From positions 1 through 48,425 of the IMG/VR virus record IMGVR_UViG_3300031976_000138: a DNA stretch of 48,425 nt. One strand, given 5' to 3'. The notes beneath the pieces were generated by a model. That model ran no database searches. It was not told where the DNA came from and saw only the letters and a program-made list of their open reading frames with translations. Numbering within the stretch: position 1 is the stretch's first letter; each line of letters opens with the position of its first letter. The stretch comes from a virus. Below are positions 1 to 48,425 of this stretch, one piece after another. The position numbers were made by a program, and so were the translations under genes.

Positions 1-2112
1 GCATCTAGTCCTGGTGCGTCATCAAAAATGGGTCGGTACACTGATTTAGCGCGGCAAAGAGTTGAAGGTAAGTCATTAAATATGGCTAATGGAGGTTTTG
101 TATTTCCACGTAAAGATGCTAGGGGCAATGTTAATAGATTAAAAAAACAAGATAACCCCGAGTACGCAGAGAATATAGAACAACAGATGGCAACGGTTGC
201 TAAATTACAGAACACTTTTCCTACCCCACAAGAAGACACAAGAAGATTTCAAGAAGGCGGTACAACTACGGACCCAGCTAAAACATTCCTAGACACTGCC
301 CAACAAAATTATTCTACTTCATTAGCTGAACAACAAACAGCACGAGATGCACTAGCGGCAGACCCTAGTAATGCAGAATTAGTTACGGCACTAACTGCGG
401 CTGACTCAAGAGTAGCACAAAGAAATGAAGCAGTTAATCAGGCAACTGCACAGTTTAAACAAACTGCTATGCCAACTCCTGCAGAGTTAGTACAACAAAG
501 CACAACAGATCCACTGTCTTTAGCTACAACTGCTGCAACAAAAACTACAGGAACAGACCAAGCAACTGCAGGACTTGTTAGTCCTACTGCAGGATTAATG
601 GCAGCAACAACAGCGGCTACACCTACAGCAGCAGACACTTCAGCCGCTACAACACCAACAGTCACTCCAGCATCTTTAGCTACAGCCGCACAAGCGGCAC
701 CAGGAGTTAAAACCGCTACAGATGCAGCCCAAGCCGCGCAAGGTACTGTCTCTAGTACAATGACTGCGGCACAAAAGTCCCCAGCAGAAGTTGCTCAATT
801 AGGACTAACAGCGGCACAAATTGCTGAATCTGCAAAAGTAGCTGATACCCCAGACAGAACTTTACAAGCAGGAGAAACCATAGCTGGTTCTACTGTTGAT
901 ATGGCTAGGGTTAAAGCAGAGACTAACTTTGAAGCGGCAACAGGTGCGCCATCTACTGATGCTACTGTGCAAGGACAACTTACAGGACTTATGGCTGACT
1001 TTGAAGGGGGTGACCCTCCTGCGTGGGCGGCTGGTGCAATGAGAGCCGCAACTGCAGCTATGGCACAAAGAGGTCTAGGGGCTTCAAGTATGGCAGGGCA
1101 AGCAATTATTCAAGCGGCTATGGAAAGTGCTTTACCTATTGCTCAGATAGATGCATCTACCTTTGCACGGTTTGAAGAACAGAACTTATCTAATAAACAA
1201 CAAGCCGCTATGTTTGCTGCAGAGAAACGAGCAGAGTTTTTAGGGCTAGAGTTTAATCAGGACTTTCAAACTAGGGTATCTAATGCGGCACGTATATCTG
1301 AGATAGCTAATACTAACTTTACTGCTGACCAGCAAGTTGCTTTAGAGAACGCTCGAATGGCCCAGACAGTTGACTTAAATAATTTAAACGCCTCTAACGC
1401 TAAAATACTTTCTGATGCGGCTGCACTATCTCAAATTGATTTAACTAATTTAAATAACAGACAACAAGCACAATCTCAGAACGCTAAGTCTTTTTTAGAT
1501 ATGGACTTGTCTAACCTAACTAACGCACAACAAACTGAGATGTTTAAATCTCAAGCTATTGTAAACTCGCTATTATCAGATCAAGCAGCGGCTAATGCAA
1601 CTTCTCAGTTTAATGCTTCAAGCGAAAATCAAACAGATCAGTTCTTTGGTAACCTTACTGCCCAAGTATCCCAGTTCAATGCAGAACAATCTAATGCAAT
1701 AACTAGGTTTAATGCAGGAGAAGCTAATGCGATAGAACAGTTTAATGCATCACAAGTTAATCTTAGAGAACAATTTAATGCACAAAACGGTTTAGTTATT
1801 GAACAAGCTAACGCTGAGTGGTATCAAAAAATAGCAACCACAGATAATGCCGCAGTCAATCAAGCGAACAGAGATGCGGCTGCACAGGCTAACAATATGA
1901 CGGCACTAGGTTTTGGTGCATATATGCAAGAGGTGCGTGACTTAATGTCTTTTGCGTGGCAAACAGCAAATAATGATGCAGAAAGAGCAACCACATTAGC
2001 AGTAGCTAATTTAACAAAGGAAGCTGATGAAGCAAAAGCTAGAGCAAATAAAAGTTCTGGGTTGTGGGGTGCTGTTGGTAGCATTGGTGCTGCTCTGTTC
2101 CGAAAAACTTAA
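1..2112 (+). CDS. QFNA-repeat virion protein (5' partial)
   Basis: The frame is open from base 1. The first ATG (base 28) has no visible Shine-Dalgarno, so the true start probably lies outside the window; from that ATG there are 694 aa. The first third is Thr/Ala-rich low complexity. The last third is Asn/Gln/Ala-rich with a repeated QFNA or RFNA unit every 12 residues or so (for example QFNAEQSNA, RFNAGEANA, QFNASQVN), which predicts a long helical or coiled region. The C-terminus has a short Gly/Ala hydrophobic stretch. It sits just before the transglycosylase and the giant internal proteins, so a tail or DNA-ejection role is likely. I do not recognise a named family; virion assignment is inference from context and composition. 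Confidence 0.8.
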   Translation, partial: ASSPGASSKMGRYTDLARQRVEGKSLNMANGGFVFPRKDARGNVNRLKKQDNPEYAENIEQQMATVAKLQNTFPTPQEDTRRFQEGGTTTDPAKTFLDTAQQNYSTSLAEQQTARDALAADPSNAELVTALTAADSRVAQRNEAVNQATAQFKQTAMPTPAELVQQSTTDPLSLATTAATKTTGTDQATAGLVSPTAGLMAATTAATPTAADTSAATTPTVTPASLATAAQAAPGVKTATDAAQAAQGTVSSTMTAAQKSPAEVAQLGLTAAQIAESAKVADTPDRTLQAGETIAGSTVDMARVKAETNFEAATGAPSTDATVQGQLTGLMADFEGGDPPAWAAGAMRAATAAMAQRGLGASSMAGQAIIQAAMESALPIAQIDASTFARFEEQNLSNKQQAAMFAAEKRAEFLGLEFNQDFQTRVSNAARISEIANTNFTADQQVALENARMAQTVDLNNLNASNAKILSDAAALSQIDLTNLNNRQQAQSQNAKSFLDMDLSNLTNAQQTEMFKSQAIVNSLLSDQAAANATSQFNASSENQTDQFFGNLTAQVSQFNAEQSNAITRFNAGEANAIEQFNASQVNLREQFNAQNGLVIEQANAEWYQKIATTDNAAVNQANRDAAAQANNMTALGFGAYMQEVRDLMSFAWQTANNDAERATTLAVANLTKEADEAKARANKSSGLWGAVGSIGAALFRKT

Positions 2113-2131
2113 TGCCAAAGAAAGTATTACT

Positions 2132-3070
2132 ATGGCTGAGATAAAAAAGCTAGGGCTAGGTAGTCCTAAAGAAAGTATACAGTTTGATCAATCAGTTAAT
2201 AAAGTTAACGAGAACGATACATATAAACCTACAGTGTTTGAGGAAAACAGAGAAAAACTTGTAAAACTTAAATTTAATGCAAGTAAGTTTTTAGATAATA
2301 TTATTAATTTAAAAACTTCTATTCCACCCACTAAAGAAGAACTTAAGTTCTACACAACAGGTAAGTCACAATCTCCTGCCCCAATGCTTCGTCCTGAAAA
2401 AGAAATGAAAGTTGCTATAGCAGCTAACAAGGCTAAAGCAGACTTATCTATTCAAACTTTACTAGACAAAATATCTTATGGAGAAGGTGCAACCCCAGAA
2501 GGATTAGAGAACCAAAGTGTAAATAAAGAAATTATTAGTCCTTATGATATGGTGTATGGATATAAACAATACCTAACTCCTTCCACGTCAGTTAGTAAGA
2601 TGACACTAAAAGAATTATTTACATTTCAAAACAAGTTAATACGTAAAACAAGAGGCAAAATATCTGGCAAAACGAGTGAAAACGAAGGCAGTTCTGCTGT
2701 AGGAAAATATCAAATACTACGAGACACCCTTTTTGGAAAGAATGGCACTGCAGAAAAACCTGGCGTTGATTCGTGGGCTGACAAATTAAATTTAGAAGCT
2801 GATGATACATTTAGTCCTGCAGTACAAGAAAAAATTGCTAGGCTTGCCTTAAAAGAATCTGGTTATAATAATTATTTAAATGGCAAAAAATCAAAAGCTA
2901 ACTTTTTAAAAGGCATTGCTATAAGATGGGCATCTGTGGCGGATCTATCTGGCACTAATCCCTCTGGGCAAAGTACAGCTACATCCGCCCAAAGCCTAAT
3001 GCCTTTAATTGACAATGTAAAAAATAATGGGCAGACCATAAATGTTAACGACTTAATGATAAGAAAGTAA
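2132..3070 (+). CDS. Lambda R-like transglycosylase domain protein (endolysin or virion muralytic enzyme)
   Basis: This predicted 312-aa protein has a C-terminal lysozyme-like domain matching the layout of lambda gpR (GH104 lytic transglycosylase). It has a candidate catalytic Glu in ISYGEG (about residue 118), a substrate-cleft segment SSAVGKYQIL (187-196), a helix FSPAVQEKIA (227-236) and a late RWASV (265-269). The first 110 residues are an unrecognised charged extension. I chose the ATG at 2132, 20 nt after the previous stop. An in-frame ATG at 2027 would overlap the previous gene by 86 nt but has a better Shine-Dalgarno (AAAGGA) and would add a hydrophobic signal-anchor-like N-terminus. 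It may be the lysis endolysin, given the holin-like gene downstream, or a virion-borne peptidoglycan enzyme. Confidence 0.8.
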   Translation: MAEIKKLGLGSPKESIQFDQSVNKVNENDTYKPTVFEENREKLVKLKFNASKFLDNIINLKTSIPPTKEELKFYTTGKSQSPAPMLRPEKEMKVAIAANKAKADLSIQTLLDKISYGEGATPEGLENQSVNKEIISPYDMVYGYKQYLTPSTSVSKMTLKELFTFQNKLIRKTRGKISGKTSENEGSSAVGKYQILRDTLFGKNGTAEKPGVDSWADKLNLEADDTFSPAVQEKIARLALKESGYNNYLNGKKSKANFLKGIAIRWASVADLSGTNPSGQSTATSAQSLMPLIDNVKNNGQTINVNDLMIRK

Positions 3071-3077
3071 TATAATA

Positions 3078-4349
3078 ATGACATATAGTTATGGTGGTTG
3101 GCAAAACGAATTTGATGGGCTAACTTTAGAAAATGATTTTAGTGGATCTGCTCCTCCTGATTTTAATACAAATGAAGAAGTAAAAGATATTCGTCCAACT
3201 AAAAGACCAGAAGTGTTTCGCCCCACTAAAAGACCAGCAGGACTAGGAGCAAAGGTTGTAGTAGCAGACGATACGTCTGATGATAATGAGCCTGAAAACA
3301 ATAAAAGCATTTACGCTGTAGTTAAAAACATTATGAATGACACCGACCCTTTAGAAGCACCTACAGCTACTAATATGATTACAGAAAGAAACACTAACTT
3401 ATATATAGCACAAAAAGGCAAGAGACAAAAACAAACACTGTCGTATTTAGATAAGTTAACACTTATGGGGGCAGAAACAACAAACCCTTACGGGCTAGAT
3501 AATGAAGTAGTACCACAGGGTTTAGATCCACAAGTCCCTGAAACCTTTTCTCAATTATCTTATTTTGAAAGTTTAATTGCTGACGAAGAAGCTAAAGGTA
3601 TATTTGATAAAGACATAGATTTGTTAAGCGAACTGTATCAAAAAAGAAATAATGCTCGTTTTAATAAAAGACTTCAAGATAAGCCTGAAAGGGGTACATT
3701 TGGAGCTGATTTTAAATATAGTCTTGCTACAAAAAGAAAGTATGACAACACTACCGTGGGTAAGTATAACTCTACACTTACAGACCGTGTAGATGCTTTA
3801 CTAGGGGCCGACAGTTTTATGGCGTACCCACCAACAAACACTTGGGCTAATGATTATGGATATGGCAGGTCAACAAAGGTTCCTTTTGGGTTAGATACAT
3901 CTACTCGCATAAAATTGGGAGACCTTCCTCCTTTATCCGACGACCTTGATCCTATAACAGGTAAGTACGTTGGTGGCAAAACCACAATTGATTCTGCAGG
4001 GTACGTTGTTGAAACTTCTCTTCCTGTTTTTTTAGACAATGAAGGTTACGTGGTTTGGAGTAAAAAAGAAGGCATAGTTGCAGACAGAGCTAAAAAACTA
4101 GTAGCAGACATAGCCGTTGACTATCTTGGTCAGCACAATATTGATTTTCTTTTTACTCTTGGTAACTTATTTAATAAAACAGTACATAGCAAAAAAGATT
4201 ATAAAAAGCTAAAAGATGAAATGAATCCTGAAATAAATATGGACCAGCTTTTTAATCAAATGATAGTAAATAGAGCTTTTTCACACAACACAGACAGATA
4301 CGGCAACGAAATAATGATACCAAATCCGTACTTACAAGGGTTATATTAA
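3078..4349 (+). CDS. Hypothetical protein with RPTKRP repeats, probable virion component
   Basis: This 423-aa protein matches no family I recognise. Near residues 40-53 it has a tandem repeat (RPTKRPEVF then RPTKRPAGL), followed by an acidic linker. The rest is a mixed polar sequence with no membrane segment or signal peptide. It begins 7 nt after the transglycosylase and its stop abuts the next ATG, so it belongs to the same rightward unit as the muralytic and internal virion proteins. A structural or internal role is inferred only from position. The start is the first ATG in a compact junction; no strong Shine-Dalgarno is visible. Confidence 0.8.
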   Translation: MTYSYGGWQNEFDGLTLENDFSGSAPPDFNTNEEVKDIRPTKRPEVFRPTKRPAGLGAKVVVADDTSDDNEPENNKSIYAVVKNIMNDTDPLEAPTATNMITERNTNLYIAQKGKRQKQTLSYLDKLTLMGAETTNPYGLDNEVVPQGLDPQVPETFSQLSYFESLIADEEAKGIFDKDIDLLSELYQKRNNARFNKRLQDKPERGTFGADFKYSLATKRKYDNTTVGKYNSTLTDRVDALLGADSFMAYPPTNTWANDYGYGRSTKVPFGLDTSTRIKLGDLPPLSDDLDPITGKYVGGKTTIDSAGYVVETSLPVFLDNEGYVVWSKKEGIVADRAKKLVADIAVDYLGQHNIDFLFTLGNLFNKTVHSKKDYKKLKDEMNPEINMDQLFNQMIVNRAFSHNTDRYGNEIMIPNPYLQGLY

Positions 4350-4790
4350 ATGGGGTTTCCTCTCGAACTAATAACAATGTTAGGCTCTACCGTGCTAGGT
4401 GGGGTTATGACTATCTGGGGTCAATCTATAAAGGCCAAAGCAGAACAAAACAAGATGCTACTACAACGTGCTGAGTTTAGAGCAGGTGCAGTAAAAGATG
4501 CCAGAGAGTACGGCAGAAAAGATACGCACTTTGCTTGGACAAGAAGACTTATTGCATTAGGTGCGGTTGGAGCCATTATAGTACTTCCCAAAGTTGCGGC
4601 AGTATGGTATCCTGAAATAGGCGTAGTTGTAGGGTATACAGAAGTACAAGGAGGTTTCCTTAACTTTTTGTTTGGACCTAGCGAAGCAATCGTATGGAAA
4701 GCCGCAAGAGGTTTTGTAATCACGCCACTAGACACGCATATAGTTTCAGCCATAGTAGGGTTATACTTTGGCGCAGGTTTCACTAAATAA
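4350..4790 (+). CDS. Holin-like multi-pass membrane protein
   Basis: The 146-aa protein has a hydrophobic segment at about residues 4-22, a charged amphipathic stretch rich in Lys, Arg, Glu and Gln (about 25-65), a second hydrophobic segment (67-85), and further hydrophobic stretches near the C-terminus (about 98-112 and 128-143). This resembles three-TM holins such as the GTA_holin_3TM type, where a charged cytoplasmic loop follows the first helix. It starts right after the preceding stop and lies near the transglycosylase gene, so a role in lysis is plausible. A virion-associated membrane protein for DNA entry is an alternative. The lysis role is inference. Confidence 0.75.
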   Translation: MGFPLELITMLGSTVLGGVMTIWGQSIKAKAEQNKMLLQRAEFRAGAVKDAREYGRKDTHFAWTRRLIALGAVGAIIVLPKVAAVWYPEIGVVVGYTEVQGGFLNFLFGPSEAIVWKAARGFVITPLDTHIVSAIVGLYFGAGFTK

Positions 4791-4801
4791 GGTAAAATAA
4801 A

Positions 4802-5362
4802 ATGGTAGAACTAATACAAGGCCCAATTGCAGGACAGTCTTTAACTGACTTACCTAAAAATTCTCCTTGGGAAAACCCTTCAGAAATAACTGAGGTAGGA
4901 GATGTAGTTAAGCACTATGTAGAGAGACTAGCAAATGATGATGTTATGGATGATCTTACAGTAGTCTTTAAATTAGGAGGCGACTTAAAAATTGTAACAG
5001 AAACTATTATGATGACAGGGGCTATGAACGGGGTACATACTGTTGACGCAGGTATGTTAGCAGGTCCTATAGTTGCTAGATTTATTAAAATAGCAATGGA
5101 AGGTTACGGTATTGAAACTCCTGAAACAAGCGTATCATTAGAAGAAAAGTCAGAAGCTAGAGAGTATGCTAGGGTTTTAAAACTGGTTGAACAGGCAAGA
5201 GAACAAGCAGTTAAGAATGAAGATGACGAAGGAGAGGCATTACTTGCTGATATGAGTAGTGCCATAGAATCTATGCCTGAAACCACAGAGGAAGAAGAGA
5301 TGCCAATGGAACCAACAAGTAACAACACTGGTGAAGGTATTATGTCAAGAGGAGTTTCATAA
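4802..5362 (+). CDS. Acidic conserved phage protein, probable virion component
   Basis: This 186-aa acidic protein opens with a Pro/Gly segment (GPIAGQSLTDLPKNSPWENP), a style I associate with conserved proteins next to tail and internal-protein genes in marine phages. A predicted helical core follows, then a Glu/Met/Pro-rich acidic tail (about residues 160-175). Its TAA shares one base with the ATG of the 1048-aa gene (TAATG), indicating translational coupling. I cannot name a function. A chaperone or minor virion component for the large internal proteins is possible but is inference from position. Confidence 0.75.
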   Translation: MVELIQGPIAGQSLTDLPKNSPWENPSEITEVGDVVKHYVERLANDDVMDDLTVVFKLGGDLKIVTETIMMTGAMNGVHTVDAGMLAGPIVARFIKIAMEGYGIETPETSVSLEEKSEAREYARVLKLVEQAREQAVKNEDDEGEALLADMSSAIESMPETTEEEEMPMEPTSNNTGEGIMSRGVS

Positions 5363-8300
5363 TGAGTTGGGAAGCAGGCGTAGAGGCATTTTTAAAACAA
5401 ACTGCATTATATATAAATGAAGATAAAGATAGAGCTTCTTTGTATAGAGATAAGTTACAAGAAAAAGCTGAAAAAGGTAAAACGATTGCAATTAAACGAG
5501 ATTTAGCTGCAAAAAATATACTACAATTAACTAGTAAAGCAGAAGGATTAGGGGCTACTCCAGGAATGATAGCGTCTGCTCTTAGCTCTGGTGCGAAGGG
5601 AATATTAGACCTTACCGAAAAAATGCAGAGCATAAAGAATGAATTTACTTCAGAGGGTTTTGAATGGAATCAAGAGGCTAAAGATCAAGCCGCACTTAAA
5701 GTAGAGCTACCTGAGTTGTATAAAGATTTTGAAAGACCTGCTAGTGGCTGGCAAAGTTTAGTAGACAAATACTATAAAAAAGGTGCTGGAACAGTAGGAG
5801 ATTACCAAGCTGAAAATCAAAGCTGGTTTGGGAAAGCTCTAGGGCGAAATGCTAAAGATTATATTAGGCAAGAACTAGATGCAGAAACAAAGTATGCAGG
5901 AATAAGTACGTACGATTTAAGCCAACTTGATGGAACTCCAGCATATGATATTGGGGAAGATACTGCAGGGTTTGTGTCTTGGGGAGATTTAAATCTGTTT
6001 GGTGAAACGGCTTTTAGAAACTTAAATACTATGAATAACCAGAGCCTAACCACCCTAAATAAAGATGTGGAGTTTCAAAAAATAAAGAATTATATTGATA
6101 CTCCTAAAGAAAGTCCGTACTTCAATACACTTAGTAGGGAAAGGGAAAGCAACGAAGCACTGTTTCCTGACGATGAGCGATATAAACTAGATCCTCTTTG
6201 GACAAATCGTGCTGTAGTAAAAACTAGAAAGTTTTATGATGATCAAGTAAACAATAAGGTAGCAAATCAATTAAGGCCTAATATTCTTGCTACATTACAA
6301 AAATACGGTGCTGTAAAAACATTTGGGAATAATCCAGCTTTAGTAACCTCTATTAACGCAACAACATATCCTGGTTTTGTTGAAAGTATAGTAGCTGAAG
6401 CAGGGTATGAGAATGTTTTTTCTACAAGTTCCAGTACATCTACACAAGATAGGCCAAGCGAGGAAGTTAAGTTTGATTTAGAAACAGTATTAGGTTTTCA
6501 GACATTAAACTTTTCTATTGCTAGTGGGGATGATCTAACCCGTGGAGCAGTACCTAATGTTTTTAATTTACTTGGCGGTCTTGAACCAGAGCAACAGGAC
6601 AAACTTGAAACTAAGGCAGAAAAAACAGCAGAAGGCTATCATAAATTTTATATAAATAGCTCCGCAGAGAATTCTAATAACATCTCTGTAGAGTTTGACC
6701 CTGTAACTAATGATGTTATTGATTTTGATATTTTAAGACCTGATGGAACCCAAGAGGATGTACCAGAAGAGCGATGGAAAGCGGTTTTTAAAGAACAACC
6801 TATATTAAGAATATTAGGTTTAGCTGAAACAGATGATACAAAAATCATAAAACCAGTTGTAGATCCAGACGTAGTTCCTATTGCTCCTACTTTTGCTACA
6901 GATGATATAAACGCAGCGATAGCCGTATTAGGTTCAAACTTAGATATTTATAAAAATGCTGATGGTAAATTTGACGTTGTAAAGATAGCAAATAAAATTA
7001 AAGGCTGGACTAGCGGTAGTTCAAGTTCGCAAGCATTAAAAGATGCATTAGGCACACCTGTAGGATTTGGTAAACGACCTAAAATGCAGGCTTTTGTTAA
7101 TAGCATTATTGAATCTTTAGGCGGTACTGTTGATGTGTCTTCTAATGACACCGATGGAGAAGTAAAGTTAGCGTCATCCGAAGTGTCCGAAGGCATATTA
7201 GAAAAGTTAAAAAATAGTCTTAGCTTAAAAGCTGCAGCAAGTACTAACCCAGAGTTACAAAAAGAGTTAGCCAACGCAGGAGTAAATTTTGATACTTCTA
7301 TAGAAGAGGATGCTGTTACTGCAGCAAACAATACTTTTGAGGCAGACAGTGCAGTAGTAGAAAATAGTACCGAAAAAGCCTTCGGTGGTTCTAGCACAGC
7401 AGACAATGCTTTTATTACTAATGCAACCAGAGAAAGAATGGCAAAAAAAGCATTAGTAACGGATGCTATAATTAGTTCGGCTCACTCAGAAACTGTAATT
7501 AATTTAGATGAATCCCTTTCAGAAGTATCTGATTTAACAGGGGGTGAAGATGCAACAACACAAGTAGATCTTAGCGAAGATGATATTGAAGCAATACTAG
7601 GAATACAAAACAACGTAATAGAAAAACAAGTTAGCCTAGGTAATTTGGATGTCACAGAACCTGCAGTTAAGGCACTTGTTACTGATGCTTTCGACAAAAA
7701 AGTAGTTTTATCTAAATTAACGTTAGAGAAGTTTAATTTGTATGATGCTATATCAAGTATAATTTCAGGAGAAACTGACAAAACAGAAGAAAATGCATTT
7801 GGTGGCTCTAGTGCCGCAGACAATCCTTACATTACGGATGCAACCAGAGCAAGAATGGCAAAAGAAGCACTTGCAACAGAGGTTACACCAACAATTGATG
7901 ATGACCTTAGAAGAGATATGGCTAGAGAACCTGCAGAACTAGCTAACCTACTAGCGGCAGTTAGAGCAGGGGACTTAGAGGAAGCTAACTTACTAGCTCA
8001 ACAAATTGAAGAATCTCGTAATGTCCAAACTGGTTTTACTGCTCCTGAACCTAAAAAAGTTACTGAAAAAGTTGACCAACAAGGTGCAGTAAGTATGGAC
8101 ATCTCTTCTCCTACTTTTGATGAGAACAAACCTGGTTTGATGTCACCGCCTTCTGTTAAAACATCTGAAGAAGACTTACCAAGTTTTTCTTCTCTTAAGG
8201 GTTTAGCTAGTAGAGACATAAATGTGGATACTGATCTTAGAGGTGCAAGCGCAGAACCTGATGCATATGAAGATCCAGAAATTTCTGTAATTGTTGACGC

Positions 8301-8508
8301 TGTACAAGAGGCGGTAAAACCTAAAAGTACATTAGGAAGAGTTAAGCCCAATAAGTTAAAGGTCACAAACTCGCAACTTCGTAATGCTATTGTAAAAGCA
8401 CTAGGGGGCAATAATGAGCTACCTAAAGATCGAAAAGAACAAAAAGCATTAATAGATTCAATTGCTAAAGTATATATTAGTAGACGTATAGAAGAGGTTT
8501 CTGAATAA
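5362..8508 (+). CDS. Large internal virion-type protein with duplicated AFGGSS module
   Basis: The 1048-aa protein is soluble, helix-rich and acidic in its second half. A module of about 30 residues occurs twice: AFGGSSTADNAFIT followed by RERMAKKAL (about residues 673-700) and AFGGSSAADNPYIT followed by RARMAKEAL (about 813-840). It is coupled to its neighbours by one-base TAATG overlaps on both sides. Two consecutive giant genes downstream of a muralytic domain gene resemble the internal core or ejection proteins of podoviruses (compare T7 gp15/gp16), but I recognise no enzymatic motif. Function is inferred from size, order and repeats. Confidence 0.8.
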   Translation: MSWEAGVEAFLKQTALYINEDKDRASLYRDKLQEKAEKGKTIAIKRDLAAKNILQLTSKAEGLGATPGMIASALSSGAKGILDLTEKMQSIKNEFTSEGFEWNQEAKDQAALKVELPELYKDFERPASGWQSLVDKYYKKGAGTVGDYQAENQSWFGKALGRNAKDYIRQELDAETKYAGISTYDLSQLDGTPAYDIGEDTAGFVSWGDLNLFGETAFRNLNTMNNQSLTTLNKDVEFQKIKNYIDTPKESPYFNTLSRERESNEALFPDDERYKLDPLWTNRAVVKTRKFYDDQVNNKVANQLRPNILATLQKYGAVKTFGNNPALVTSINATTYPGFVESIVAEAGYENVFSTSSSTSTQDRPSEEVKFDLETVLGFQTLNFSIASGDDLTRGAVPNVFNLLGGLEPEQQDKLETKAEKTAEGYHKFYINSSAENSNNISVEFDPVTNDVIDFDILRPDGTQEDVPEERWKAVFKEQPILRILGLAETDDTKIIKPVVDPDVVPIAPTFATDDINAAIAVLGSNLDIYKNADGKFDVVKIANKIKGWTSGSSSSQALKDALGTPVGFGKRPKMQAFVNSIIESLGGTVDVSSNDTDGEVKLASSEVSEGILEKLKNSLSLKAAASTNPELQKELANAGVNFDTSIEEDAVTAANNTFEADSAVVENSTEKAFGGSSTADNAFITNATRERMAKKALVTDAIISSAHSETVINLDESLSEVSDLTGGEDATTQVDLSEDDIEAILGIQNNVIEKQVSLGNLDVTEPAVKALVTDAFDKKVVLSKLTLEKFNLYDAISSIISGETDKTEENAFGGSSAADNPYITDATRARMAKEALATEVTPTIDDDLRRDMAREPAELANLLAAVRAGDLEEANLLAQQIEESRNVQTGFTAPEPKKVTEKVDQQGAVSMDISSPTFDENKPGLMSPPSVKTSEEDLPSFSSLKGLASRDINVDTDLRGASAEPDAYEDPEISVIVDAVQEAVKPKSTLGRVKPNKLKVTNSQLRNAIVKALGGNNELPKDRKEQKALIDSIAKVYISRRIEEVSE

Positions 8509-11500
8509 TGGCTGAAACAGAATTTAATATTAATGATTATCTAAATAAAGAAGATAAAGTAACACCTTCTGTAGATACAGTTGTTGATGGGGCAAGTAAA
8601 AAACAAACCTCAGAATTTAATATTAATGAGTTTTTAAATAAAGAAGATAGAACCTCTACTAATAATAATGTAAAAACAACAACAAAGGTAGAAAGAGTAA
8701 ACCCTTATTCATCTACTTCAGCCAGACAAAAACTTGCAACCGCTATAGATTACGGTGGTACATTAGATAAAAAAGATTTAGCGGAAGGGAATAACGCAAC
8801 TAAAATACGTGCATATATGAGCGCACGGCACGGAAGCAAGTATTCTTTAAGTAGAGCGACACCCCTTACCGATAAAAAAGTAGTAGCTGACTTTGTTCAA
8901 CATATGCGATACTTTACTGCTAATGTTCAGTCTACTGCAGGTGAATCGTATTGGGCATTTAATACGGCAACAGAAGAACAGAAACAAATGGCTGGAGAAG
9001 CGTATGAGCTATACGATCAACTAGGTAATGTTTTTACTACAGGTACTCCAGGAGAAAGAATAACAGGGGTTAAAGATTATATCTTTGCCTCCGCAACCGA
9101 TGTAACTAACTATTTAGGTGTTGCCACTGGTGGTGCGTCTAAATTAATTACGTTAGGCGTAAATCAATCAGCAAAGACTGCCGTAAAAAGAGCTATGATA
9201 CAGGCAGGTAAAGATGCCTTATTAAAAAATAAATCTAAAAAACTAGTAGCAAAAGCAATGAATGATGCAAAAATTAAAACAGCATCTACTCTCACTAAAC
9301 AATTTGCTAAATCTAAACCTGGTAAAGAGCTAGTAGAGGAAGCAGGTAAAAATGCCGCTAAATTTGAAGCTAATAAGATTAAGTATACAGCAGCAAATCA
9401 GTATAAAAAATCTATTCTAACTAGTGCGGCACGAAGATCTTTACTGGCTACGGGCGCACTTGATGGTGTGGTAGCGGTAGGGCAAGATGCAACGTATCAA
9501 TCCACTATGATGGAAGCTGGAAGCCAGACAGACTACAACGAATTTCAGACAGCCGCTAGTTTTTTATTAGGCATTGTTGCTGCTGGAGGACAATATACTT
9601 TTCAAAAAGCAGGAAGAAGTGTTGCTAGTAAAACAGATATAAAATTAAAAACTAAAATTAGAAAAAGTTCTCGCTTACTTAATACGCCTCTGCTTTCCCT
9701 AAACTGGAAAAACGCTAAATCTGCTGATGAAGCAGTAGATAAACAAATGAATGAGTCTATTGATGCGTGGGCAAAGAAATGGAAATCTTGGGAAACTAAA
9801 ACAGAACTTAAAGGTAAAACTAGAACTGATCTACACATAGATTTACTTAAAGAGATTGTACTTGGAGGAGATAAAAAGGGAGGGCTAGTTGAACTTTATA
9901 GGCGCAATACAGGAGGAACACGGATTGCAGCAGATGTAAAATTTGTTGACTTGATGTCTTTAATGACACAGTACCTTAGTAACGCCAATGTAAGGAAAAT
10001 AGCAAAGAAGATAAAAGAAGTAGACCCACATATTGATTTACAAGACCTTACCAATGCAAAACAATTAAAAACAACAATAGGCGACATACTATCTGAAGAT
10101 GCAAGTCTGTCAGGTAAAATTCTTAATGTGCATAGCCAAGGAAGAAAGGCGTTAGATACTGCCTTAACCACAGCAGAAATGGCTATGGACGCACAAGTAC
10201 GTAGCCTAGATCCTGATGCTGTGTTAGACTTTGTACCAAAAGCCACTTATAAAAAAGGGCAAAGGGTTATAGTAAAAAATGAAATTTATACTGTTACAAA
10301 AGACCATACAGCAGATAAGATTATGGACTTTAAAAACTTTGAGATTATTAGAAACCCAAAAAAGCTGGAGTATGGTGTAAACCTTTGGCGTAGATTATTG
10401 GTGTCTTTACCTCAAACAACAGCATTAAACTTAAAGGGCTTCTCAGCAATTTATACAGGTAATGGTGTAGCAGAGATATTAGCTGCCACCCAATATAGTG
10501 TAGCTGCAATGTTGACAACAGGAGCGCAACGACAAGAAATGTTGCGTATGAGAAACATATACTTTCAAACACAACAAAAGAAGTTTCAAAGTTTCTTAAA
10601 TCCCTACGACACATTTGACACTTTTGAAGCTGTATTAGAAAATAATAAAGATGCACGTAAAGTGTTAACTGAGTCCTACTATATGGGGGTTGAAAAGTCA
10701 GGCTCTCGTTTTGGAATGGACCCTGAAAATAAAGTGTTTAAAGGTGCAGAAAAGGTTGCAGATACTGCAAGTGCCATCTCAGGAGTAAAATTACAAGATT
10801 TATACACAAAGTCTCAATTCTTTATACCTGAACTCGATAAGTTTCTTAAAATGAAACATAATAAAAGTTTAGATGATGTAATAGACTCAGGAGAATATTC
10901 TTTAATTGATGGTGAATCCCTTGCATTTGCTATTGAGGGTACACAGAAGTCCGTGTTTGCTTTTGATTATACAACTGATAAAAACAAAACAGGATTAAGA
11001 TTGGTTGCTAAAGCAATTGAAGGTGCATCAAAAGCACCAGGTCTTAATTTTATTATGCCTTTCGGTAGGTTCTTCAATAACGTAATTGCTACGGCTCATC
11101 AATGGGGTCCTTCTGGTCTAATACAGAGTGGTGCTGTTGAAGCAGTACGAAAAGCAAAAAAGGTTACAGGCGGAAAAGTAGCCCCTCGTTCCGTCCTAGA
11201 AATGGCAAGCGCACAATCTGACTTTAATAAGGCATTGGTTGGAACAGGTGCAATTATAGGTGCTACACAATATCAATTCTCTAAATCAGAAGAGCTAGGT
11301 ACGTTTGAAGTAGAAGGACCTGGTGGAACAATTATAGACCACGAAAATAACTACCCTTTTTCTTTATTGCTCGCTACAGGAGAATTTATTAAAAGTAGAA
11401 TTGTTAATTCCCCTGACTACGACAAAGAGAACAACGAGTGGACTTTTAAAAATGTAACAGCAAAAATGAAAGATTTAAAAATTGGAGGGCATACTCCAGA

Positions 11501-12458
11501 GGCTAGAGCAAACGTAGTTAAGCAACTAGGTATTGGACAGAGTATCACCAATAGTCAATTTGGGAATGATTTAAACGCAATGATTGACGGTCTGTTGGGC
11601 GGCAGACTAACAGGAAACGGAAAAGATAAAACAGATCAATTTATTAAAACAGGTGCTTTATTATTAGCTGGGGCAACTAGACCTTTCGGTATGGTCAATG
11701 ACTTAACTGGAATGATAATGGGTTATGATACAGCTAAAGACCCTAGACAAACTAGAGGAAAAGGTGAAGTTCTTACCGAAAGCTCTACACGCTACGTAGG
11801 CCACATACTTCGTGCTATGAATGAAAAACTAGGATCAGTATTATATGGAGAAGATAAAGCTAAAATTATAACTGAAGCTATTACATCTAAAGATCTTGTT
11901 ACTGCTCGAAGATCAGGACGTATTGCATCTTCAGGTAATCCTTTTGCAAAAGTTTTAGGGGTAAAGTACAAAGAAGGCAAAACTAACACGGAAGCATTAA
12001 TGGCTGTTTTAGGGCAGCAAGAGTGGCAGTTAGATGCCAGAACTAATCAACCAGGATTAGATGCAACATATAATAAATTTATGCAACCTATTTTAGACAA
12101 ACAAGCAGCAGTACTTTTAAGTAGTAAGAAATATATGAGGGGTTCAGAAGGAGAGAAGAGAAGGATTTTTGAATATTTACTAAAAGATATGCGTAAAGAA
12201 GTCAGACAACAAATTGAAATACTTGGCTCTGTTAATGATGATGCTTTTAGAGGAAAAGCAATTAGAGAATTTGAGGGCAAGTATACTCCATCTATAAAAC
12301 GAGAAGCTCTTAAATATATGAAAGCCGAAGGTTATGAAATAGAACTTAGGGATATGTCCACTGAAGAAGTTATGCAATTACTAAAGTTTGCTAACTTAAT
12401 TGATTTTGACATTGAAAGGGTATCAGAGGGCTATTTAGCTACAAGGTCAATAAAGTAA
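8508..12458 (+). CDS. Giant internal virion (DNA ejection) protein
   Basis: At 1316 aa this is the longest product in the window. It begins with two near-identical 11-residue motifs, EFNINDYLNKE (about residues 4-14) and EFNINEFLNKE (about 36-46). A long, mostly helical, Lys-rich sequence follows, with short Gly/Ala-rich hydrophobic stretches that could touch membrane (for example around 195-215, 345-360 and 1050-1065). The C-terminus is strongly charged and helical. Its start overlaps the previous stop as TAATG. Length, position and helical character fit a podoviral internal protein that forms part of the DNA ejection conduit. No catalytic motif was recognised. It ends one base before the convergent leftward block. 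Confidence 0.8.
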   Translation: MAETEFNINDYLNKEDKVTPSVDTVVDGASKKQTSEFNINEFLNKEDRTSTNNNVKTTTKVERVNPYSSTSARQKLATAIDYGGTLDKKDLAEGNNATKIRAYMSARHGSKYSLSRATPLTDKKVVADFVQHMRYFTANVQSTAGESYWAFNTATEEQKQMAGEAYELYDQLGNVFTTGTPGERITGVKDYIFASATDVTNYLGVATGGASKLITLGVNQSAKTAVKRAMIQAGKDALLKNKSKKLVAKAMNDAKIKTASTLTKQFAKSKPGKELVEEAGKNAAKFEANKIKYTAANQYKKSILTSAARRSLLATGALDGVVAVGQDATYQSTMMEAGSQTDYNEFQTAASFLLGIVAAGGQYTFQKAGRSVASKTDIKLKTKIRKSSRLLNTPLLSLNWKNAKSADEAVDKQMNESIDAWAKKWKSWETKTELKGKTRTDLHIDLLKEIVLGGDKKGGLVELYRRNTGGTRIAADVKFVDLMSLMTQYLSNANVRKIAKKIKEVDPHIDLQDLTNAKQLKTTIGDILSEDASLSGKILNVHSQGRKALDTALTTAEMAMDAQVRSLDPDAVLDFVPKATYKKGQRVIVKNEIYTVTKDHTADKIMDFKNFEIIRNPKKLEYGVNLWRRLLVSLPQTTALNLKGFSAIYTGNGVAEILAATQYSVAAMLTTGAQRQEMLRMRNIYFQTQQKKFQSFLNPYDTFDTFEAVLENNKDARKVLTESYYMGVEKSGSRFGMDPENKVFKGAEKVADTASAISGVKLQDLYTKSQFFIPELDKFLKMKHNKSLDDVIDSGEYSLIDGESLAFAIEGTQKSVFAFDYTTDKNKTGLRLVAKAIEGASKAPGLNFIMPFGRFFNNVIATAHQWGPSGLIQSGAVEAVRKAKKVTGGKVAPRSVLEMASAQSDFNKALVGTGAIIGATQYQFSKSEELGTFEVEGPGGTIIDHENNYPFSLLLATGEFIKSRIVNSPDYDKENNEWTFKNVTAKMKDLKIGGHTPEARANVVKQLGIGQSITNSQFGNDLNAMIDGLLGGRLTGNGKDKTDQFIKTGALLLAGATRPFGMVNDLTGMIMGYDTAKDPRQTRGKGEVLTESSTRYVGHILRAMNEKLGSVLYGEDKAKIITEAITSKDLVTARRSGRIASSGNPFAKVLGVKYKEGKTNTEALMAVLGQQEWQLDARTNQPGLDATYNKFMQPILDKQAAVLLSSKKYMRGSEGEKRRIFEYLLKDMRKEVRQQIEILGSVNDDAFRGKAIREFEGKYTPSIKREALKYMKAEGYEIELRDMSTEEVMQLLKFANLIDFDIERVSEGYLATRSIK

Positions 12459-12459
12459 A

Positions 12460-12663
12460 CTACTTGATGCCCCATAACTCGACGCTTCTTTGTGTCCACA
12501 ACTCAGCCTCTACTAAATGTAATAGGGCATTGTCTAAGTCCGAAGTGCTGTGAAGATTATCTTTTAACGAGTTACGTAAAGATTTAATAAGGTTATTAAA
12601 GTCTCGTTTAAAGATATTTCTTTTCTTGTTTATGTGTGCATTGGCTTCTTGTTCTAATTTCAT
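12460..12663 (-). CDS. Small charged helical protein
   Basis: The 67-aa product is highly charged and predicted helical, with many Lys, Asn, Leu and Glu residues and a C-terminal tryptophan-containing segment. Its ATG overlaps the stop of the endonuclease VII gene by one base (TAATG), which supports it as a real last gene of the leftward block. The stop lies one base from the stop of the convergent 1316-aa gene. I know no family for it. It could modulate the adjacent nuclease or reductase, but nothing in the sequence shows this. Confidence 0.7.
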   Translation of the reverse strand: MKLEQEANAHINKKRNIFKRDFNNLIKSLRNSLKDNLHSTSDLDNALLHLVEAELWTQRSVELWGIK

Positions 12664-13079
12664 TACTTTGCTTTTTCTTTGCTCGTTGATAAGTATTTAA
12701 TTGCCCTCTTTAAAGCAGGTATACTATCTTGAAGTTGACCTAATCCCATATTACATCTATTACATAAAAACCCTCTAAATTCTTTACTATCCCAACAATG
12801 ATCTAGTACCCAAACCTGGTCACCCGAAAAATCTAAGTTTTCTAAATCCTTTTTACTTTTACGACATATAGGGCATTTATAGGTTTTGTCTGGATAAGGG
12901 TTAGTTTTTTTTAAAAAATATCGTAATGATTTAAGTTCTGCCAGACATTCAAGGCACTCTGTTCTTACATAAGACGAATTGCCAAAACTATTAATGTTCT
13001 TTACTACATTGCAGACACGGCATTTTTTCGTGTCCCCTGGCTCTATACTGTGCTTAGTTTTAAAAAGATCAAACTGCAC
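12663..13079 (-). CDS. Endonuclease VII-like junction nuclease
   Basis: The 138-aa protein has the recombination endonuclease VII signature: paired zinc cysteines (C69-x2-C72 with C106-x2-C109), a DH catalytic centre (D93-H94) and the motif FRGFLCNRCN followed by GLGQLQD. Members such as T4 gp49 cut Holliday junctions and branched DNA, using a zinc-held His-Me fold. Here an extra N-terminal zinc-ribbon-like set (C20-x2-C23, C42-x2-C45) precedes the core. It overlaps both neighbours by one base. In this phage it probably debranches replicating DNA before packaging, alongside the T7-type endonuclease I further upstream. Confidence 0.9.
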   Translation of the reverse strand: MQFDLFKTKHSIEPGDTKKCRVCNVVKNINSFGNSSYVRTECLECLAELKSLRYFLKKTNPYPDKTYKCPICRKSKKDLENLDFSGDQVWVLDHCWDSKEFRGFLCNRCNMGLGQLQDSIPALKRAIKYLSTSKEKAK

Positions 13080-14983
13080 TAAGTAAGATCCACAATCTCA
13101 CATACATCTCCACTACACGCTAGGGTTTGCATCCCTACAGTATTGTCTTCCTGTTCATAAGAAGATAACTTTTCCCAGTCTATTTTACTAGGGAAGTCTT
13201 TTAGTAACGCTTTGTAGTCATCCTTCGCACACTCCTGATAAGGTGCTTGTTGGTAGGTATGATCTGAATGGGGCAGAAAAGACACACCACTCATCTCATC
13301 AAAATACTTATATACAAATGCTCCTACTTCCATCCATTCATCAGGTAGAACTGTAATGGTTACAGAAGGTTTGTGTTCACACCAGTGCCGTTGATAGGTT
13401 AACCACATCTCTAGTTGATCTATGGCTGTCATATCATTTCGAGTTACAGCATTTTTAGGTGACGCAATCGGAAACGTAAACACAGTTGTAGTGTCTGGTT
13501 TCATTACACATAACTCTGAAGGTATATTCTGGTCCTTCATAAACTGTGTAATAGGATCTTTATTGTCTCCTCGAACAGTTCTATAGTAATACTGGCTGTG
13601 TCTAGCGTGTATGCCTGACGCACTGTCTACAAGTTGTGATACTGTACCACTAGGCTTGACGCAGGTAATAGCAGTAGATTGTTGTACCCCTAATCTTACT
13701 GCCCACTCTTTGTTAGTATCAACAGCAACGTGACGGAGATGATCTAGCGTCTGAGCTAGTCCTTTGTTTTTAGCTGTGAGCAATGGGTTGTCCATTATAC
13801 CTGTAAGGGACACACCTAATAGTCTTTCTTCTTCTGTGTTGTTCTGCCAGACTTTACGCAAGTATGGAAACTTAGTTAGGCTGGATTGTATTGTACCTAT
13901 TATTGTAGCTAACTTAACTTTGTTAGATAAACTCTTTATATCGTCTGTGGCTCGTACTACTACTTCACTTAAATTGCAAAATTGGTAAGGGCGTAATATG
14001 ATCTCGCTGCACGGGTTAGTTCCAAACTCCCATTCAGTGTCTCGTCTATCATTCTTAGCTGCTTGTTTCTTACTGGCTTGCCTGTTGAAGATGCCTCGCT
14101 CACCTGATTTAGACTCTACAAGTGCAGTCCATTCACGTAAGAATGTTTCCATATCAGGTTTCTCTGTGTAACTAACTGAGTTGTTAGCTAAAGCTCGATG
14201 TCCTGCGGTCTCCCACCAGTTACCCGACTTGGCGTGTCTCATACGATCATCTGATAAGTTTGATAATGAGATCATAGCACTGCGTCTAACGCCACCACTG
14301 ACTACAATTTCTCCTACCTTACACATAATATCGTGGCACTCTAAGCTAGACAGCCTGCGGTTCTGTGCGCCTTTGAATGTAGCAATACAGAAGTTAAACA
14401 GGTCTATCAAAGGTGCTGGGCCAGAAGCTCTGCCACCAAACGTCTTGAGCTTTGCGCCAGCAGGACGAACTAAAGATACATCCCACTTAGGTACTTCCCC
14501 TGCCCAGAGTAATGCTAAGACTTGTCTAAATGCTTTAGCCCAACCTTCTTTGCTATCTTTAACTATAATAGTTGTATCACTATCAAACATCGTTGGTACT
14601 TCAGGTAGTTTAGATATGTACTGCCGCTCAACACTAAACCCTACACCAGTACCACACAAAAGTATAAACATAGCTTCGTCAAAACTTTTTGGGTCATCTA
14701 CAGGTAGGTAGCTACAGTTGTAGCCTGCTGTGTTATCTCTGTCCAATGCAGGGCCAGCAGTCATCATTGCTCTCATAGATGGCATTACTTGCAGCGATAT
14801 AATAGCGTCATACAACTTTTTTCTTGTGTCTGTATCTATAGCGTTTGTTTTACATATTTGATCTACATACCTAGATACTGTTTCGTCCCAGCTTTCTCTT
14901 CGACCCTCAGTGTCTAACCATCTAGCATACCGTGATTTGTGAATGAATGATTGATAGTCCGTTGGTAAATAGTTATTAGACAT
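13079..14983 (-). CDS. Class II (adenosylcobalamin) ribonucleoside-triphosphate reductase
   Basis: This 634-aa enzyme should convert ribonucleotides to deoxyribonucleotides with a B12-derived radical. The catalytic set of the Lactobacillus leichmannii monomeric reductase is complete: redox Cys C90 (YNCSYL), thiyl Cys and Glu in NPCSE (C325, E327), the partner C336 eleven residues later, and a C-terminal shuttle pair C623/C628 (CSGDVC). It is shorter than the 739-aa prototype. A GGVRRSAM segment and KPSGT (443-447) fit the substrate-binding region. It is translated with the endonuclease VII gene (one-base overlap). Oxygen-independent dNTP supply relying on host B12 fits a marine phage. The start ATG has an AAGGG Shine-Dalgarno. 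Confidence 0.95.
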   Translation of the reverse strand: MSNNYLPTDYQSFIHKSRYARWLDTEGRRESWDETVSRYVDQICKTNAIDTDTRKKLYDAIISLQVMPSMRAMMTAGPALDRDNTAGYNCSYLPVDDPKSFDEAMFILLCGTGVGFSVERQYISKLPEVPTMFDSDTTIIVKDSKEGWAKAFRQVLALLWAGEVPKWDVSLVRPAGAKLKTFGGRASGPAPLIDLFNFCIATFKGAQNRRLSSLECHDIMCKVGEIVVSGGVRRSAMISLSNLSDDRMRHAKSGNWWETAGHRALANNSVSYTEKPDMETFLREWTALVESKSGERGIFNRQASKKQAAKNDRRDTEWEFGTNPCSEIILRPYQFCNLSEVVVRATDDIKSLSNKVKLATIIGTIQSSLTKFPYLRKVWQNNTEEERLLGVSLTGIMDNPLLTAKNKGLAQTLDHLRHVAVDTNKEWAVRLGVQQSTAITCVKPSGTVSQLVDSASGIHARHSQYYYRTVRGDNKDPITQFMKDQNIPSELCVMKPDTTTVFTFPIASPKNAVTRNDMTAIDQLEMWLTYQRHWCEHKPSVTITVLPDEWMEVGAFVYKYFDEMSGVSFLPHSDHTYQQAPYQECAKDDYKALLKDFPSKIDWEKLSSYEQEDNTVGMQTLACSGDVCEIVDLT

Positions 14984-14995
14984 TGTTGTTTTCCC

Positions 14996-15529
14996 TTATA
15001 ATCTGCCAAAAAATTCTGTTGCTGTTTTGTTTTTTAAATCAAATAGATACCACGCACAGTTATCTTTTCCTGTGTTTTTACTATCTTCAATCCATTTCAC
15101 TCTTCCTACACTGACAATCTTTTTACAATATTTTAAATATGGTATGGCCTGTCTAGTGTGCATCCAATCGGCATCAAAAAGTAACCAGGTCTTTCCTGAT
15201 GCTATAAAGTTTTCTATTAAAGGATGTAAAATATCTCTGTTCCAAGGTGGGTTAGTAATACAATATGTGTTACTTTTATATGCGTCCCACTTAATCGTCA
15301 AAGCATCTTCTTTACTAATGCCTTTATCTAACTGTGGCTCAATGTCTGTAGCTTTTATACAAACTCCATTTGTTAGAGTTTTAAGATGTTCTATTAACCT
15401 ACCATCTCCTGCACAAGGTTCAATATAATCAAAGGCTATTGGCAGGTGCGGAACTAATGGTGCTAACGCAGAGATTGGGGTAGGATAGAAGTCTCTTTCA
15501 ATTCTTTCAAAGTTAGATCTTTTACCCAT
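14996..15529 (-). CDS. Small N6-adenine-type DNA methyltransferase-like protein
   Basis: The 177-aa protein has the SAM-binding motif I (EPCAGDGRL, residues 37-45) and the catalytic tetrad NPPW (93-96) typical of amino-methyltransferases acting on adenine in DNA. An N-terminal DFYPTP segment is shared with many phage methylase-like proteins. No separate target-recognition domain is visible, so specificity may be loose, or the protein may have another role. It sits between the reductase and a run of small genes. It is the first of two methyltransferases in the leftward block; the other is the C5-cytosine enzyme at 24340-25311. Possible role: host-mimicking methylation against restriction. Confidence 0.8.
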   Translation of the reverse strand: MGKRSNFERIERDFYPTPISALAPLVPHLPIAFDYIEPCAGDGRLIEHLKTLTNGVCIKATDIEPQLDKGISKEDALTIKWDAYKSNTYCITNPPWNRDILHPLIENFIASGKTWLLFDADWMHTRQAIPYLKYCKKIVSVGRVKWIEDSKNTGKDNCAWYLFDLKNKTATEFFGRL

Positions 15530-15532
15530 TAA

Positions 15533-15706
15533 CTACCACCGCTCTTTAACTTTTATTTTTTCTACTTTTACATCATCAATATCGTGTATTGCATTTGCTA
15601 TAGATTCTGCCACTTCTCTTGGGTGTTCCTCTTCAACTAAAGATAAGATATTTCCTTCTTCATCTACCTTCAAAGTAAAGGACACGTAAAAAGATTTATA
15701 GCTCAT
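15533..15706 (-). CDS. Small acidic hypothetical protein (57 aa)
   Basis: This gene starts in a four-base ATGA overlap with the upstream DUF3310 gene and ends 4 nt before the methyltransferase start. The product is 57 aa, beginning MSYKSFYVSF, with alternating beta-like N-terminal residues, an acidic middle and a C-terminal KVEKIKVKERW. Its composition and position support a real gene, although it is short and of unknown function. It may be a small alpha/beta accessory protein. Confidence 0.75.
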   Translation of the reverse strand: MSYKSFYVSFTLKVDEEGNILSLVEEEHPREVAESIANAIHDIDDVKVEKIKVKERW

Positions 15707-15936
15707 CCTTTCTCCGCCATACGTTCCTTATAGGTATGTAGTCTTTCCATATACCAAGCAGCTTTATTTAAATCTTCATCGCCATTCTTATACCCCTCAC
15801 GCCAAGTATATTTAATAATATTACCTTTACAGTATCCTCGAAATTCTTCTGGAGAAAGTGCCGCTTCAATAGCTTCAATACACTCTATACCAGCGTGATT
15901 ATAATGAGGGGGTTGATTTACCATATCTTCAGTCAC
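15703..15936 (-). CDS. DUF3310 protein (T7 gp1.7-related domain)
   Basis: The 77-aa product matches the DUF3310 pattern closely: NQPPHYN, then ECIEAIEAAL, GYCKGNIIKYTWR, a Lys/Gly segment, and DLNKAAWYMERL. The family occurs in many phages. In T7 the domain lies within gp1.7, a nucleotide kinase affecting dideoxythymidine sensitivity, so a role near nucleotide metabolism is plausible here beside the ribonucleotide reductase. It overlaps both neighbours by four bases, consistent with coupled translation. The biochemical activity of the isolated domain is not established. Confidence 0.88.
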   Translation of the reverse strand: MTEDMVNQPPHYNHAGIECIEAIEAALSPEEFRGYCKGNIIKYTWREGYKNGDEDLNKAAWYMERLHTYKERMAEKG

Positions 15937-16295
15937 GCGCTACCTTTCGTCTTTGTTGTAGGGCCAAATTTTATGACGTTACCGCCTTGAGTTGTTACTT
16001 CTACTTCTGCTAAACCGTTAGCTTCTTCTTGTGCATCATCTTCAAACATCTTAATCATTAGATCTCTACGTTCTTCTACAATCTCCATAATATCGGGGTA
16101 TTCGTGTGCAACATCTAAAAAAGCACTCAGAAAAGTAGCACACTTAATTAAGTCACCAAGTATTTCTTTATCGACATTGCTTTCTGGACCCATTGCTAAT
16201 CCTGTTGATATTAAACCACTCCAAGCCCCGTCTTTATCAAAACTTATGGGACGAAGTATAAGAGCAACTTCATCGTCGGCTAGTGTGTAGCCCAT
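15933..16295 (-). CDS. Hypothetical conserved phage protein
   Basis: I place the start at the ATG at 16295 rather than an upstream in-frame ATG at 16346, because 16295 has an AAAGGA Shine-Dalgarno and gives a one-base TAATG junction with the endonuclease I gene. The product is 120 aa, acidic, with a Gly/Ala/Leu-rich middle (about residues 25-40) and a conserved-looking C-terminal VTTQGGNVIKFGP. A small metabolic or regulatory accessory is possible. I recognise no family and infer no function. Confidence 0.75.
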   Translation of the reverse strand: MGYTLADDEVALILRPISFDKDGAWSGLISTGLAMGPESNVDKEILGDLIKCATFLSAFLDVAHEYPDIMEIVEERRDLMIKMFEDDAQEEANGLAEVEVTTQGGNVIKFGPTTKTKGSA

Positions 16296-16750
16296 TATAT
16301 ATCCTTTCTTTTTGTTTTTAACTTTATCACAGTAGCTGATGTACACCTACCTTTTTCTGTTAACCATTCCATAGGTATAACTCTGTGCGCCCACTTGAAG
16401 TTATTCTTCTCACACCACCCTGAGTAGCGTGTCTTAGAACCTTTATATAGTTTAGCTTGGGCGTTACTAAATACAAAGCGTATATCTAACTCAGGATGTT
16501 GTTTCTGAATAGCTAAATGCTTGCGCCTATCTTCATTATCGAAGAATCCTTTGGCTTCGCATATGATGCCGTTGTCTAACTGGAAGTCAGGTGTGTAAGT
16601 ACGATACCGCAAGTCTTCCCATTGGACTTTCAGTATTTCGTAGCGTACTTCTTTTTGGTGATGTGTTAAGTAGTCAGCAAGGGTTTCTTCTAATCCGCTT
16701 CTGTAGCGTCTAGAATTGTGTCTACGTTTACTATTATTCTTTTTTACCAT
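16295..16750 (-). CDS. T7-type endonuclease I (Holliday junction resolvase)
   Basis: The 151-aa protein aligns by eye with T7 gp3 over its length: RSGLEE near the N-terminus, YTPDFQL, GIICEAKG, a DRRKHL segment, PELDIRFVFSNA, KLYKGSKT and a final IPMEWL. The PD-(D/E)XK catalytic residues are E21, D55, E65 and K67; the last three fall at the T7 positions. The T7 enzyme is a domain-swapped dimer that resolves Holliday junctions and helps break down host DNA. Its start overlaps the preceding gene by 17 nt. Together with endonuclease VII this phage carries two unrelated junction nucleases. Confidence 0.96.
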   Translation of the reverse strand: MVKKNNSKRRHNSRRYRSGLEETLADYLTHHQKEVRYEILKVQWEDLRYRTYTPDFQLDNGIICEAKGFFDNEDRRKHLAIQKQHPELDIRFVFSNAQAKLYKGSKTRYSGWCEKNNFKWAHRVIPMEWLTEKGRCTSATVIKLKTKRKDI

Positions 16751-16931
16751 CAGATAGGGAAGCCTTTAATTCATCAACTTTAACTCTACCTATTGTATTT
16801 ATACATTGTAACATATGATTGACTACATTTGATGTAGTTGTATTAACTTTTAGAACTTCAATTAATTCGTTTTGTGCATCAGTCATATTATCTGTGTCGT
16901 AGTCTGTGCCTTCGATTGTCATCTTTACCAT
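16734..16931 (-). CDS. Small conserved protein (DUF6447-like)
   Basis: The 65-aa acidic protein starts MVKMTIEGTDYDTDNM, followed by a helix and a C-terminal VKVDELKASLSDG. The pattern of a short beta hairpin followed by two helices, with an invariant-looking Y and late DEL, resembles small DUF6447-type phage proteins, though I assign this only from memory. It shares one base with the exonuclease stop and overlaps the endonuclease I gene by 17 nt, so it is translated within the recombination cluster. The function is unknown. Confidence 0.72.
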   Translation of the reverse strand: MVKMTIEGTDYDTDNMTDAQNELIEVLKVNTTTSNVVNHMLQCINTIGRVKVDELKASLSDGKKE

Positions 16932-17713
16932 TATGCTACCTCATCTTTTTTGTTTTTTAAGATCTCTGATGGATCATATTTTTTTACTAATTTCCAGTAA
17001 GAAAGAAGACTGTTAAACATAGACATATGCCTTACGTGGGTTTCTTTATCCCACCTATGTACTGCTATCAATTCTGGGTCTTCTCTATCTACAAATATAG
17101 ATACTCTTTCTGGTTCTTTGAAGTTGCACCCTTCTGCGTAAGCAGATAGCTGCATCCCGTGATCGTCGTAGACAAGTTTAGATGCCTGCTTATCTTTTAA
17201 ACCATCTTTAGTCTTAAAGTCAACAAATATTCCTGATTTAGAATATAAATCTATCTTGCCGCCATACCCAGAAGTAGAACAAAAAGAGTCTTCAGCAATC
17301 CATTCTTCACCAGGAAAGTTTTCATCTAAATAATCTTTAATAACTCTATAGGCTTTTGTTTCTTTGCCGCCCATAAAGCCCTGCTCTATCATAGCGTGGA
17401 TAATTGTGCCACGTTCAGCCGCATCTCTGCCTATCTTCTTAGAGTCTTGCTTACACCTATTAGTAAAGTCTTCTATAGATTCACCTGGGTCCTGCTCTAA
17501 TGTTATTGCAGAGTTCAGTGCCTGATTTACTTTCCAGTTTTCTAGGGAAGGTTTTGCCGCTACGCCTATTATTGTAGTAACAGAGGGGACGTATCCCCAC
17601 TGCCTCGCATCTCTTAGGGTGGTATTTCTTTCTTTACCATTTGCCCCAACAATAGTGTAAGTAGGCAAACCATCTTTGTCATACCAATGGCCTGCCTCTG
17701 ATAAATTCTCCAT
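16931..17713 (-). CDS. PD-(D/E)XK exonuclease (RecB/Cas4-like)
   Basis: The 260-aa protein has the RecB-family nuclease order: RGTIIHAMIE (102-111, conserved His), GGKIDLY (151-157, metal-binding D155), VDFKTKD (164-170, D165 and K167), and a QLSAY motif (188-192). It resembles the phage exonucleases that degrade host DNA or process ends, the functional analogue of T7 gp6 in podoviruses without that gene. It lies directly downstream of the putative SSB with a one-base overlap and upstream of endonuclease I, forming a recombination and DNA-breakdown group. The family is firm; the precise polarity is not visible. Confidence 0.88.
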   Translation of the reverse strand: MENLSEAGHWYDKDGLPTYTIVGANGKERNTTLRDARQWGYVPSVTTIIGVAAKPSLENWKVNQALNSAITLEQDPGESIEDFTNRCKQDSKKIGRDAAERGTIIHAMIEQGFMGGKETKAYRVIKDYLDENFPGEEWIAEDSFCSTSGYGGKIDLYSKSGIFVDFKTKDGLKDKQASKLVYDDHGMQLSAYAEGCNFKEPERVSIFVDREDPELIAVHRWDKETHVRHMSMFNSLLSYWKLVKKYDPSEILKNKKDEVA

Positions 17714-18606
17714 TAAACAGCCGAACCTTCTACGTCAACAAAGTCATCAACAAATTCTAACTCATCATCAGAAAGAAGGGGCGCATTTTTTTCTTTCCAC
17801 ATAGTTAGCACACGAGTGTCCGACCACTTTATCCATTCTTGGAAAGACTTAAAGACCTCATTGTCGTTATCATTAAGACCAACTTCCTTAATATCATTAA
17901 ATGTCATTGTGGCGTACACTGCTGGCACTGATTCAATGTTAGCACCTAGTGTAATACTGCGCTTTAGAAGTTTAGCTTCTATAGGGATACTACTGTCATC
18001 TTTTATTTTTTTTAATACGGCAGTGATTGCTGCAATACTACCTTTATTCTTTGTGTCCATTATAAAGGGTATCTCACCATCATAGCCACTAACTTCATTT
18101 CCTGCCTCATCTAAGGCCGCGCCATTAAAGTTAATAGTACCAAATAGTATCTTAGTTCTTTTTACTGCCCTCATTAAATCTTTAATGTCTTGAGGCAAAG
18201 CTTCGTAGGCTTTCAAAGACAAATACCCTGATGGCCTGCCAATATTAAATGTACCTTTAGAATCTTTTAAGTCCCCATATAAATTATTAGCCATCTCTGT
18301 GCGATCCATAACATTGTTAATTGAATCCCAATGTGTCCACTGCTCTTTAACAGCAAAAATTCTTATTGTAGGAGCAAGACAATAAACAAATGTGTCATCA
18401 TCCTTTAGTTTATATGTTCCAACAGGTAACACTTCAACTCTTGATACCTTTCCGTTGTGGTCTAGGTCTCCCATAACAGCCGTATGTGTTATATTAAGTC
18501 TCGCTAAAGTAGACTTACTTAAATTGTCGTTTGCTTGGGCTGATACACCCATCATCTCAGCTAATAAGGCGTTATCAACACCTGCTATTTGTAATTCTGA
18601 ACTCAT
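17713..18606 (-). CDS. Putative single-stranded DNA-binding protein
   Basis: The 297-aa protein lies between polymerase and exonuclease. It has a mixed beta-rich body and a strongly acidic C-terminus (SDDELEFVDDFVDVEG), a common feature of phage and bacterial SSBs that recruit partner enzymes through the tail. No canonical OB-fold signature is obvious to me, so the call rests on location, size and the tail. The start has an AAAGG Shine-Dalgarno. The 53-nt gap upstream is the only sizeable one between the reductase and PolA genes, and holds a weak possible leftward promoter (TTTCAC-16-TATAAA). A DNA-annealing protein is the main alternative. Confidence 0.65.
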   Translation of the reverse strand: MSSELQIAGVDNALLAEMMGVSAQANDNLSKSTLARLNITHTAVMGDLDHNGKVSRVEVLPVGTYKLKDDDTFVYCLAPTIRIFAVKEQWTHWDSINNVMDRTEMANNLYGDLKDSKGTFNIGRPSGYLSLKAYEALPQDIKDLMRAVKRTKILFGTINFNGAALDEAGNEVSGYDGEIPFIMDTKNKGSIAAITAVLKKIKDDSSIPIEAKLLKRSITLGANIESVPAVYATMTFNDIKEVGLNDNDNEVFKSFQEWIKWSDTRVLTMWKEKNAPLLSDDELEFVDDFVDVEGSAV

Positions 18607-18659
18607 AATTTTACCTTTTTATATATATGTATATGATATGTGAAAGAGCTATAGTTATA

Positions 18660-20714
18660 CTAACATACGTCCTTTATGTCAAGCCAATTCGAACCTATTT
18701 TAGCTTCTAGTAGCATTGGTACATTCATTTTTACATTGTAAGCCTCCTCTATAATTTTATTTAAATTGTTATTCATATCTGTAATAATTTGTATTACGGC
18801 ATCTTTTTCGTGTGGGTGTACATCAACTACAATAGAATCGTGGACAGAATTAACAATGCAGGAGTTTAAAGGTTCTAACCTCTTGTCCATTTCCAAAAAC
18901 ACAACTGGCACAATGTCACCTGTAGCAAATCCTTGCACTGGATAGTTCTTTATCATTGTGAAGTGACTAAAATTACCATTAGGTCTTCTCTCTACGTCAG
19001 GAAATGCATACTGTCTTCCTGATGGTGTAGTTATCTTTCCATCATCAACTGCCTCATCCCCTAGTTTCTTGTGCCATTTAGCTACTCCAGTATACTTCTC
19101 ATTAAAGTGTTTATAGTATGCGGCCTCTGCTCTGCTTCTACCAAAACCACTCGCCCCGAAAAGGGGAGCAAAAGTATGCCCCTTTGCCACCTGTCGGGTT
19201 GTAGGTTGCCCTGCATCGCTGATAACTTTAGCTGTGTAGGCGTGTACGTCAAACCCTGTAGCTATCTCCTGCATAGCCACCTTATCTTGTGATAAAAATG
19301 CACAAACTCTAAATTCAAGTTGTGCAAAATCAGCTTCCAATATTCTGCCACTTTTCCATCGAGATACAAAGACACGCTTCACTGGAAATGTACCACCCCT
19401 AGGCATATTTTGCATATTAGGGTTGCGTCCTGAGAACCGCCCAGTAGATGTAATATGTTGTGTTAAACCAACGTGAAGAAAGCCGTTCTCTTTAGTATAG
19501 TTACTTATCCCCTCAACAAACGAAGATAGGTATGTACTTACAGCCGACAGACGCTTTATATCCTCTAAGAATTGTATAGCCACAGACATACGTTTTGTCT
19601 TAGCTGTAGCTATTAAAATATCTAAGTTGCCTTTACTGGTACTAAAACCATTTGCACTTACCCAAGTTTTATTTGGTGGGTTAAATCCTAGCCCTGCTAA
19701 TACTTTAGTCTGCCTAAGTTGATAGCCTCGACTTGAACAGTCAGGACACTTATTAGCTTTCTTAAAGTTAGTACCATCTTTCTTCTTCTTGTACCTACTA
19801 CCAACACCAGAACAAATAGGGCAACTAAAAGCTACTGTCTTTCTAAGTTTTACACTGTTTGTTTCTATGGCATCCCTAAACTCTTTATAGTCTTTCGTAA
19901 AGTCAAACAGTTCAACCCATTCTTTCTTGTCAATTACCTTCCTACTAAATACAACCTGAGATACTTGTTCAGGACTGTTAAGATTAACTGGAGTATCCCC
20001 CATTAAATCTCTTATTTGTCTAAATAGTCTATCCTGGATTGCAACCTTCTCTTCCTCAAACTCTCTCCTTACTTCTCGAAGGGCGAGTCTATCCACTCTG
20101 AACCCTCGCATGTACATTCGGGTAAGGGCTTTACAGACTTTGAAGGTAATGTCTCGAACTCTATCCATTCCGTTGGACTCGCTTTTGGCGAAGCCTTCGG
20201 TAATAGTAGCAGTGAACAATTCGGAAGTAGTGTCAATGTCGCAGCCAAGATAATGTGTAAGTTCTTTAAGCGGTATTTCATTTGTGTTGTATCCTTCTTT
20301 AAAGTATTTCTTTAATGTATCATCTTTCTGAAAGGTTAAGTTTCTGCGTTCAGCACAAGCCAGTAAGCTAAGAGGTTGCTTCTGCCCTCGCTGTAAAATA
20401 TATTCAGCTAACATCGTATCGTAGATGTCGCCATCATATTTAAACCCACTAGCCCACAACCACATTAGATCGTGCTGTGCGTTGTGCATTATAAGTAGTG
20501 TAGTTTGATCTAAGATAGTTTGTAACAGCCTAGAATTATCACCATTACGGTCAGTGTATTCAACGTGATCGAACGTCAACAGATGTCGTTCCGTAGGTAC
20601 ATCTACATTCTTAGTACCCACCTGTACCAAAAAGTTATTGGCTTCGAAGGGATCCATATGGGTCTTGCCATTACGTTTAGTAACTGTGTTCTCTACGTCT
20701 AGTACAATTCTCAC
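18660..20714 (-). CDS. Family A DNA polymerase with zinc-finger insertion
   Basis: I chose the GTG at 20714, giving a four-base GTGA overlap with the helicase gene and 684 aa; an ATG at 20750 would overlap by 40 nt. The N-terminal DEDDy 3'-5' exonuclease is intact: DVE (6-8), NAQHD (78-82), YLGCD (155-159). A zinc finger follows, with C298-x2-C301-x21-C323-x2-C326 in the DnaJ-like pattern CPICSGVG and CPDCSSRG. The polymerase domain has motif A EADFAQLEFR (D462), motif B RQVAKGHTFAPLFG (507-520) and motif C VHDS (624-627). Ser replaces the usual Glu after the catalytic Asp, and Phe replaces the usual Tyr in motif B. The inserted finger is the known oddity of HMO-2011-type phages. Confidence 0.95.
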   Translation of the reverse strand: MRIVLDVENTVTKRNGKTHMDPFEANNFLVQVGTKNVDVPTERHLLTFDHVEYTDRNGDNSRLLQTILDQTTLLIMHNAQHDLMWLWASGFKYDGDIYDTMLAEYILQRGQKQPLSLLACAERRNLTFQKDDTLKKYFKEGYNTNEIPLKELTHYLGCDIDTTSELFTATITEGFAKSESNGMDRVRDITFKVCKALTRMYMRGFRVDRLALREVRREFEEEKVAIQDRLFRQIRDLMGDTPVNLNSPEQVSQVVFSRKVIDKKEWVELFDFTKDYKEFRDAIETNSVKLRKTVAFSCPICSGVGSRYKKKKDGTNFKKANKCPDCSSRGYQLRQTKVLAGLGFNPPNKTWVSANGFSTSKGNLDILIATAKTKRMSVAIQFLEDIKRLSAVSTYLSSFVEGISNYTKENGFLHVGLTQHITSTGRFSGRNPNMQNMPRGGTFPVKRVFVSRWKSGRILEADFAQLEFRVCAFLSQDKVAMQEIATGFDVHAYTAKVISDAGQPTTRQVAKGHTFAPLFGASGFGRSRAEAAYYKHFNEKYTGVAKWHKKLGDEAVDDGKITTPSGRQYAFPDVERRPNGNFSHFTMIKNYPVQGFATGDIVPVVFLEMDKRLEPLNSCIVNSVHDSIVVDVHPHEKDAVIQIITDMNNNLNKIIEEAYNVKMNVPMLLEAKIGSNWLDIKDVC

Positions 20715-21937
20715 GCTGTATACTGTGCTATATCTCCTGCCAACTGGCAAGTTATACGTCCGTGAAAGCCGCCCTTCAATTTATTCTTAGCTATGTTTAG
20801 GTGTCTCTCTTTATCTTCCATCTCATTCCCTTCAATAACTCTGTTCTTACCTATAAGTATCATTAGGTCAGCTTCAGCCGCCTTGCCAGTTTTACTTCCC
20901 TCTAACATTGACTGATCTGGCATCGCTAAACCTTCGGCTGCCGCACTCAGTTGAGACAACCAAAAGACAGCACATTTATATTCTTTAGCTATATTCCTGG
21001 CGTGTATAGCGGCATCCCTAAGATAAACATCTGTCTTGTCACTAGTACGTGGGGCAAACTTATCTCCCATGTCTAGTATTAATACATCAGGCTTAGTAGC
21101 TTTAACTACAGCCTCAACCCAACTCAGATCTTTACCTGTAGAATCTTTGATATGTATGTTAGGGTTGACCTTATCGTAGCGCAGAGCCGCCTTAGATGGG
21201 TTAACTTTTATCTCTTCCATTGACATAGTAGTAGCGGCTGATAAGTACCTTGCTCCGACCCTATTTGCGGCCTCTTCATTACATAAAATAACACACTTAG
21301 CACCCTGCTCTGCAAACCCTTTCGGAGAAGCAATAATAGAAGCGTGGAAGCTAGTCTTGCCAGTGTTTGGCCTCGCCCCTACTATTATGAAGTGACCCTC
21401 ACTGACACCCTCGACATTACGTCTTAGGCTAGATATATTAAACTTCCATTGGGTCTCAGTTTCGTTAGCTTCAATCAATGTATTTATACTCATATCCTCA
21501 AACTCTATCTTTACATTAGGGGTAAAATCATTCTGGTATGTCTCTACAATTTTACGTAAAGACTCTAAGCTGTTTTGCGTTCCATTTACATAATCGTAGC
21601 CAATGTTAGCTATCTCTTCGCCTACCACTTGTTGAAACATCCTAGAAATAACCTTCGTAGCTACCTCAGTATTCAAAGCACTGCTACTAGCTATCTTATG
21701 AAAGATCTTTTTGTACTGCTCTTTATTAGATGTAGTAAGTGTATTGTTTGTTGCATAAAACAGGGCTTCCAGATCTGCTAGTGATAGCCCCTGATCGTAT
21801 GTCTCCATTGCGTAATCAAGTGTCTGCTTTACTTTTCTGACATCCTTAGTAAAGATTTTGTCTGGGCATCGTATCCCTTTATGTAATTCATAGAACTCTT
21901 TGTTCATTAAAGTTTTTAATAATGATATTTCTGTCAT
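20711..21937 (-). CDS. DnaB-like replicative helicase
   Basis: The 408-aa protein has a RecA-fold helicase domain: Walker A GARPNTGKTS (187-196), Walker B VLILDMGD (285-292) and the H3 glutamine in FWLSQLS (Q329). A helical N-terminal half comes first, as in DnaB and T7 gp4 helicases, but without a fused primase. The primase is encoded separately two genes upstream. Four-base overlaps on both sides couple it to the polymerase and to a 69-aa protein. It should unwind DNA 5'-3' as a ring hexamer at the fork. Confidence 0.93.
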   Translation of the reverse strand: MTEISLLKTLMNKEFYELHKGIRCPDKIFTKDVRKVKQTLDYAMETYDQGLSLADLEALFYATNNTLTTSNKEQYKKIFHKIASSSALNTEVATKVISRMFQQVVGEEIANIGYDYVNGTQNSLESLRKIVETYQNDFTPNVKIEFEDMSINTLIEANETETQWKFNISSLRRNVEGVSEGHFIIVGARPNTGKTSFHASIIASPKGFAEQGAKCVILCNEEAANRVGARYLSAATTMSMEEIKVNPSKAALRYDKVNPNIHIKDSTGKDLSWVEAVVKATKPDVLILDMGDKFAPRTSDKTDVYLRDAAIHARNIAKEYKCAVFWLSQLSAAAEGLAMPDQSMLEGSKTGKAAEADLMILIGKNRVIEGNEMEDKERHLNIAKNKLKGGFHGRITCQLAGDIAQYTA

Positions 21938-22143
21938 TTTACCTTTCTTCTTCTTCCTAAATAAGATCCTCTGCTATCCCAACCAATCCATCTCATTGGT
22001 AAAGGCCACAGATACCACTTTGTTGATCTGCTTTTACCATCATTCCAAGATTCCATTACTCTGCCCCTACCAATCTGGCATAGGCCAACGCAAGCAGGGT
22101 AATGTGCATCCTTCAACAATGGAATAGTACGATAGAACACCAT
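21934..22143 (-). CDS. Small Trp/Arg-rich protein in the replisome cluster
   Basis: The 69-aa basic product has five tryptophans and a C-terminal GSYLGRRRKVK. It fits exactly between primase and helicase: the ATG follows the primase stop by 3 nt, and its TGA overlaps the helicase ATG as ATGA. The central part has the repeated pattern WYLWPLPMRWIGWD. No homologous family is recognised. The position suggests a replisome accessory or helicase-loading function, but that is inference. Confidence 0.65.
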   Translation of the reverse strand: MVFYRTIPLLKDAHYPACVGLCQIGRGRVMESWNDGKSRSTKWYLWPLPMRWIGWDSRGSYLGRRRKVK

Positions 22144-22146
22144 TAT

Positions 22147-22950
22147 TTAACCGCACAGTGCTTTTAATTTAATTAGATCCTTTGTCTCTCTATACTTTAT
22201 ATCATCGTTTAAACGCATAGCAATAGTGTCTATCCCCGTCCAAGACGCTATCTCTCGTCTGTACTGCAAGTTCTTGTGTGAAGCATCAGGGTCTAAAGCA
22301 ACTATAATTTTTTTATATTCCTGTAGATACTCCATATGTTTTAGGCTTAATGATGTTCCTAAGATAGCTATACCTGTGACATTTTGACACACACTACATA
22401 TAGTGTTAGCACTAATAACATCCTCAACAATAACTGCAACACCATTAGATTTCCCTTTACAAGCAAGATAAACATCGGCTGCACCCGTGTATCTTAACCA
22501 CTTTGGTATTCCCCCTACTAATGATCTACCTACGGCATCAATAATTGTGCCATCTTTTCGTATAGGAAACACTGCTCTCTTATCTTTAACGTCATACAAT
22601 AATTCTACGTATTCTAGACCCCAACCTTTAATAAAGTTAATTAACTTCTTATCCTTACTTATAGGGACAATGTATTCTGGTATGATCATAGGTACATTTT
22701 CCTGGCACCTATCTTGGGCAGAACTACTGTCACTTAATGAAGCTATACGTTTCTTTATTTGCCCTGCTGTCATCCCTTCGTAAATACCCCCTGCTTCAGA
22801 ACACATTAACTTATAACATTGATATAGAATAACACCATCAATGCGACTAATACTTAATGTATTTGATCCCCTGCAAGAAGGGCAGTCCATTCTAAGACGT
22901 TCCCCTTCTGCAATGTTTATATCCTGGATAAAAGATTTTATGCTACCCAT
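22147..22950 (-). CDS. DNA primase (zinc finger plus Toprim)
   Basis: I place the start at the ATG at 22950, giving 267 aa and an eight-base overlap with the recombinase; the longer ATG at 22989 would overlap by 47 nt. The N-terminus has a zinc finger, CPSC (C23, C26) with C45 and C50, like T7 gp4 and DnaG zinc-binding domains that read template trigger sites. The Toprim core follows: VIVEDVISA (E176) and ALDPDASH (D220, D222). No helicase domain is fused. It should lay down RNA primers at the fork together with the separate helicase. Confidence 0.9.
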   Translation of the reverse strand: MGSIKSFIQDINIAEGERLRMDCPSCRGSNTLSISRIDGVILYQCYKLMCSEAGGIYEGMTAGQIKKRIASLSDSSSAQDRCQENVPMIIPEYIVPISKDKKLINFIKGWGLEYVELLYDVKDKRAVFPIRKDGTIIDAVGRSLVGGIPKWLRYTGAADVYLACKGKSNGVAVIVEDVISANTICSVCQNVTGIAILGTSLSLKHMEYLQEYKKIIVALDPDASHKNLQYRREIASWTGIDTIAMRLNDDIKYRETKDLIKLKALCG

Positions 22951-23833
22951 TAGCGTTTCGCTTAGATAGCGCAGTAGTTGCACCCTCACGAGTATTAACT
23001 AAATAGTTCTTAACTGATTGGGGGTTTTGATGCCCTGTAACCTGCATAATACCAAATACATCAACATCACTCTCTACCATCTCAGTTACAGCAGTTCTCC
23101 TAAAATCCATTGCCCACAACTCTGGTCTAATGTTTGCTTCTCGCTTTATATCGTTAACTAAATAAGATATTTCTTGTTCAGAGTATTCCCGATAGCCATT
23201 GCCCCTAATAGGGATGCGAGGACACACATACTCTGACACCCCATCAAAGTCTTCCTTTTGTTGCTGTAGCATTTTGATTAACTTATCATCAATAGGTAAA
23301 TGAACTTCTGCCCCTCTCTTGGACTGTTTTATATTGGCTGTTTTCTCAGTAAAATTTATACTGCACCACTTTAACTGCCTCATATCTTTTAGTCTCTGCC
23401 CAAAATCGTATGCCATCTGGCACAACAAAGCAATATTTCTATACTTAAAGTTTCCGTAAGCAATATCTAAAAATCTTTTAACCTCGTCACGTTCCCACTT
23501 AACTGAACGTACACTATCTTTTGTAGTCTCTAAGCCAACTAAAGGATTTTTATCCATAAGTTCATTCTGCATTGCATATTTAAATACAACAGATAGTGAA
23601 CTCTTACGCATATTAGCAGTACGTGTACCAGTGCGTAGCCACTGTTCATATGCTACAGCAACATGTTTTAAAGATATTTTCTTTAACTTCATATCGCCTA
23701 GTCTCACATTATTCTGCACAATAGTTGCACAAACCTTTTTCTGTTGTGACATATATTCTTTTTGGGTTTTTATAGACAGCTTACAAAACTTAGGGGAACA
23801 CCTATATTGTTCTGCCATATCTTTTAATATCAT
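22943..23833 (-). CDS. Tyrosine recombinase/integrase with altered HxxR box
   Basis: The 296-aa protein has an N-terminal SAM-like core-binding region and a catalytic domain with R147 (FGQRLKD), K172 (QSKRG), R245 (MDFRRTA), H268 (VTGHQN) and nucleophile Y277 (VKNYL). The first His of the usual HxLR box is Met (M242), so the catalytic set is R-K-M-R-H-Y. Overlaps with both neighbours bind it into the replication operon. It could serve lysogeny, or resolve multimers during replication. I saw no tRNA-like attachment sequence nearby. The family is certain; integrase versus resolvase use is open. Confidence 0.9.
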   Translation of the reverse strand: MILKDMAEQYRCSPKFCKLSIKTQKEYMSQQKKVCATIVQNNVRLGDMKLKKISLKHVAVAYEQWLRTGTRTANMRKSSLSVVFKYAMQNELMDKNPLVGLETTKDSVRSVKWERDEVKRFLDIAYGNFKYRNIALLCQMAYDFGQRLKDMRQLKWCSINFTEKTANIKQSKRGAEVHLPIDDKLIKMLQQQKEDFDGVSEYVCPRIPIRGNGYREYSEQEISYLVNDIKREANIRPELWAMDFRRTAVTEMVESDVDVFGIMQVTGHQNPQSVKNYLVNTREGATTALSKRNANG

Positions 23834-23967
23834 TTTTTATTCCTCTTTCTTTTTAAACTATTTTCATAGTTATTGTGACTAAAATAATAACACACAGACC
23901 AAGCTAAAACAAATACAGCTATAAACATTAATGGTAGCGCATTTTTTAAAAACCAATAACTATCCAT
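23830..23967 (-). CDS. Single-TM microprotein (45 aa)
   Basis: This short product starts MDSYWFLKN, has one hydrophobic span (about residues 10-28, LPLMFIAVFVLAW) and ends in a basic tail LKRKRNKK. The charge distribution suggests the N-terminus out and the C-terminus in. Its ATG overlaps the stop of the next microprotein by eight bases and its TGA overlaps the recombinase ATG as ATGA, which strongly supports translation. Small phage membrane proteins often act in host takeover or lysis timing; no specific function can be read here. Confidence 0.75.
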   Translation of the reverse strand: MDSYWFLKNALPLMFIAVFVLAWSVCYYFSHNNYENSLKRKRNKK

Positions 23968-24076
23968 TATTAAAAAAATCATCAATAGTTGAATTTAAAT
24001 CATCTACAATGTTAGCATAAAGAATAGCAACCATTATTATGACGACAAGTACACTAATCAAAATAAGATTACGCAT
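23960..24076 (-). CDS. Single-TM microprotein (38 aa)
   Basis: The 38-aa product has a short MRN start, a hydrophobic helix spanning about residues 4-22 (LILISVLVVIIMVAILYA) and an acidic tail (DDLNSTIDDFF). A strong AGGAG Shine-Dalgarno precedes the ATG. It overlaps the zinc-ribbon gene and the 45-aa membrane microprotein by eight bases each. The acidic tail contrasts with the basic tail of its neighbour, so the two could pair in the membrane; that is inference. No family is known to me. Confidence 0.75.
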   Translation of the reverse strand: MRNLILISVLVVIIMVAILYANIVDDLNSTIDDFFNNG

Positions 24077-24236
24077 AAATTTTCTCCTCTCCTGTTCCAT
24101 TACATTCGGGGCAATCCTCTTCCCCTACATCTTCTAACTCACTGTAAGTGTAGTCTCCTGATGAACGTATTACTTTTATGATAGGTATCCAACCGTCACC
24201 AAAACAGTTAGGACATTTCTTAGGTTTAAGTATCAT
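24069..24236 (-). CDS. Small DnaJ-type zinc-ribbon protein
   Basis: I chose the ATG at 24236 (55 aa) because a good AGGAGA Shine-Dalgarno precedes it; an upstream ATG at 24296 is inside the next gene. The product carries CPNCFGDG and CPECNGTG, two halves of a DnaJ-like zinc centre, linked by about 27 residues. The same CxxCxGxG style occurs in the PolA insertion. It may be a stand-alone chaperone-type or nucleic-acid-binding ribbon. It is overlapped on both sides by microgenes. Confidence 0.8.
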   Translation of the reverse strand: MILKPKKCPNCFGDGWIPIIKVIRSSGDYTYSELEDVGEEDCPECNGTGEEKIYA

Positions 24237-24343
24237 TTGTTCTCCTCTCTGTGCATTTCTCTTTGCTCCAGGATTAATAGTCTCTCCTTGATACATCTAA
24301 CTTGAGCTATCAATGACGCTATTTGTTTCTGATCCTCAGTCAT
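24233..24343 (-). CDS. Small coiled-coil microprotein (36 aa)
   Basis: This tiny gene opens in an ATGA overlap with the end of the cytosine methyltransferase and closes in an ATGA overlap with the zinc-ribbon gene. The product, starting MTEDQKQIAS, is predicted as one amphipathic helix rich in Ile, Leu, Glu and Arg. Its perfect fit between two genes argues for real translation. It may only couple translation of neighbours, or act as a small interaction module. Function unknown. Confidence 0.65.
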   Translation of the reverse strand: MTEDQKQIASLIAQVRCIKERLLILEQREMHREENK

Positions 24344-25311
24344 AATGTCATTCCTTTCAGTAAATGTGATATAACTGGTATCGTAAAGCCATTACCTACC
24401 ATTCGATAGCGTTGGGTATTACTAACGTGTGCAGTATAATTGTCTGGCATACCTTGCAGACGCTCCACTTCTAGTGGCAATAATTTACGCCACATAGGTT
24501 TGTCAGCAGTCTCAACTAAAACCTTCGGCTCTAAGTTGCCACCTGATGCGGCACATACTGAGGGTGACTTGCCCTTGCGGTGGTAGACCCTACGATTGTA
24601 GCCGTGACCCTTCAAGTCAGCGTCACCTACGTGCGCTAGACCTTCTGGCGAAAACACTAGCTGTCGCCTATGTTTCTCGAAGTATGACTTTAAGTTACCG
24701 CCTTTGAAGTAGTTAGCATCAATACAAAATGATTTGTCTCTGTCAGCAGAGTAGCCGTCATCTTCTAGTATGTCTTGTAATACTACGCACTTATCGTCAG
24801 GCAAATCAGACTGAGGTATGTTTGTCCAATAGTATCGTACACGATTTTGTGCTGTTAGTAGTGATGAGTTTATCTTAACTGGGGTAACACCCAATGCGTC
24901 AGATATAATGTCCATATTACTTTGTTTCATCCGCACGTTTTCTAGTAGAAAGTATTTAGGTTTAAACTCCTTTAATAGTCTAACGTATTCAAAGAACAAA
25001 GAAGAACGTGTCCCAGGAACTAATCCTTTCTGATGCCCTGCAAACGATACATCCTGACATGGTGAGCCACCTATAAGTAGATCAAAAGGATTTTCTTTTA
25101 AGTAAGATTCTCTGTACAACTTCTCAGAAAATTCTCTGACATCACCCATCTGCCACACTGTATTGCCCCAGTTAGCTTGTGACACTGTGTTAGCGTACTT
25201 GTCAGTTTCTAAGCTGACATATGTTTTTATTGGGATGTTGTTAGCTCGAAGGGCAAGCATTGCCCCCGAACAGCCATTGAATGGGGCTAATACATTTATA
25301 CCTTTTTCCAT
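24340..25311 (-). CDS. C5-cytosine DNA methyltransferase
   Basis: With the start at the ATG at 25311 the protein is 323 aa; an upstream ATG would overlap the neighbouring gene. C5 methyltransferase motifs appear in order: a motif I variant FNGCSGAML (11-19), the catalytic loop GGSPCQDVSFAG with C85, LLENV (122-126), QNRVRYYWTNI (155-165) and a late VGNGFTIPV. The region between about 180 and 270 would be target recognition. Phage enzymes of this class mask DNA from host restriction or mark regulatory DNA. No partner restriction gene is visible. The target is unknown; the CCWGG array at 27860-27998 makes CCWGG worth testing. Confidence 0.93.
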   Translation of the reverse strand: MEKGINVLAPFNGCSGAMLALRANNIPIKTYVSLETDKYANTVSQANWGNTVWQMGDVREFSEKLYRESYLKENPFDLLIGGSPCQDVSFAGHQKGLVPGTRSSLFFEYVRLLKEFKPKYFLLENVRMKQSNMDIISDALGVTPVKINSSLLTAQNRVRYYWTNIPQSDLPDDKCVVLQDILEDDGYSADRDKSFCIDANYFKGGNLKSYFEKHRRQLVFSPEGLAHVGDADLKGHGYNRRVYHRKGKSPSVCAASGGNLEPKVLVETADKPMWRKLLPLEVERLQGMPDNYTAHVSNTQRYRMVGNGFTIPVISHLLKGMTL

Positions 25312-25312
25312 A

Positions 25313-25654
25313 TTAATCCATCCACCCATCATTATATACAGCATCAGGGAAAAACTGTTTGATATATACCAATGCTTTACCTACTGCTTGGGATGCTGAG
25401 ACATTACCTTGCACCCAACCACAAGACACTACGTTGATGTCTTCAGCTATGCGCTTGCCCTTACGAATGTAAGGTATGCTGATACCCTTACCACCACAAC
25501 ATGACCCCATATCTTCTGCGCCATTATTCTGCCACGTATCGTACCAGATCTGCTTGGCGGTATCTATCTCTCGCTTTAGCATCTTCAAGTCTTCCTCTTG
25601 ATATGCCATAACTTTATTGGGGTTTTTAGTATAGTACTTAGGTGCTAACTTCAT
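25313..25654 (-). CDS. Hypothetical protein with SCCGGKG motif
   Basis: The 113-aa protein is basic at the N-terminus, with a predicted helix (about residues 20-45) that includes the tryptophans of IWYDTW. A glycine and cysteine motif GSCCGGKGI (about 50-58) comes next, then an alpha/beta segment with VSCGWVQGN. It may bind metal or nucleotide, but I do not recognise the family. It ends one base before the methyltransferase ATG and overlaps the upstream zinc microprotein by four bases (ATGA), so all three are likely co-expressed. Confidence 0.75.
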   Translation of the reverse strand: MKLAPKYYTKNPNKVMAYQEEDLKMLKREIDTAKQIWYDTWQNNGAEDMGSCCGGKGISIPYIRKGKRIAEDINVVSCGWVQGNVSASQAVGKALVYIKQFFPDAVYNDGWMD

Positions 25655-25806
25655 AATTCATCTCCTTCTATTTGACATTCGTGACACATATAACCCTCTT
25701 CATAAAAGGAATCTACGCCATCTTGGCGATCCGCATAAATCCTATTAACAAATTTACCCGAACCAAAACTAGTATCCTCTCGACACCATAAACAAATGTT
25801 ATCCAT
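25651..25806 (-). CDS. Zinc-finger microprotein (51 aa)
   Basis: The product begins MDNICLWCRE and ends YMCHECQIEGDEL, giving a four-cysteine zinc site (C5-x2-C8 and C41-x2-C44) around an acidic aromatic middle. The ATG overlaps the HTH gene by eight bases and the TGA overlaps the next ATG by four. Short phage zinc proteins often modulate host transcription or nucleases. The metal site is clear from spacing; the role is unknown. Confidence 0.78.
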   Translation of the reverse strand: MDNICLWCREDTSFGSGKFVNRIYADRQDGVDSFYEEGYMCHECQIEGDEL

Positions 25807-26038
25807 TTACTGTATCTTTAACTGGTGCAAAGTCCTCTCTATCTAAAACGTAGTACTGTTTATAGGGGGTACGCCTAACCTTATCAATTTTATTGACTGA
25901 CAAAATTCTGTAACCCTTACGCCTAAGCTCAGATATAACTTTAGTTAGAGATAATATGTTGTAACAGAAGACTGCCTCTCTAGTAGAAATACTAGCTTTA
26001 GTTTTTAGGTGAGTTATTACTTTTGTTTCTTGTACCAT
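25799..26038 (-). CDS. Winged helix-turn-helix regulator-like protein
   Basis: The 79-aa basic protein has a helix-turn-helix arrangement: ITHLKTKASIS, then REAVFCYNILSLTKVISELRR as the recognition unit (about residues 19-40), and a wing-like RKGYRILSVNKI. This resembles the phage HTH_39 type of small winged-helix proteins. It is the first gene of the long leftward replication block, directly downstream of a 223-nt intergenic control region with repeats, so it may autoregulate. The Shine-Dalgarno is AAAGGA. DNA binding is family inference. Confidence 0.75.
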   Translation of the reverse strand: MVQETKVITHLKTKASISTREAVFCYNILSLTKVISELRRKGYRILSVNKIDKVRRTPYKQYYVLDREDFAPVKDTVNG

Positions 26039-26164
26039 TATATGATTCCTTTCTTGTTATAATGTACCCCTTTATGACATACTTGAACTGATAATACAAT
26101 AGCAGTTATTTTACTAGGCACTTATCGTAGCATTAAAATACCAGGAATATTAAAACGTGCAGCC

Positions 26165-26203
26165 GTCCTGGATGACCGATGTATGACAGTACCAGGAAGT
26201 TTA
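26165..26203. repeat. 39-bp intergenic repeat, copy 1
   Basis: This element matches 27942-27980 at 38 of 39 positions (a C/G difference). Inside it, TCCTGG and CCAGGA form a 6-bp inverted repeat about 20 nt apart. Each copy is in a noncoding gap just ahead of a leftward transcription unit, so it looks like a duplicated binding or regulatory site. Confidence 0.9.
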
Positions 26204-26211
26204 TGACAAAT

Positions 26212-26239
26212 AAAAAAGAGGACAGCCCGTGGTCTGCCC
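26212..26239 (-). terminator. Rho-independent terminator of the 26262-27731 leftward unit
   Basis: Read leftward, the RNA has a 6-bp stem GGGCAG/CUGUCC (one G-U pair), an 8-nt loop, and then a UCUUUUUU tract. It lies just after the stop of the 26262 gene. The stem contains one A-C mismatch if read rightward and lacks a T tract there, so it acts on the leftward transcript. Confidence 0.75.
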
Positions 26240-26261
26240 CCCTATAATTTTTATACATATA

Positions 26262-26771
26262 CTATGCTATCATTTTAAAACCCCCCTCTATCCATTCTTG
26301 TTCTGTTAACTCTATTGTTTTACTCATACCTTCCATTAAGTATGAAACCTTTGTTTTAGATTTGTTCTTAATGGGTGCGTGAATGTAGGGTCTATCCCAC
26401 TTACCTACGTGGACACTTAAATAATACGCTGTATCAAAGTGGTCGTACATTGCGTCACTTTTGTTATACCATTTTGTACCCTTCATAGCCTTGAATAGGT
26501 CATCAAAAAAAGCAACGCACTCTGGCTGATCTTTGTAATGCTTTTGGTAATGGTATTGATTTACGCTTTCATAAATTATTTTAGTACCAGTAAAAATAAT
26601 CCCTCTGGCCTGATGCTTACGATTTAAAAAGTCTAATGCCCCCTCTCTTATAGTTACTACTAATGTCGAATAATTTCTAACTGAAACCGTACCTTTAACA
26701 TTATGTTTAGCTAGTACCGCCTTGATGTTAGGCATTAATTCGTTTTTATCGGCCTGATTAATATATGCCAT
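26262..26771 (-). CDS. Conserved phage protein of unknown function (LPD29-like)
   Basis: The 169-aa protein starts with AYINQADKNELMPNIKAVL, an arrangement I associate with a domain common in phages and mobile elements (possibly the LPD29-type domain of polyvalent proteins). A beta-rich VRNYSTLVVTI follows, then a Lys/Tyr-rich C-terminal half. It is the last gene of a leftward unit ending in a good terminator. These small units next to the control region are usually early host-takeover genes. The biochemical role is unknown and the domain name is tentative. Confidence 0.75.
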   Translation of the reverse strand: MAYINQADKNELMPNIKAVLAKHNVKGTVSVRNYSTLVVTIREGALDFLNRKHQARGIIFTGTKIIYESVNQYHYQKHYKDQPECVAFFDDLFKAMKGTKWYNKSDAMYDHFDTAYYLSVHVGKWDRPYIHAPIKNKSKTKVSYLMEGMSKTIELTEQEWIEGGFKMIA

Positions 26772-26787
26772 ATTATGATTCCTTTTT

Positions 26788-27069
26788 TTAAGTGTTTAAC
26801 CATTCTTCAAAAGTTTTAGGAAATGCTTCCTGCGTATTATCTATGTAGCATTGGTATTTTTGACCCTCTAAAGTTAAGTCATCTGGGCTACTTTTGTTGT
26901 AATCAATTATTAAATCTACATCTACTATATGATATTCATCATCAAAGATTCTTTTTATTTGTTTTTCGTTATCAACTAAGCATTTTAAATATATATAATT
27001 ATGATCTGCACTGTGCATATAAGCACCGCTATTTTTTGATAATAAAGTAACTGAATATTTTTTAGACAT
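26788..27069 (-). CDS. Hypothetical acidic early protein
   Basis: The 93-aa protein has an alternating beta-like N-terminus (MSKKYSVTLLSKN) followed by an acidic, Asp- and Tyr-rich central part with YHIVDVDLIIDY and a C-terminal Trp-containing helix (FPKTFEEWL). Its ATG directly follows the stop of the upstream gene. No family is recognised. Its size, acidity and location fit an early protein that binds host factors, but this is inference only. Confidence 0.7.
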   Translation of the reverse strand: MSKKYSVTLLSKNSGAYMHSADHNYIYLKCLVDNEKQIKRIFDDEYHIVDVDLIIDYNKSSPDDLTLEGQKYQCYIDNTQEAFPKTFEEWLNT

Positions 27070-27507
27070 TTAAGCTACCTCTCTTGGTGTGCTAGACGTT
27101 CTAGAATATTCTAGTTCATCTTTTGCGAACATACGTTTGGCACTCTTATAGTCGCATACATACTTAACTTTTGTTTTCTTATTTATAAATATGTATGGGC
27201 GTTTTCTGGCTCTGTTGTTGTAGCCTACAAGCTGATACTGAGAGTGAATAGAATCTGAAGTGCTAAAAATTACACCTAACATTTTCTCACGTTCTATTTC
27301 ATCCATTAACGCTGTAACTTCTGGTGCTACAGCATTAGGTAAAGTAACAACAACTTTGAACGTAGCGGTATCAGAGTTGAAACTACAATTACCTACTTTA
27401 AAAGTTAAACCACTATCAATAGTAGCATTTGCTTCGTAACCAAGTGCTGTAAGACTATTCTGCATCTCAACTCTAATATTTTTTAATTGCGCTCTAGTAA
27501 ATTCCAT
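27070..27507 (-). CDS. Conserved phage protein of unknown function
   Basis: The 145-aa protein begins MEFTRAQLKNIRVEMQNSL, a helix typical of a widespread small phage protein, then a beta-rich section (LTFKVGNCSFN, ATFKVVVTLP) and a basic region with RKRPYIFINKKTKVKYVCDY. It partners with the LPD29-like gene two places downstream, and I recall such proteins occurring together, though I cannot verify it. The Shine-Dalgarno AGAGGA precedes the ATG. Function unknown; early expression is inferred. Confidence 0.72.
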   Translation of the reverse strand: MEFTRAQLKNIRVEMQNSLTALGYEANATIDSGLTFKVGNCSFNSDTATFKVVVTLPNAVAPEVTALMDEIEREKMLGVIFSTSDSIHSQYQLVGYNNRARKRPYIFINKKTKVKYVCDYKSAKRMFAKDELEYSRTSSTPREVA

Positions 27508-27512
27508 TTGTA

Positions 27513-27731
27513 TTAATCCTCTCTTGTTTCAGCTATTGATGAATTATTGCCGTCTATCGTAAATGCTTTTACTACATCTAAGGCCATTCTTTTATTTTCA
27601 GAAAAAAGACACACTTCAACTTTTTCATTTTCATCATTAACAATATTAATTCTTATGGTTTCAAAAGTGTCGTGTATTATATTTTCTATATCAACTTTTT
27701 TTACGCGGTGAACTGTAATACCTGTAGACAT
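27513..27731 (-). CDS. Small hypothetical early protein
   Basis: The 72-aa product starts MSTGITVHRVKKVDIENII and continues with alternating strands and helices, ending in an acidic tail (ETRED). A strong AAAGGAG Shine-Dalgarno is present. It is the first gene after the 358-nt control region at 27732-28089 and a predicted promoter at 27784-27811, so it is likely the first translated of this unit. No recognised family; possible ferredoxin-like fold is speculation. Confidence 0.68.
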   Translation of the reverse strand: MSTGITVHRVKKVDIENIIHDTFETIRINIVNDENEKVEVCLFSENKRMALDVVKAFTIDGNNSSIAETRED

Positions 27732-27783
27732 TATTTTTTCTCCTTTAATATCTAAAACGAATCAATTTATATTCTGTATATTA

Positions 27784-27811
27784 GTTATATCACACCCATC
27801 AGTTAACGCAA
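27784..27811 (-). promoter_or_regulatory. Sigma-70-like leftward promoter
   Basis: Read leftward: TTGCGT, a 16-nt spacer, TATAAC. The predicted start would be near 27777, about 46 nt before the ATG of the 27731 gene. The -35 box directly joins a TTAACTGAT motif, one of several in the intergenic regions. Confidence 0.6.
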
Positions 27812-27859
27812 GAAATAATATCAGTTAAATTACTAGGCAATTATCGTGCAGTTATCTTG

Positions 27860-27998
27860 CCAGGATTTAACCAGGACTTAGCCAGGACTTTGCGGCAGGT
27901 ATCGTAGGCACATTCTCCCAGGAAAGCTGCGTATTTGTTTTGTCCTGGATGACCGATGTATGAGAGTACCAGGAAGTTTAGGCCAGGACTTGGCCAGG
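27860..27998. repeat. Cluster of eight CCWGG sites, partly 11-bp phased
   Basis: CCWGG occurs at 27860, 27871, 27882, 27918, 27944, 27969, 27983 and 27994. Within two runs the spacing is exactly 11 bp, with a repeated CCAGGAYTT core. For AT-rich DNA this density is far above chance. CCWGG is the known target of E. coli Dcm, and this phage encodes a C5-cytosine methyltransferase at 24340-25311. Confidence 0.9.
27942..27980. repeat. 39-bp intergenic repeat, copy 2
   Basis: Second copy of the element at 26165-26203, with one mismatch (C/G). It contains the same TCCTGG/CCAGGA inverted pair and sits inside the CCWGG cluster. Confidence 0.9.
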
Positions 27999-28035
27999 AT
28001 TTTAGGCAAGTATCTTAATGTGAGAGTAGGCACAT

Positions 28036-28061
28036 AAAAAAAAAGCCCCACAAAGTGAGAC
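28036..28061 (-). terminator. Rho-independent terminator of the 28090-29752 leftward unit
   Basis: Read leftward, the RNA forms a 7-bp stem GUCUCAC/GUGGGGC (two G-U pairs) with a 3-nt loop, followed by nine U residues. It lies just after the stop of the 28090 gene and is the clearest leftward terminator in the window. Confidence 0.85.
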
Positions 28062-28089
28062 CTAATTTTATTTATATTTTAGTTTAGGA

Positions 28090-28773
28090 TTATAGGTTAT
28101 GGCGTTCTCGATATGCGAGCCAAGTAATGGCCTGAATTTCCATTGGGATATAAGTGCGACCTTCAATTTTATTTATTTTATCGGTGGCTAGTCTATAGGC
28201 TTGTTGTATATGTGCGTATTGTTTGGGAGTCATATTAGACTTGCTATCATTTACTGTAATCCTATCCCCCAAATATATCGAGAGTGCGTGGCCGTCTACA
28301 CATATTTCGTTGGTATCGTGTGGGTTTATAATACAAGAATAAAAAGATTTTACTTTATGCCCAGAATCTTTTTTAGGTTTAATAATTTCTATTATAGGTA
28401 ATTTAGGTAATAGATCATTTCGGCAATCATTAAACAAAACATTAAGAGCCTTTGTTTTATTAGGATTAAAAGTAGAGACTTTTATTGTGTCAAATATTTC
28501 TGACTCTGGCATGTCACAATTGAACGCCGCCAATAAAGACTCCGCGTCAATTATGTTTTTGTCCCAATGGTTATTTGGACTAAGTGCCGCAATGACTCCG
28601 CAAGTTTTAGGTAATGAAACGCTAAAAGATTCAGATAGTGTTGAAGCTATTTTATGCGCTGTAAAATACCATTGCTTGCCCTCTACTTTGTTTTTGTCGC
28701 TACTGTTTAGATATTCGGCTACAATATGATTAATTGGAAATGTGTTTTCCTTTACGTGATTTTGAATTGTCAT
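28090..28773 (-). CDS. Conserved phage protein (DUF7178-like)
   Basis: The 227-aa protein has a pattern I recall from conserved hypothetical phage proteins: WYFTAHKIA, then GVIAALSPNNHWDKNI, a KALNVL segment, VKSFYSCI, a VDGHALSIYLGD motif and a C-terminal QAITWLAYRER. The conserved DGHA and SPN..W motifs look like an active or binding site, reminiscent in layout of helix-hairpin-helix glycosylase-like folds, but this is only an impression. It is the last gene of the outermost leftward unit, ahead of a strong terminator. Function unknown. Confidence 0.75.
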   Translation of the reverse strand: MTIQNHVKENTFPINHIVAEYLNSSDKNKVEGKQWYFTAHKIASTLSESFSVSLPKTCGVIAALSPNNHWDKNIIDAESLLAAFNCDMPESEIFDTIKVSTFNPNKTKALNVLFNDCRNDLLPKLPIIEIIKPKKDSGHKVKSFYSCIINPHDTNEICVDGHALSIYLGDRITVNDSKSNMTPKQYAHIQQAYRLATDKINKIEGRTYIPMEIQAITWLAYRERHNL

Positions 28774-28952
28774 TAGATAGACTCCTTATTTCTTAATAAT
28801 TTTGCTAATCTTTTATTATGGTTTTCGTTTATACTTAATGCATTTTCATAATTAAGTTTTGATATATTGCGAAAACCTAAAAGCTTTTGCGTTATTTTTG
28901 ATACTGGCTTTCTAAACTTAACTAAACCAGTTTTTGATTTATAATAATACAT
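28773..28952 (-). CDS. Small basic protein (59 aa)
   Basis: Too short to stand out by length, this 59-aa gene is bounded by one-base TAATG overlaps on both sides. The product starts MYYYKSKTG and is rich in Lys, Arg, Asn and Leu, ending KRLAKLLRNKESI. An AAGGAG ahead of the next gene lies within its last codons. A nucleic-acid-binding role would fit the charge, but no family is recognised. Confidence 0.75.
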   Translation of the reverse strand: MYYYKSKTGLVKFRKPVSKITQKLLGFRNISKLNYENALSINENHNKRLAKLLRNKESI

Positions 28953-29128
28953 TATACGAAAACCTTAGTTGAACTTTTTAAAAAAATTTCTCTATTGATA
29001 TCATCTATATCAGAACAAGAAAAAGTTTTATCCGATTTGTTATAATGGTTTTTTATGTAAGACGTTTTTGAGTCTTCCTTACGTTGGAATAAACCATTTT
29101 TTGGTATGTGCTTTAATTCAATAAACAT
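28952..29128 (-). CDS. Small charged protein (58 aa)
   Basis: The 58-aa product begins MFIELKHIPK and ends FLKSSTKVFV, with a polar Lys/Asp/Ser-rich middle. Its TAA shares a base with the following ATG, and AAAGGA precedes its own ATG. Both junctions support translation. No family known; it is part of the outermost leftward unit of early-type small genes. Confidence 0.72.
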   Translation of the reverse strand: MFIELKHIPKNGLFQRKEDSKTSYIKNHYNKSDKTFSCSDIDDINREIFLKSSTKVFV

Positions 29129-29140
29129 ATTATTTCCTTT

Positions 29141-29467
29141 CTATTTGATAGGTTTAATTGTGATTGTTTTGTGAGAGTTGCTATTAGCAAACGTCACTTT
29201 GTATTTACTATTATTGCCAAAAAATTTAGTTATAGCTTTTCCTGTAATATCAATAATAGGTCTAGACTTAGTGCCAGATATTTTGTTTTTCTTAATAGCA
29301 TCATCGGCATAAAAGTTTAAGATTAGTTTAGAGTCTATAATTGACTTATAAAAAGTTTCATTATTAGAAAACTTATTAACCTCTAATATGGATCCCTCTA
29401 TCCAGATTCTGGCTTGTCCTTTGTTAATGCATTTGTTCAAAGTTATTTCTTCAAATGGATGAGTCAT
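29141..29467 (-). CDS. Hypothetical early protein
   Basis: The 108-aa protein is basic and Asn/Lys/Ile-rich, with a mixed alpha/beta pattern: an ITLNKCINKGQARIWIEG opening and a C-terminal half of alternating strands ending KTITIKPIK. No membrane segment or known motif is visible. It lies in a run of short leftward genes next to the control region, so early expression is likely. Function not recognised. Confidence 0.72.
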   Translation of the reverse strand: MTHPFEEITLNKCINKGQARIWIEGSILEVNKFSNNETFYKSIIDSKLILNFYADDAIKKNKISGTKSRPIIDITGKAITKFFGNNSKYKVTFANSNSHKTITIKPIK

Positions 29468-29468
29468 A

Positions 29469-29552
29469 TTATAATATCCTTAATTGTTGGATTAATTCAT
29501 AAACTAAATACGCGCCAAATAGTGCAACGAAAATGTAAAAGATTGTAAGCAT
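29469..29552 (-). CDS. Single-TM microprotein (27 aa)
   Basis: The 27-aa product is nearly all one hydrophobic helix (LTIFYIFVALFGAYLVY) followed by ELIQQLRIL. Its ATG overlaps the upstream stop by one base (TAATG) and its TAA is one base before the next ATG. That exact fit is the main evidence, since the frame is too short for statistics. A membrane takeover or superinfection role is conceivable but unproven. Confidence 0.6.
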   Translation of the reverse strand: MLTIFYIFVALFGAYLVYELIQQLRIL

Positions 29553-29752
29553 TATAAACGCCACCCATTTATATACATAAAACTTTGTCTATCTAAACAA
29601 TAGGCTCTAAATGTACTGTTTAAATCTGTAATCGGTTTAATTAATACAGAGCCGATATAATGGCTGGAATTCATAGTTAATTCTTTTGTATAGCCTTGCT
29701 TTATTGCGATGCTTTTACAAAATGGTTTATTCCTTTTGAATGATAATTTCAT
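29552..29752 (-). CDS. Small basic hypothetical protein (first leftward gene)
   Basis: The 66-aa basic protein begins MKLSFKRNKPFCKS and has a beta-like middle (GSVLIKPITDL) and a C-terminal MYINGWRL. It has an AAGGAT Shine-Dalgarno. Being the first gene leftward of the 1-kb control region, it is probably among the first expressed after infection. No family is recognised; the function is unknown. Confidence 0.7.
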   Translation of the reverse strand: MKLSFKRNKPFCKSIAIKQGYTKELTMNSSHYIGSVLIKPITDLNSTFRAYCLDRQSFMYINGWRL

Positions 29753-29862
29753 ATTGTTTTATCCTTTATAAATAACGAATCAGTAACGACTCTCAATAAT
29801 TGATATTAACATTTAACTGACAATAGATAAACCATATCAGTTAAAATAGTCGCTGCTGTTGC

Positions 29863-29969
29863 TACGCGCTCAGTGCATAGGTGCTATGCGCTCAGGGCAT
29901 GTGAGTAGTGACCGTTGTGTGAGAGTAGGTATGCGCTCAGTGCATAGGTACTTATGCGTCTACTGCATA
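29863..29969. repeat. Four phased 17-bp dyad repeats (iteron-like)
   Basis: The units are at 29863-29879, 29885-29901, 29930-29946 and 29953-29969. Each has the form TATGC, a 7-nt spacer (usually GCTCAGT), GCATA; units 1 and 2 carry single changes in one arm. Start-to-start distances are 22, 45 and 23 bp, so all lie on about the same helix face. They resemble iterons or operator sites for a dimeric protein. Confidence 0.85.
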
Positions 29970-30216
29970 GGTCTAGCTCGTGGTTGGTTGAGTAGGTTGT
30001 ATATCTTTTTGATTTTGAGTGTGCGCGCCACAAGTAGGGATGTACTTCTGAAACCATAACTTTGTATTAACTGATATAGTATTAGTTATAAGATGTAATG
30101 TTAACAAATGCTTAACTAAGTATAGTTCTAAATAAATATATTATCCTACTAGATAACCTATAGTTTAGGATATTTTCCCCACAAAATCAGTGCTTTATAT
30201 ATGTGAGTAGTTGCGA

Positions 30217-30246
30217 GGGGGGCGTGGGACACTGGGGGGTTAGGGG
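30217..30246 (+). other. G-quadruplex motif
   Basis: Four G runs (6, 3, 6 and 4 bases) are separated by loops CGT, ACACT and TTA, meeting the usual G3+N1-7 pattern. It is very unusual in this AT-rich genome. It lies in the control region on the strand shown. Confidence 0.85.
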
Positions 30247-30438
30247 TACGTTATATATGTATAGTTACACACACGGGGTTTTTCCGACCTGGTAGTTTGT
30301 ACACCTAAAACTACTTTATTTGTGATCACATTCACTAGTAACCAGCTTATAACTGCGACATGTTGACACACTAAGCGCAATAATGTTTGACTACTAGCTA
30401 AAAATCAGTATAACTGCGTAGCAGTAGCAGCCTTAAAG

Positions 30439-30456
30439 TAATACTTTAAAGTATTA
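30439..30456. repeat. 18-bp perfect palindrome with adjacent hairpin
   Basis: TAATACTTTAAAGTATTA reads the same on both strands. Six bases later, CCTTTCTC (30462-30469) and GAGAAAGG (30475-30482) form a perfect 8-bp hairpin. A direct repeat of CTTAAA(A)GTAATACTT flanks the hairpin. These lie 50-90 bp upstream of the rightward promoter, so they look like binding sites for a regulator. Confidence 0.85.
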
Positions 30457-30529
30457 ACATACCTTTCTCCTAAAGAGAAAGGAAGTATAACTTAAAAGTA
30501 ATACTTATACACATATTAAATTATTATAG

Positions 30530-30558
30530 TTGACACCCTATTAACTTTGTATTATGAT
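30530..30558 (+). promoter_or_regulatory. Strong sigma-70-like rightward promoter
   Basis: TTGACA (30530-30535), a 17-nt spacer and TATGAT (30553-30558): an exact -35, ideal spacing and a one-mismatch -10. The expected start is near 30565, exactly at the 5' arm of an inverted repeat. It is the best promoter match in the window. Confidence 0.85.
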
Positions 30559-30563
30559 TCTTG

Positions 30564-30627
30564 TTATGTAACATACATCACATAAAGGTTTGTCTCTCCC
30601 TCCCTTTAAACTTTGTATGTTACATAA
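30564..30627. repeat. 14-bp inverted repeat at the predicted transcription start
   Basis: TTATGTAACATACA (30564-30577) is perfectly complementary to TGTATGTTACATAA (30614-30627). In RNA this makes a 5'-end hairpin with an inner TAAAGG/CCUUUA extension. As DNA, each arm contains the near-palindrome TATGTNACATA, so each could also be an operator; a third TATGTTACATA is at 31331-31341. Confidence 0.85.
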
Positions 30628-30720
30628 ACTAAAATACTATTTGTTTGTATATTCCTGTATGAACCACCTTACGCGCTACATTAAGTATCCCTCCTTTCGT
30701 ACTTAGTGTGGCGCGTTTTT
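30565..30720 (+). ncRNA. Putative structured small RNA or attenuated leader
   Basis: A strong promoter (30530-30558) and a very strong terminator (30671-30720) bracket about 155 nt with no credible coding frame or Shine-Dalgarno. The RNA would begin in a 14-bp hairpin and end in a 17-bp hairpin plus U tract. It could be a stable regulatory RNA, or a leader whose terminator is overcome to turn on the rightward genes that start at 30757. Inferred from sequence only; expression is untested. Confidence 0.55.
30671..30720 (+). terminator. Strong rho-independent terminator ahead of the rightward genes
   Basis: A 17-bp stem pairs 30671-30687 (ACGCGCTACATTAAGTA) with 30700-30716 (TACTTAGTGTGGCGCGT), all positions paired with two G-U pairs, 12-nt loop, then a T tract. 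The two wobble pairs become mismatches on the other strand and there is no T tract there, so it acts rightward. Confidence 0.9.
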
Positions 30721-30756
30721 AACCCTCCTTAAAATTATATAAAATAAAACTTGACA

Positions 30757-31014
30757 ATGAGCAAAAAGCCAGTACAACTATATGCATCAGAGAATGTACT
30801 CGAAGAATTCTATAAAGCATTAATAGATAACAACCCTCGTGCCTTTAATCGTGTACATATCCCAAAATCTGATGTTTTCTATATTAGGGAAGCAATAAGG
30901 TGTAATACTGGTGTGACGTACACACTAGATCACGTTGAAAGGGCTATGTACTTAGAGGGCTGGTTAAGTAGGCAAGAAGTCTTAGACCCCAATAGGGAAC
31001 GAGAATACGGATAG
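30757..31014 (+). CDS. Small hypothetical protein, first rightward gene
   Basis: Starting at the ATG at 30757 (a TTG two codons upstream is possible) the product is 85 aa: MSKKPVQLYASENVLEEFYKALI, then a segment with HIPKSDVFYIREAI, and a C-terminal ERAMYLEGWLSRQEVL. It is predicted alpha-helical, like a small DNA-binding or adaptor protein, but no family is recognised. It lies 37 nt after the strong terminator at 30671-30720, so its expression probably depends on read-through or a separate promoter. Confidence 0.72.
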   Translation: MSKKPVQLYASENVLEEFYKALIDNNPRAFNRVHIPKSDVFYIREAIRCNTGVTYTLDHVERAMYLEGWLSRQEVLDPNREREYG

Positions 31015-31069
31015 TGTTGTTGTTCCTTAACGATCACTAACTTCTAGAAACAACAAAAAAGGAAAGCCA

Positions 31070-31309
31070 ATGGATAGAATGATGAAATCTGTGGCTGGGT
31101 TAACTAACCTAGGCGTAGCACTTCTGACACTCTCGATAGTGGTATCAATACTAGTGGGACCAGGGAACATGTTGTTCTTAGGTAACGTAGTAGAAAATAT
31201 AATTAGTTTAATCTCTCTACTAGGTGGAGCAGGATTAGCTGGTTTAATTGCTTTAGGTGTCGTACTCCACTTGCTACAAGATGGCTGGTGCAACTGCGCT
31301 AAAAAGTAA
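31070..31309 (+). CDS. Small two-TM membrane protein
   Basis: The 79-aa protein has two hydrophobic helices (about residues 10-35 and 43-68) with a short loop, followed by a short C-terminal DGWCNCAKK. A clear AAAGGA Shine-Dalgarno precedes the ATG. Its TAA overlaps the next ATG by one base. A small two-TM protein at the start of the late region could be a holin or a membrane anchor for the secreted protein encoded next; neither can be decided from sequence. Confidence 0.75.
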   Translation: MDRMMKSVAGLTNLGVALLTLSIVVSILVGPGNMLFLGNVVENIISLISLLGGAGLAGLIALGVVLHLLQDGWCNCAKK

Positions 31310-32061
31310 TGACAAAAATGATTAGGCGGATATGTTACATAATAGCTCTGATAGGGGTTGCAATAGTAATTGTATCCTTATCGAGTTCTAAGAACGTATC
31401 TGCTGCCGATAGTAATACGGTTAGCAGCACAGTGGTTACAGATAAAAGTGTACCCACTGCGTCTGCCCCGTCTGTCGTCGTTAACAATAGCGATGTATGC
31501 AAATCGGCTGCCGCTGCCTCAGTACAAACACAAGTACTAGGTTTTGCTACGGGCATAACTATTACCGATGAAAACTGTGAGCGTATAAAACTAGCTCGTA
31601 GCCTGTACGGAATGGGTATGAAGGTAGCGGCAATATCAACCCTTTGTATGGATGCAAGGGTGTTTGATTCGATGTGGATGGCAGGTACGCCCTGTCCATT
31701 TATGGGAAAGATAGGGAATGAAGCTCTATTAGCCTGGAACAAGAACGTATCACTTATTCCAGCAAAATCTGAGATCAGAACCTTAAAAGAAATAGAGATA
31801 GCCGAAGAAGCTCTAGCTGAGAAGAAAGCGGCTGTACTAGCTAAGAAAGAAATAAAAGCACAGGAAGAGAATAACAAAATTGAGGCGGCTCGTTTAAAAG
31901 AAGAAAAACGTCTTCTAGTTAAAGAAGAGAAGCGACAAAAGAAACTAGAACTAAAGAAACGTAAGGCCCTAGCTGAAAAACGTAAAGAAAGAAGCGCAGA
32001 TGGCGACAAGAAAAAAGGTACTTGGGTATTCCCTATTGCCGCTCTTCTTTTGCTTTTATAG
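31309..32061 (+). CDS. Secreted/membrane-anchored protein with charged coiled coil
   Basis: The 250-aa protein starts with a basic stretch and a hydrophobic segment (about 8-24), ending in NVSAAD, a good signal-peptide cleavage context. A compact domain with conserved Cys follows (CKSAAAASVQTQ, ENCERIKLARSLYGMG, STLCMDARVF, GTPCPFMGKIG). I recall this in other marine phages without a function. A long Lys/Glu/Arg coiled coil (about 150-235) follows, and the last residues are hydrophobic (WVFPIAALLLLL). It starts in a TAATG overlap and ends 62 nt into the next gene. Export or envelope association is likely; a spanin-like role is possible but no lipobox is seen. Confidence 0.78.
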   Translation: MTKMIRRICYIIALIGVAIVIVSLSSSKNVSAADSNTVSSTVVTDKSVPTASAPSVVVNNSDVCKSAAAASVQTQVLGFATGITITDENCERIKLARSLYGMGMKVAAISTLCMDARVFDSMWMAGTPCPFMGKIGNEALLAWNKNVSLIPAKSEIRTLKEIEIAEEALAEKKAAVLAKKEIKAQEENNKIEAARLKEEKRLLVKEEKRQKKLELKKRKALAEKRKERSADGDKKKGTWVFPIAALLLLL

Positions 32062-33733
32062 TACAGAGCTAATAGCTGACAACCCAGACTGCACAAATAC
32101 TACGGTAGGACTTTGTACCCCGACTGTTATTGAATTAATTGAAACTGAAGTAATAACTGAATCGAGTAGCGACTCTACAGGTATAACTGAAATAGAAACA
32201 ACTACAGTAACGACCACAACTACAACCACAACGAATGAAGATAGTGGTGACATATTAGATAGCGATAATGGATTTGTATCATCATCAAAAGAAGGTGATA
32301 TGGATGTTGACTGGGGTGGGCAGGGTTCAGCTTCGATGCCAACTGGGTCCACCTGTGGAGACCTAGGTACAGATAAATGTGCTGAGATCACTGGAAGTGG
32401 TTCGAGTACAAGTACAATGGGCGTAGCTGGAATGGGTACAACATTCATACAGACGATAGATGTACAGAACTTAAATATGTCAGACAAAGGCGGCAGAGTT
32501 AACTACACTATTAAAGTGCATAAGAAAGATAGCGCAGACTCAATCTATATGCACATTACGGGTCGTGACGGAACAACTTCAGCATTTGCTGGTACAGACT
32601 TATTATCCGCAGCAGGAGTAGCAACAGGATATGCTGAATACACTGGTGGTTTTGATTTTGGTGGAAGTCTTACTTCAATTATTGTAGAGGTGGGCGGCAG
32701 AGACATAAACCTAGCTATAGGCCCCGTCTTTGATGATGTAACCGTAAATGTTTTGTGGAATATAGTTAACACTATAATAACGCAGCACATAACGACGATA
32801 GAGACTTTTATAGCGACAGGCGGATACGACGACGAAGTAATAGACATAGCTGAAGACATATTTGATAATAATGATTTTATAGAAAACCCTAATGGGGATA
32901 TTGACATTCAACCTAATTTTGATGATGATATGGCAGGGGGAGATTCATACGAGTCTATAGAGTTAGAATTAGATATCCCCGATATAGAAATAGATATGGA
33001 CTTTGATATAGGTCCACCTACCAATGTTGAAGTTACGATGGAAAGCAACATTGAAATGGATATAGAATTAGAAATGGATATGCCAGATGTTAATGTCGAA
33101 CCAAATACAGTTGATGCTCCGCCCCCTGAAAACATTGAAGTGGCGGCTAACGATATGGAAAATACTGACCTTCCTGAAGTTAAGGATGTATCTGAAAATG
33201 AAACGCCTGGACCTGATGCAGAAACTAAAGAGCCGCAGCCTGAACCCGAAGAAGTGGTTTCTGAGCCAGAGGTAGTTGAAGAACCAGAAGCAAAAGAAGA
33301 AGAACCAACTAAAGAAGAACCTAAGGAAGAAGAAAAGAAACCTGAAGTTAAAGTAGTTGCCAAAGAAGAACCTAAAGAAAAAGAAGAGGTAGCTGCAAAA
33401 GAAGAAGAGAAGAAAGAAGAGCCTAAACAAACTAAGGCTCAAAAAAAACAAGACCAAAAACAAAAAGCAGGAAGTAAGATAGTAAAGAACATGGGGGACA
33501 AAGGACGGTACGACTCTACTAACCAACTCAAGACCCTCCTTGTAATGCAGGTACTAGGAAATTCTAAGACGTTTTTCAATGACCAGAAATTAATTCAAGA
33601 TACACCAGGATTTTTTTCTGATCTAATTGTACCTGACACCCAAATAAGCGATAATAATTTCGCTTCTTTTATCATGTTTGGAGGCTCTAACGTGAAGATG
33701 GATGCCCTCGTGGACAGTCAATATAACCAATAA
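32000..33733 (+). CDS. Exported low-complexity adhesin-like phage protein
   Basis: The 577-aa protein has an N-terminal signal sequence (basic start, then hydrophobic LLPLFFCFYS), a Thr-rich tract (about 65-80), a beta-type domain (about 110-260), a Glu/Asp/Met-rich acidic repeat region (about 300-385), and a Glu/Pro/Lys-rich stretch (about 395-480). A conserved-looking C-terminal domain closes it (NQLKTLLVMQVLG, FIMFGGSNVKMDALV). The start overlaps the previous gene by 62 nt in another frame. No enzyme motif is visible. Function unknown; the signal sequence implies passage through the inner membrane. Confidence 0.75.
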   Translation: MATRKKVLGYSLLPLFFCFYSTELIADNPDCTNTTVGLCTPTVIELIETEVITESSSDSTGITEIETTTVTTTTTTTTNEDSGDILDSDNGFVSSSKEGDMDVDWGGQGSASMPTGSTCGDLGTDKCAEITGSGSSTSTMGVAGMGTTFIQTIDVQNLNMSDKGGRVNYTIKVHKKDSADSIYMHITGRDGTTSAFAGTDLLSAAGVATGYAEYTGGFDFGGSLTSIIVEVGGRDINLAIGPVFDDVTVNVLWNIVNTIITQHITTIETFIATGGYDDEVIDIAEDIFDNNDFIENPNGDIDIQPNFDDDMAGGDSYESIELELDIPDIEIDMDFDIGPPTNVEVTMESNIEMDIELEMDMPDVNVEPNTVDAPPPENIEVAANDMENTDLPEVKDVSENETPGPDAETKEPQPEPEEVVSEPEVVEEPEAKEEEPTKEEPKEEEKKPEVKVVAKEEPKEKEEVAAKEEEKKEEPKQTKAQKKQDQKQKAGSKIVKNMGDKGRYDSTNQLKTLLVMQVLGNSKTFFNDQKLIQDTPGFFSDLIVPDTQISDNNFASFIMFGGSNVKMDALVDSQYNQ

Positions 33734-33754
33734 ATTAAATAAGGAATATACACA

Positions 33755-34300
33755 ATGGCAAATACTACAATGTATCAAGGTGTCGAAAAGATGCCAACAA
33801 CATTTTCATTTGATGACGGACTAGCAGTAACAGGTACAATGGCTGTATCAGGTGCAGCTACATTTGATTCACAAAGTCAATCACCACGAGTAAACGTACT
33901 CGCACAGGTAACAGGATATACTTCTGGTACTGTACTAACAGCAGCACAATCAGGGGCTATCGTAACATTCCCTGCAATGGGCGGTGCAGCAACTCTATCC
34001 CTACCAGCTTGTGCAACTTGTTTAGGTGCTACTTATACATTTGTAATGTTAGGTACAGCAGGTAACGATATTGACATTATTACTAACGGATCAGAAAAGA
34101 TTCTTGGTTGTGTACCAAAAGGTGACGGTGACAACCTAGCAGTTGCAGACGCAAATGATTCTGCAGGTTTTGATGCTAACGCAGTTGTAGGTTCAAGTTT
34201 TAAAATTACTTGTATTTCAACTACAGCAGCACTAGCCTTCTTGTTGCACGATGTCGTTGACGGTCTAGCAGCAAACACTGGCGGCATTAACCTTAAATAA
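33755..34300 (+). CDS. Beta-rich structural protein, possible head fibre or decoration
   Basis: The 181-aa protein is Ala/Gly/Thr-rich with alternating beta strands and few charges, a composition of phage decoration or fibre proteins. An N-terminal repeat-like segment (GLAVTGTMAVSGAATFDS) resembles the short beta repeats of head fibres. Two Cys occur in LPACATCLG. It is 21 nt downstream of the exported protein, with a GGAATA-type start region. A virion surface role is inferred from composition and location. Confidence 0.7.
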   Translation: MANTTMYQGVEKMPTTFSFDDGLAVTGTMAVSGAATFDSQSQSPRVNVLAQVTGYTSGTVLTAAQSGAIVTFPAMGGAATLSLPACATCLGATYTFVMLGTAGNDIDIITNGSEKILGCVPKGDGDNLAVADANDSAGFDANAVVGSSFKITCISTTAALAFLLHDVVDGLAANTGGINLK

Positions 34301-34316
34301 TGATAGGTAGCTAAAC

Positions 34317-34469
34317 ATGGCAAAGAAACCTGGTCTATATGCAAATATAAATGCTAAACGTAACCGTATAAAAGCAGGCTCTAAAGAAAAAATGCGGAAA
34401 GTGGGTAGCAAAGGCGCACCTACTGCCGCAGCCTTTCGTAAGTCAGCTAAAACAGCAAAGAAAAGATAA
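34317..34469 (+). CDS. Very basic miniprotein (50 aa)
   Basis: The 50-aa product reads MAKKPGLYANINAKRNRIKAG, with further Lys/Arg-rich sequence including SKGAPTAAAFRKSAKTAKKR. I recall closely similar miniproteins (KPGLYANI...) in many marine phages, with no known role. It lies between the fibre-like gene and the coiled-coil anchor gene, ending 1 nt before the next ATG. High positive charge suggests DNA or RNA binding, or packaging with the genome. Confidence 0.8.
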   Translation: MAKKPGLYANINAKRNRIKAGSKEKMRKVGSKGAPTAAAFRKSAKTAKKR

Positions 34470-34470
34470 C

Positions 34471-35295
34471 ATGGCAGAAGTCGAGTATAAGGGAATAAAG
34501 GTAGGTGGGTCAAAACTCCTACTCATAATACCTTTAGTCGGTACGATTATTGGGGGATTATGGGGTGGTTTTGAAGTTTACCAAAGATATTTATCTATGG
34601 AAAAGAAGATAGCTAACTTCGTGTCCCCCGATTTGTCACACATCGAAAATCATATGCTTATGGTTGAGGGTGAACTAGCTGTTATTAGCGAACAGTTCAA
34701 TAATCTTAAAGAAGCTGACCTACTCGTTAATGAAATGATACGAGAACAAGTCAATTCAATCAAAGCATCTGTAGCTAATGTCTCCGCTAGTGTCCACGAC
34801 TCAAAGATCGAGCTTCGAGAAGACTTGACGAGCATACAATCGAGTATGGACAAGCAAGAACAACGCATAAAAGATGACTTAGCTGCAGTTGAGACTACAG
34901 TAGACGAACAAGAGACACGATTAAAGGACGATGTTGCAGCTATTGAAGCATTAATAGACGCAACAGAGCTTCGTGTCGATGAAAAACTAGATTCTGTTAA
35001 GACATCTATGGATCAACAGGAAGATCGCATAGAATTAGACATAGATGATGTTGAAACATCTATAGATGCCCAGAGTTTAGACGTAAAAAGTACGTTATCT
35101 CAAGTCGAAAAAGACATGGCAGAGCAAGAACAGCGTAATCGACAGAACATAAAGGACGTAAGGGGCGTTATTAACGCTTTTGAGATCCGTATGGACGCTA
35201 AAATAGACAGATTAGACACTAAAATAGAAACTTTAGAGTTAAATTTAGACAATAAGATCAAAAAAGCTCTATTAAACCCCTTGGCAGGAAATTAA
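34471..35295 (+). CDS. Membrane-anchored coiled-coil protein
   Basis: The 274-aa protein has a hydrophobic N-terminal anchor (about residues 15-35, LLLIIPLVGTIIGGLWGG), then a long acidic coiled coil from about 45 to the end. Repeats of about 18 residues follow, such as SSMDKQEQRIKDDLAAVE and TTVDEQETRLKDDVAAIE, then SMDQQEDRIELDIDDVE. Such rods could bridge the envelope. It starts 1 nt after the 50-aa gene. Similar proteins occur in other marine phages; a role in lysis or tethering is only a guess. Confidence 0.75.
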   Translation: MAEVEYKGIKVGGSKLLLIIPLVGTIIGGLWGGFEVYQRYLSMEKKIANFVSPDLSHIENHMLMVEGELAVISEQFNNLKEADLLVNEMIREQVNSIKASVANVSASVHDSKIELREDLTSIQSSMDKQEQRIKDDLAAVETTVDEQETRLKDDVAAIEALIDATELRVDEKLDSVKTSMDQQEDRIELDIDDVETSIDAQSLDVKSTLSQVEKDMAEQEQRNRQNIKDVRGVINAFEIRMDAKIDRLDTKIETLELNLDNKIKKALLNPLAGN

Positions 35296-35296
35296 T

Positions 35297-35491
35297 ATGT
35301 ATTATTCAACTAAAAACCAAAAAGACTTCCGTTGTATGGGCAATGGACACTACGAAAAAGAAAATAACACTGCAGACCGCTTTGGTAGCAAAGATTTACG
35401 CGGTAATAACGGTATGCAAAAAGAAGTAATAGATAACTTGACACAACCTGAAGTGATGATGTACACTATGCCAATGATGCCACGTAGGTAA
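35297..35491 (+). CDS. Small hypothetical protein with Met-rich C-terminus
   Basis: The 64-aa product has polar Asn/Gln/Lys-rich sequence, one Cys (RCMGNGHYEK), and a methionine-rich end (MMYTMPMMPRR). It starts 1 nt after the preceding stop, in line with the packed late block. No family is recognised. It may be a small structural component or a remnant. Confidence rests on the tight spacing and consistent frame. Confidence 0.65.
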   Translation: MYYSTKNQKDFRCMGNGHYEKENNTADRFGSKDLRGNNGMQKEVIDNLTQPEVMMYTMPMMPRR

Positions 35492-35493
35492 TT

Positions 35494-35751
35494 ATGGCAA
35501 CACCTAGAAAAGGCAAGGCAAAGGTTAAGGTAACCTCGTCAGGCAAAAAGGTTAGTTACGGGCAAGCAGGAAAAGCCAAAGGCGGTGGCCCAAGAGTTCG
35601 TGCAGGAACATCTAAAGGGGACAGTTACTGTGCAAGAAGCCTAGGAATTAAAAAAAGGCTTTCTAAAAAGAAACAAAATGATCCTAATACTCCTAATAAC
35701 TTGTCTCGTAAACGATGGAAGTGTTCTGGGGCTAAGTCATTAAGGAAATAG
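35494..35751 (+). CDS. Basic conserved phage miniprotein (DUF6321-like)
   Basis: The 85-aa protein is strongly basic, with a conserved half: SYCARSLGIKK, then PNTPNNLSRKRWKCSG. This motif is common in tailed phages, possibly DUF6321, which I name tentatively. The two Cys could hold a metal. It lies in a run of basic miniproteins before terminase, suggesting a nucleic-acid link such as packaging or capsid-associated DNA. The start follows the previous stop by 2 nt. Confidence 0.78.
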   Translation: MATPRKGKAKVKVTSSGKKVSYGQAGKAKGGGPRVRAGTSKGDSYCARSLGIKKRLSKKKQNDPNTPNNLSRKRWKCSGAKSLRK

Positions 35752-35754
35752 ACG

Positions 35755-35961
35755 ATGTTCAGCCCTTTAGTCTTATTATGCTCAATGATTACCTTAGAAT
35801 GTGCTACTTATGGCGGTCCTGTATTTGAAACTGAAATAGGGTGCTATATGGGAATGGAGCAGATTGGTATACCTTTTTTAAAAGAAAAGCACCCTAATTT
35901 GATAGTTACAGACAAAAAATGTGTTTATTGGGGCAAAGATAATACAAAGGTAGATACGTAA
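35755..35961 (+). CDS. Small Cys-rich protein with signal-like N-terminus
   Basis: The 68-aa product begins with a short hydrophobic stretch (FSPLVLLCSMITL) and has four Cys overall (in LLCS, LECATY, IGCYMG and KKCVYW). It could be exported and disulphide bonded. It is 3 nt after the previous gene. I recognise no family. A periplasmic or lipoprotein role is only suggested by the hydrophobic start; no clean lipobox is seen. Confidence 0.62.
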   Translation: MFSPLVLLCSMITLECATYGGPVFETEIGCYMGMEQIGIPFLKEKHPNLIVTDKKCVYWGKDNTKVDT

Positions 35962-35962
35962 A

Positions 35963-36211
35963 ATGGCTCCACGCAATTATAAAAAAGAAAATGCTAACTA
36001 CAAAAGCAGACCAGAGCAAATAAAAAAACGAGTTTCTCGTAATAAAGCTAGACGTATGGCTATGAAGGCAGGTTTAGTTAAAAAGGGTGATGGTAAAGAT
36101 GTAGACCATAAGAATGGCAATCCATTAGACAATCGAAAAAGTAACCTACGGGTGCAAAAGGCATCTAAAAACAGATCGTTTCCAAGAAACAAAAAAGCAG
36201 GAAAGGCTTAA
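35963..36211 (+). CDS. Minimal HNH-type endonuclease-like protein
   Basis: The 82-aa basic protein has the HNH_3-style core DVDHKNGNPLDNRKSNLR (about residues 47-64), with a DH pair, the Asn and the NLR motif of the beta-beta-alpha metal fold. Full HNH proteins are longer, so this is a minimal or degenerate version. Phages often place an HNH gene next to terminase, where it aids DNA cutting in packaging; here terminase follows within 500 bp. A homing-endonuclease remnant is the alternative. Confidence 0.75.
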   Translation: MAPRNYKKENANYKSRPEQIKKRVSRNKARRMAMKAGLVKKGDGKDVDHKNGNPLDNRKSNLRVQKASKNRSFPRNKKAGKA

Positions 36212-36215
36212 TACA

Positions 36216-36356
36216 ATGATGGGTATGAAAAAGAAAGAAAAAAAAGTAAAAGGCTATATGGGTGGCGGTATGGCTAAAAAAACTATGGGCTATAAAAAAG
36301 GTGGTATGGCTAAATCTGGTGCATCTAATCCCCCTAATAGAAAAGCTAAAAAATAA
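36216..36356 (+). CDS. Basic KGGM-motif miniprotein (46 aa)
   Basis: The 46-aa Lys/Gly/Met-rich product has YMGGGMAKKTMGYKKGGMAK: two copies of a GGM-AK motif. It is one of three successive miniproteins with almost no hydrophobic core. The gene starts with a double ATG (36216 and 36219). Similar Lys/Gly/Met peptides occur in other marine phage late regions; function unknown. Confidence comes from context. Confidence 0.65.
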   Translation: MMGMKKKEKKVKGYMGGGMAKKTMGYKKGGMAKSGASNPPNRKAKK

Positions 36357-36367
36357 AGGATAAAAAT

Positions 36368-36490
36368 ATGGCTTTGAAAAAACCTTCGCCTAAACAAGCA
36401 GGACTAAAGAAACTACCTACAACTGTACGTAACAAAATGGGTTATATGAATAAAGGTGGTATGGTAAAGAAAACAAGAAAGAAAAAATAG
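36368..36490 (+). CDS. Basic KGGM-motif miniprotein (40 aa)
   Basis: The product begins MALKKPSPKQAGLKK and ends GYMNKGGMVKKTRKKK. It repeats the NKGGM signature of the previous gene and of the 935-aa protein (NKGGP, NKGGL). An AAAGGA Shine-Dalgarno precedes the ATG. Extremely basic; it could bind nucleic acid or the acidic scaffold. The family is unknown to me. Confidence 0.65.
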   Translation: MALKKPSPKQAGLKKLPTTVRNKMGYMNKGGMVKKTRKKK

Positions 36491-36491
36491 T

Positions 36492-36665
36492 ATGGCAAAA
36501 GGCGTACAACATTATTTTAAAGATGGGAGAAAACATAATGGGGGTACTCATAAAATGCCTGATGGTTCCGTACACTCTGGTAAAACTCATACTAAAGGTT
36601 CTAAAACCGTGGTTCACTTTAAAGATCTTACGAAGGCAGCAAAAGAAAGATCTAAACGTGCCTAA
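36492..36665 (+). CDS. Basic His-rich miniprotein (57 aa)
   Basis: The 57-aa product has regular His, Gly and Lys spacing: QHYFKDGRKHNGGTHKMPDG, then HSGKTHTKGSKTVVHFKDL. Similar miniproteins are common upstream of terminase in phages of this type, from memory. The His spacing could bind metal. It begins 1 nt after the previous stop and ends 26 nt before the terminase small subunit start. Function unknown. Confidence 0.75.
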   Translation: MAKGVQHYFKDGRKHNGGTHKMPDGSVHSGKTHTKGSKTVVHFKDLTKAAKERSKRA

Positions 36666-36691
36666 CTATATGGCAGGAAAGAAAAAGAATA

Positions 36692-37063
36692 ATGGCTAGA
36701 CAACTAACAGAAAATCAACAGAAGTTTCTTGAAGTATTATTTGATGAAGCTAATGGTGATGTAGTGACAGCTAAGAAACTAGCTGGGTATAGCGACAGTA
36801 CAGCAACAAGATTAGTTGTTGAAGCGTTGAAGGACGAGATAGCTGATGCTACTCGTTCTTACTTTGCGCGTACTGCACCTAAAGCAGCAATGGCTATGAC
36901 TAATGCTTTATATGATCCGACTGAGCTAGGCATACGAGATAAGATGTCCGCTGCTAAAGACTTGTTAGATCGTGCAGGATTAGGTAAAGTAGATCGAGTT
37001 GACGTAAGTTCTTCTGGGGGAGGAGTATTTATATTACCAGCTAAAGAAGGTACAAACGAATAA
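36692..37063 (+). CDS. Terminase small subunit-like protein
   Basis: The 123-aa protein has the usual TerS N-terminal helix-turn-helix: LTENQQKFLEVLFDEANGDV, AKKLAGYSDST and ALKDEI. Central helices (KAAMAMTNALYDP), a conserved LLDRAGLGKVDRVDV, and a C-terminal GGGVFILPAKE follow. TerS binds the packaging start site on phage DNA and regulates the large subunit. It is followed by a HTH-domain protein and then the large subunit. The family is clear from the pattern; a recognition site cannot be read here. Confidence 0.85.
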   Translation: MARQLTENQQKFLEVLFDEANGDVVTAKKLAGYSDSTATRLVVEALKDEIADATRSYFARTAPKAAMAMTNALYDPTELGIRDKMSAAKDLLDRAGLGKVDRVDVSSSGGGVFILPAKEGTNE

Positions 37064-37479
37064 AGAGTTGGGAAAGAGACACGATAGGTTTTTGGGAACT
37101 ACCAAAGCCCCGTAAAGGCCAAGAAAAAAATTGGCATACAATAGCTAGAGTGTCCATAAAACAAATTCCTTTTGGCTATAAAGTTAACCCTGATAATGAA
37201 AGACTATTAGAGCCAATACCTCACGAATTAGAAGCACTACATCTTGCTAAACAACACGTCAAACAGTATAGTTTAAGGGATGTTGCACAATGGTTAACAC
37301 GGCAAACAGGGAGAAGTATCTCCCATATGGGTTTAAAGAAAAGAATAAGCATTGACCGAAAACGTAAGAAAACAATTATTATTAAAAAGCGACTTGCCCA
37401 ACGCCTCCAAAAAACGCTACAAGAGATCGAAAAACTCGAAGAAGATAAAGTTGGAGCCTACTCAAGTAACAAAAGTTAA
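37060..37479 (+). CDS. HTH-type terminase-associated protein with non-canonical (ATA) start
   Basis: The frame stays open and looks coding from 37045: IKSWERDTIGFWELPKPRKG continues into WHTIARVSIKQIPFGYKV. Then come PIPHELEALHLAKQH, a helix-turn-helix region (YSLRDVAQWLTRQ, SHMGLKKRI) and a basic coiled C-terminus. From memory the N-terminal WELPKP and WHTIARV segments are conserved in related proteins beside terminase. The only standard start is GTG at 37150, which would remove them. No ATG, GTG or TTG lies upstream, but ATA at 37060 has an AAGAAGG Shine-Dalgarno 9 nt away and overlaps the TerS stop. Role: probable DNA-binding packaging or regulatory partner. Confidence 0.65.
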   Translation: MKSWERDTIGFWELPKPRKGQEKNWHTIARVSIKQIPFGYKVNPDNERLLEPIPHELEALHLAKQHVKQYSLRDVAQWLTRQTGRSISHMGLKKRISIDRKRKKTIIIKKRLAQRLQKTLQEIEKLEEDKVGAYSSNKS

Positions 37480-38932
37480 ACAACCTACTCCAATACCTGC
37501 AGTCCCGATGGCTGCACCGTTTGACACAGAAGTTGCCCAAGATATAGTATTTAAACCTAATGAAGGTCCACAGACAGATTTTTTGTCTTCATCAGAAAGA
37601 GAAGTTTTGTATGGTGGGGCTGCAGGTGGTGGTAAATCTTATGCAATGCTGGCAGATCCGTTACACGGATTAAACAGTCCCAACTTTAGTGGGCTACTAG
37701 TCAGACACACAACTGAGGAACTCCGTGAACTTATACAAAAAAGCCAAGAACTATACCCTCGTGCAGTACCAGGTATCAAATGGTCTGAAAGGAAAAGTCA
37801 GTGGATCTCGCCTAGAGGTGGACGACTTTGGATGTCGTACCTCGACAAAGATATGGATGTTACACGTTATCAGGGTCAGGCGTTTAATTGGATCGGCTTT
37901 GACGAATTAACACAATGGAGTTCTCCCTACGCTTGGGACTATATGAGGTCTCGTTTGCGTAGTGCTTATGCATCCGAACTAGGTCTGTATATGAGAGCAA
38001 CAACAAACCCAGGAGGGTTAGGACACCAATGGGTTAAAAAAATGTTTATTGACCCTTCTCCGTCAAGAAAACCGTTCTGGGCTACAAATATAGAAACAGG
38101 GGAAGAAATACGCTTTCCTAAAGGACACACTAAAGAAGGACAACCTTTATTCAAACGCAGATTTATTCCTGCTAGTTTGTTTGATAATCCTTACCTAGCT
38201 GAAAGTGGAGACTACGAAGCAATGCTTCTCTCTCTACCTGAACATTCAAGAAAGCAATTACTTGAAGGTAACTGGGACGTAAATGAAGGTGCAGCGTTTC
38301 CTGAATTTAACAGAAAGATACACGTAGTTGACCCATACAAGATACCAACTAACTGGACTAAGTTTAGAGCGTGTGACTACGGATACGGAAGTCATACAGG
38401 AGTTGTTTGGTTAGCTGTAGCACCAGATGAGTCACTAGTAATATACAGGGAACTGTACTGTTCTAAAGTTACAGCAACAGACTTAGCTGATATGATACTT
38501 GACGCAGAAAAAGAAGATGGCACAATACGATACGGAGTACTTGATAGTTCACTGTGGCACAATAGAGGGGACACTGGTCCTAGCCTAGCTGAACAAATGA
38601 ATATGAAGGGGTGTCGGTGGCGACCTTCAGATAGATCAAAAGGATCTAGGGTATCAGGAAAGAACGAACTACACAGGCGTTTACAAGTAGATGAGTTTAC
38701 AGAAAAACCACGAATAGTGTTTATGTCTACCTGTACTAATACAATAGCACAGTTACCAGCTATTCCATTAGATAAGCGTAACCCAGAAGACGTAGATACT
38801 AATGCAGAAGACCATTTATATGATGCTTTAAGATATGGCATTATGACAAGACCTAGAAGTTCTATATGGGACTTCAACCCAGCAACACAACGATCAGGCT
38901 TTCAAGCGGCTGATCCTAGCTTTGGATATTAA
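37451..38932 (+). CDS. Terminase large subunit
   Basis: This packaging motor has an ATPase domain with Walker A GGAAGGGKS (about residues 55-63 from the chosen start) and a Walker B ending FDEL. The RNase H-like nuclease domain has RACDYGYG, YGVLDSSLW and EDHLYDALRYG as probable metal-binding Asp motifs. I chose the TTG at 37451 (493 aa), which overlaps the HTH gene by 29 nt; a TTG at 37352 or ATG at 37508 are alternatives. The true start is uncertain, the family is not. It cuts concatemeric DNA and pumps it into the capsid with the portal. Confidence 0.95.
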   Translation: MEPTQVTKVKQPTPIPAVPMAAPFDTEVAQDIVFKPNEGPQTDFLSSSEREVLYGGAAGGGKSYAMLADPLHGLNSPNFSGLLVRHTTEELRELIQKSQELYPRAVPGIKWSERKSQWISPRGGRLWMSYLDKDMDVTRYQGQAFNWIGFDELTQWSSPYAWDYMRSRLRSAYASELGLYMRATTNPGGLGHQWVKKMFIDPSPSRKPFWATNIETGEEIRFPKGHTKEGQPLFKRRFIPASLFDNPYLAESGDYEAMLLSLPEHSRKQLLEGNWDVNEGAAFPEFNRKIHVVDPYKIPTNWTKFRACDYGYGSHTGVVWLAVAPDESLVIYRELYCSKVTATDLADMILDAEKEDGTIRYGVLDSSLWHNRGDTGPSLAEQMNMKGCRWRPSDRSKGSRVSGKNELHRRLQVDEFTEKPRIVFMSTCTNTIAQLPAIPLDKRNPEDVDTNAEDHLYDALRYGIMTRPRSSIWDFNPATQRSGFQAADPSFGY

Positions 38933-38934
38933 AT

Positions 38935-41076
38935 ATGGCAGAAATAAACGACCTATCATTTGAAACAGACGATGTAGTAGCCGCGCAAGATGCAGAAGAT
39001 AAAATCTTTGAATCATCTAATGCGGTTGTTTCTTTTGTATCAGAAAGATTTAAACGTGCAGAGGATGCCAGAGAAGGGGATGAAGAACGATGGCTAAGAG
39101 CGTATAGAAACTATAGAGGCTTATATGGACCAGATGTACAATTCACTGAAACGGAAAAGTCTCGTGTATTTGTTAAAGTCACGAAGACTAAAACATTGGC
39201 TGCATATGGTCAGATTGTGGATGTTCTATTTGGTAATAACAAATTCCCTTTATCTGTGGACCCTACTCTTTTACCTGATGGTGTTAGTGAGTCAGTACAT
39301 ATTAATATAGACCCAGCAGCAGAATCTGGACTTGATAGTATAAAGTCTTCTTTTACAGACAGCCCACCAAAACCTTATTTAATTGGCCCAGACACAGAAT
39401 TAAAACCTGGGGAGACACTAAGAGACTTACAAAAAAGACTTGGTGGTATGGAAGAAAAATTAGCTCCTATAGGTGAAAAACTTATTGAAGGGGGTGGAGG
39501 CACAGCTACAACGGTCACTTTCCATCCTGCTATGATCGCAGCTAAAAAGATGGAAAAGAAAATACACGACCAACTAACTGAGTCTGGTGCATCTAAGCAT
39601 CTTCGTAGTATGGCATTTGAAATGGCCTTGCTAGGTACTGGTGTAATGAAAGGTCCTTTTGCATTAGATAAGGAATACCCGAACTGGGGCGAAGAAGGGG
39701 AGTATGATCCTCTTATCAAGACTGTTCCAGCAACAAACCACGTATCGGTGTGGAACTTCTATCCTGACCCAGAAGCTGCTAGTATGGATGACGCAGAGTA
39801 CACAGTTGAACGGCATAAAATGTCTCGTAACCAACTAAGAGCTTTAAAAAGTCGCCCATACTTTATGGTTGATGGTATTGAGCAAGCAATAGATATCGGT
39901 GCTGACTATACATTAAAGCACTGGGAAATGAATATGGAAGATGATGATGCTAAACATAACGCATCAGAACGGTGGGAAGTCCTAGAGTTTTGGGGATTTG
40001 TTGACATCGACATCCTTGAAGATAACGGGGTTAGTATCCCTAAAGAATTAAAAGATTTACCAGAAGTGAACTGCAACATCTGGTGCTGCAATGGAGAAGT
40101 GCTACGAATGGTATTAAACCCATTCAAACCTGCACGTATCCCATATTACGCTGTTCCATTTGAACACAACCCATATAGTTTCTTTGGTGTAGGTATTGCC
40201 GAAAACATGGACGATACCCAAACACTAATGAACGGCTTTATGCGTATGGCGATTGATAATGCTGCGCTATCTGGTAATCTTATTATCGAGGTTGACGAAA
40301 CCAACCTTGTGCCAGGACAGGATATGTCAGTGTATCCAGGTAAAGTATTCCGCAGACAAGGGGGTGCGCCAGGGCAAGCATTGTTTGGTACTAAGTTTCC
40401 TAATGTAGCACAAGAGAACCTGCAATTATTTGATAAAGCTAGAGTGTTAGCTGATGAAAGCACAGGCTTCCCTAGTTTTGCTCACGGACAGACTGGTGTG
40501 TCAGGTGTAGGACGTACTGCGTCAGGTATATCTATGCTAATGTCTGCTGCTAATGGTAGTATACGTTCTGTAGTTAAGAATGTAGATGACTATCTAATTG
40601 CTCCTATGGGCAGAGCTTTCTTTGCTTTTAATATGCAGTTTGATTTTGACCCAGACATACGTGGTGACTTAGAAGTTAAAGCTAGTGGCACAGAAAGTCT
40701 AATGGCTAATGAGGTACGTAGTCAACGACTAATGCAGTTCTTAGGTACAGTGCAAAACCCAGCATTAGCACCGTTTGCTAAAATGGACTTTATCATTAGA
40801 GAAATAGCTAAGAGTATGGACTTAGATCCAGACAAAGTAACTAACTCCTTACAAGATGCTGCTATTCAAGCAGAGTTGTTAAAAGGCTTTCAACAGCCCC
40901 CACCACCACCGCCAGAACAAGAGGGTATGGGGCCAGCAGCACCACCTAGTGGGGGTCCACCCCAAGCAGTGGCTGGAGCAGACGCAATGGACGCTACAGG
41001 AGGCGGAGGAGGCCAAGTAGGTACAGGAATGGCTCCTCTTCCAGGTGAAGAAGGATTTACTGGCAATGTCGCTTAA
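38935..41076 (+). CDS. Portal protein
   Basis: The 713-aa protein is the head vertex channel that docks with terminase. Its N-terminal half has YRNYRGLYGP, a helical stem, and VTKTKTLAAYGQIVDVLF. The central part has NFYPDPEA, then WEVLEFWG, an EHNPYSFFGVGIAENM motif and QTLMNGFMRMAIDNA, patterns of P22-like portals. Near 535-550 is GRTASGISMLM, typical of this family. The last 80 residues are a Pro/Gly low-complexity tail, with PPPPPPEQEG. It follows terminase with 2 nt spacing. The family call is from pattern recognition. Confidence 0.92.
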   Translation: MAEINDLSFETDDVVAAQDAEDKIFESSNAVVSFVSERFKRAEDAREGDEERWLRAYRNYRGLYGPDVQFTETEKSRVFVKVTKTKTLAAYGQIVDVLFGNNKFPLSVDPTLLPDGVSESVHINIDPAAESGLDSIKSSFTDSPPKPYLIGPDTELKPGETLRDLQKRLGGMEEKLAPIGEKLIEGGGGTATTVTFHPAMIAAKKMEKKIHDQLTESGASKHLRSMAFEMALLGTGVMKGPFALDKEYPNWGEEGEYDPLIKTVPATNHVSVWNFYPDPEAASMDDAEYTVERHKMSRNQLRALKSRPYFMVDGIEQAIDIGADYTLKHWEMNMEDDDAKHNASERWEVLEFWGFVDIDILEDNGVSIPKELKDLPEVNCNIWCCNGEVLRMVLNPFKPARIPYYAVPFEHNPYSFFGVGIAENMDDTQTLMNGFMRMAIDNAALSGNLIIEVDETNLVPGQDMSVYPGKVFRRQGGAPGQALFGTKFPNVAQENLQLFDKARVLADESTGFPSFAHGQTGVSGVGRTASGISMLMSAANGSIRSVVKNVDDYLIAPMGRAFFAFNMQFDFDPDIRGDLEVKASGTESLMANEVRSQRLMQFLGTVQNPALAPFAKMDFIIREIAKSMDLDPDKVTNSLQDAAIQAELLKGFQQPPPPPPEQEGMGPAAPPSGGPPQAVAGADAMDATGGGGGQVGTGMAPLPGEEGFTGNVA

Positions 41077-41263
41077 AACTTTTGTAAATAACAAAAATGA
41101 GTGGGATGCCTTTACTGAAGAACTAGAAGTTAGAATTTCTTTAGCACATCGTAGTTTAGAACAGGCTAGTACTTCTATTGAAATACACAGAGCGCAGGGT
41201 GCTATTATTGCGTTTCGCCAACTAAAGTATTTAAGGGATAAGATTAATGGCCCAAAAGACTGA
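41066..41263 (+). CDS. Small helical protein after the portal
   Basis: I choose the ATG at 41066 (65 aa); an upstream start at 41045 would overlap the portal further. The product MSLKTFVNNKNEWDAFTEEL continues with a second helix (IHRAQGAIIAFRQLKYLRDK). It overlaps the portal stop by 11 nt and the next gene by 17 nt. Similar small helical proteins follow the portal in many podoviruses and may be assembly or connector factors; I cannot say which. Confidence 0.72.
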   Translation: MSLKTFVNNKNEWDAFTEELEVRISLAHRSLEQASTSIEIHRAQGAIIAFRQLKYLRDKINGPKD

Positions 41264-44054
41264 AGAAGATAAAGGTTTTTTACAATCTACTGCAGACTTT
41301 TTTAAAAACTTAGACTACAAACAGTTAGCTGAAGAATCTATTCCTATTGTAGGCGAAAATATTATTATTGGTGATATAAAGGAAAACCTTAAAGAAGGTA
41401 GTCTTGGTTCTGCCGCACTAAATACAGGAGCATTAGCGGTAGGAACGGTTCCTATTATAGGAGATCTAGCCGCAAAGCCACTTAGAGCATTAGCTTCAAA
41501 ATATCAAAAAGCACGAAAAAAAGTTGATAATATTGAAAGCAAAGAGGAGTGGCAAAAACAAACTGAAACTCTTAAAACTGAAGAACGTGCAACTACAGGA
41601 AGAGATCCAACAGGAAGAACTCTTGATTTAGAAGAACAAGCTGGTAAGTTTATAGATGAGACTAAAGAAAGTCAATTAAACACATATACTTTTAAAGCCA
41701 AAGTTACTGCTCCTACTCGACAAGGGGGAAAAGCTAAGATGGCAAAGTCTGGTCTTTCTTTTGATGTTCCTATTAGAGCAAGAACTGAAGAAGAGGCACG
41801 TATATTATTACGTCAGCATCCTGAAGTAGTAAAACGAAAAAAAAGAATAGATGAACGAGAAATTCCAATGGATGAAACTGCAAAGTCTCGTTTAGTTGTT
41901 GATGAAGTTTATATGACTGGGTTTAGTGATGATGCTATTATTGATGCAGGATTAGACACTGTTGAAAATGTTAAAGCAAAACAAAAAGCAAGAAGAGCTG
42001 CTTATATAGATGAAGTTCAAAAAAAACGACCTATAACAGAATGGAAAGAACTTCCTCACGAAACTACAGATAAAGCATTAGTATTTAGCTTAAATGATGG
42101 ACAAATTAAAAACGGTTCTTTTATACTGCCTGAAAGAATGGCTACAAAATTAGGAGTATCAACAGCAAGAATAAAAGAAGGTGCAAAAGTAATGGGCAGG
42201 TTAGATATACCTGCCTATAAAAGATACGATACTTGGATTGTAACTAATACTGTAGCAGGACAAAAAGGTTCAGTCTACTCTAAAGGTTTGCACTATACTA
42301 GTAAAGGAGATGCCCCTATCTCTTTTAGAGCTTCTCAAGCTCAAGGAGAAAAAATAGGGACAGGACAAGCAGATAAAATAGGATATGCTACTATAGTTGG
42401 GTCTTATAAAAGTACTTCTCCTGAACAAATACGAAAGTTAGCACAAAAATATTTAAACGATCCAAAATGGACACAAGTGGGGTTTGACCCCCGTAAGTTA
42501 GGTTCTTTTTATACACGCAACTTAAAAGGTAATTATCCAGTAGGAACTTCTGTAACAGGAGCAGATGAAGTATTGCAGTTAGGACCATTAGTTTTAGCAA
42601 AAAATGTGAAGGTAGATTTAGATTATGTCGGATATAACAAAGGAGGTCCAGTAATGGCACTTGAAGAACAGACTGATATGGCATTTGGGGACCAGCCTGT
42701 AAAAACAGACCCTGTAAGTGGTAACGAAGTACCACCAGGTGCATTACCTTCGGAAGTCAGAGATGACATACCTGCTCGATTAAGTGAGGGTGAATATGTT
42801 GTTCCAGCAGATGTCTTACAATATTATGGCATTAAGTTCTTTGAGGATCTTAGAAGCAAAGCTAAAATGGAACTAGCTAGTATGGAAGAAAATGGTCGTA
42901 TGGGTGGGGAACCTGTAGATGATGCTTCTATGGAAGGAATGGATGACTTACCTTTCTCTGATGAAGAACTAAATACATATGATGATGGTCAAGATGCACC
43001 CGTAAGAGAATTTGATGAGGGCGGCCCTGTAACAGAAATGGCTTCCTTAAATCCTAGTACCTTTATAAAAACATATATTAACGAAGAAGGTAATAAATTA
43101 TATATTAGGTTTGTAAATGGGGTAGCTATACCACCAGTACCACCTGGATATACCGAAGAAGGGGCAATAGTTGACGCAGATGCTGTAGATCCAGTGGCAG
43201 AGGAGGAACAAAGAAGATTAGAGAGGGAGCGTAATGAAGACCCAGAAAGAGATCAAAGCATTTGGGATGGAACTAAACCGCCTATTAGAATGACAACAGG
43301 CGAGTTAGCAATGGCTATGGCGATACATAGTGGGGGGACTAAAGTTAATTTAAGTTTTCTTCCTGGCACAGCCTTAGCAAAATCATTAGGTAATCTTTTA
43401 GGTGGTAGTAGTAGTATGTCTGAAATACTTCAAAAAGAAGTTAATAGAAGACTTGAAGACACTACTAAATTATCAAGTAAAGAATTAAAAGCACTAACAA
43501 ATATGTCTAATTTAGATATTACTAAAATAGAAACTTGGAGAGATACATTAAGTAAGCCTTTAAGTGAAGGTGGAGCAGCAACATCTCTTAATAAACTTAG
43601 TGATATATTTAAAGGCCGTAACGATCCTACACGAACAGGCACTGGCATACAGACGTTTGACGGAGATTACGAAACGTTTTTAGATCCTTCAACAGCAACC
43701 GCAACTTCTAAGTTTTATAAAAATAAACGTGATGCCGATGCCGCTAGAATAAAACTAACAACAGATTTTAAAGGGCGTACTTTAGATGAAAGGCTAAAAC
43801 AATTAGAGGGTTTAGGCGATGAAGACAAAGAAAAAATAATAAAAGGTACCAGTAGAATAAATATAATAAGGGCTAAAGATAAATTACATTCACAACAAAA
43901 ACAAAACGATGCTGATGGGGACAGAGATTCTAATAACAACAACGAATATAAGCCTACAGCCACAGAAGTAGGGCAACAAGTCGGTAAAGGCTACACAGGG
44001 GGATACGGATTTAATAAAGGGGGACTAGCTTCAAAACGTAAAAAGAAAAAATAA
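41247..44054 (+). CDS. Polyvalent-type large protein with two conserved modules
   Basis: The 935-aa protein has a hydrophobic N-terminal stretch (about 55-75), then a central segment resembling domains of phage polyvalent proteins: SFYTRNLKGNYPVGTSVTGA followed by DEVLQLGPLVLAKNV (about 422-455). Next is a module common in marine phages: NKGGPVMALEEQ, DPVSGNEVPPGALPSEVRDD, LSEGEYVVPADVLQYYG, FFEDLR (about 465-535). A helical C-terminal half ends FNKGGLASKRKKKK. The KGGPV codons in the middle form an AAAGGAGGT Shine-Dalgarno followed by ATG at 42655, so a shorter in-frame product is possible. Location between portal and scaffold suggests a virion or assembly role; no enzyme activity is evident. 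Confidence 0.78.
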   Translation: MAQKTEEDKGFLQSTADFFKNLDYKQLAEESIPIVGENIIIGDIKENLKEGSLGSAALNTGALAVGTVPIIGDLAAKPLRALASKYQKARKKVDNIESKEEWQKQTETLKTEERATTGRDPTGRTLDLEEQAGKFIDETKESQLNTYTFKAKVTAPTRQGGKAKMAKSGLSFDVPIRARTEEEARILLRQHPEVVKRKKRIDEREIPMDETAKSRLVVDEVYMTGFSDDAIIDAGLDTVENVKAKQKARRAAYIDEVQKKRPITEWKELPHETTDKALVFSLNDGQIKNGSFILPERMATKLGVSTARIKEGAKVMGRLDIPAYKRYDTWIVTNTVAGQKGSVYSKGLHYTSKGDAPISFRASQAQGEKIGTGQADKIGYATIVGSYKSTSPEQIRKLAQKYLNDPKWTQVGFDPRKLGSFYTRNLKGNYPVGTSVTGADEVLQLGPLVLAKNVKVDLDYVGYNKGGPVMALEEQTDMAFGDQPVKTDPVSGNEVPPGALPSEVRDDIPARLSEGEYVVPADVLQYYGIKFFEDLRSKAKMELASMEENGRMGGEPVDDASMEGMDDLPFSDEELNTYDDGQDAPVREFDEGGPVTEMASLNPSTFIKTYINEEGNKLYIRFVNGVAIPPVPPGYTEEGAIVDADAVDPVAEEEQRRLERERNEDPERDQSIWDGTKPPIRMTTGELAMAMAIHSGGTKVNLSFLPGTALAKSLGNLLGGSSSMSEILQKEVNRRLEDTTKLSSKELKALTNMSNLDITKIETWRDTLSKPLSEGGAATSLNKLSDIFKGRNDPTRTGTGIQTFDGDYETFLDPSTATATSKFYKNKRDADAARIKLTTDFKGRTLDERLKQLEGLGDEDKEKIIKGTSRINIIRAKDKLHSQQKQNDADGDRDSNNNNEYKPTATEVGQQVGKGYTGGYGFNKGGLASKRKKKK

Positions 44055-44130
44055 TAGCTACAAAAACAACTCGATAATAACAATAAGGCTACCCAGTAAA
44101 TTTGCTGGCCCCAACATAAAGGAGTAACTA

Positions 44131-45030
44131 ATGTCGGAAGTAGCAGTCCAAAAAGAAATACCTGTAGTGGTAAATTCCCCAGCACACAACAGAAACGTAG
44201 CTCGTGCAGCTAAAGATCAAGAAGAATTAGATCAACTAATGAAAGATGCAGGGCGTAGCCCTAACGTAGAAACTCAAGAAGATATATCAGACGACCACCC
44301 TTTAAATAAAGTTGAAACTAAAGACGAAGATGAAGGTTTAACTGCAGAGGAAAAGTCTTTTAAGAAACGCTACGGTGATTTACGAAAATACACATCTGAA
44401 AAAGAAAAAGAAATGCAGTCTCGTGTAGAAAAGCTAGAGTCTCAACTTACCCTAGCATCAAAGAATGAACTTGTGTTACCTAAGTCTACAGCAGAAGTTG
44501 ACGCTTGGGCCAGACAACACCCTGATGTTGCTGCCATAGTTGAATCAATTGCAGATAAAAAAGCAACAGAAAGATCTACTGCTTTAGAAAGTAGAATGAA
44601 AGAGTTTGAACAGGTCAGAGCAGACGCAATACGAGAAAAAGCTGAAGCAGAACTTGTTAGTATGCACCCTGACTTTGAAGCAATTAGAAGTGGTGACGAA
44701 TTTCATAACTGGGCAGACGAACAACCTAAATGGGTTAAAGATGCACTATATGAAAATATGGATGACGCTAAATCTGTTGCTCGTGTCATTGACTTATACA
44801 AACAAGATAAAGGCATAACTAAAGCTACTACAATGTCATCAGACAAAGCTGCCGCTTCTTCAGTTAAAGCTAGAACTAGAACTTCACCAGAAGCAGATGA
44901 AACTAAAAAGTATCTTAGTGAGTCTGTGGTTAACCGAATGTCCCCCCGTGAGTACGCTAAAAGATCCGATGAGATTATGGCTGCTATGCGAGAGGGCAAG
45001 TTTACTTACGATATGTCAAAAAAGACTTGA
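44131..45030 (+). CDS. Capsid scaffolding protein
   Basis: The 299-aa protein is strongly charged and predicted alpha-helical, with a coiled coil (about 85-115) after an acidic linker. A conserved segment (VDAWARQHPDVAAIVESIADKK, about 130-150) and a helix-rich second half follow. It lies immediately before the major capsid gene, as expected for the scaffold. An AAAGGAG Shine-Dalgarno precedes the ATG. Its stop codon sits inside the -35 box of the promoter for the capsid gene (45027-45054). Role inferred from order, charge and helicity. Confidence 0.82.
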   Translation: MSEVAVQKEIPVVVNSPAHNRNVARAAKDQEELDQLMKDAGRSPNVETQEDISDDHPLNKVETKDEDEGLTAEEKSFKKRYGDLRKYTSEKEKEMQSRVEKLESQLTLASKNELVLPKSTAEVDAWARQHPDVAAIVESIADKKATERSTALESRMKEFEQVRADAIREKAEAELVSMHPDFEAIRSGDEFHNWADEQPKWVKDALYENMDDAKSVARVIDLYKQDKGITKATTMSSDKAAASSVKARTRTSPEADETKKYLSESVVNRMSPREYAKRSDEIMAAMREGKFTYDMSKKT

Positions 45031-45054
45031 CACTTAGAATTTTGTAAGTATAAC
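45027..45054 (+). promoter_or_regulatory. Sigma-70-like promoter for the major capsid gene
   Basis: TTGACA (45027-45032), 16-nt spacer, TATAAC (45049-45054). The expected start, about 45061, is 204 nt ahead of the capsid ATG. The -35 box overlaps the scaffold stop codon. Confidence 0.75.
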
Positions 45055-45264
45055 TATACACATATACACGAATTGTTTTATTTTAATGTATATGTTTCAT
45101 CAAACACTAAGCCGCAAAGAACTACCCTATCAAGTATAGGCCCAGTTTAAAACAAGATCGACGGATCTAAAATTAAATTGCACCCTAGAAAACGACAGGC
45201 CCCTTTAGTGGATATAAGTTGTGTTTACTTCACATAGCCATATCTTAACGGAGGATTTTATACA
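45031..45264. promoter_or_regulatory. Capsid leader region (234 nt, no gene)
   Basis: No coding frame is seen. It holds the promoter above, a 9-bp inverted repeat at the start site (45060-45095), a GATC-4-GATC pair near 45155, and an AACGGAGGATT Shine-Dalgarno before the capsid ATG. A long structured leader would fit high-level capsid expression. Confidence 0.65.
45060..45095 (+). repeat. Inverted repeat at the predicted capsid transcript start
   Basis: ACATATACA (45060-45068) pairs perfectly with TGTATATGT (45087-45095), loop 18 nt. It would put a hairpin at the very 5' end of the capsid mRNA, matching the layout seen at 30564-30627. Confidence 0.75.
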
Positions 45265-46335
45265 ATGGCTTTTTCTTCAGCAAGTGGGTACGGTAATTTA
45301 CCAAACGGTAATTTTTCACCCATTATCTACAGCAAACAGGTACAACTTGCATTTCGCAAGTCTGCCGTTGCTAATGCTATAACCAATAACGATTACTTTG
45401 GTGAAATAGCAAACCAAGGCGATACAGTAAAAATAATGAAAGAACCTGAAGTTTCAGTAAAGGCGTACACTCGTGGTACTACAATACTGCCACAGGATCT
45501 TGATGACGAAGAGTTTCAACTTACTGTCGATAAATCAAATTACTTTGCATTTAAAATCGACGATATTGAAGAAGCGCACAGTCACATTGACTTTATGAAT
45601 CTCGCAACTGATCGTGCAGCATATAGACTAGCTGACCAAATGGACCAAGACGTTCTTGGATACCTAGCTGGTTACAAACAGTCTTCACTTCACTCTGACC
45701 CAGACACAGTTAACGCAACTGTAAATGGATCTGTAGCAGTATCTACTGCTGGTACAGACGAACTACTTTCTAGTATGAAGCTAATCAAAAGTAGCTTTGG
45801 TAACATCACAACAAGTTCTGCAGGAGATCATTCGATTCCTCTTGTACCTCGTTTTGGTGGTGCAACTGCACAGCCAACTGCCACAGCTTCACCTTTACAG
45901 GTAATTGCTAGAATGGCGAGACTACTTGATCAACAAAATGTTGACTCTCGTAACAGATGGATCTGCTTAGATTCTGTATTTATCGAACTATTGAAAGATG
46001 AAGATTCACGTCTTCTAAATTCAGACTTCGGTGGATCAGGTCTTCAAAACGGTCTATTACTAAACAACTTGCACGGTTTCCGTGTATATCAGTCTAACAA
46101 TCTACCTGCAGTAGGTACTGGACCAGGAACATCTGGCTCTGCAAACCAAAATGCAAACTTCGGGGTTATTGTTGCTGGACACGATAGTGCAGTTGCAACC
46201 GCAGAACAGATCAATAAAGTTGAGTCATATCGGGACCCCGATTCATTCAGCGATATTGTTCGTGGGATGCACTTATATGGCAGAAAGATTCTTCGACCAG
46301 AAGCTCTTGTTAACGCCAAATATAACGCAGCGTAG
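45265..46335 (+). CDS. Major capsid protein (HK97-fold, P22-type)
   Basis: The 356-aa protein begins MAFSSASGYGNLPNGNFSPI. It has patterns of phage coat proteins: QVQLAFRKSAVANAITNN, EIANQGDTVKIMKEP, a LPQDLDDEEFQLTVDKSNYF segment, LADQMDQDVLGYLAG, a loop region (residues 180-210), and a C-terminal DIVRGMHLYGRKILRPEAL. It follows the scaffold gene and its own strong promoter, with an excellent Shine-Dalgarno (GGAGGA). It assembles the icosahedral head. Confidence 0.92.
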   Translation: MAFSSASGYGNLPNGNFSPIIYSKQVQLAFRKSAVANAITNNDYFGEIANQGDTVKIMKEPEVSVKAYTRGTTILPQDLDDEEFQLTVDKSNYFAFKIDDIEEAHSHIDFMNLATDRAAYRLADQMDQDVLGYLAGYKQSSLHSDPDTVNATVNGSVAVSTAGTDELLSSMKLIKSSFGNITTSSAGDHSIPLVPRFGGATAQPTATASPLQVIARMARLLDQQNVDSRNRWICLDSVFIELLKDEDSRLLNSDFGGSGLQNGLLLNNLHGFRVYQSNNLPAVGTGPGTSGSANQNANFGVIVAGHDSAVATAEQINKVESYRDPDSFSDIVRGMHLYGRKILRPEALVNAKYNAA

Positions 46336-46348
46336 GGGGACATAAAAA

Positions 46349-46825
46349 ATGGCTACTATAACATCACTTTTACTTCCTGCTACAGGTAACTCCAACAGAG
46401 GCCGTATGCCGTATCAAGTCGAACTAATAATTGACTTGACTGCACAAGCTATTGATTGTTCAGCACCAGATACAGTACAATGTATTACACTACCAGCTAA
46501 CACTCACATACTTCACGCAGGTGTTCAAGTTGTCGAAAGCGCAACAATGAATACAGGTACAAATGCTACTATAACATTGGGTGCAGCAGACGTTGACGAA
46601 TATGTTACAGCATTTGACATTGATGGTGCTTCAGATGGTGCATACGCTCCAAGTGTAACACCTTCAGCAGAAGTTGTTCTTGCTACAGCAGATACACTAG
46701 ACCTTGTTTTTGCAGGTGACGGTGCTACCTTTACAGCAGGTAAACTTAGAGTTTACGCTCTACTAATGGATGTTTCAGAGCAAGGCAGCACATCCGCTGC
46801 TGAAGTTGCTAGAGACAACATATAA
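46349..46825 (+). CDS. Putative head decoration or minor capsid protein
   Basis: The 158-aa protein is Ala/Thr/Val-rich, mostly beta, with few Lys (composition of an outer head protein). A regular beta pattern runs from CITLPANTHILHAGVQVVE through ATITLGAADVDEYVTAFDI to TAGKLRVYALL. It follows the major capsid gene after 13 nt, the usual place for decoration or head-stabilising proteins. No Cys-based or enzymatic motif is present. The head role is inferred from position and composition. Confidence 0.75.
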   Translation: MATITSLLLPATGNSNRGRMPYQVELIIDLTAQAIDCSAPDTVQCITLPANTHILHAGVQVVESATMNTGTNATITLGAADVDEYVTAFDIDGASDGAYAPSVTPSAEVVLATADTLDLVFAGDGATFTAGKLRVYALLMDVSEQGSTSAAEVARDNI

Positions 46826-46832
46826 AATATAT

Positions 46833-46859
46833 GAGGGGGCTGGTTTAACTGGCCCCTTC
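46833..46859 (+). terminator. Hairpin between capsid and tail genes (probable attenuator)
   Basis: An 11-bp stem with three G-U pairs (GGGGCTGG at 46836-46843 with CTGGCCCC at 46849-46856, extended outward) has a 5-nt loop. It is very stable, but the T run after it is poor (TTCACCTCATTT), so partial termination is more likely than full stop. It would lower tail transcripts relative to capsid. Confidence 0.6.
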
Positions 46860-46886
46860 ACCTCATTTATGTGAAAGATTATATAC

Positions 46887-47822
46887 ATGGCAGAAACTTA
46901 TCTAACTTTAACGAACAAAGTTTTAGCAAGGTTAAATGAAGTAGAGCTAACGTCCTCTACTTTTACATCTGCTAGAGGAATACAAACACAAGCTAAGACT
47001 GCTATTAATGAAGCAGTTCGATATATAAATCAAAGAGAATTTAATTATCCATTTAACCACGCTACTGAAAGTAAAACATTAACTGCAGGTGTTGTAAGGT
47101 ATGCGTTACCTACTTCAACTAAGGTAGTTGACTACAATACATTTAGAATAGTAGCTAATGACACACTAGGCAATAGCGGTGGTAAACTGGGCATCCTTGA
47201 CTACAATGATTATATTAATAAACACGTAGATCAAGAAGACTTAATTATATCTACAACCTTAAATGGTTCACATTCAGATTCGGTTGCTACTCTCACACTT
47301 ACATCGACTACTGGTTTAGATAGTTCTGGTAAAGTATATATAGGCAACGAAGAAGTTACTTATACTGCTATCAGTGGCAATGACATTACAGGATGTACTC
47401 GTGGTGCAAATAGCACAACTGCTGCTGCTCACGCTAGTGGTGTAGTTGTGACGCAGTTTGATGACGGTGGTGTACCCACACATGTTGTACGAACCCTAGA
47501 CAATAATTATTTATTATACCCATACCCCACCAAATCTCATGTAATAAAGTTTGATTACTTTACATTCCCTGCGGATATGACAGCGCACGGGGATACTACA
47601 ACTATTCCTGATCGTTTTGCTGCTGTTATTGTTGACGGGGCAACTTCTTTTGTGTATCAGTATAGAGGAGAAGTACAGCAGTATGGTATCAACTTTACTA
47701 GGTTCGAACAGGGCATAAAGAATATGCAAACTTTGTTAGTTAATAAATTTGAATACATTAGATCTACATACTTACCAGGTAATGCAAGGGGTGGCTTTAG
47801 CTCCTCACTTAGAGTAAATTAA
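46887..47822 (+). CDS. Neck/tail adaptor protein with an inserted beta domain
   Basis: The 311-aa protein has the layout of podoviral head-tail adaptor or tail tube A-type proteins: a helical N-terminus (LTNKVLARLNEVELTSSTF, then AINEAVRYINQREFNYPFNH), and a C-terminal part with DNNYLLYPYPTKSHVIKFDY, PDRFAAVIVDGA and FEQGIKNM. In the middle (about 130-190) is a compact beta insertion (SGKVYIGNEEVTYTAISGND, then TRGANST), a module seen in other phage structural proteins. The start is 61 nt after the previous gene and contains a hairpin attenuator. The fold is inferred; the location supports a neck or tail protein. Confidence 0.78.
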   Translation: MAETYLTLTNKVLARLNEVELTSSTFTSARGIQTQAKTAINEAVRYINQREFNYPFNHATESKTLTAGVVRYALPTSTKVVDYNTFRIVANDTLGNSGGKLGILDYNDYINKHVDQEDLIISTTLNGSHSDSVATLTLTSTTGLDSSGKVYIGNEEVTYTAISGNDITGCTRGANSTTAAAHASGVVVTQFDDGGVPTHVVRTLDNNYLLYPYPTKSHVIKFDYFTFPADMTAHGDTTTIPDRFAAVIVDGATSFVYQYRGEVQQYGINFTRFEQGIKNMQTLLVNKFEYIRSTYLPGNARGGFSSSLRVN

Positions 47823-48425
47823 TGCCAGATAATTCGCAAACAAACCCTGCAGCATTTAATTGTGAAGGTGGATTAGTTTTAAACAAATCTACGTTCTTGA
47901 TGCAACCAGGTGAAGCATTAGAGCTACGTAACTTCGAGCCAGATATTGAAGGTGGCTACAGACGTATAAATGGTTTTTCTAAATACGTTAGTGCTATAGT
48001 TCCTCAAACTTCTTCTTCTTCAGAAAAAGTATTAATGGTTGCTTCGTTTGCGGATGTTGTATTAGCTGCTAGAGGTACTAGTATATATAGTGCAACTCCT
48101 GGTGGTTCTAGTTGGACATCAAGAGATTCAGGTAGAACAAGCGCAAGCAAATATAACTTTGAAAGATTTAACTTTGACGGCACAGATAAAATAGTTGTGG
48201 TTGATGGTGTAAATGCTCCTACAGTATTTAACTCATCATTAGCTGCTACAGATGTAAGTGAAAGTTCTGTTGCTGGTGCTAAGTTTGTTGTTTCCTTTAA
48301 AGACCATATGTTCTACGCAGGTAAATCAACAACTAAACAAGAAGTTGTGTTTAGTGATCCTTTTGACGAAGATTCTTTTGTTAGTGGTCAAGGAGCTGGC
48401 AGTTTTAAAGTTGATGACACGGTAG
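47822..48425 (+). CDS. Tail/stabilisation protein, beta-propeller-like (3' partial)
   Basis: The first 201 codons are present and the frame is open to the right edge. The protein begins MPDNSQTNPAAFNCEGGLVL, then LQPGEAL-like sequence (FLMQPGEALELRNFEPDIE), GGYRRINGF and beta repeats such as FNFDGTDKIVVVDGVNAPTV and KDHMFYAGKS. These resemble phage tail-hub or stabilisation proteins of the P22 gp10 type with beta-propeller blades, from memory. It overlaps the previous stop by one base (TAATG). Truncated, so domain order and full role cannot be judged. Confidence 0.8.
   Translation, partial: MPDNSQTNPAAFNCEGGLVLNKSTFLMQPGEALELRNFEPDIEGGYRRINGFSKYVSAIVPQTSSSSEKVLMVASFADVVLAARGTSIYSATPGGSSWTSRDSGRTSASKYNFERFNFDGTDKIVVVDGVNAPTVFNSSLAATDVSESSVAGAKFVVSFKDHMFYAGKSTTKQEVVFSDPFDEDSFVSGQGAGSFKVDDTV

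Follow-up and report, generated by a model that had tools for sequence, protein, structure and literature searches.

Apl of phage 186 binds direct repeats spaced 10-11 bp at the early promoters (pR-pL) and at attP (PMC7498355). RdfS and BldC, two winged-helix proteins that control promoters, occupy DNA at a density of about one molecule per turn (PMC11963761). In the present study, we analysed a window of 48,425 nucleotides, the whole stretch of viral DNA presented above, and compared a dense cluster of CCWGG sites in it with these systems. Like the arrays of 186 Apl and P2 Cox, the cluster was built from direct repeats of a short site, was found at early promoters in a phage that has a tyrosine integrase, and lay apart from the repressor operators (PMC7498355). 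The direct repeats of about one helical turn that characterize RDF/Cox/Apl sites were found here as 11-bp steps, with a lag-11 self-match of 0.70. The locus differed in that a conserved 19-bp core was ringed by sites at three promoters of the same direction, and in that no lag-11 array was seen beside int, although the position of attP was not located. In addition, no Apl/Cox relative was found, and the candidate winged-helix protein belonged to PF14090. The winged-helix binding proposed below, one molecule per turn at promoters, would be analogous to RdfS and BldC filaments, but the winged-helix protein of the window had no sequence or fold match to either.

HMO-2011-type phages are a dominant marine group, and some members carry an integrase. 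In the papers that we consulted, regulation in these phages is essentially undescribed. Judged by its homologous replication and packaging genes, the window is an uncultured marine phage of this type. Its helicase was 68.7% identical to that of Roseobacter phage CRP-603 and 55% identical to that of HMO-2011, its terminase was 84-87% identical to those of CRP-2 and CRP-603, and its early and late gene arms were divergent, as in CRP-603. The early control regions of CRP-2 and CRP-603 also had short repeated sites upstream of the early operon, but the site sequences were different and the core described below (TGACCGNTGTNTGASAGTA) was absent. In CRP-2, units centred on TGCA were repeated at an exact 22-bp period within the early control region (L052 8718-8795, record ~53717-53794), and in CRP-603 the palindrome TGTGATCACA occurred four times upstream of the early operon, at spacings of 32, 46 and 31 bp (L051 34105-34223, record ~54104-54222). 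TGTGATCACA occurred once in CRP-2 and once in the window, at 30321. Thus, early control regions with repeated sites recur across the group, but the sequence of the sites changes.

A CCAGGA cluster in 11-bp register

The first-pass annotation had reported eight CCWGG sites within 139 bp (27860-27998), with two runs spaced exactly 11 bp, in an AT-rich genome. We recovered all eight sites (27860, 27871, 27882, 27918, 27944, 27969, 27983 and 27994), separated by 11, 11, 36, 26, 25, 14 and 11 bp; one of the 11-bp runs comprised three sites (two steps) and the other two sites (one step). The GC content of the window was 38%. To estimate the chance level, 120 first-order Markov genomes were simulated with the length and composition of the window, keeping its dinucleotide make-up. 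The densest 139 bp in these genomes held at most four CCWGG sites, and same-strand CCAGGA pairs 11 bp apart, of which the window had three, did not occur in any of them. The lag-11 self-match of 27827-27882 was the highest of the window (0.70, runner-up 0.52), and this segment was the sole lag-11 case across 866 kb, which comprised the window and DNA of related phages. A second IMG/VR assembly, 99.9% identical, carried the identical array, so an assembly error is unlikely. Thus, the CCAGGA cluster with its spacing of one DNA turn is real and lies far beyond chance. A count of CCWGG outside 26100-28000, as the annotation had proposed, gave 42 sites in 46.5 kb, compared with 38 expected from a zero-order null and 57 from a maximal-order Markov null. 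CCWGG was therefore special only within 26100-28000 and showed neither enrichment nor strong avoidance in the rest of the window. The features of the region that holds the cluster (region 2) were as follows.

27784..27811, minus strand: putative promoter, TTGCGT, 16 bp, TATAAC, read by eye
27797..27828, unstranded: two operator-like copies 22 bp apart, CATCAGTTAA (27797-27806) and TATCAGTTAA (27819-27828)
27837..27891, plus strand: left phased array of 11-bp units GCAATTATCGT GCAGTTATCTT GCCAGGATTTA ACCAGGACTTA GCCAGGACTTT
27895..27905, plus strand: degenerate further unit GCAGGTATCGT, one mismatch to GCANTTATCGT
27918..27974, plus strand: CCAGGA (27918), TCCTGG (27943-27948) and CCAGGA (27969)
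27950..27968, plus strand: core TGACCGATGTATGAGAGTA, from a consensus search
27983..28003, plus strand: right phased units CCAGGACTTGG CCAGGATTTT
28043..28063, minus strand: terminator-like site directly before region 2, belonging to the leftward operon upstream, from a scan

All 11 CCWGG sites in 26100-28000 (regions 1 and 2) read CCAGGA on one strand, compared with 19 of 42 elsewhere (p ~1.6e-4). The unit was a directional CCAGGA, often CCAGGAYTT, rather than the CCWGG palindrome. Moreover, the 11-bp register extended through units lacking CCWGG (GCANTTATCNT). In region 2 it opened with two such units, GCAATTATCGT and GCAGTTATCTT, and the sites at 27860, 27871 and 27882 fell in the last three of the five units, GCCAGGATTTA, ACCAGGACTTA and GCCAGGACTTT. 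Both observations made the palindrome a less likely target than a directional site that is recognised once in every helical turn.

Three sister regulatory regions and their relatives

Two sister regions were found, region 1 (~26064-26210) and region 3 (~29780-29990), and all three regions lay upstream of leftward early operons. The 19-bp core TGACCGNTGTNTGASAGTA was present in each of them (26173, 27950 and 29909), deviating from the search consensus at one position at most, and every other place in the window had at least four mismatches. Paired TTAACTGATA-like sequences, which we read as operators, lay over or near the putative leftward promoters in all three regions. In regions 1 and 2 alike, the CCWGG sites around the core stood 26 and 25 bp apart. 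The features of the sister regions were as follows.

26071..26109, minus strand: putative promoter/operator of region 1, TTGTAT, 16-17 bp, TCATAA or CATAAA, hexamers read by eye; TGAACTGATA at 26084-26093
26118..26157, plus strand: short phased segment of region 1, GCACTTATCGT AGCATTAAAAT ACCAGGAATAT and onward
26158..26204, plus strand: 47-bp element of region 1, with the core at 26173-26191 and TCCTGG and CCAGGA at its edges
26216..26243, minus strand: terminator-like site just before region 1, from a scan
29796..29844, minus strand: putative promoter/operators of region 3, TTGTCA, 16 bp, AATTAT; TTAACTGACA at 29813-29822 and TATCAGTTAA at 29835-29844
29858..29970, plus strand: region 3 array of four 22-23-bp units of the GCGCTCAGTGCATAGGT type, of which two precede and two follow the core
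29909..29927, plus strand: core of region 3, TGACCGTTGTGTGAGAGTA, no mismatches

Region 3 contained no CCWGG, though the core and operators were present, and its steps were 22-23 bp; the array of CRP-2 has steps of exactly 22 bp. Region 2 lay between its terminator-like site and the leftward gene starting at 27731. Its putative promoter was located ~46 bp before this start codon, and the promoter spacer held most of the operator at 27797-27806. The promoters of the three regions are consensus reads: an automatic scan of promoters and terminators gave no excess over shuffles, and the consensus promoter scan did not report the region 2 promoter.

Region 1 was compared with four IMG/VR contigs (L025, L027, L028 and L029), of which L028 also contained part of region 2, up to the end of the contig; the comparison of region 2 rests on this one partial relative, and region 3 was found only in the near-identical assembly. 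The genes shared with the relatives were mostly 70-85% identical, with a near-identical stretch in L029. The 47-bp element, comprising the core and its two flanking CCAGGA sites, was identical in all four relatives. It was the longest exact match of the window to the three most divergent ones (L025, L027 and L028), exceeding every coding match in 9-14.7 kb. Other top exact matches were the promoter/operator segments 26078-26113, an exact 36-bp match to the same three contigs, and 27749-27783.

The first-pass annotation had asked whether related phages keep the spacing. Region 2 of L028 kept the 11-bp register, with four clean units and two phased CCAGGA, and 27741-27876 was 89% identical between it and the window. 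Relatives carrying a methyltransferase at 85% DNA identity had fewer CCWGG sites (two in region 1 and three in the visible part of region 2), and region 1 of L025, L027 and L028 lacked 32 bp, or about three turns, in the phased segment. Region 1 of the window was 11 bp shorter, and its region 2 was ~47 bp longer than that of L028, or ~4.5 turns, which is not a whole-turn difference. The number of phased units around the core varied, mostly by whole helical turns.

In wider searches, none of 80 terminase-relative loci had the core or a cluster of at least four CCWGG sites. For the nearest annotated phages, region 2 had no DNA-level match and region 1 only short unrelated matches. In a search for the host, the core 20-mer was absent from 84,980 prokaryote genomes, and these contained no relative of the integrase either. 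A match to the core in contig L155 was judged to be chance, having no operator or repeat context, and the inspected clusters of CCAGGANTTNNCCAGGANTT in viral contigs were unrelated.

Possible functions of the array

The position, spacing and direction of the sites, the conservation of the core together with the two sites that flank it, and the variable number of units were seen directly. Directional CCAGGA(YTT) and GCANTTATCNT units in 11-bp register flanked the core beside the paired TTAACTGATA-like operators. One suggestion of the annotation, a protein array along one face of the helix at a leftward promoter, is in keeping with 11-bp direct repeats upstream of a putative promoter with operators and with their placement in a conserved regulatory module. 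We consider it fairly probable that the cluster serves one of the three leftward sister promoter regions of this HMO-2011-type marine phage as its upstream binding array, on which a phage protein that binds cooperatively sets promoter output. A phage DNA-binding protein would nucleate at the core and its flanking CCAGGA sites and then occupy neighbouring units cooperatively, one molecule per turn, along one helix face. The bound protein would bend or coat the DNA and thereby set promoter output, and the number of units may tune this effect. A more specific proposal, possible though doubtful, is a novel phage module in which the core at three early promoters nucleates a filament, the flanking sites vary (11-bp CCAGGAYTT or 22-bp GCGCTCAGTGCATAGGT) with their phase largely kept, and the unit number tunes the promoter. 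The genes that bear on these readings and their rivals were as follows.

22943..23833, minus strand: tyrosine integrase
24340..25344, minus strand: C5-cytosine DNA methyltransferase (PF00145)
25799..26038, minus strand: 79-aa winged-helix protein (PF14090, HTH_39), the first gene after region 1

The candidate binder is the 79-aa winged-helix protein, whose gene directly follows region 1. Its AlphaFold model was poor (pLDDT 69), and searches of the PDB by sequence and by fold, the latter with this low-confidence model, gave no useful match. Siovirus and CRP phages encode relatives of this protein. Among the annotated phages that we viewed, the gene abutted its neighbour, leaving no gap for an array. 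For these reasons we propose with only moderate confidence that the array works by analogy with that of 186 Apl/P2 Cox, and we did not assign it to that class. The three sister regions lend themselves to experiment as a small group of putative early promoters that have the core in common and differ naturally in unit number, and they would reveal how an HMO-2011-type phage regulates its early genes and perhaps how it chooses between lysis and lysogeny. The core was also considered as a promoter for a phage-type RNA polymerase and rejected, as no such polymerase was present among the scanned proteins, large unannotated ORFs included.

The first-pass annotation had also regarded methylation-sensitive control as plausible. 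In such a scheme, the C5 methyltransferase of the phage would modify the clustered CCWGG sites and so change regulator binding at the leftward promoter. The window does encode such an enzyme (PF00145, 5.8e-40), ~2.5 kb downstream of the cluster; the CCWGG sites are situated in a promoter region, and the conserved 47-bp element contains two of them. The combination of CCWGG sites and a C5 methyltransferase recalls Dcm-type methylation, but the unit here is directional and longer, and the enzyme shares just a catalytic segment with Dcm: the curated Dcm model NF007772 aligned only to residues 87-142 and scored 34.7 bits, where the cut-off is 710. The nearest PDB sequences were the catalytic domains of DNMT3A and then M.HhaI. 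The resemblance to E. coli-type Dcm was weak and confined to one catalytic motif. Since the register runs on through CCWGG-free units, region 3 has no CCWGG, the sites are all CCAGGA, relatives with a similar enzyme have lost sites, and CCWGG is unremarkable outside 26100-28000, we regard this explanation as highly improbable. The link between methyltransferase and array is proximity, nothing else, and our literature search returned no precedent for a CCWGG promoter array in a phage. Where the true unit is directional, a dense cluster of palindromes should not be taken to mark a site of methylation.

Other explanations were weighed on the same data. It is unlikely that the units are iterons for a replication initiator: direct repeats of 11 and 22 bp and a cumulative GC skew minimum at ~27-29 kb, with the 22-bp repeats of region 3 near the skew switch, fit an origin, but transcription direction also shapes skew, and each of the three copies has a terminator-like site or control region on one side and a leftward gene on the other. 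No initiator was found, whereas helicase, primase and polymerase are encoded. An array of att-type sites for the recombination directionality factor of the integrase would be in keeping with the tyrosine integrase of the window, with the 10-11-bp repeats bound by 186 Apl at attP (PMC7498355) and with the integration of the related phage CRP-3 in tRNA-Met (PMC6918029). We consider it quite unlikely, because the lag-11 maxima are not beside int, the module occurs three times at promoters, and CRP-603 and CRP-2 carry int without the core. An RNA leader or terminator structure, in which CCTGG and CCAGG pair in the transcript, appears very unlikely. TCCTGG and CCAGGA do form an inverted repeat around the core, and the minus strand of 27935-28040 folds modestly (z -2.0), but of eight folds tested, seven did not surpass shuffles (z -0.94 to +0.95), the fold of the main array among them, no Rfam match was obtained, and 11-bp direct repeats are unlike a hairpin pattern. 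A tRNA search likewise found none. The parC site of plasmid R1 is a partition centromere with repeats around a promoter, and the 11-bp direct repeats here flank a central element on both sides; a plasmid-like centromere is hardly credible, however, given three copies and no partition gene among the scanned proteins.

Other features of the window

Two further genes lay close to those discussed above. A DUF7178 protein (28090-28773; PF23802, 1.5e-39) is encoded just upstream of region 2, and a small protein with a weak match to the DnaJ CXXCXGXG zinc motif (24069-24296) is encoded beside the methyltransferase gene. HMO-2011-type DNA polymerases also have a partial DnaJ domain (PMC9038755). A second methyltransferase-like protein was found at 14996-15529 (PHROG 799 'DNA methyltransferase', 5.9e-33).

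CATG was strongly avoided in the window outside 26100-28000 (18 compared with 143 expected) and in the four relatives (33 compared with 192), and CCGG was absent from both (0 compared with 26 and 23 expected, respectively), which suggests restriction pressure from hosts. CRP-603 avoided AATT and TCWGA instead. At 30530-30627, a near-consensus rightward promoter (TTGACA, 17 bp, TATGAT; 11/12) was followed by a 25-nt inverted repeat, TTATGTAACATACA...TGTATGTTACATAA, and this segment probably controls the late, rightward arm.

Follow-up and report, generated by a model that had tools for sequence, protein, structure and literature searches.

The gap between the early and late genes of a marine phage holds a predicted small RNA with anti-Shine-Dalgarno loops, and we put at about one half the probability that this is a self-standing phage RNA which represses the phage's own early genes, as judged from comparison of related genomes. 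The window (the whole stretch of DNA analysed, 48,425 nucleotides) is the 48.4-kb IMG/VR virus record IMGVR_UViG_3300031976_000138. Its genes match DNA polymerase, ribonucleotide reductase, terminase and adaptor, and by its genes, the 85-aa gene above all, the genome is placed as an HMO-2011-type podovirus of marine Alphaproteobacteria. It shares with this type, which is among the ocean's most abundant phage groups, both the 85-aa gene and the divergent early and late arms. The early arm starts at 29752 and runs leftward, the late arm starts at 30757 and runs rightward, a layout that is the same in CRP-603 and HMO-2011, and the predicted RNA is housed in the gap of ~1 kb between the arms. To the left of this divergence, at 29858-29975, we also observed four imperfect direct repeats ~22-23 nt apart (ATGCGCTCAGTGCATAGGT), which are possible operators or iterons.

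The predicted RNA and its conservation

The first-pass annotation had proposed a promoter, a 5' hairpin and a terminator in this gap, and had left two options, a stable phage small RNA or control of the late genes by antitermination. The features are collected in Table 1. The proposed promoter (P2) is indeed a near-consensus sigma-70 promoter, and its TTGACA is exact in 79 of the 82 distinct sequences that were extracted upstream of the 85-aa gene, including those of roseophages CRP-603, CRP-2 and CRP-207. Taken overall, the promoter scan gave 16 sites against 19 in shuffles, i.e. no excess; a chance origin of P2 is therefore excluded not by the scan counts, but by the conservation of TTGACA at this place and by the covariation of the stems downstream.

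Table 1. Features of the early-late gap and related promoter elements (window coordinates)
Feature	Position	Strand	Remarks
P1, upstream rightward promoter TTGACT-N16-TATAACT	30387..30415	+	exact class match; similar element upstream in CRP-207
P2, promoter of predicted small RNA, TTGACA-17-TATGAT	30530..30558	+	11/12 consensus bases
Predicted small RNA, about 158 nt	about 30564..30722	+	fold z -9.7; conserved layout
5' hairpin	30564..30627	+	13-bp stem, 30564-30576 with 30615-30627; z -6.6 alone
Anti-Shine-Dalgarno-like loop of 5' hairpin, GUCUCUCCCUCCC	30592..30604	+	unpaired in predicted fold
Small middle hairpin	30643..30664	+	predicted in fold only
Intrinsic terminator	30671..30720	+	18-pair stem, 30671-30688 with 30699-30716; T tract 30716-30720; z -7.8
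Terminator loop, CCCUCCUUUC	30689-30698	+	10 nt
P3, promoter TTGACA-N16-TACAACT	30751..30779	+	class match; after terminator, overlaps start of 85-aa gene
85-aa gene	30757..31014	+	first gene of late arm; no assigned function
TTGACW-N16/17-TAHAACT match	18653-18682	-	
TTGACW-N16/17-TAHAACT match	45027-45055	+	

The stretch 30565-30722 as a whole folds with -50.2 kcal/mol, as compared with -19.7 +/- 3.2 kcal/mol for shuffled sequences, and the 5' hairpin holds up when it is folded alone. The terminator hairpin with its T tract is likewise real, except that the stem proposed as 17 bp has 18 pairs. On the rightward strand it reaches -25.6 kcal/mol versus -17.0 on the other, and full pairing is found only rightward, which agrees with its description as a dedicated rightward terminator. 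The interval of the predicted RNA contains no ORF of at least 60 aa, so that the claim of no gene between promoter and terminator stands as well. As far as sequence can tell, the stretch has what defines an intrinsically terminated trans-acting small RNA, namely its own promoter, a structured body, its own terminator and no ORF. We considered a coding role for the RNA and rejected it, since relatives differ in their longest closed ORF, which ranges from 2 to 46 aa, and a conserved peptide is unlikely. A further CCCTCCTT (AAGGAGGG on the opposite strand) follows the terminator directly, at 30720-30730, and most members of the window clade have it.

This arrangement is seen again in phages outside the HMO-2011 clade, with TTGACA-17/18-TAnnnT followed by a hairpin that begins at +1, then a terminator stem of greater length and a pyrimidine loop. 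Compensatory changes, which had been proposed as a check on the stems, were observed in both of them. Within the window clade, 100% of the cells of the 5' stem are paired and 2 pairs are changed on both sides, and the terminator has 95.8% of cells paired and 4 pairs changed on both sides. The CRP-603 type shows both-sided changes in 11 of 36 pairs and the CRP-207 type in 5 of 30. These covariation counts, which come from small samples of related phages, support a structure without proving it. The stem sequences themselves drift quickly, with their pairing retained.

This behaviour of the stems also bears on a purely DNA-level account, in which the two arms of the 5' hairpin, TATGTAACATA and TATGTTACATA, are near-palindromic repressor sites rather than an RNA stem. 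In the window each arm does form a near-palindrome, with a third copy at 31331. However, the arms of sister phages lose their own symmetry (TGTGTAACATA, TATGTAACGTA) yet stay complementary to each other, G-U pairs occur in the stems, and unrelated stem sequences occupy this place in other clades; we find such operators hardly credible.

The loops, in turn, keep CUCC or CCUCC, an anti-Shine-Dalgarno sequence. Either CUCCCUCC or CUCCUC is present in 76 of the 82 sequences, and the best pyrimidine stretch has on average 13.4 of 14 nt unpaired. In the window clade both hairpins bear pyrimidine loops, and CUCCCUCC is invariant in that of the 5' hairpin; other clades carry UGUGUCUCCUCUCC-like loops on the long terminator stem. 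Most relatives share the loop core UGUCUCC, from which the loop of the window clade differs. In viral contigs, the loop motif was located 75-103 nt ahead of the 85-aa gene; its other occurrences were stray coding matches in unrelated sequence. Among 84,980 bacterial and archaeal genomes it turned up only in scattered unrelated ones.

In the HMO-2011 clade this stretch has no CUCC in 65 of 76 loci, and CRP-1, CRP-345, CRP-9 and CRP-13 are without the RNA upstream of the 85-aa gene. Loci of this clade (L251-L330 and L209) have the gap filled with short palindromes, CACTTAAGTG and AAGTGATAC, instead of a CU-loop RNA; these are perhaps a different regulatory RNA or operators. Two contigs show peculiarities of another kind: in L003 (about 570-662) the terminator end and gene start are duplicated over about 90 nt, possibly an assembly artefact, and L076 opens (1-55) with Illumina Nextera adapter sequence.

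Because promoter, hairpins and terminator are kept, the stems change fast with their pairing preserved and the loops hold on to CUCC/CCUCC, we favour the first of the two options, a stable phage small RNA, as the reading to which sequence conservation points.

Promoter P3 and the start of the late arm

Three rightward promoters, P1, P2 and P3, stand in a row here. P1 and P3 belong to a class, TTGACW-N16/17-TAHAACT, with 4 exact matches in the window against 0.06 expected; it is also found in CRP-603 and HMO-2011, e.g. just upstream of the coat gene. Of 149 distinct regions, 148 have P3 (TTGACW-N16-TAHAACT) lying across the start of the 85-aa gene. Where the start codon of this gene has moved (L013, L072, CRP-9 and CRP-13), the -35 to -10 spacing of P3 is unchanged, and we therefore consider that P3 is conserved for promoter function, beyond any constraint from the coding sequence.

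Since P3 sits past the terminator, the late genes can be started from beyond it, and the late operon is probably transcribed from this promoter of its own, as its position and conservation suggest. This weakens the antitermination option of the first-pass annotation. As an attenuator, the site would end transcripts from P1 and P2 unless an antitermination factor carried them into the late genes, or at least into the 85-aa gene. In all clades examined, the 85-aa gene begins 30-40 nt after the terminator, which fits with such a role. A transcript from P3 would moreover begin inside the 85-aa ORF, and for this reason read-through may still serve that gene alone. Against attenuation, P3 lies beyond the terminator at nearly all of these gene starts, no alternative antiterminator pairing is apparent in the predicted folds, and the CU loop motif is left unexplained. 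We regard it as unlikely.

Of the candidates in the viral contigs scanned, 474 are relatives of the 85-aa gene, which is also present in CRP phages and HMO-2011 and lacks a Shine-Dalgarno site. It has no Pfam or PHROG match and no relative in the 84,980 bacterial and archaeal genomes. The protein is predicted to be all-helical with moderate confidence (pLDDT 74), and its predicted fold has no significant PDB match. It is highly conserved, with a promoter across its start codon.

Early-gene ribosome sites as candidate targets

The small RNA, if made, has predicted pairing partners in the opposite arm. The CRP-603 loop is perfectly complementary over 11 nt to the start site of the DNA helicase (gp28), AGAGGAGACACgacATG, and is complementary over 8-10 nt at gp05, gp13 and gp15. 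More generally, GGAGACA, the complement of the loop core UGUCUCC, occurs in ribosome sites of early genes. In RNA-bearing phages outside the window clade, 231 early start sites have GGAG, and ACA follows it at 50 of them; the late GGAG sites of RNA-bearing phages have it in 2/102 cases (p 4e-7 versus early) and the early GGAG sites of RNA-less relatives in 3/82 (p 6e-5 versus RNA-bearing early), all of these counts coming from related phages that are not independent samples. Counted by gene family, the values are 37/267 early, 2/227 late and 3/123 RNA-less early. The control variants GGAGATA and GGAGAAA showed no enrichment in early genes of RNA-bearing phages.

For the window itself we observed no clear target: none of its early genes has a start site with at least 8 nt matching its own 5' loop. 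Elsewhere in its clade the start sites differ along with the loop: two early sites of L007 match its loop over 10 nt, and L010 has the site AAGGAGAGACTAA. GAGAGA in this clade is carried by 6 of 75 early sites and by none of 107 late ones (p 0.004, as one of several motifs tried). When loops were permuted between genomes, the first loci gave a better fit to the own genome (p 0.003). Loci fetched later did not replicate this when taken by themselves (p about 0.4), in part since one core is common to most loops. The automatic loop finder of the permutation took a wrong stretch for L002, L007 and L010. Phages with loops lacking UGUCUCC had fewer GGAGACA sites, at a level that was not significant (p 0.18).

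The specificity of these sites bears on whether the RNA acts mainly on the host, its anti-Shine-Dalgarno loops occluding the ribosome sites of many host mRNAs in favour of phage translation. In favour of this, GGAG is found at 46 of 108 starts on two roseobacter plasmids, and the 85-aa gene itself lacks a Shine-Dalgarno site. However, GGAGACA, with the ACA extension that fits the loop, stands at only 1/108 of these starts, on plasmids that serve as a stand-in for host genomes and differ in base composition, and is therefore not simply the host's habit. The extension is also common in the phage early genes, which would be hit themselves. A host-directed role is an unlikely alternative. Another is that the loops serve as a decoy, binding Rho or some other RNA-binding protein and so removing it from action. 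Rho prefers unpaired C/U RNA, and the loops consist of C and U only, are unpaired and are kept open by strong stems. A generic pyrimidine site, however, leaves both the conservation of the UGUCUCC core and its match to early start sites unexplained, and we consider a decoy very unlikely.

Repression of the phage's own early genes would then proceed as follows. The host-type promoter P2 would start the small RNA, which is framed by the 5'-end hairpin and the long terminator stem, with the anti-Shine-Dalgarno pyrimidine loops as its conserved unpaired parts. The RNA would be made and stable, and its loops would block translation by pairing with the ribosome-binding sites of early mRNAs, which are transcribed from the opposite arm. 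As genomes multiply, the RNA may accumulate and turn the early genes down, the late genes being spared as their sites have no loop match. The timing is a guess, because P2 looks constitutive. A bolder and more tentative proposal, which we would not yet bet on, is that one anti-Shine-Dalgarno RNA is the master off-switch for the many early genes sharing GGAGACA, acting either at the early-to-late transition or in lysogeny as an RNA-based repressor. If true, a viral RNA marks and silences its own gene set, with a short addition to the ribosome-binding site as the mark. As the conserved RNA and its predicted pairing sites are present in isolates on cultured hosts (CRP-603, CRP-2 and CRP-207), this is testable now.

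In a lysogeny or immunity role the same pairing would silence the early genes in the prophage, as c4 RNA does. An integrase is present in 14 of the 15 RNA-bearing near-complete uncultured-phage genomes checked, the window included, and in all three RNA-bearing isolates, and the RNA-less CRP-9 and CRP-13 have none. On the other hand, an integrase is also found in HMO-2011, CRP-1 and CRP-345, which are without the RNA, and the lack of any relative of the 85-aa gene in the cellular genomes also speaks against it. Integration is proven only for a distant relative, CRP-3 (PMC6918029). We take such a role to be distinctly unlikely.

Relation to known regulatory RNAs

A search of Rfam gave no match at the gathering score, and loose thresholds returned only irrelevant weak matches. 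The mycobacterial C-rich-loop RNAs of the B11 type act near ribosome sites. B11 and similar RNAs (PMC10470900) have C-rich loops, and differ from the predicted RNA in being chromosomal and of another phylum. VpdS of VP882 and PreS of lambda are small trans-acting phage RNAs made during infection (PMC12197685); they are Hfq-dependent, with other targets and another structure. The main paper on the HMO-2011-type phage group mentions neither promoter, terminator nor noncoding RNA (PMC9038755), and the literature searched, with subscription papers outside its scope, yielded no earlier description of this phage RNA.

Closer in mechanism is the c4 RNA of phages P1 and P7 (PMC12197685), which prevents translation by pairing of its loops with a ribosome-binding site of the phage. 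A loop complementary to a phage ribosome-binding site is likewise found in CRP-603 and relatives, though not in the window. c4 has one target, ant, to which it is cis-linked, whereas the site would be common to many early genes in the present case; no antirepressor is annotated, and the two RNAs are unrelated in sequence and structure as far as Rfam shows.

The ar14/NfeR1 (cuckoo) RNAs of Alphaproteobacteria carry anti-Shine-Dalgarno hairpin loops that target ribosome-binding sites (PMC10746234, PMC3927594). They are chromosomal and have three or four hairpins, each bearing CCUCCUCCC, whereas the phage gene has one or two CU-loop hairpins; the exact motif is absent from the window and present in 5 of the 82 sequences. 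As in the cuckoo RNAs, the anti-Shine-Dalgarno loops are conserved while the stems diverge freely. Sites with which the phage loops may pair, being complementary to them, are enriched in early genes. By its putative mechanism, the phage RNA resembles both the ar14/cuckoo RNAs and c4.
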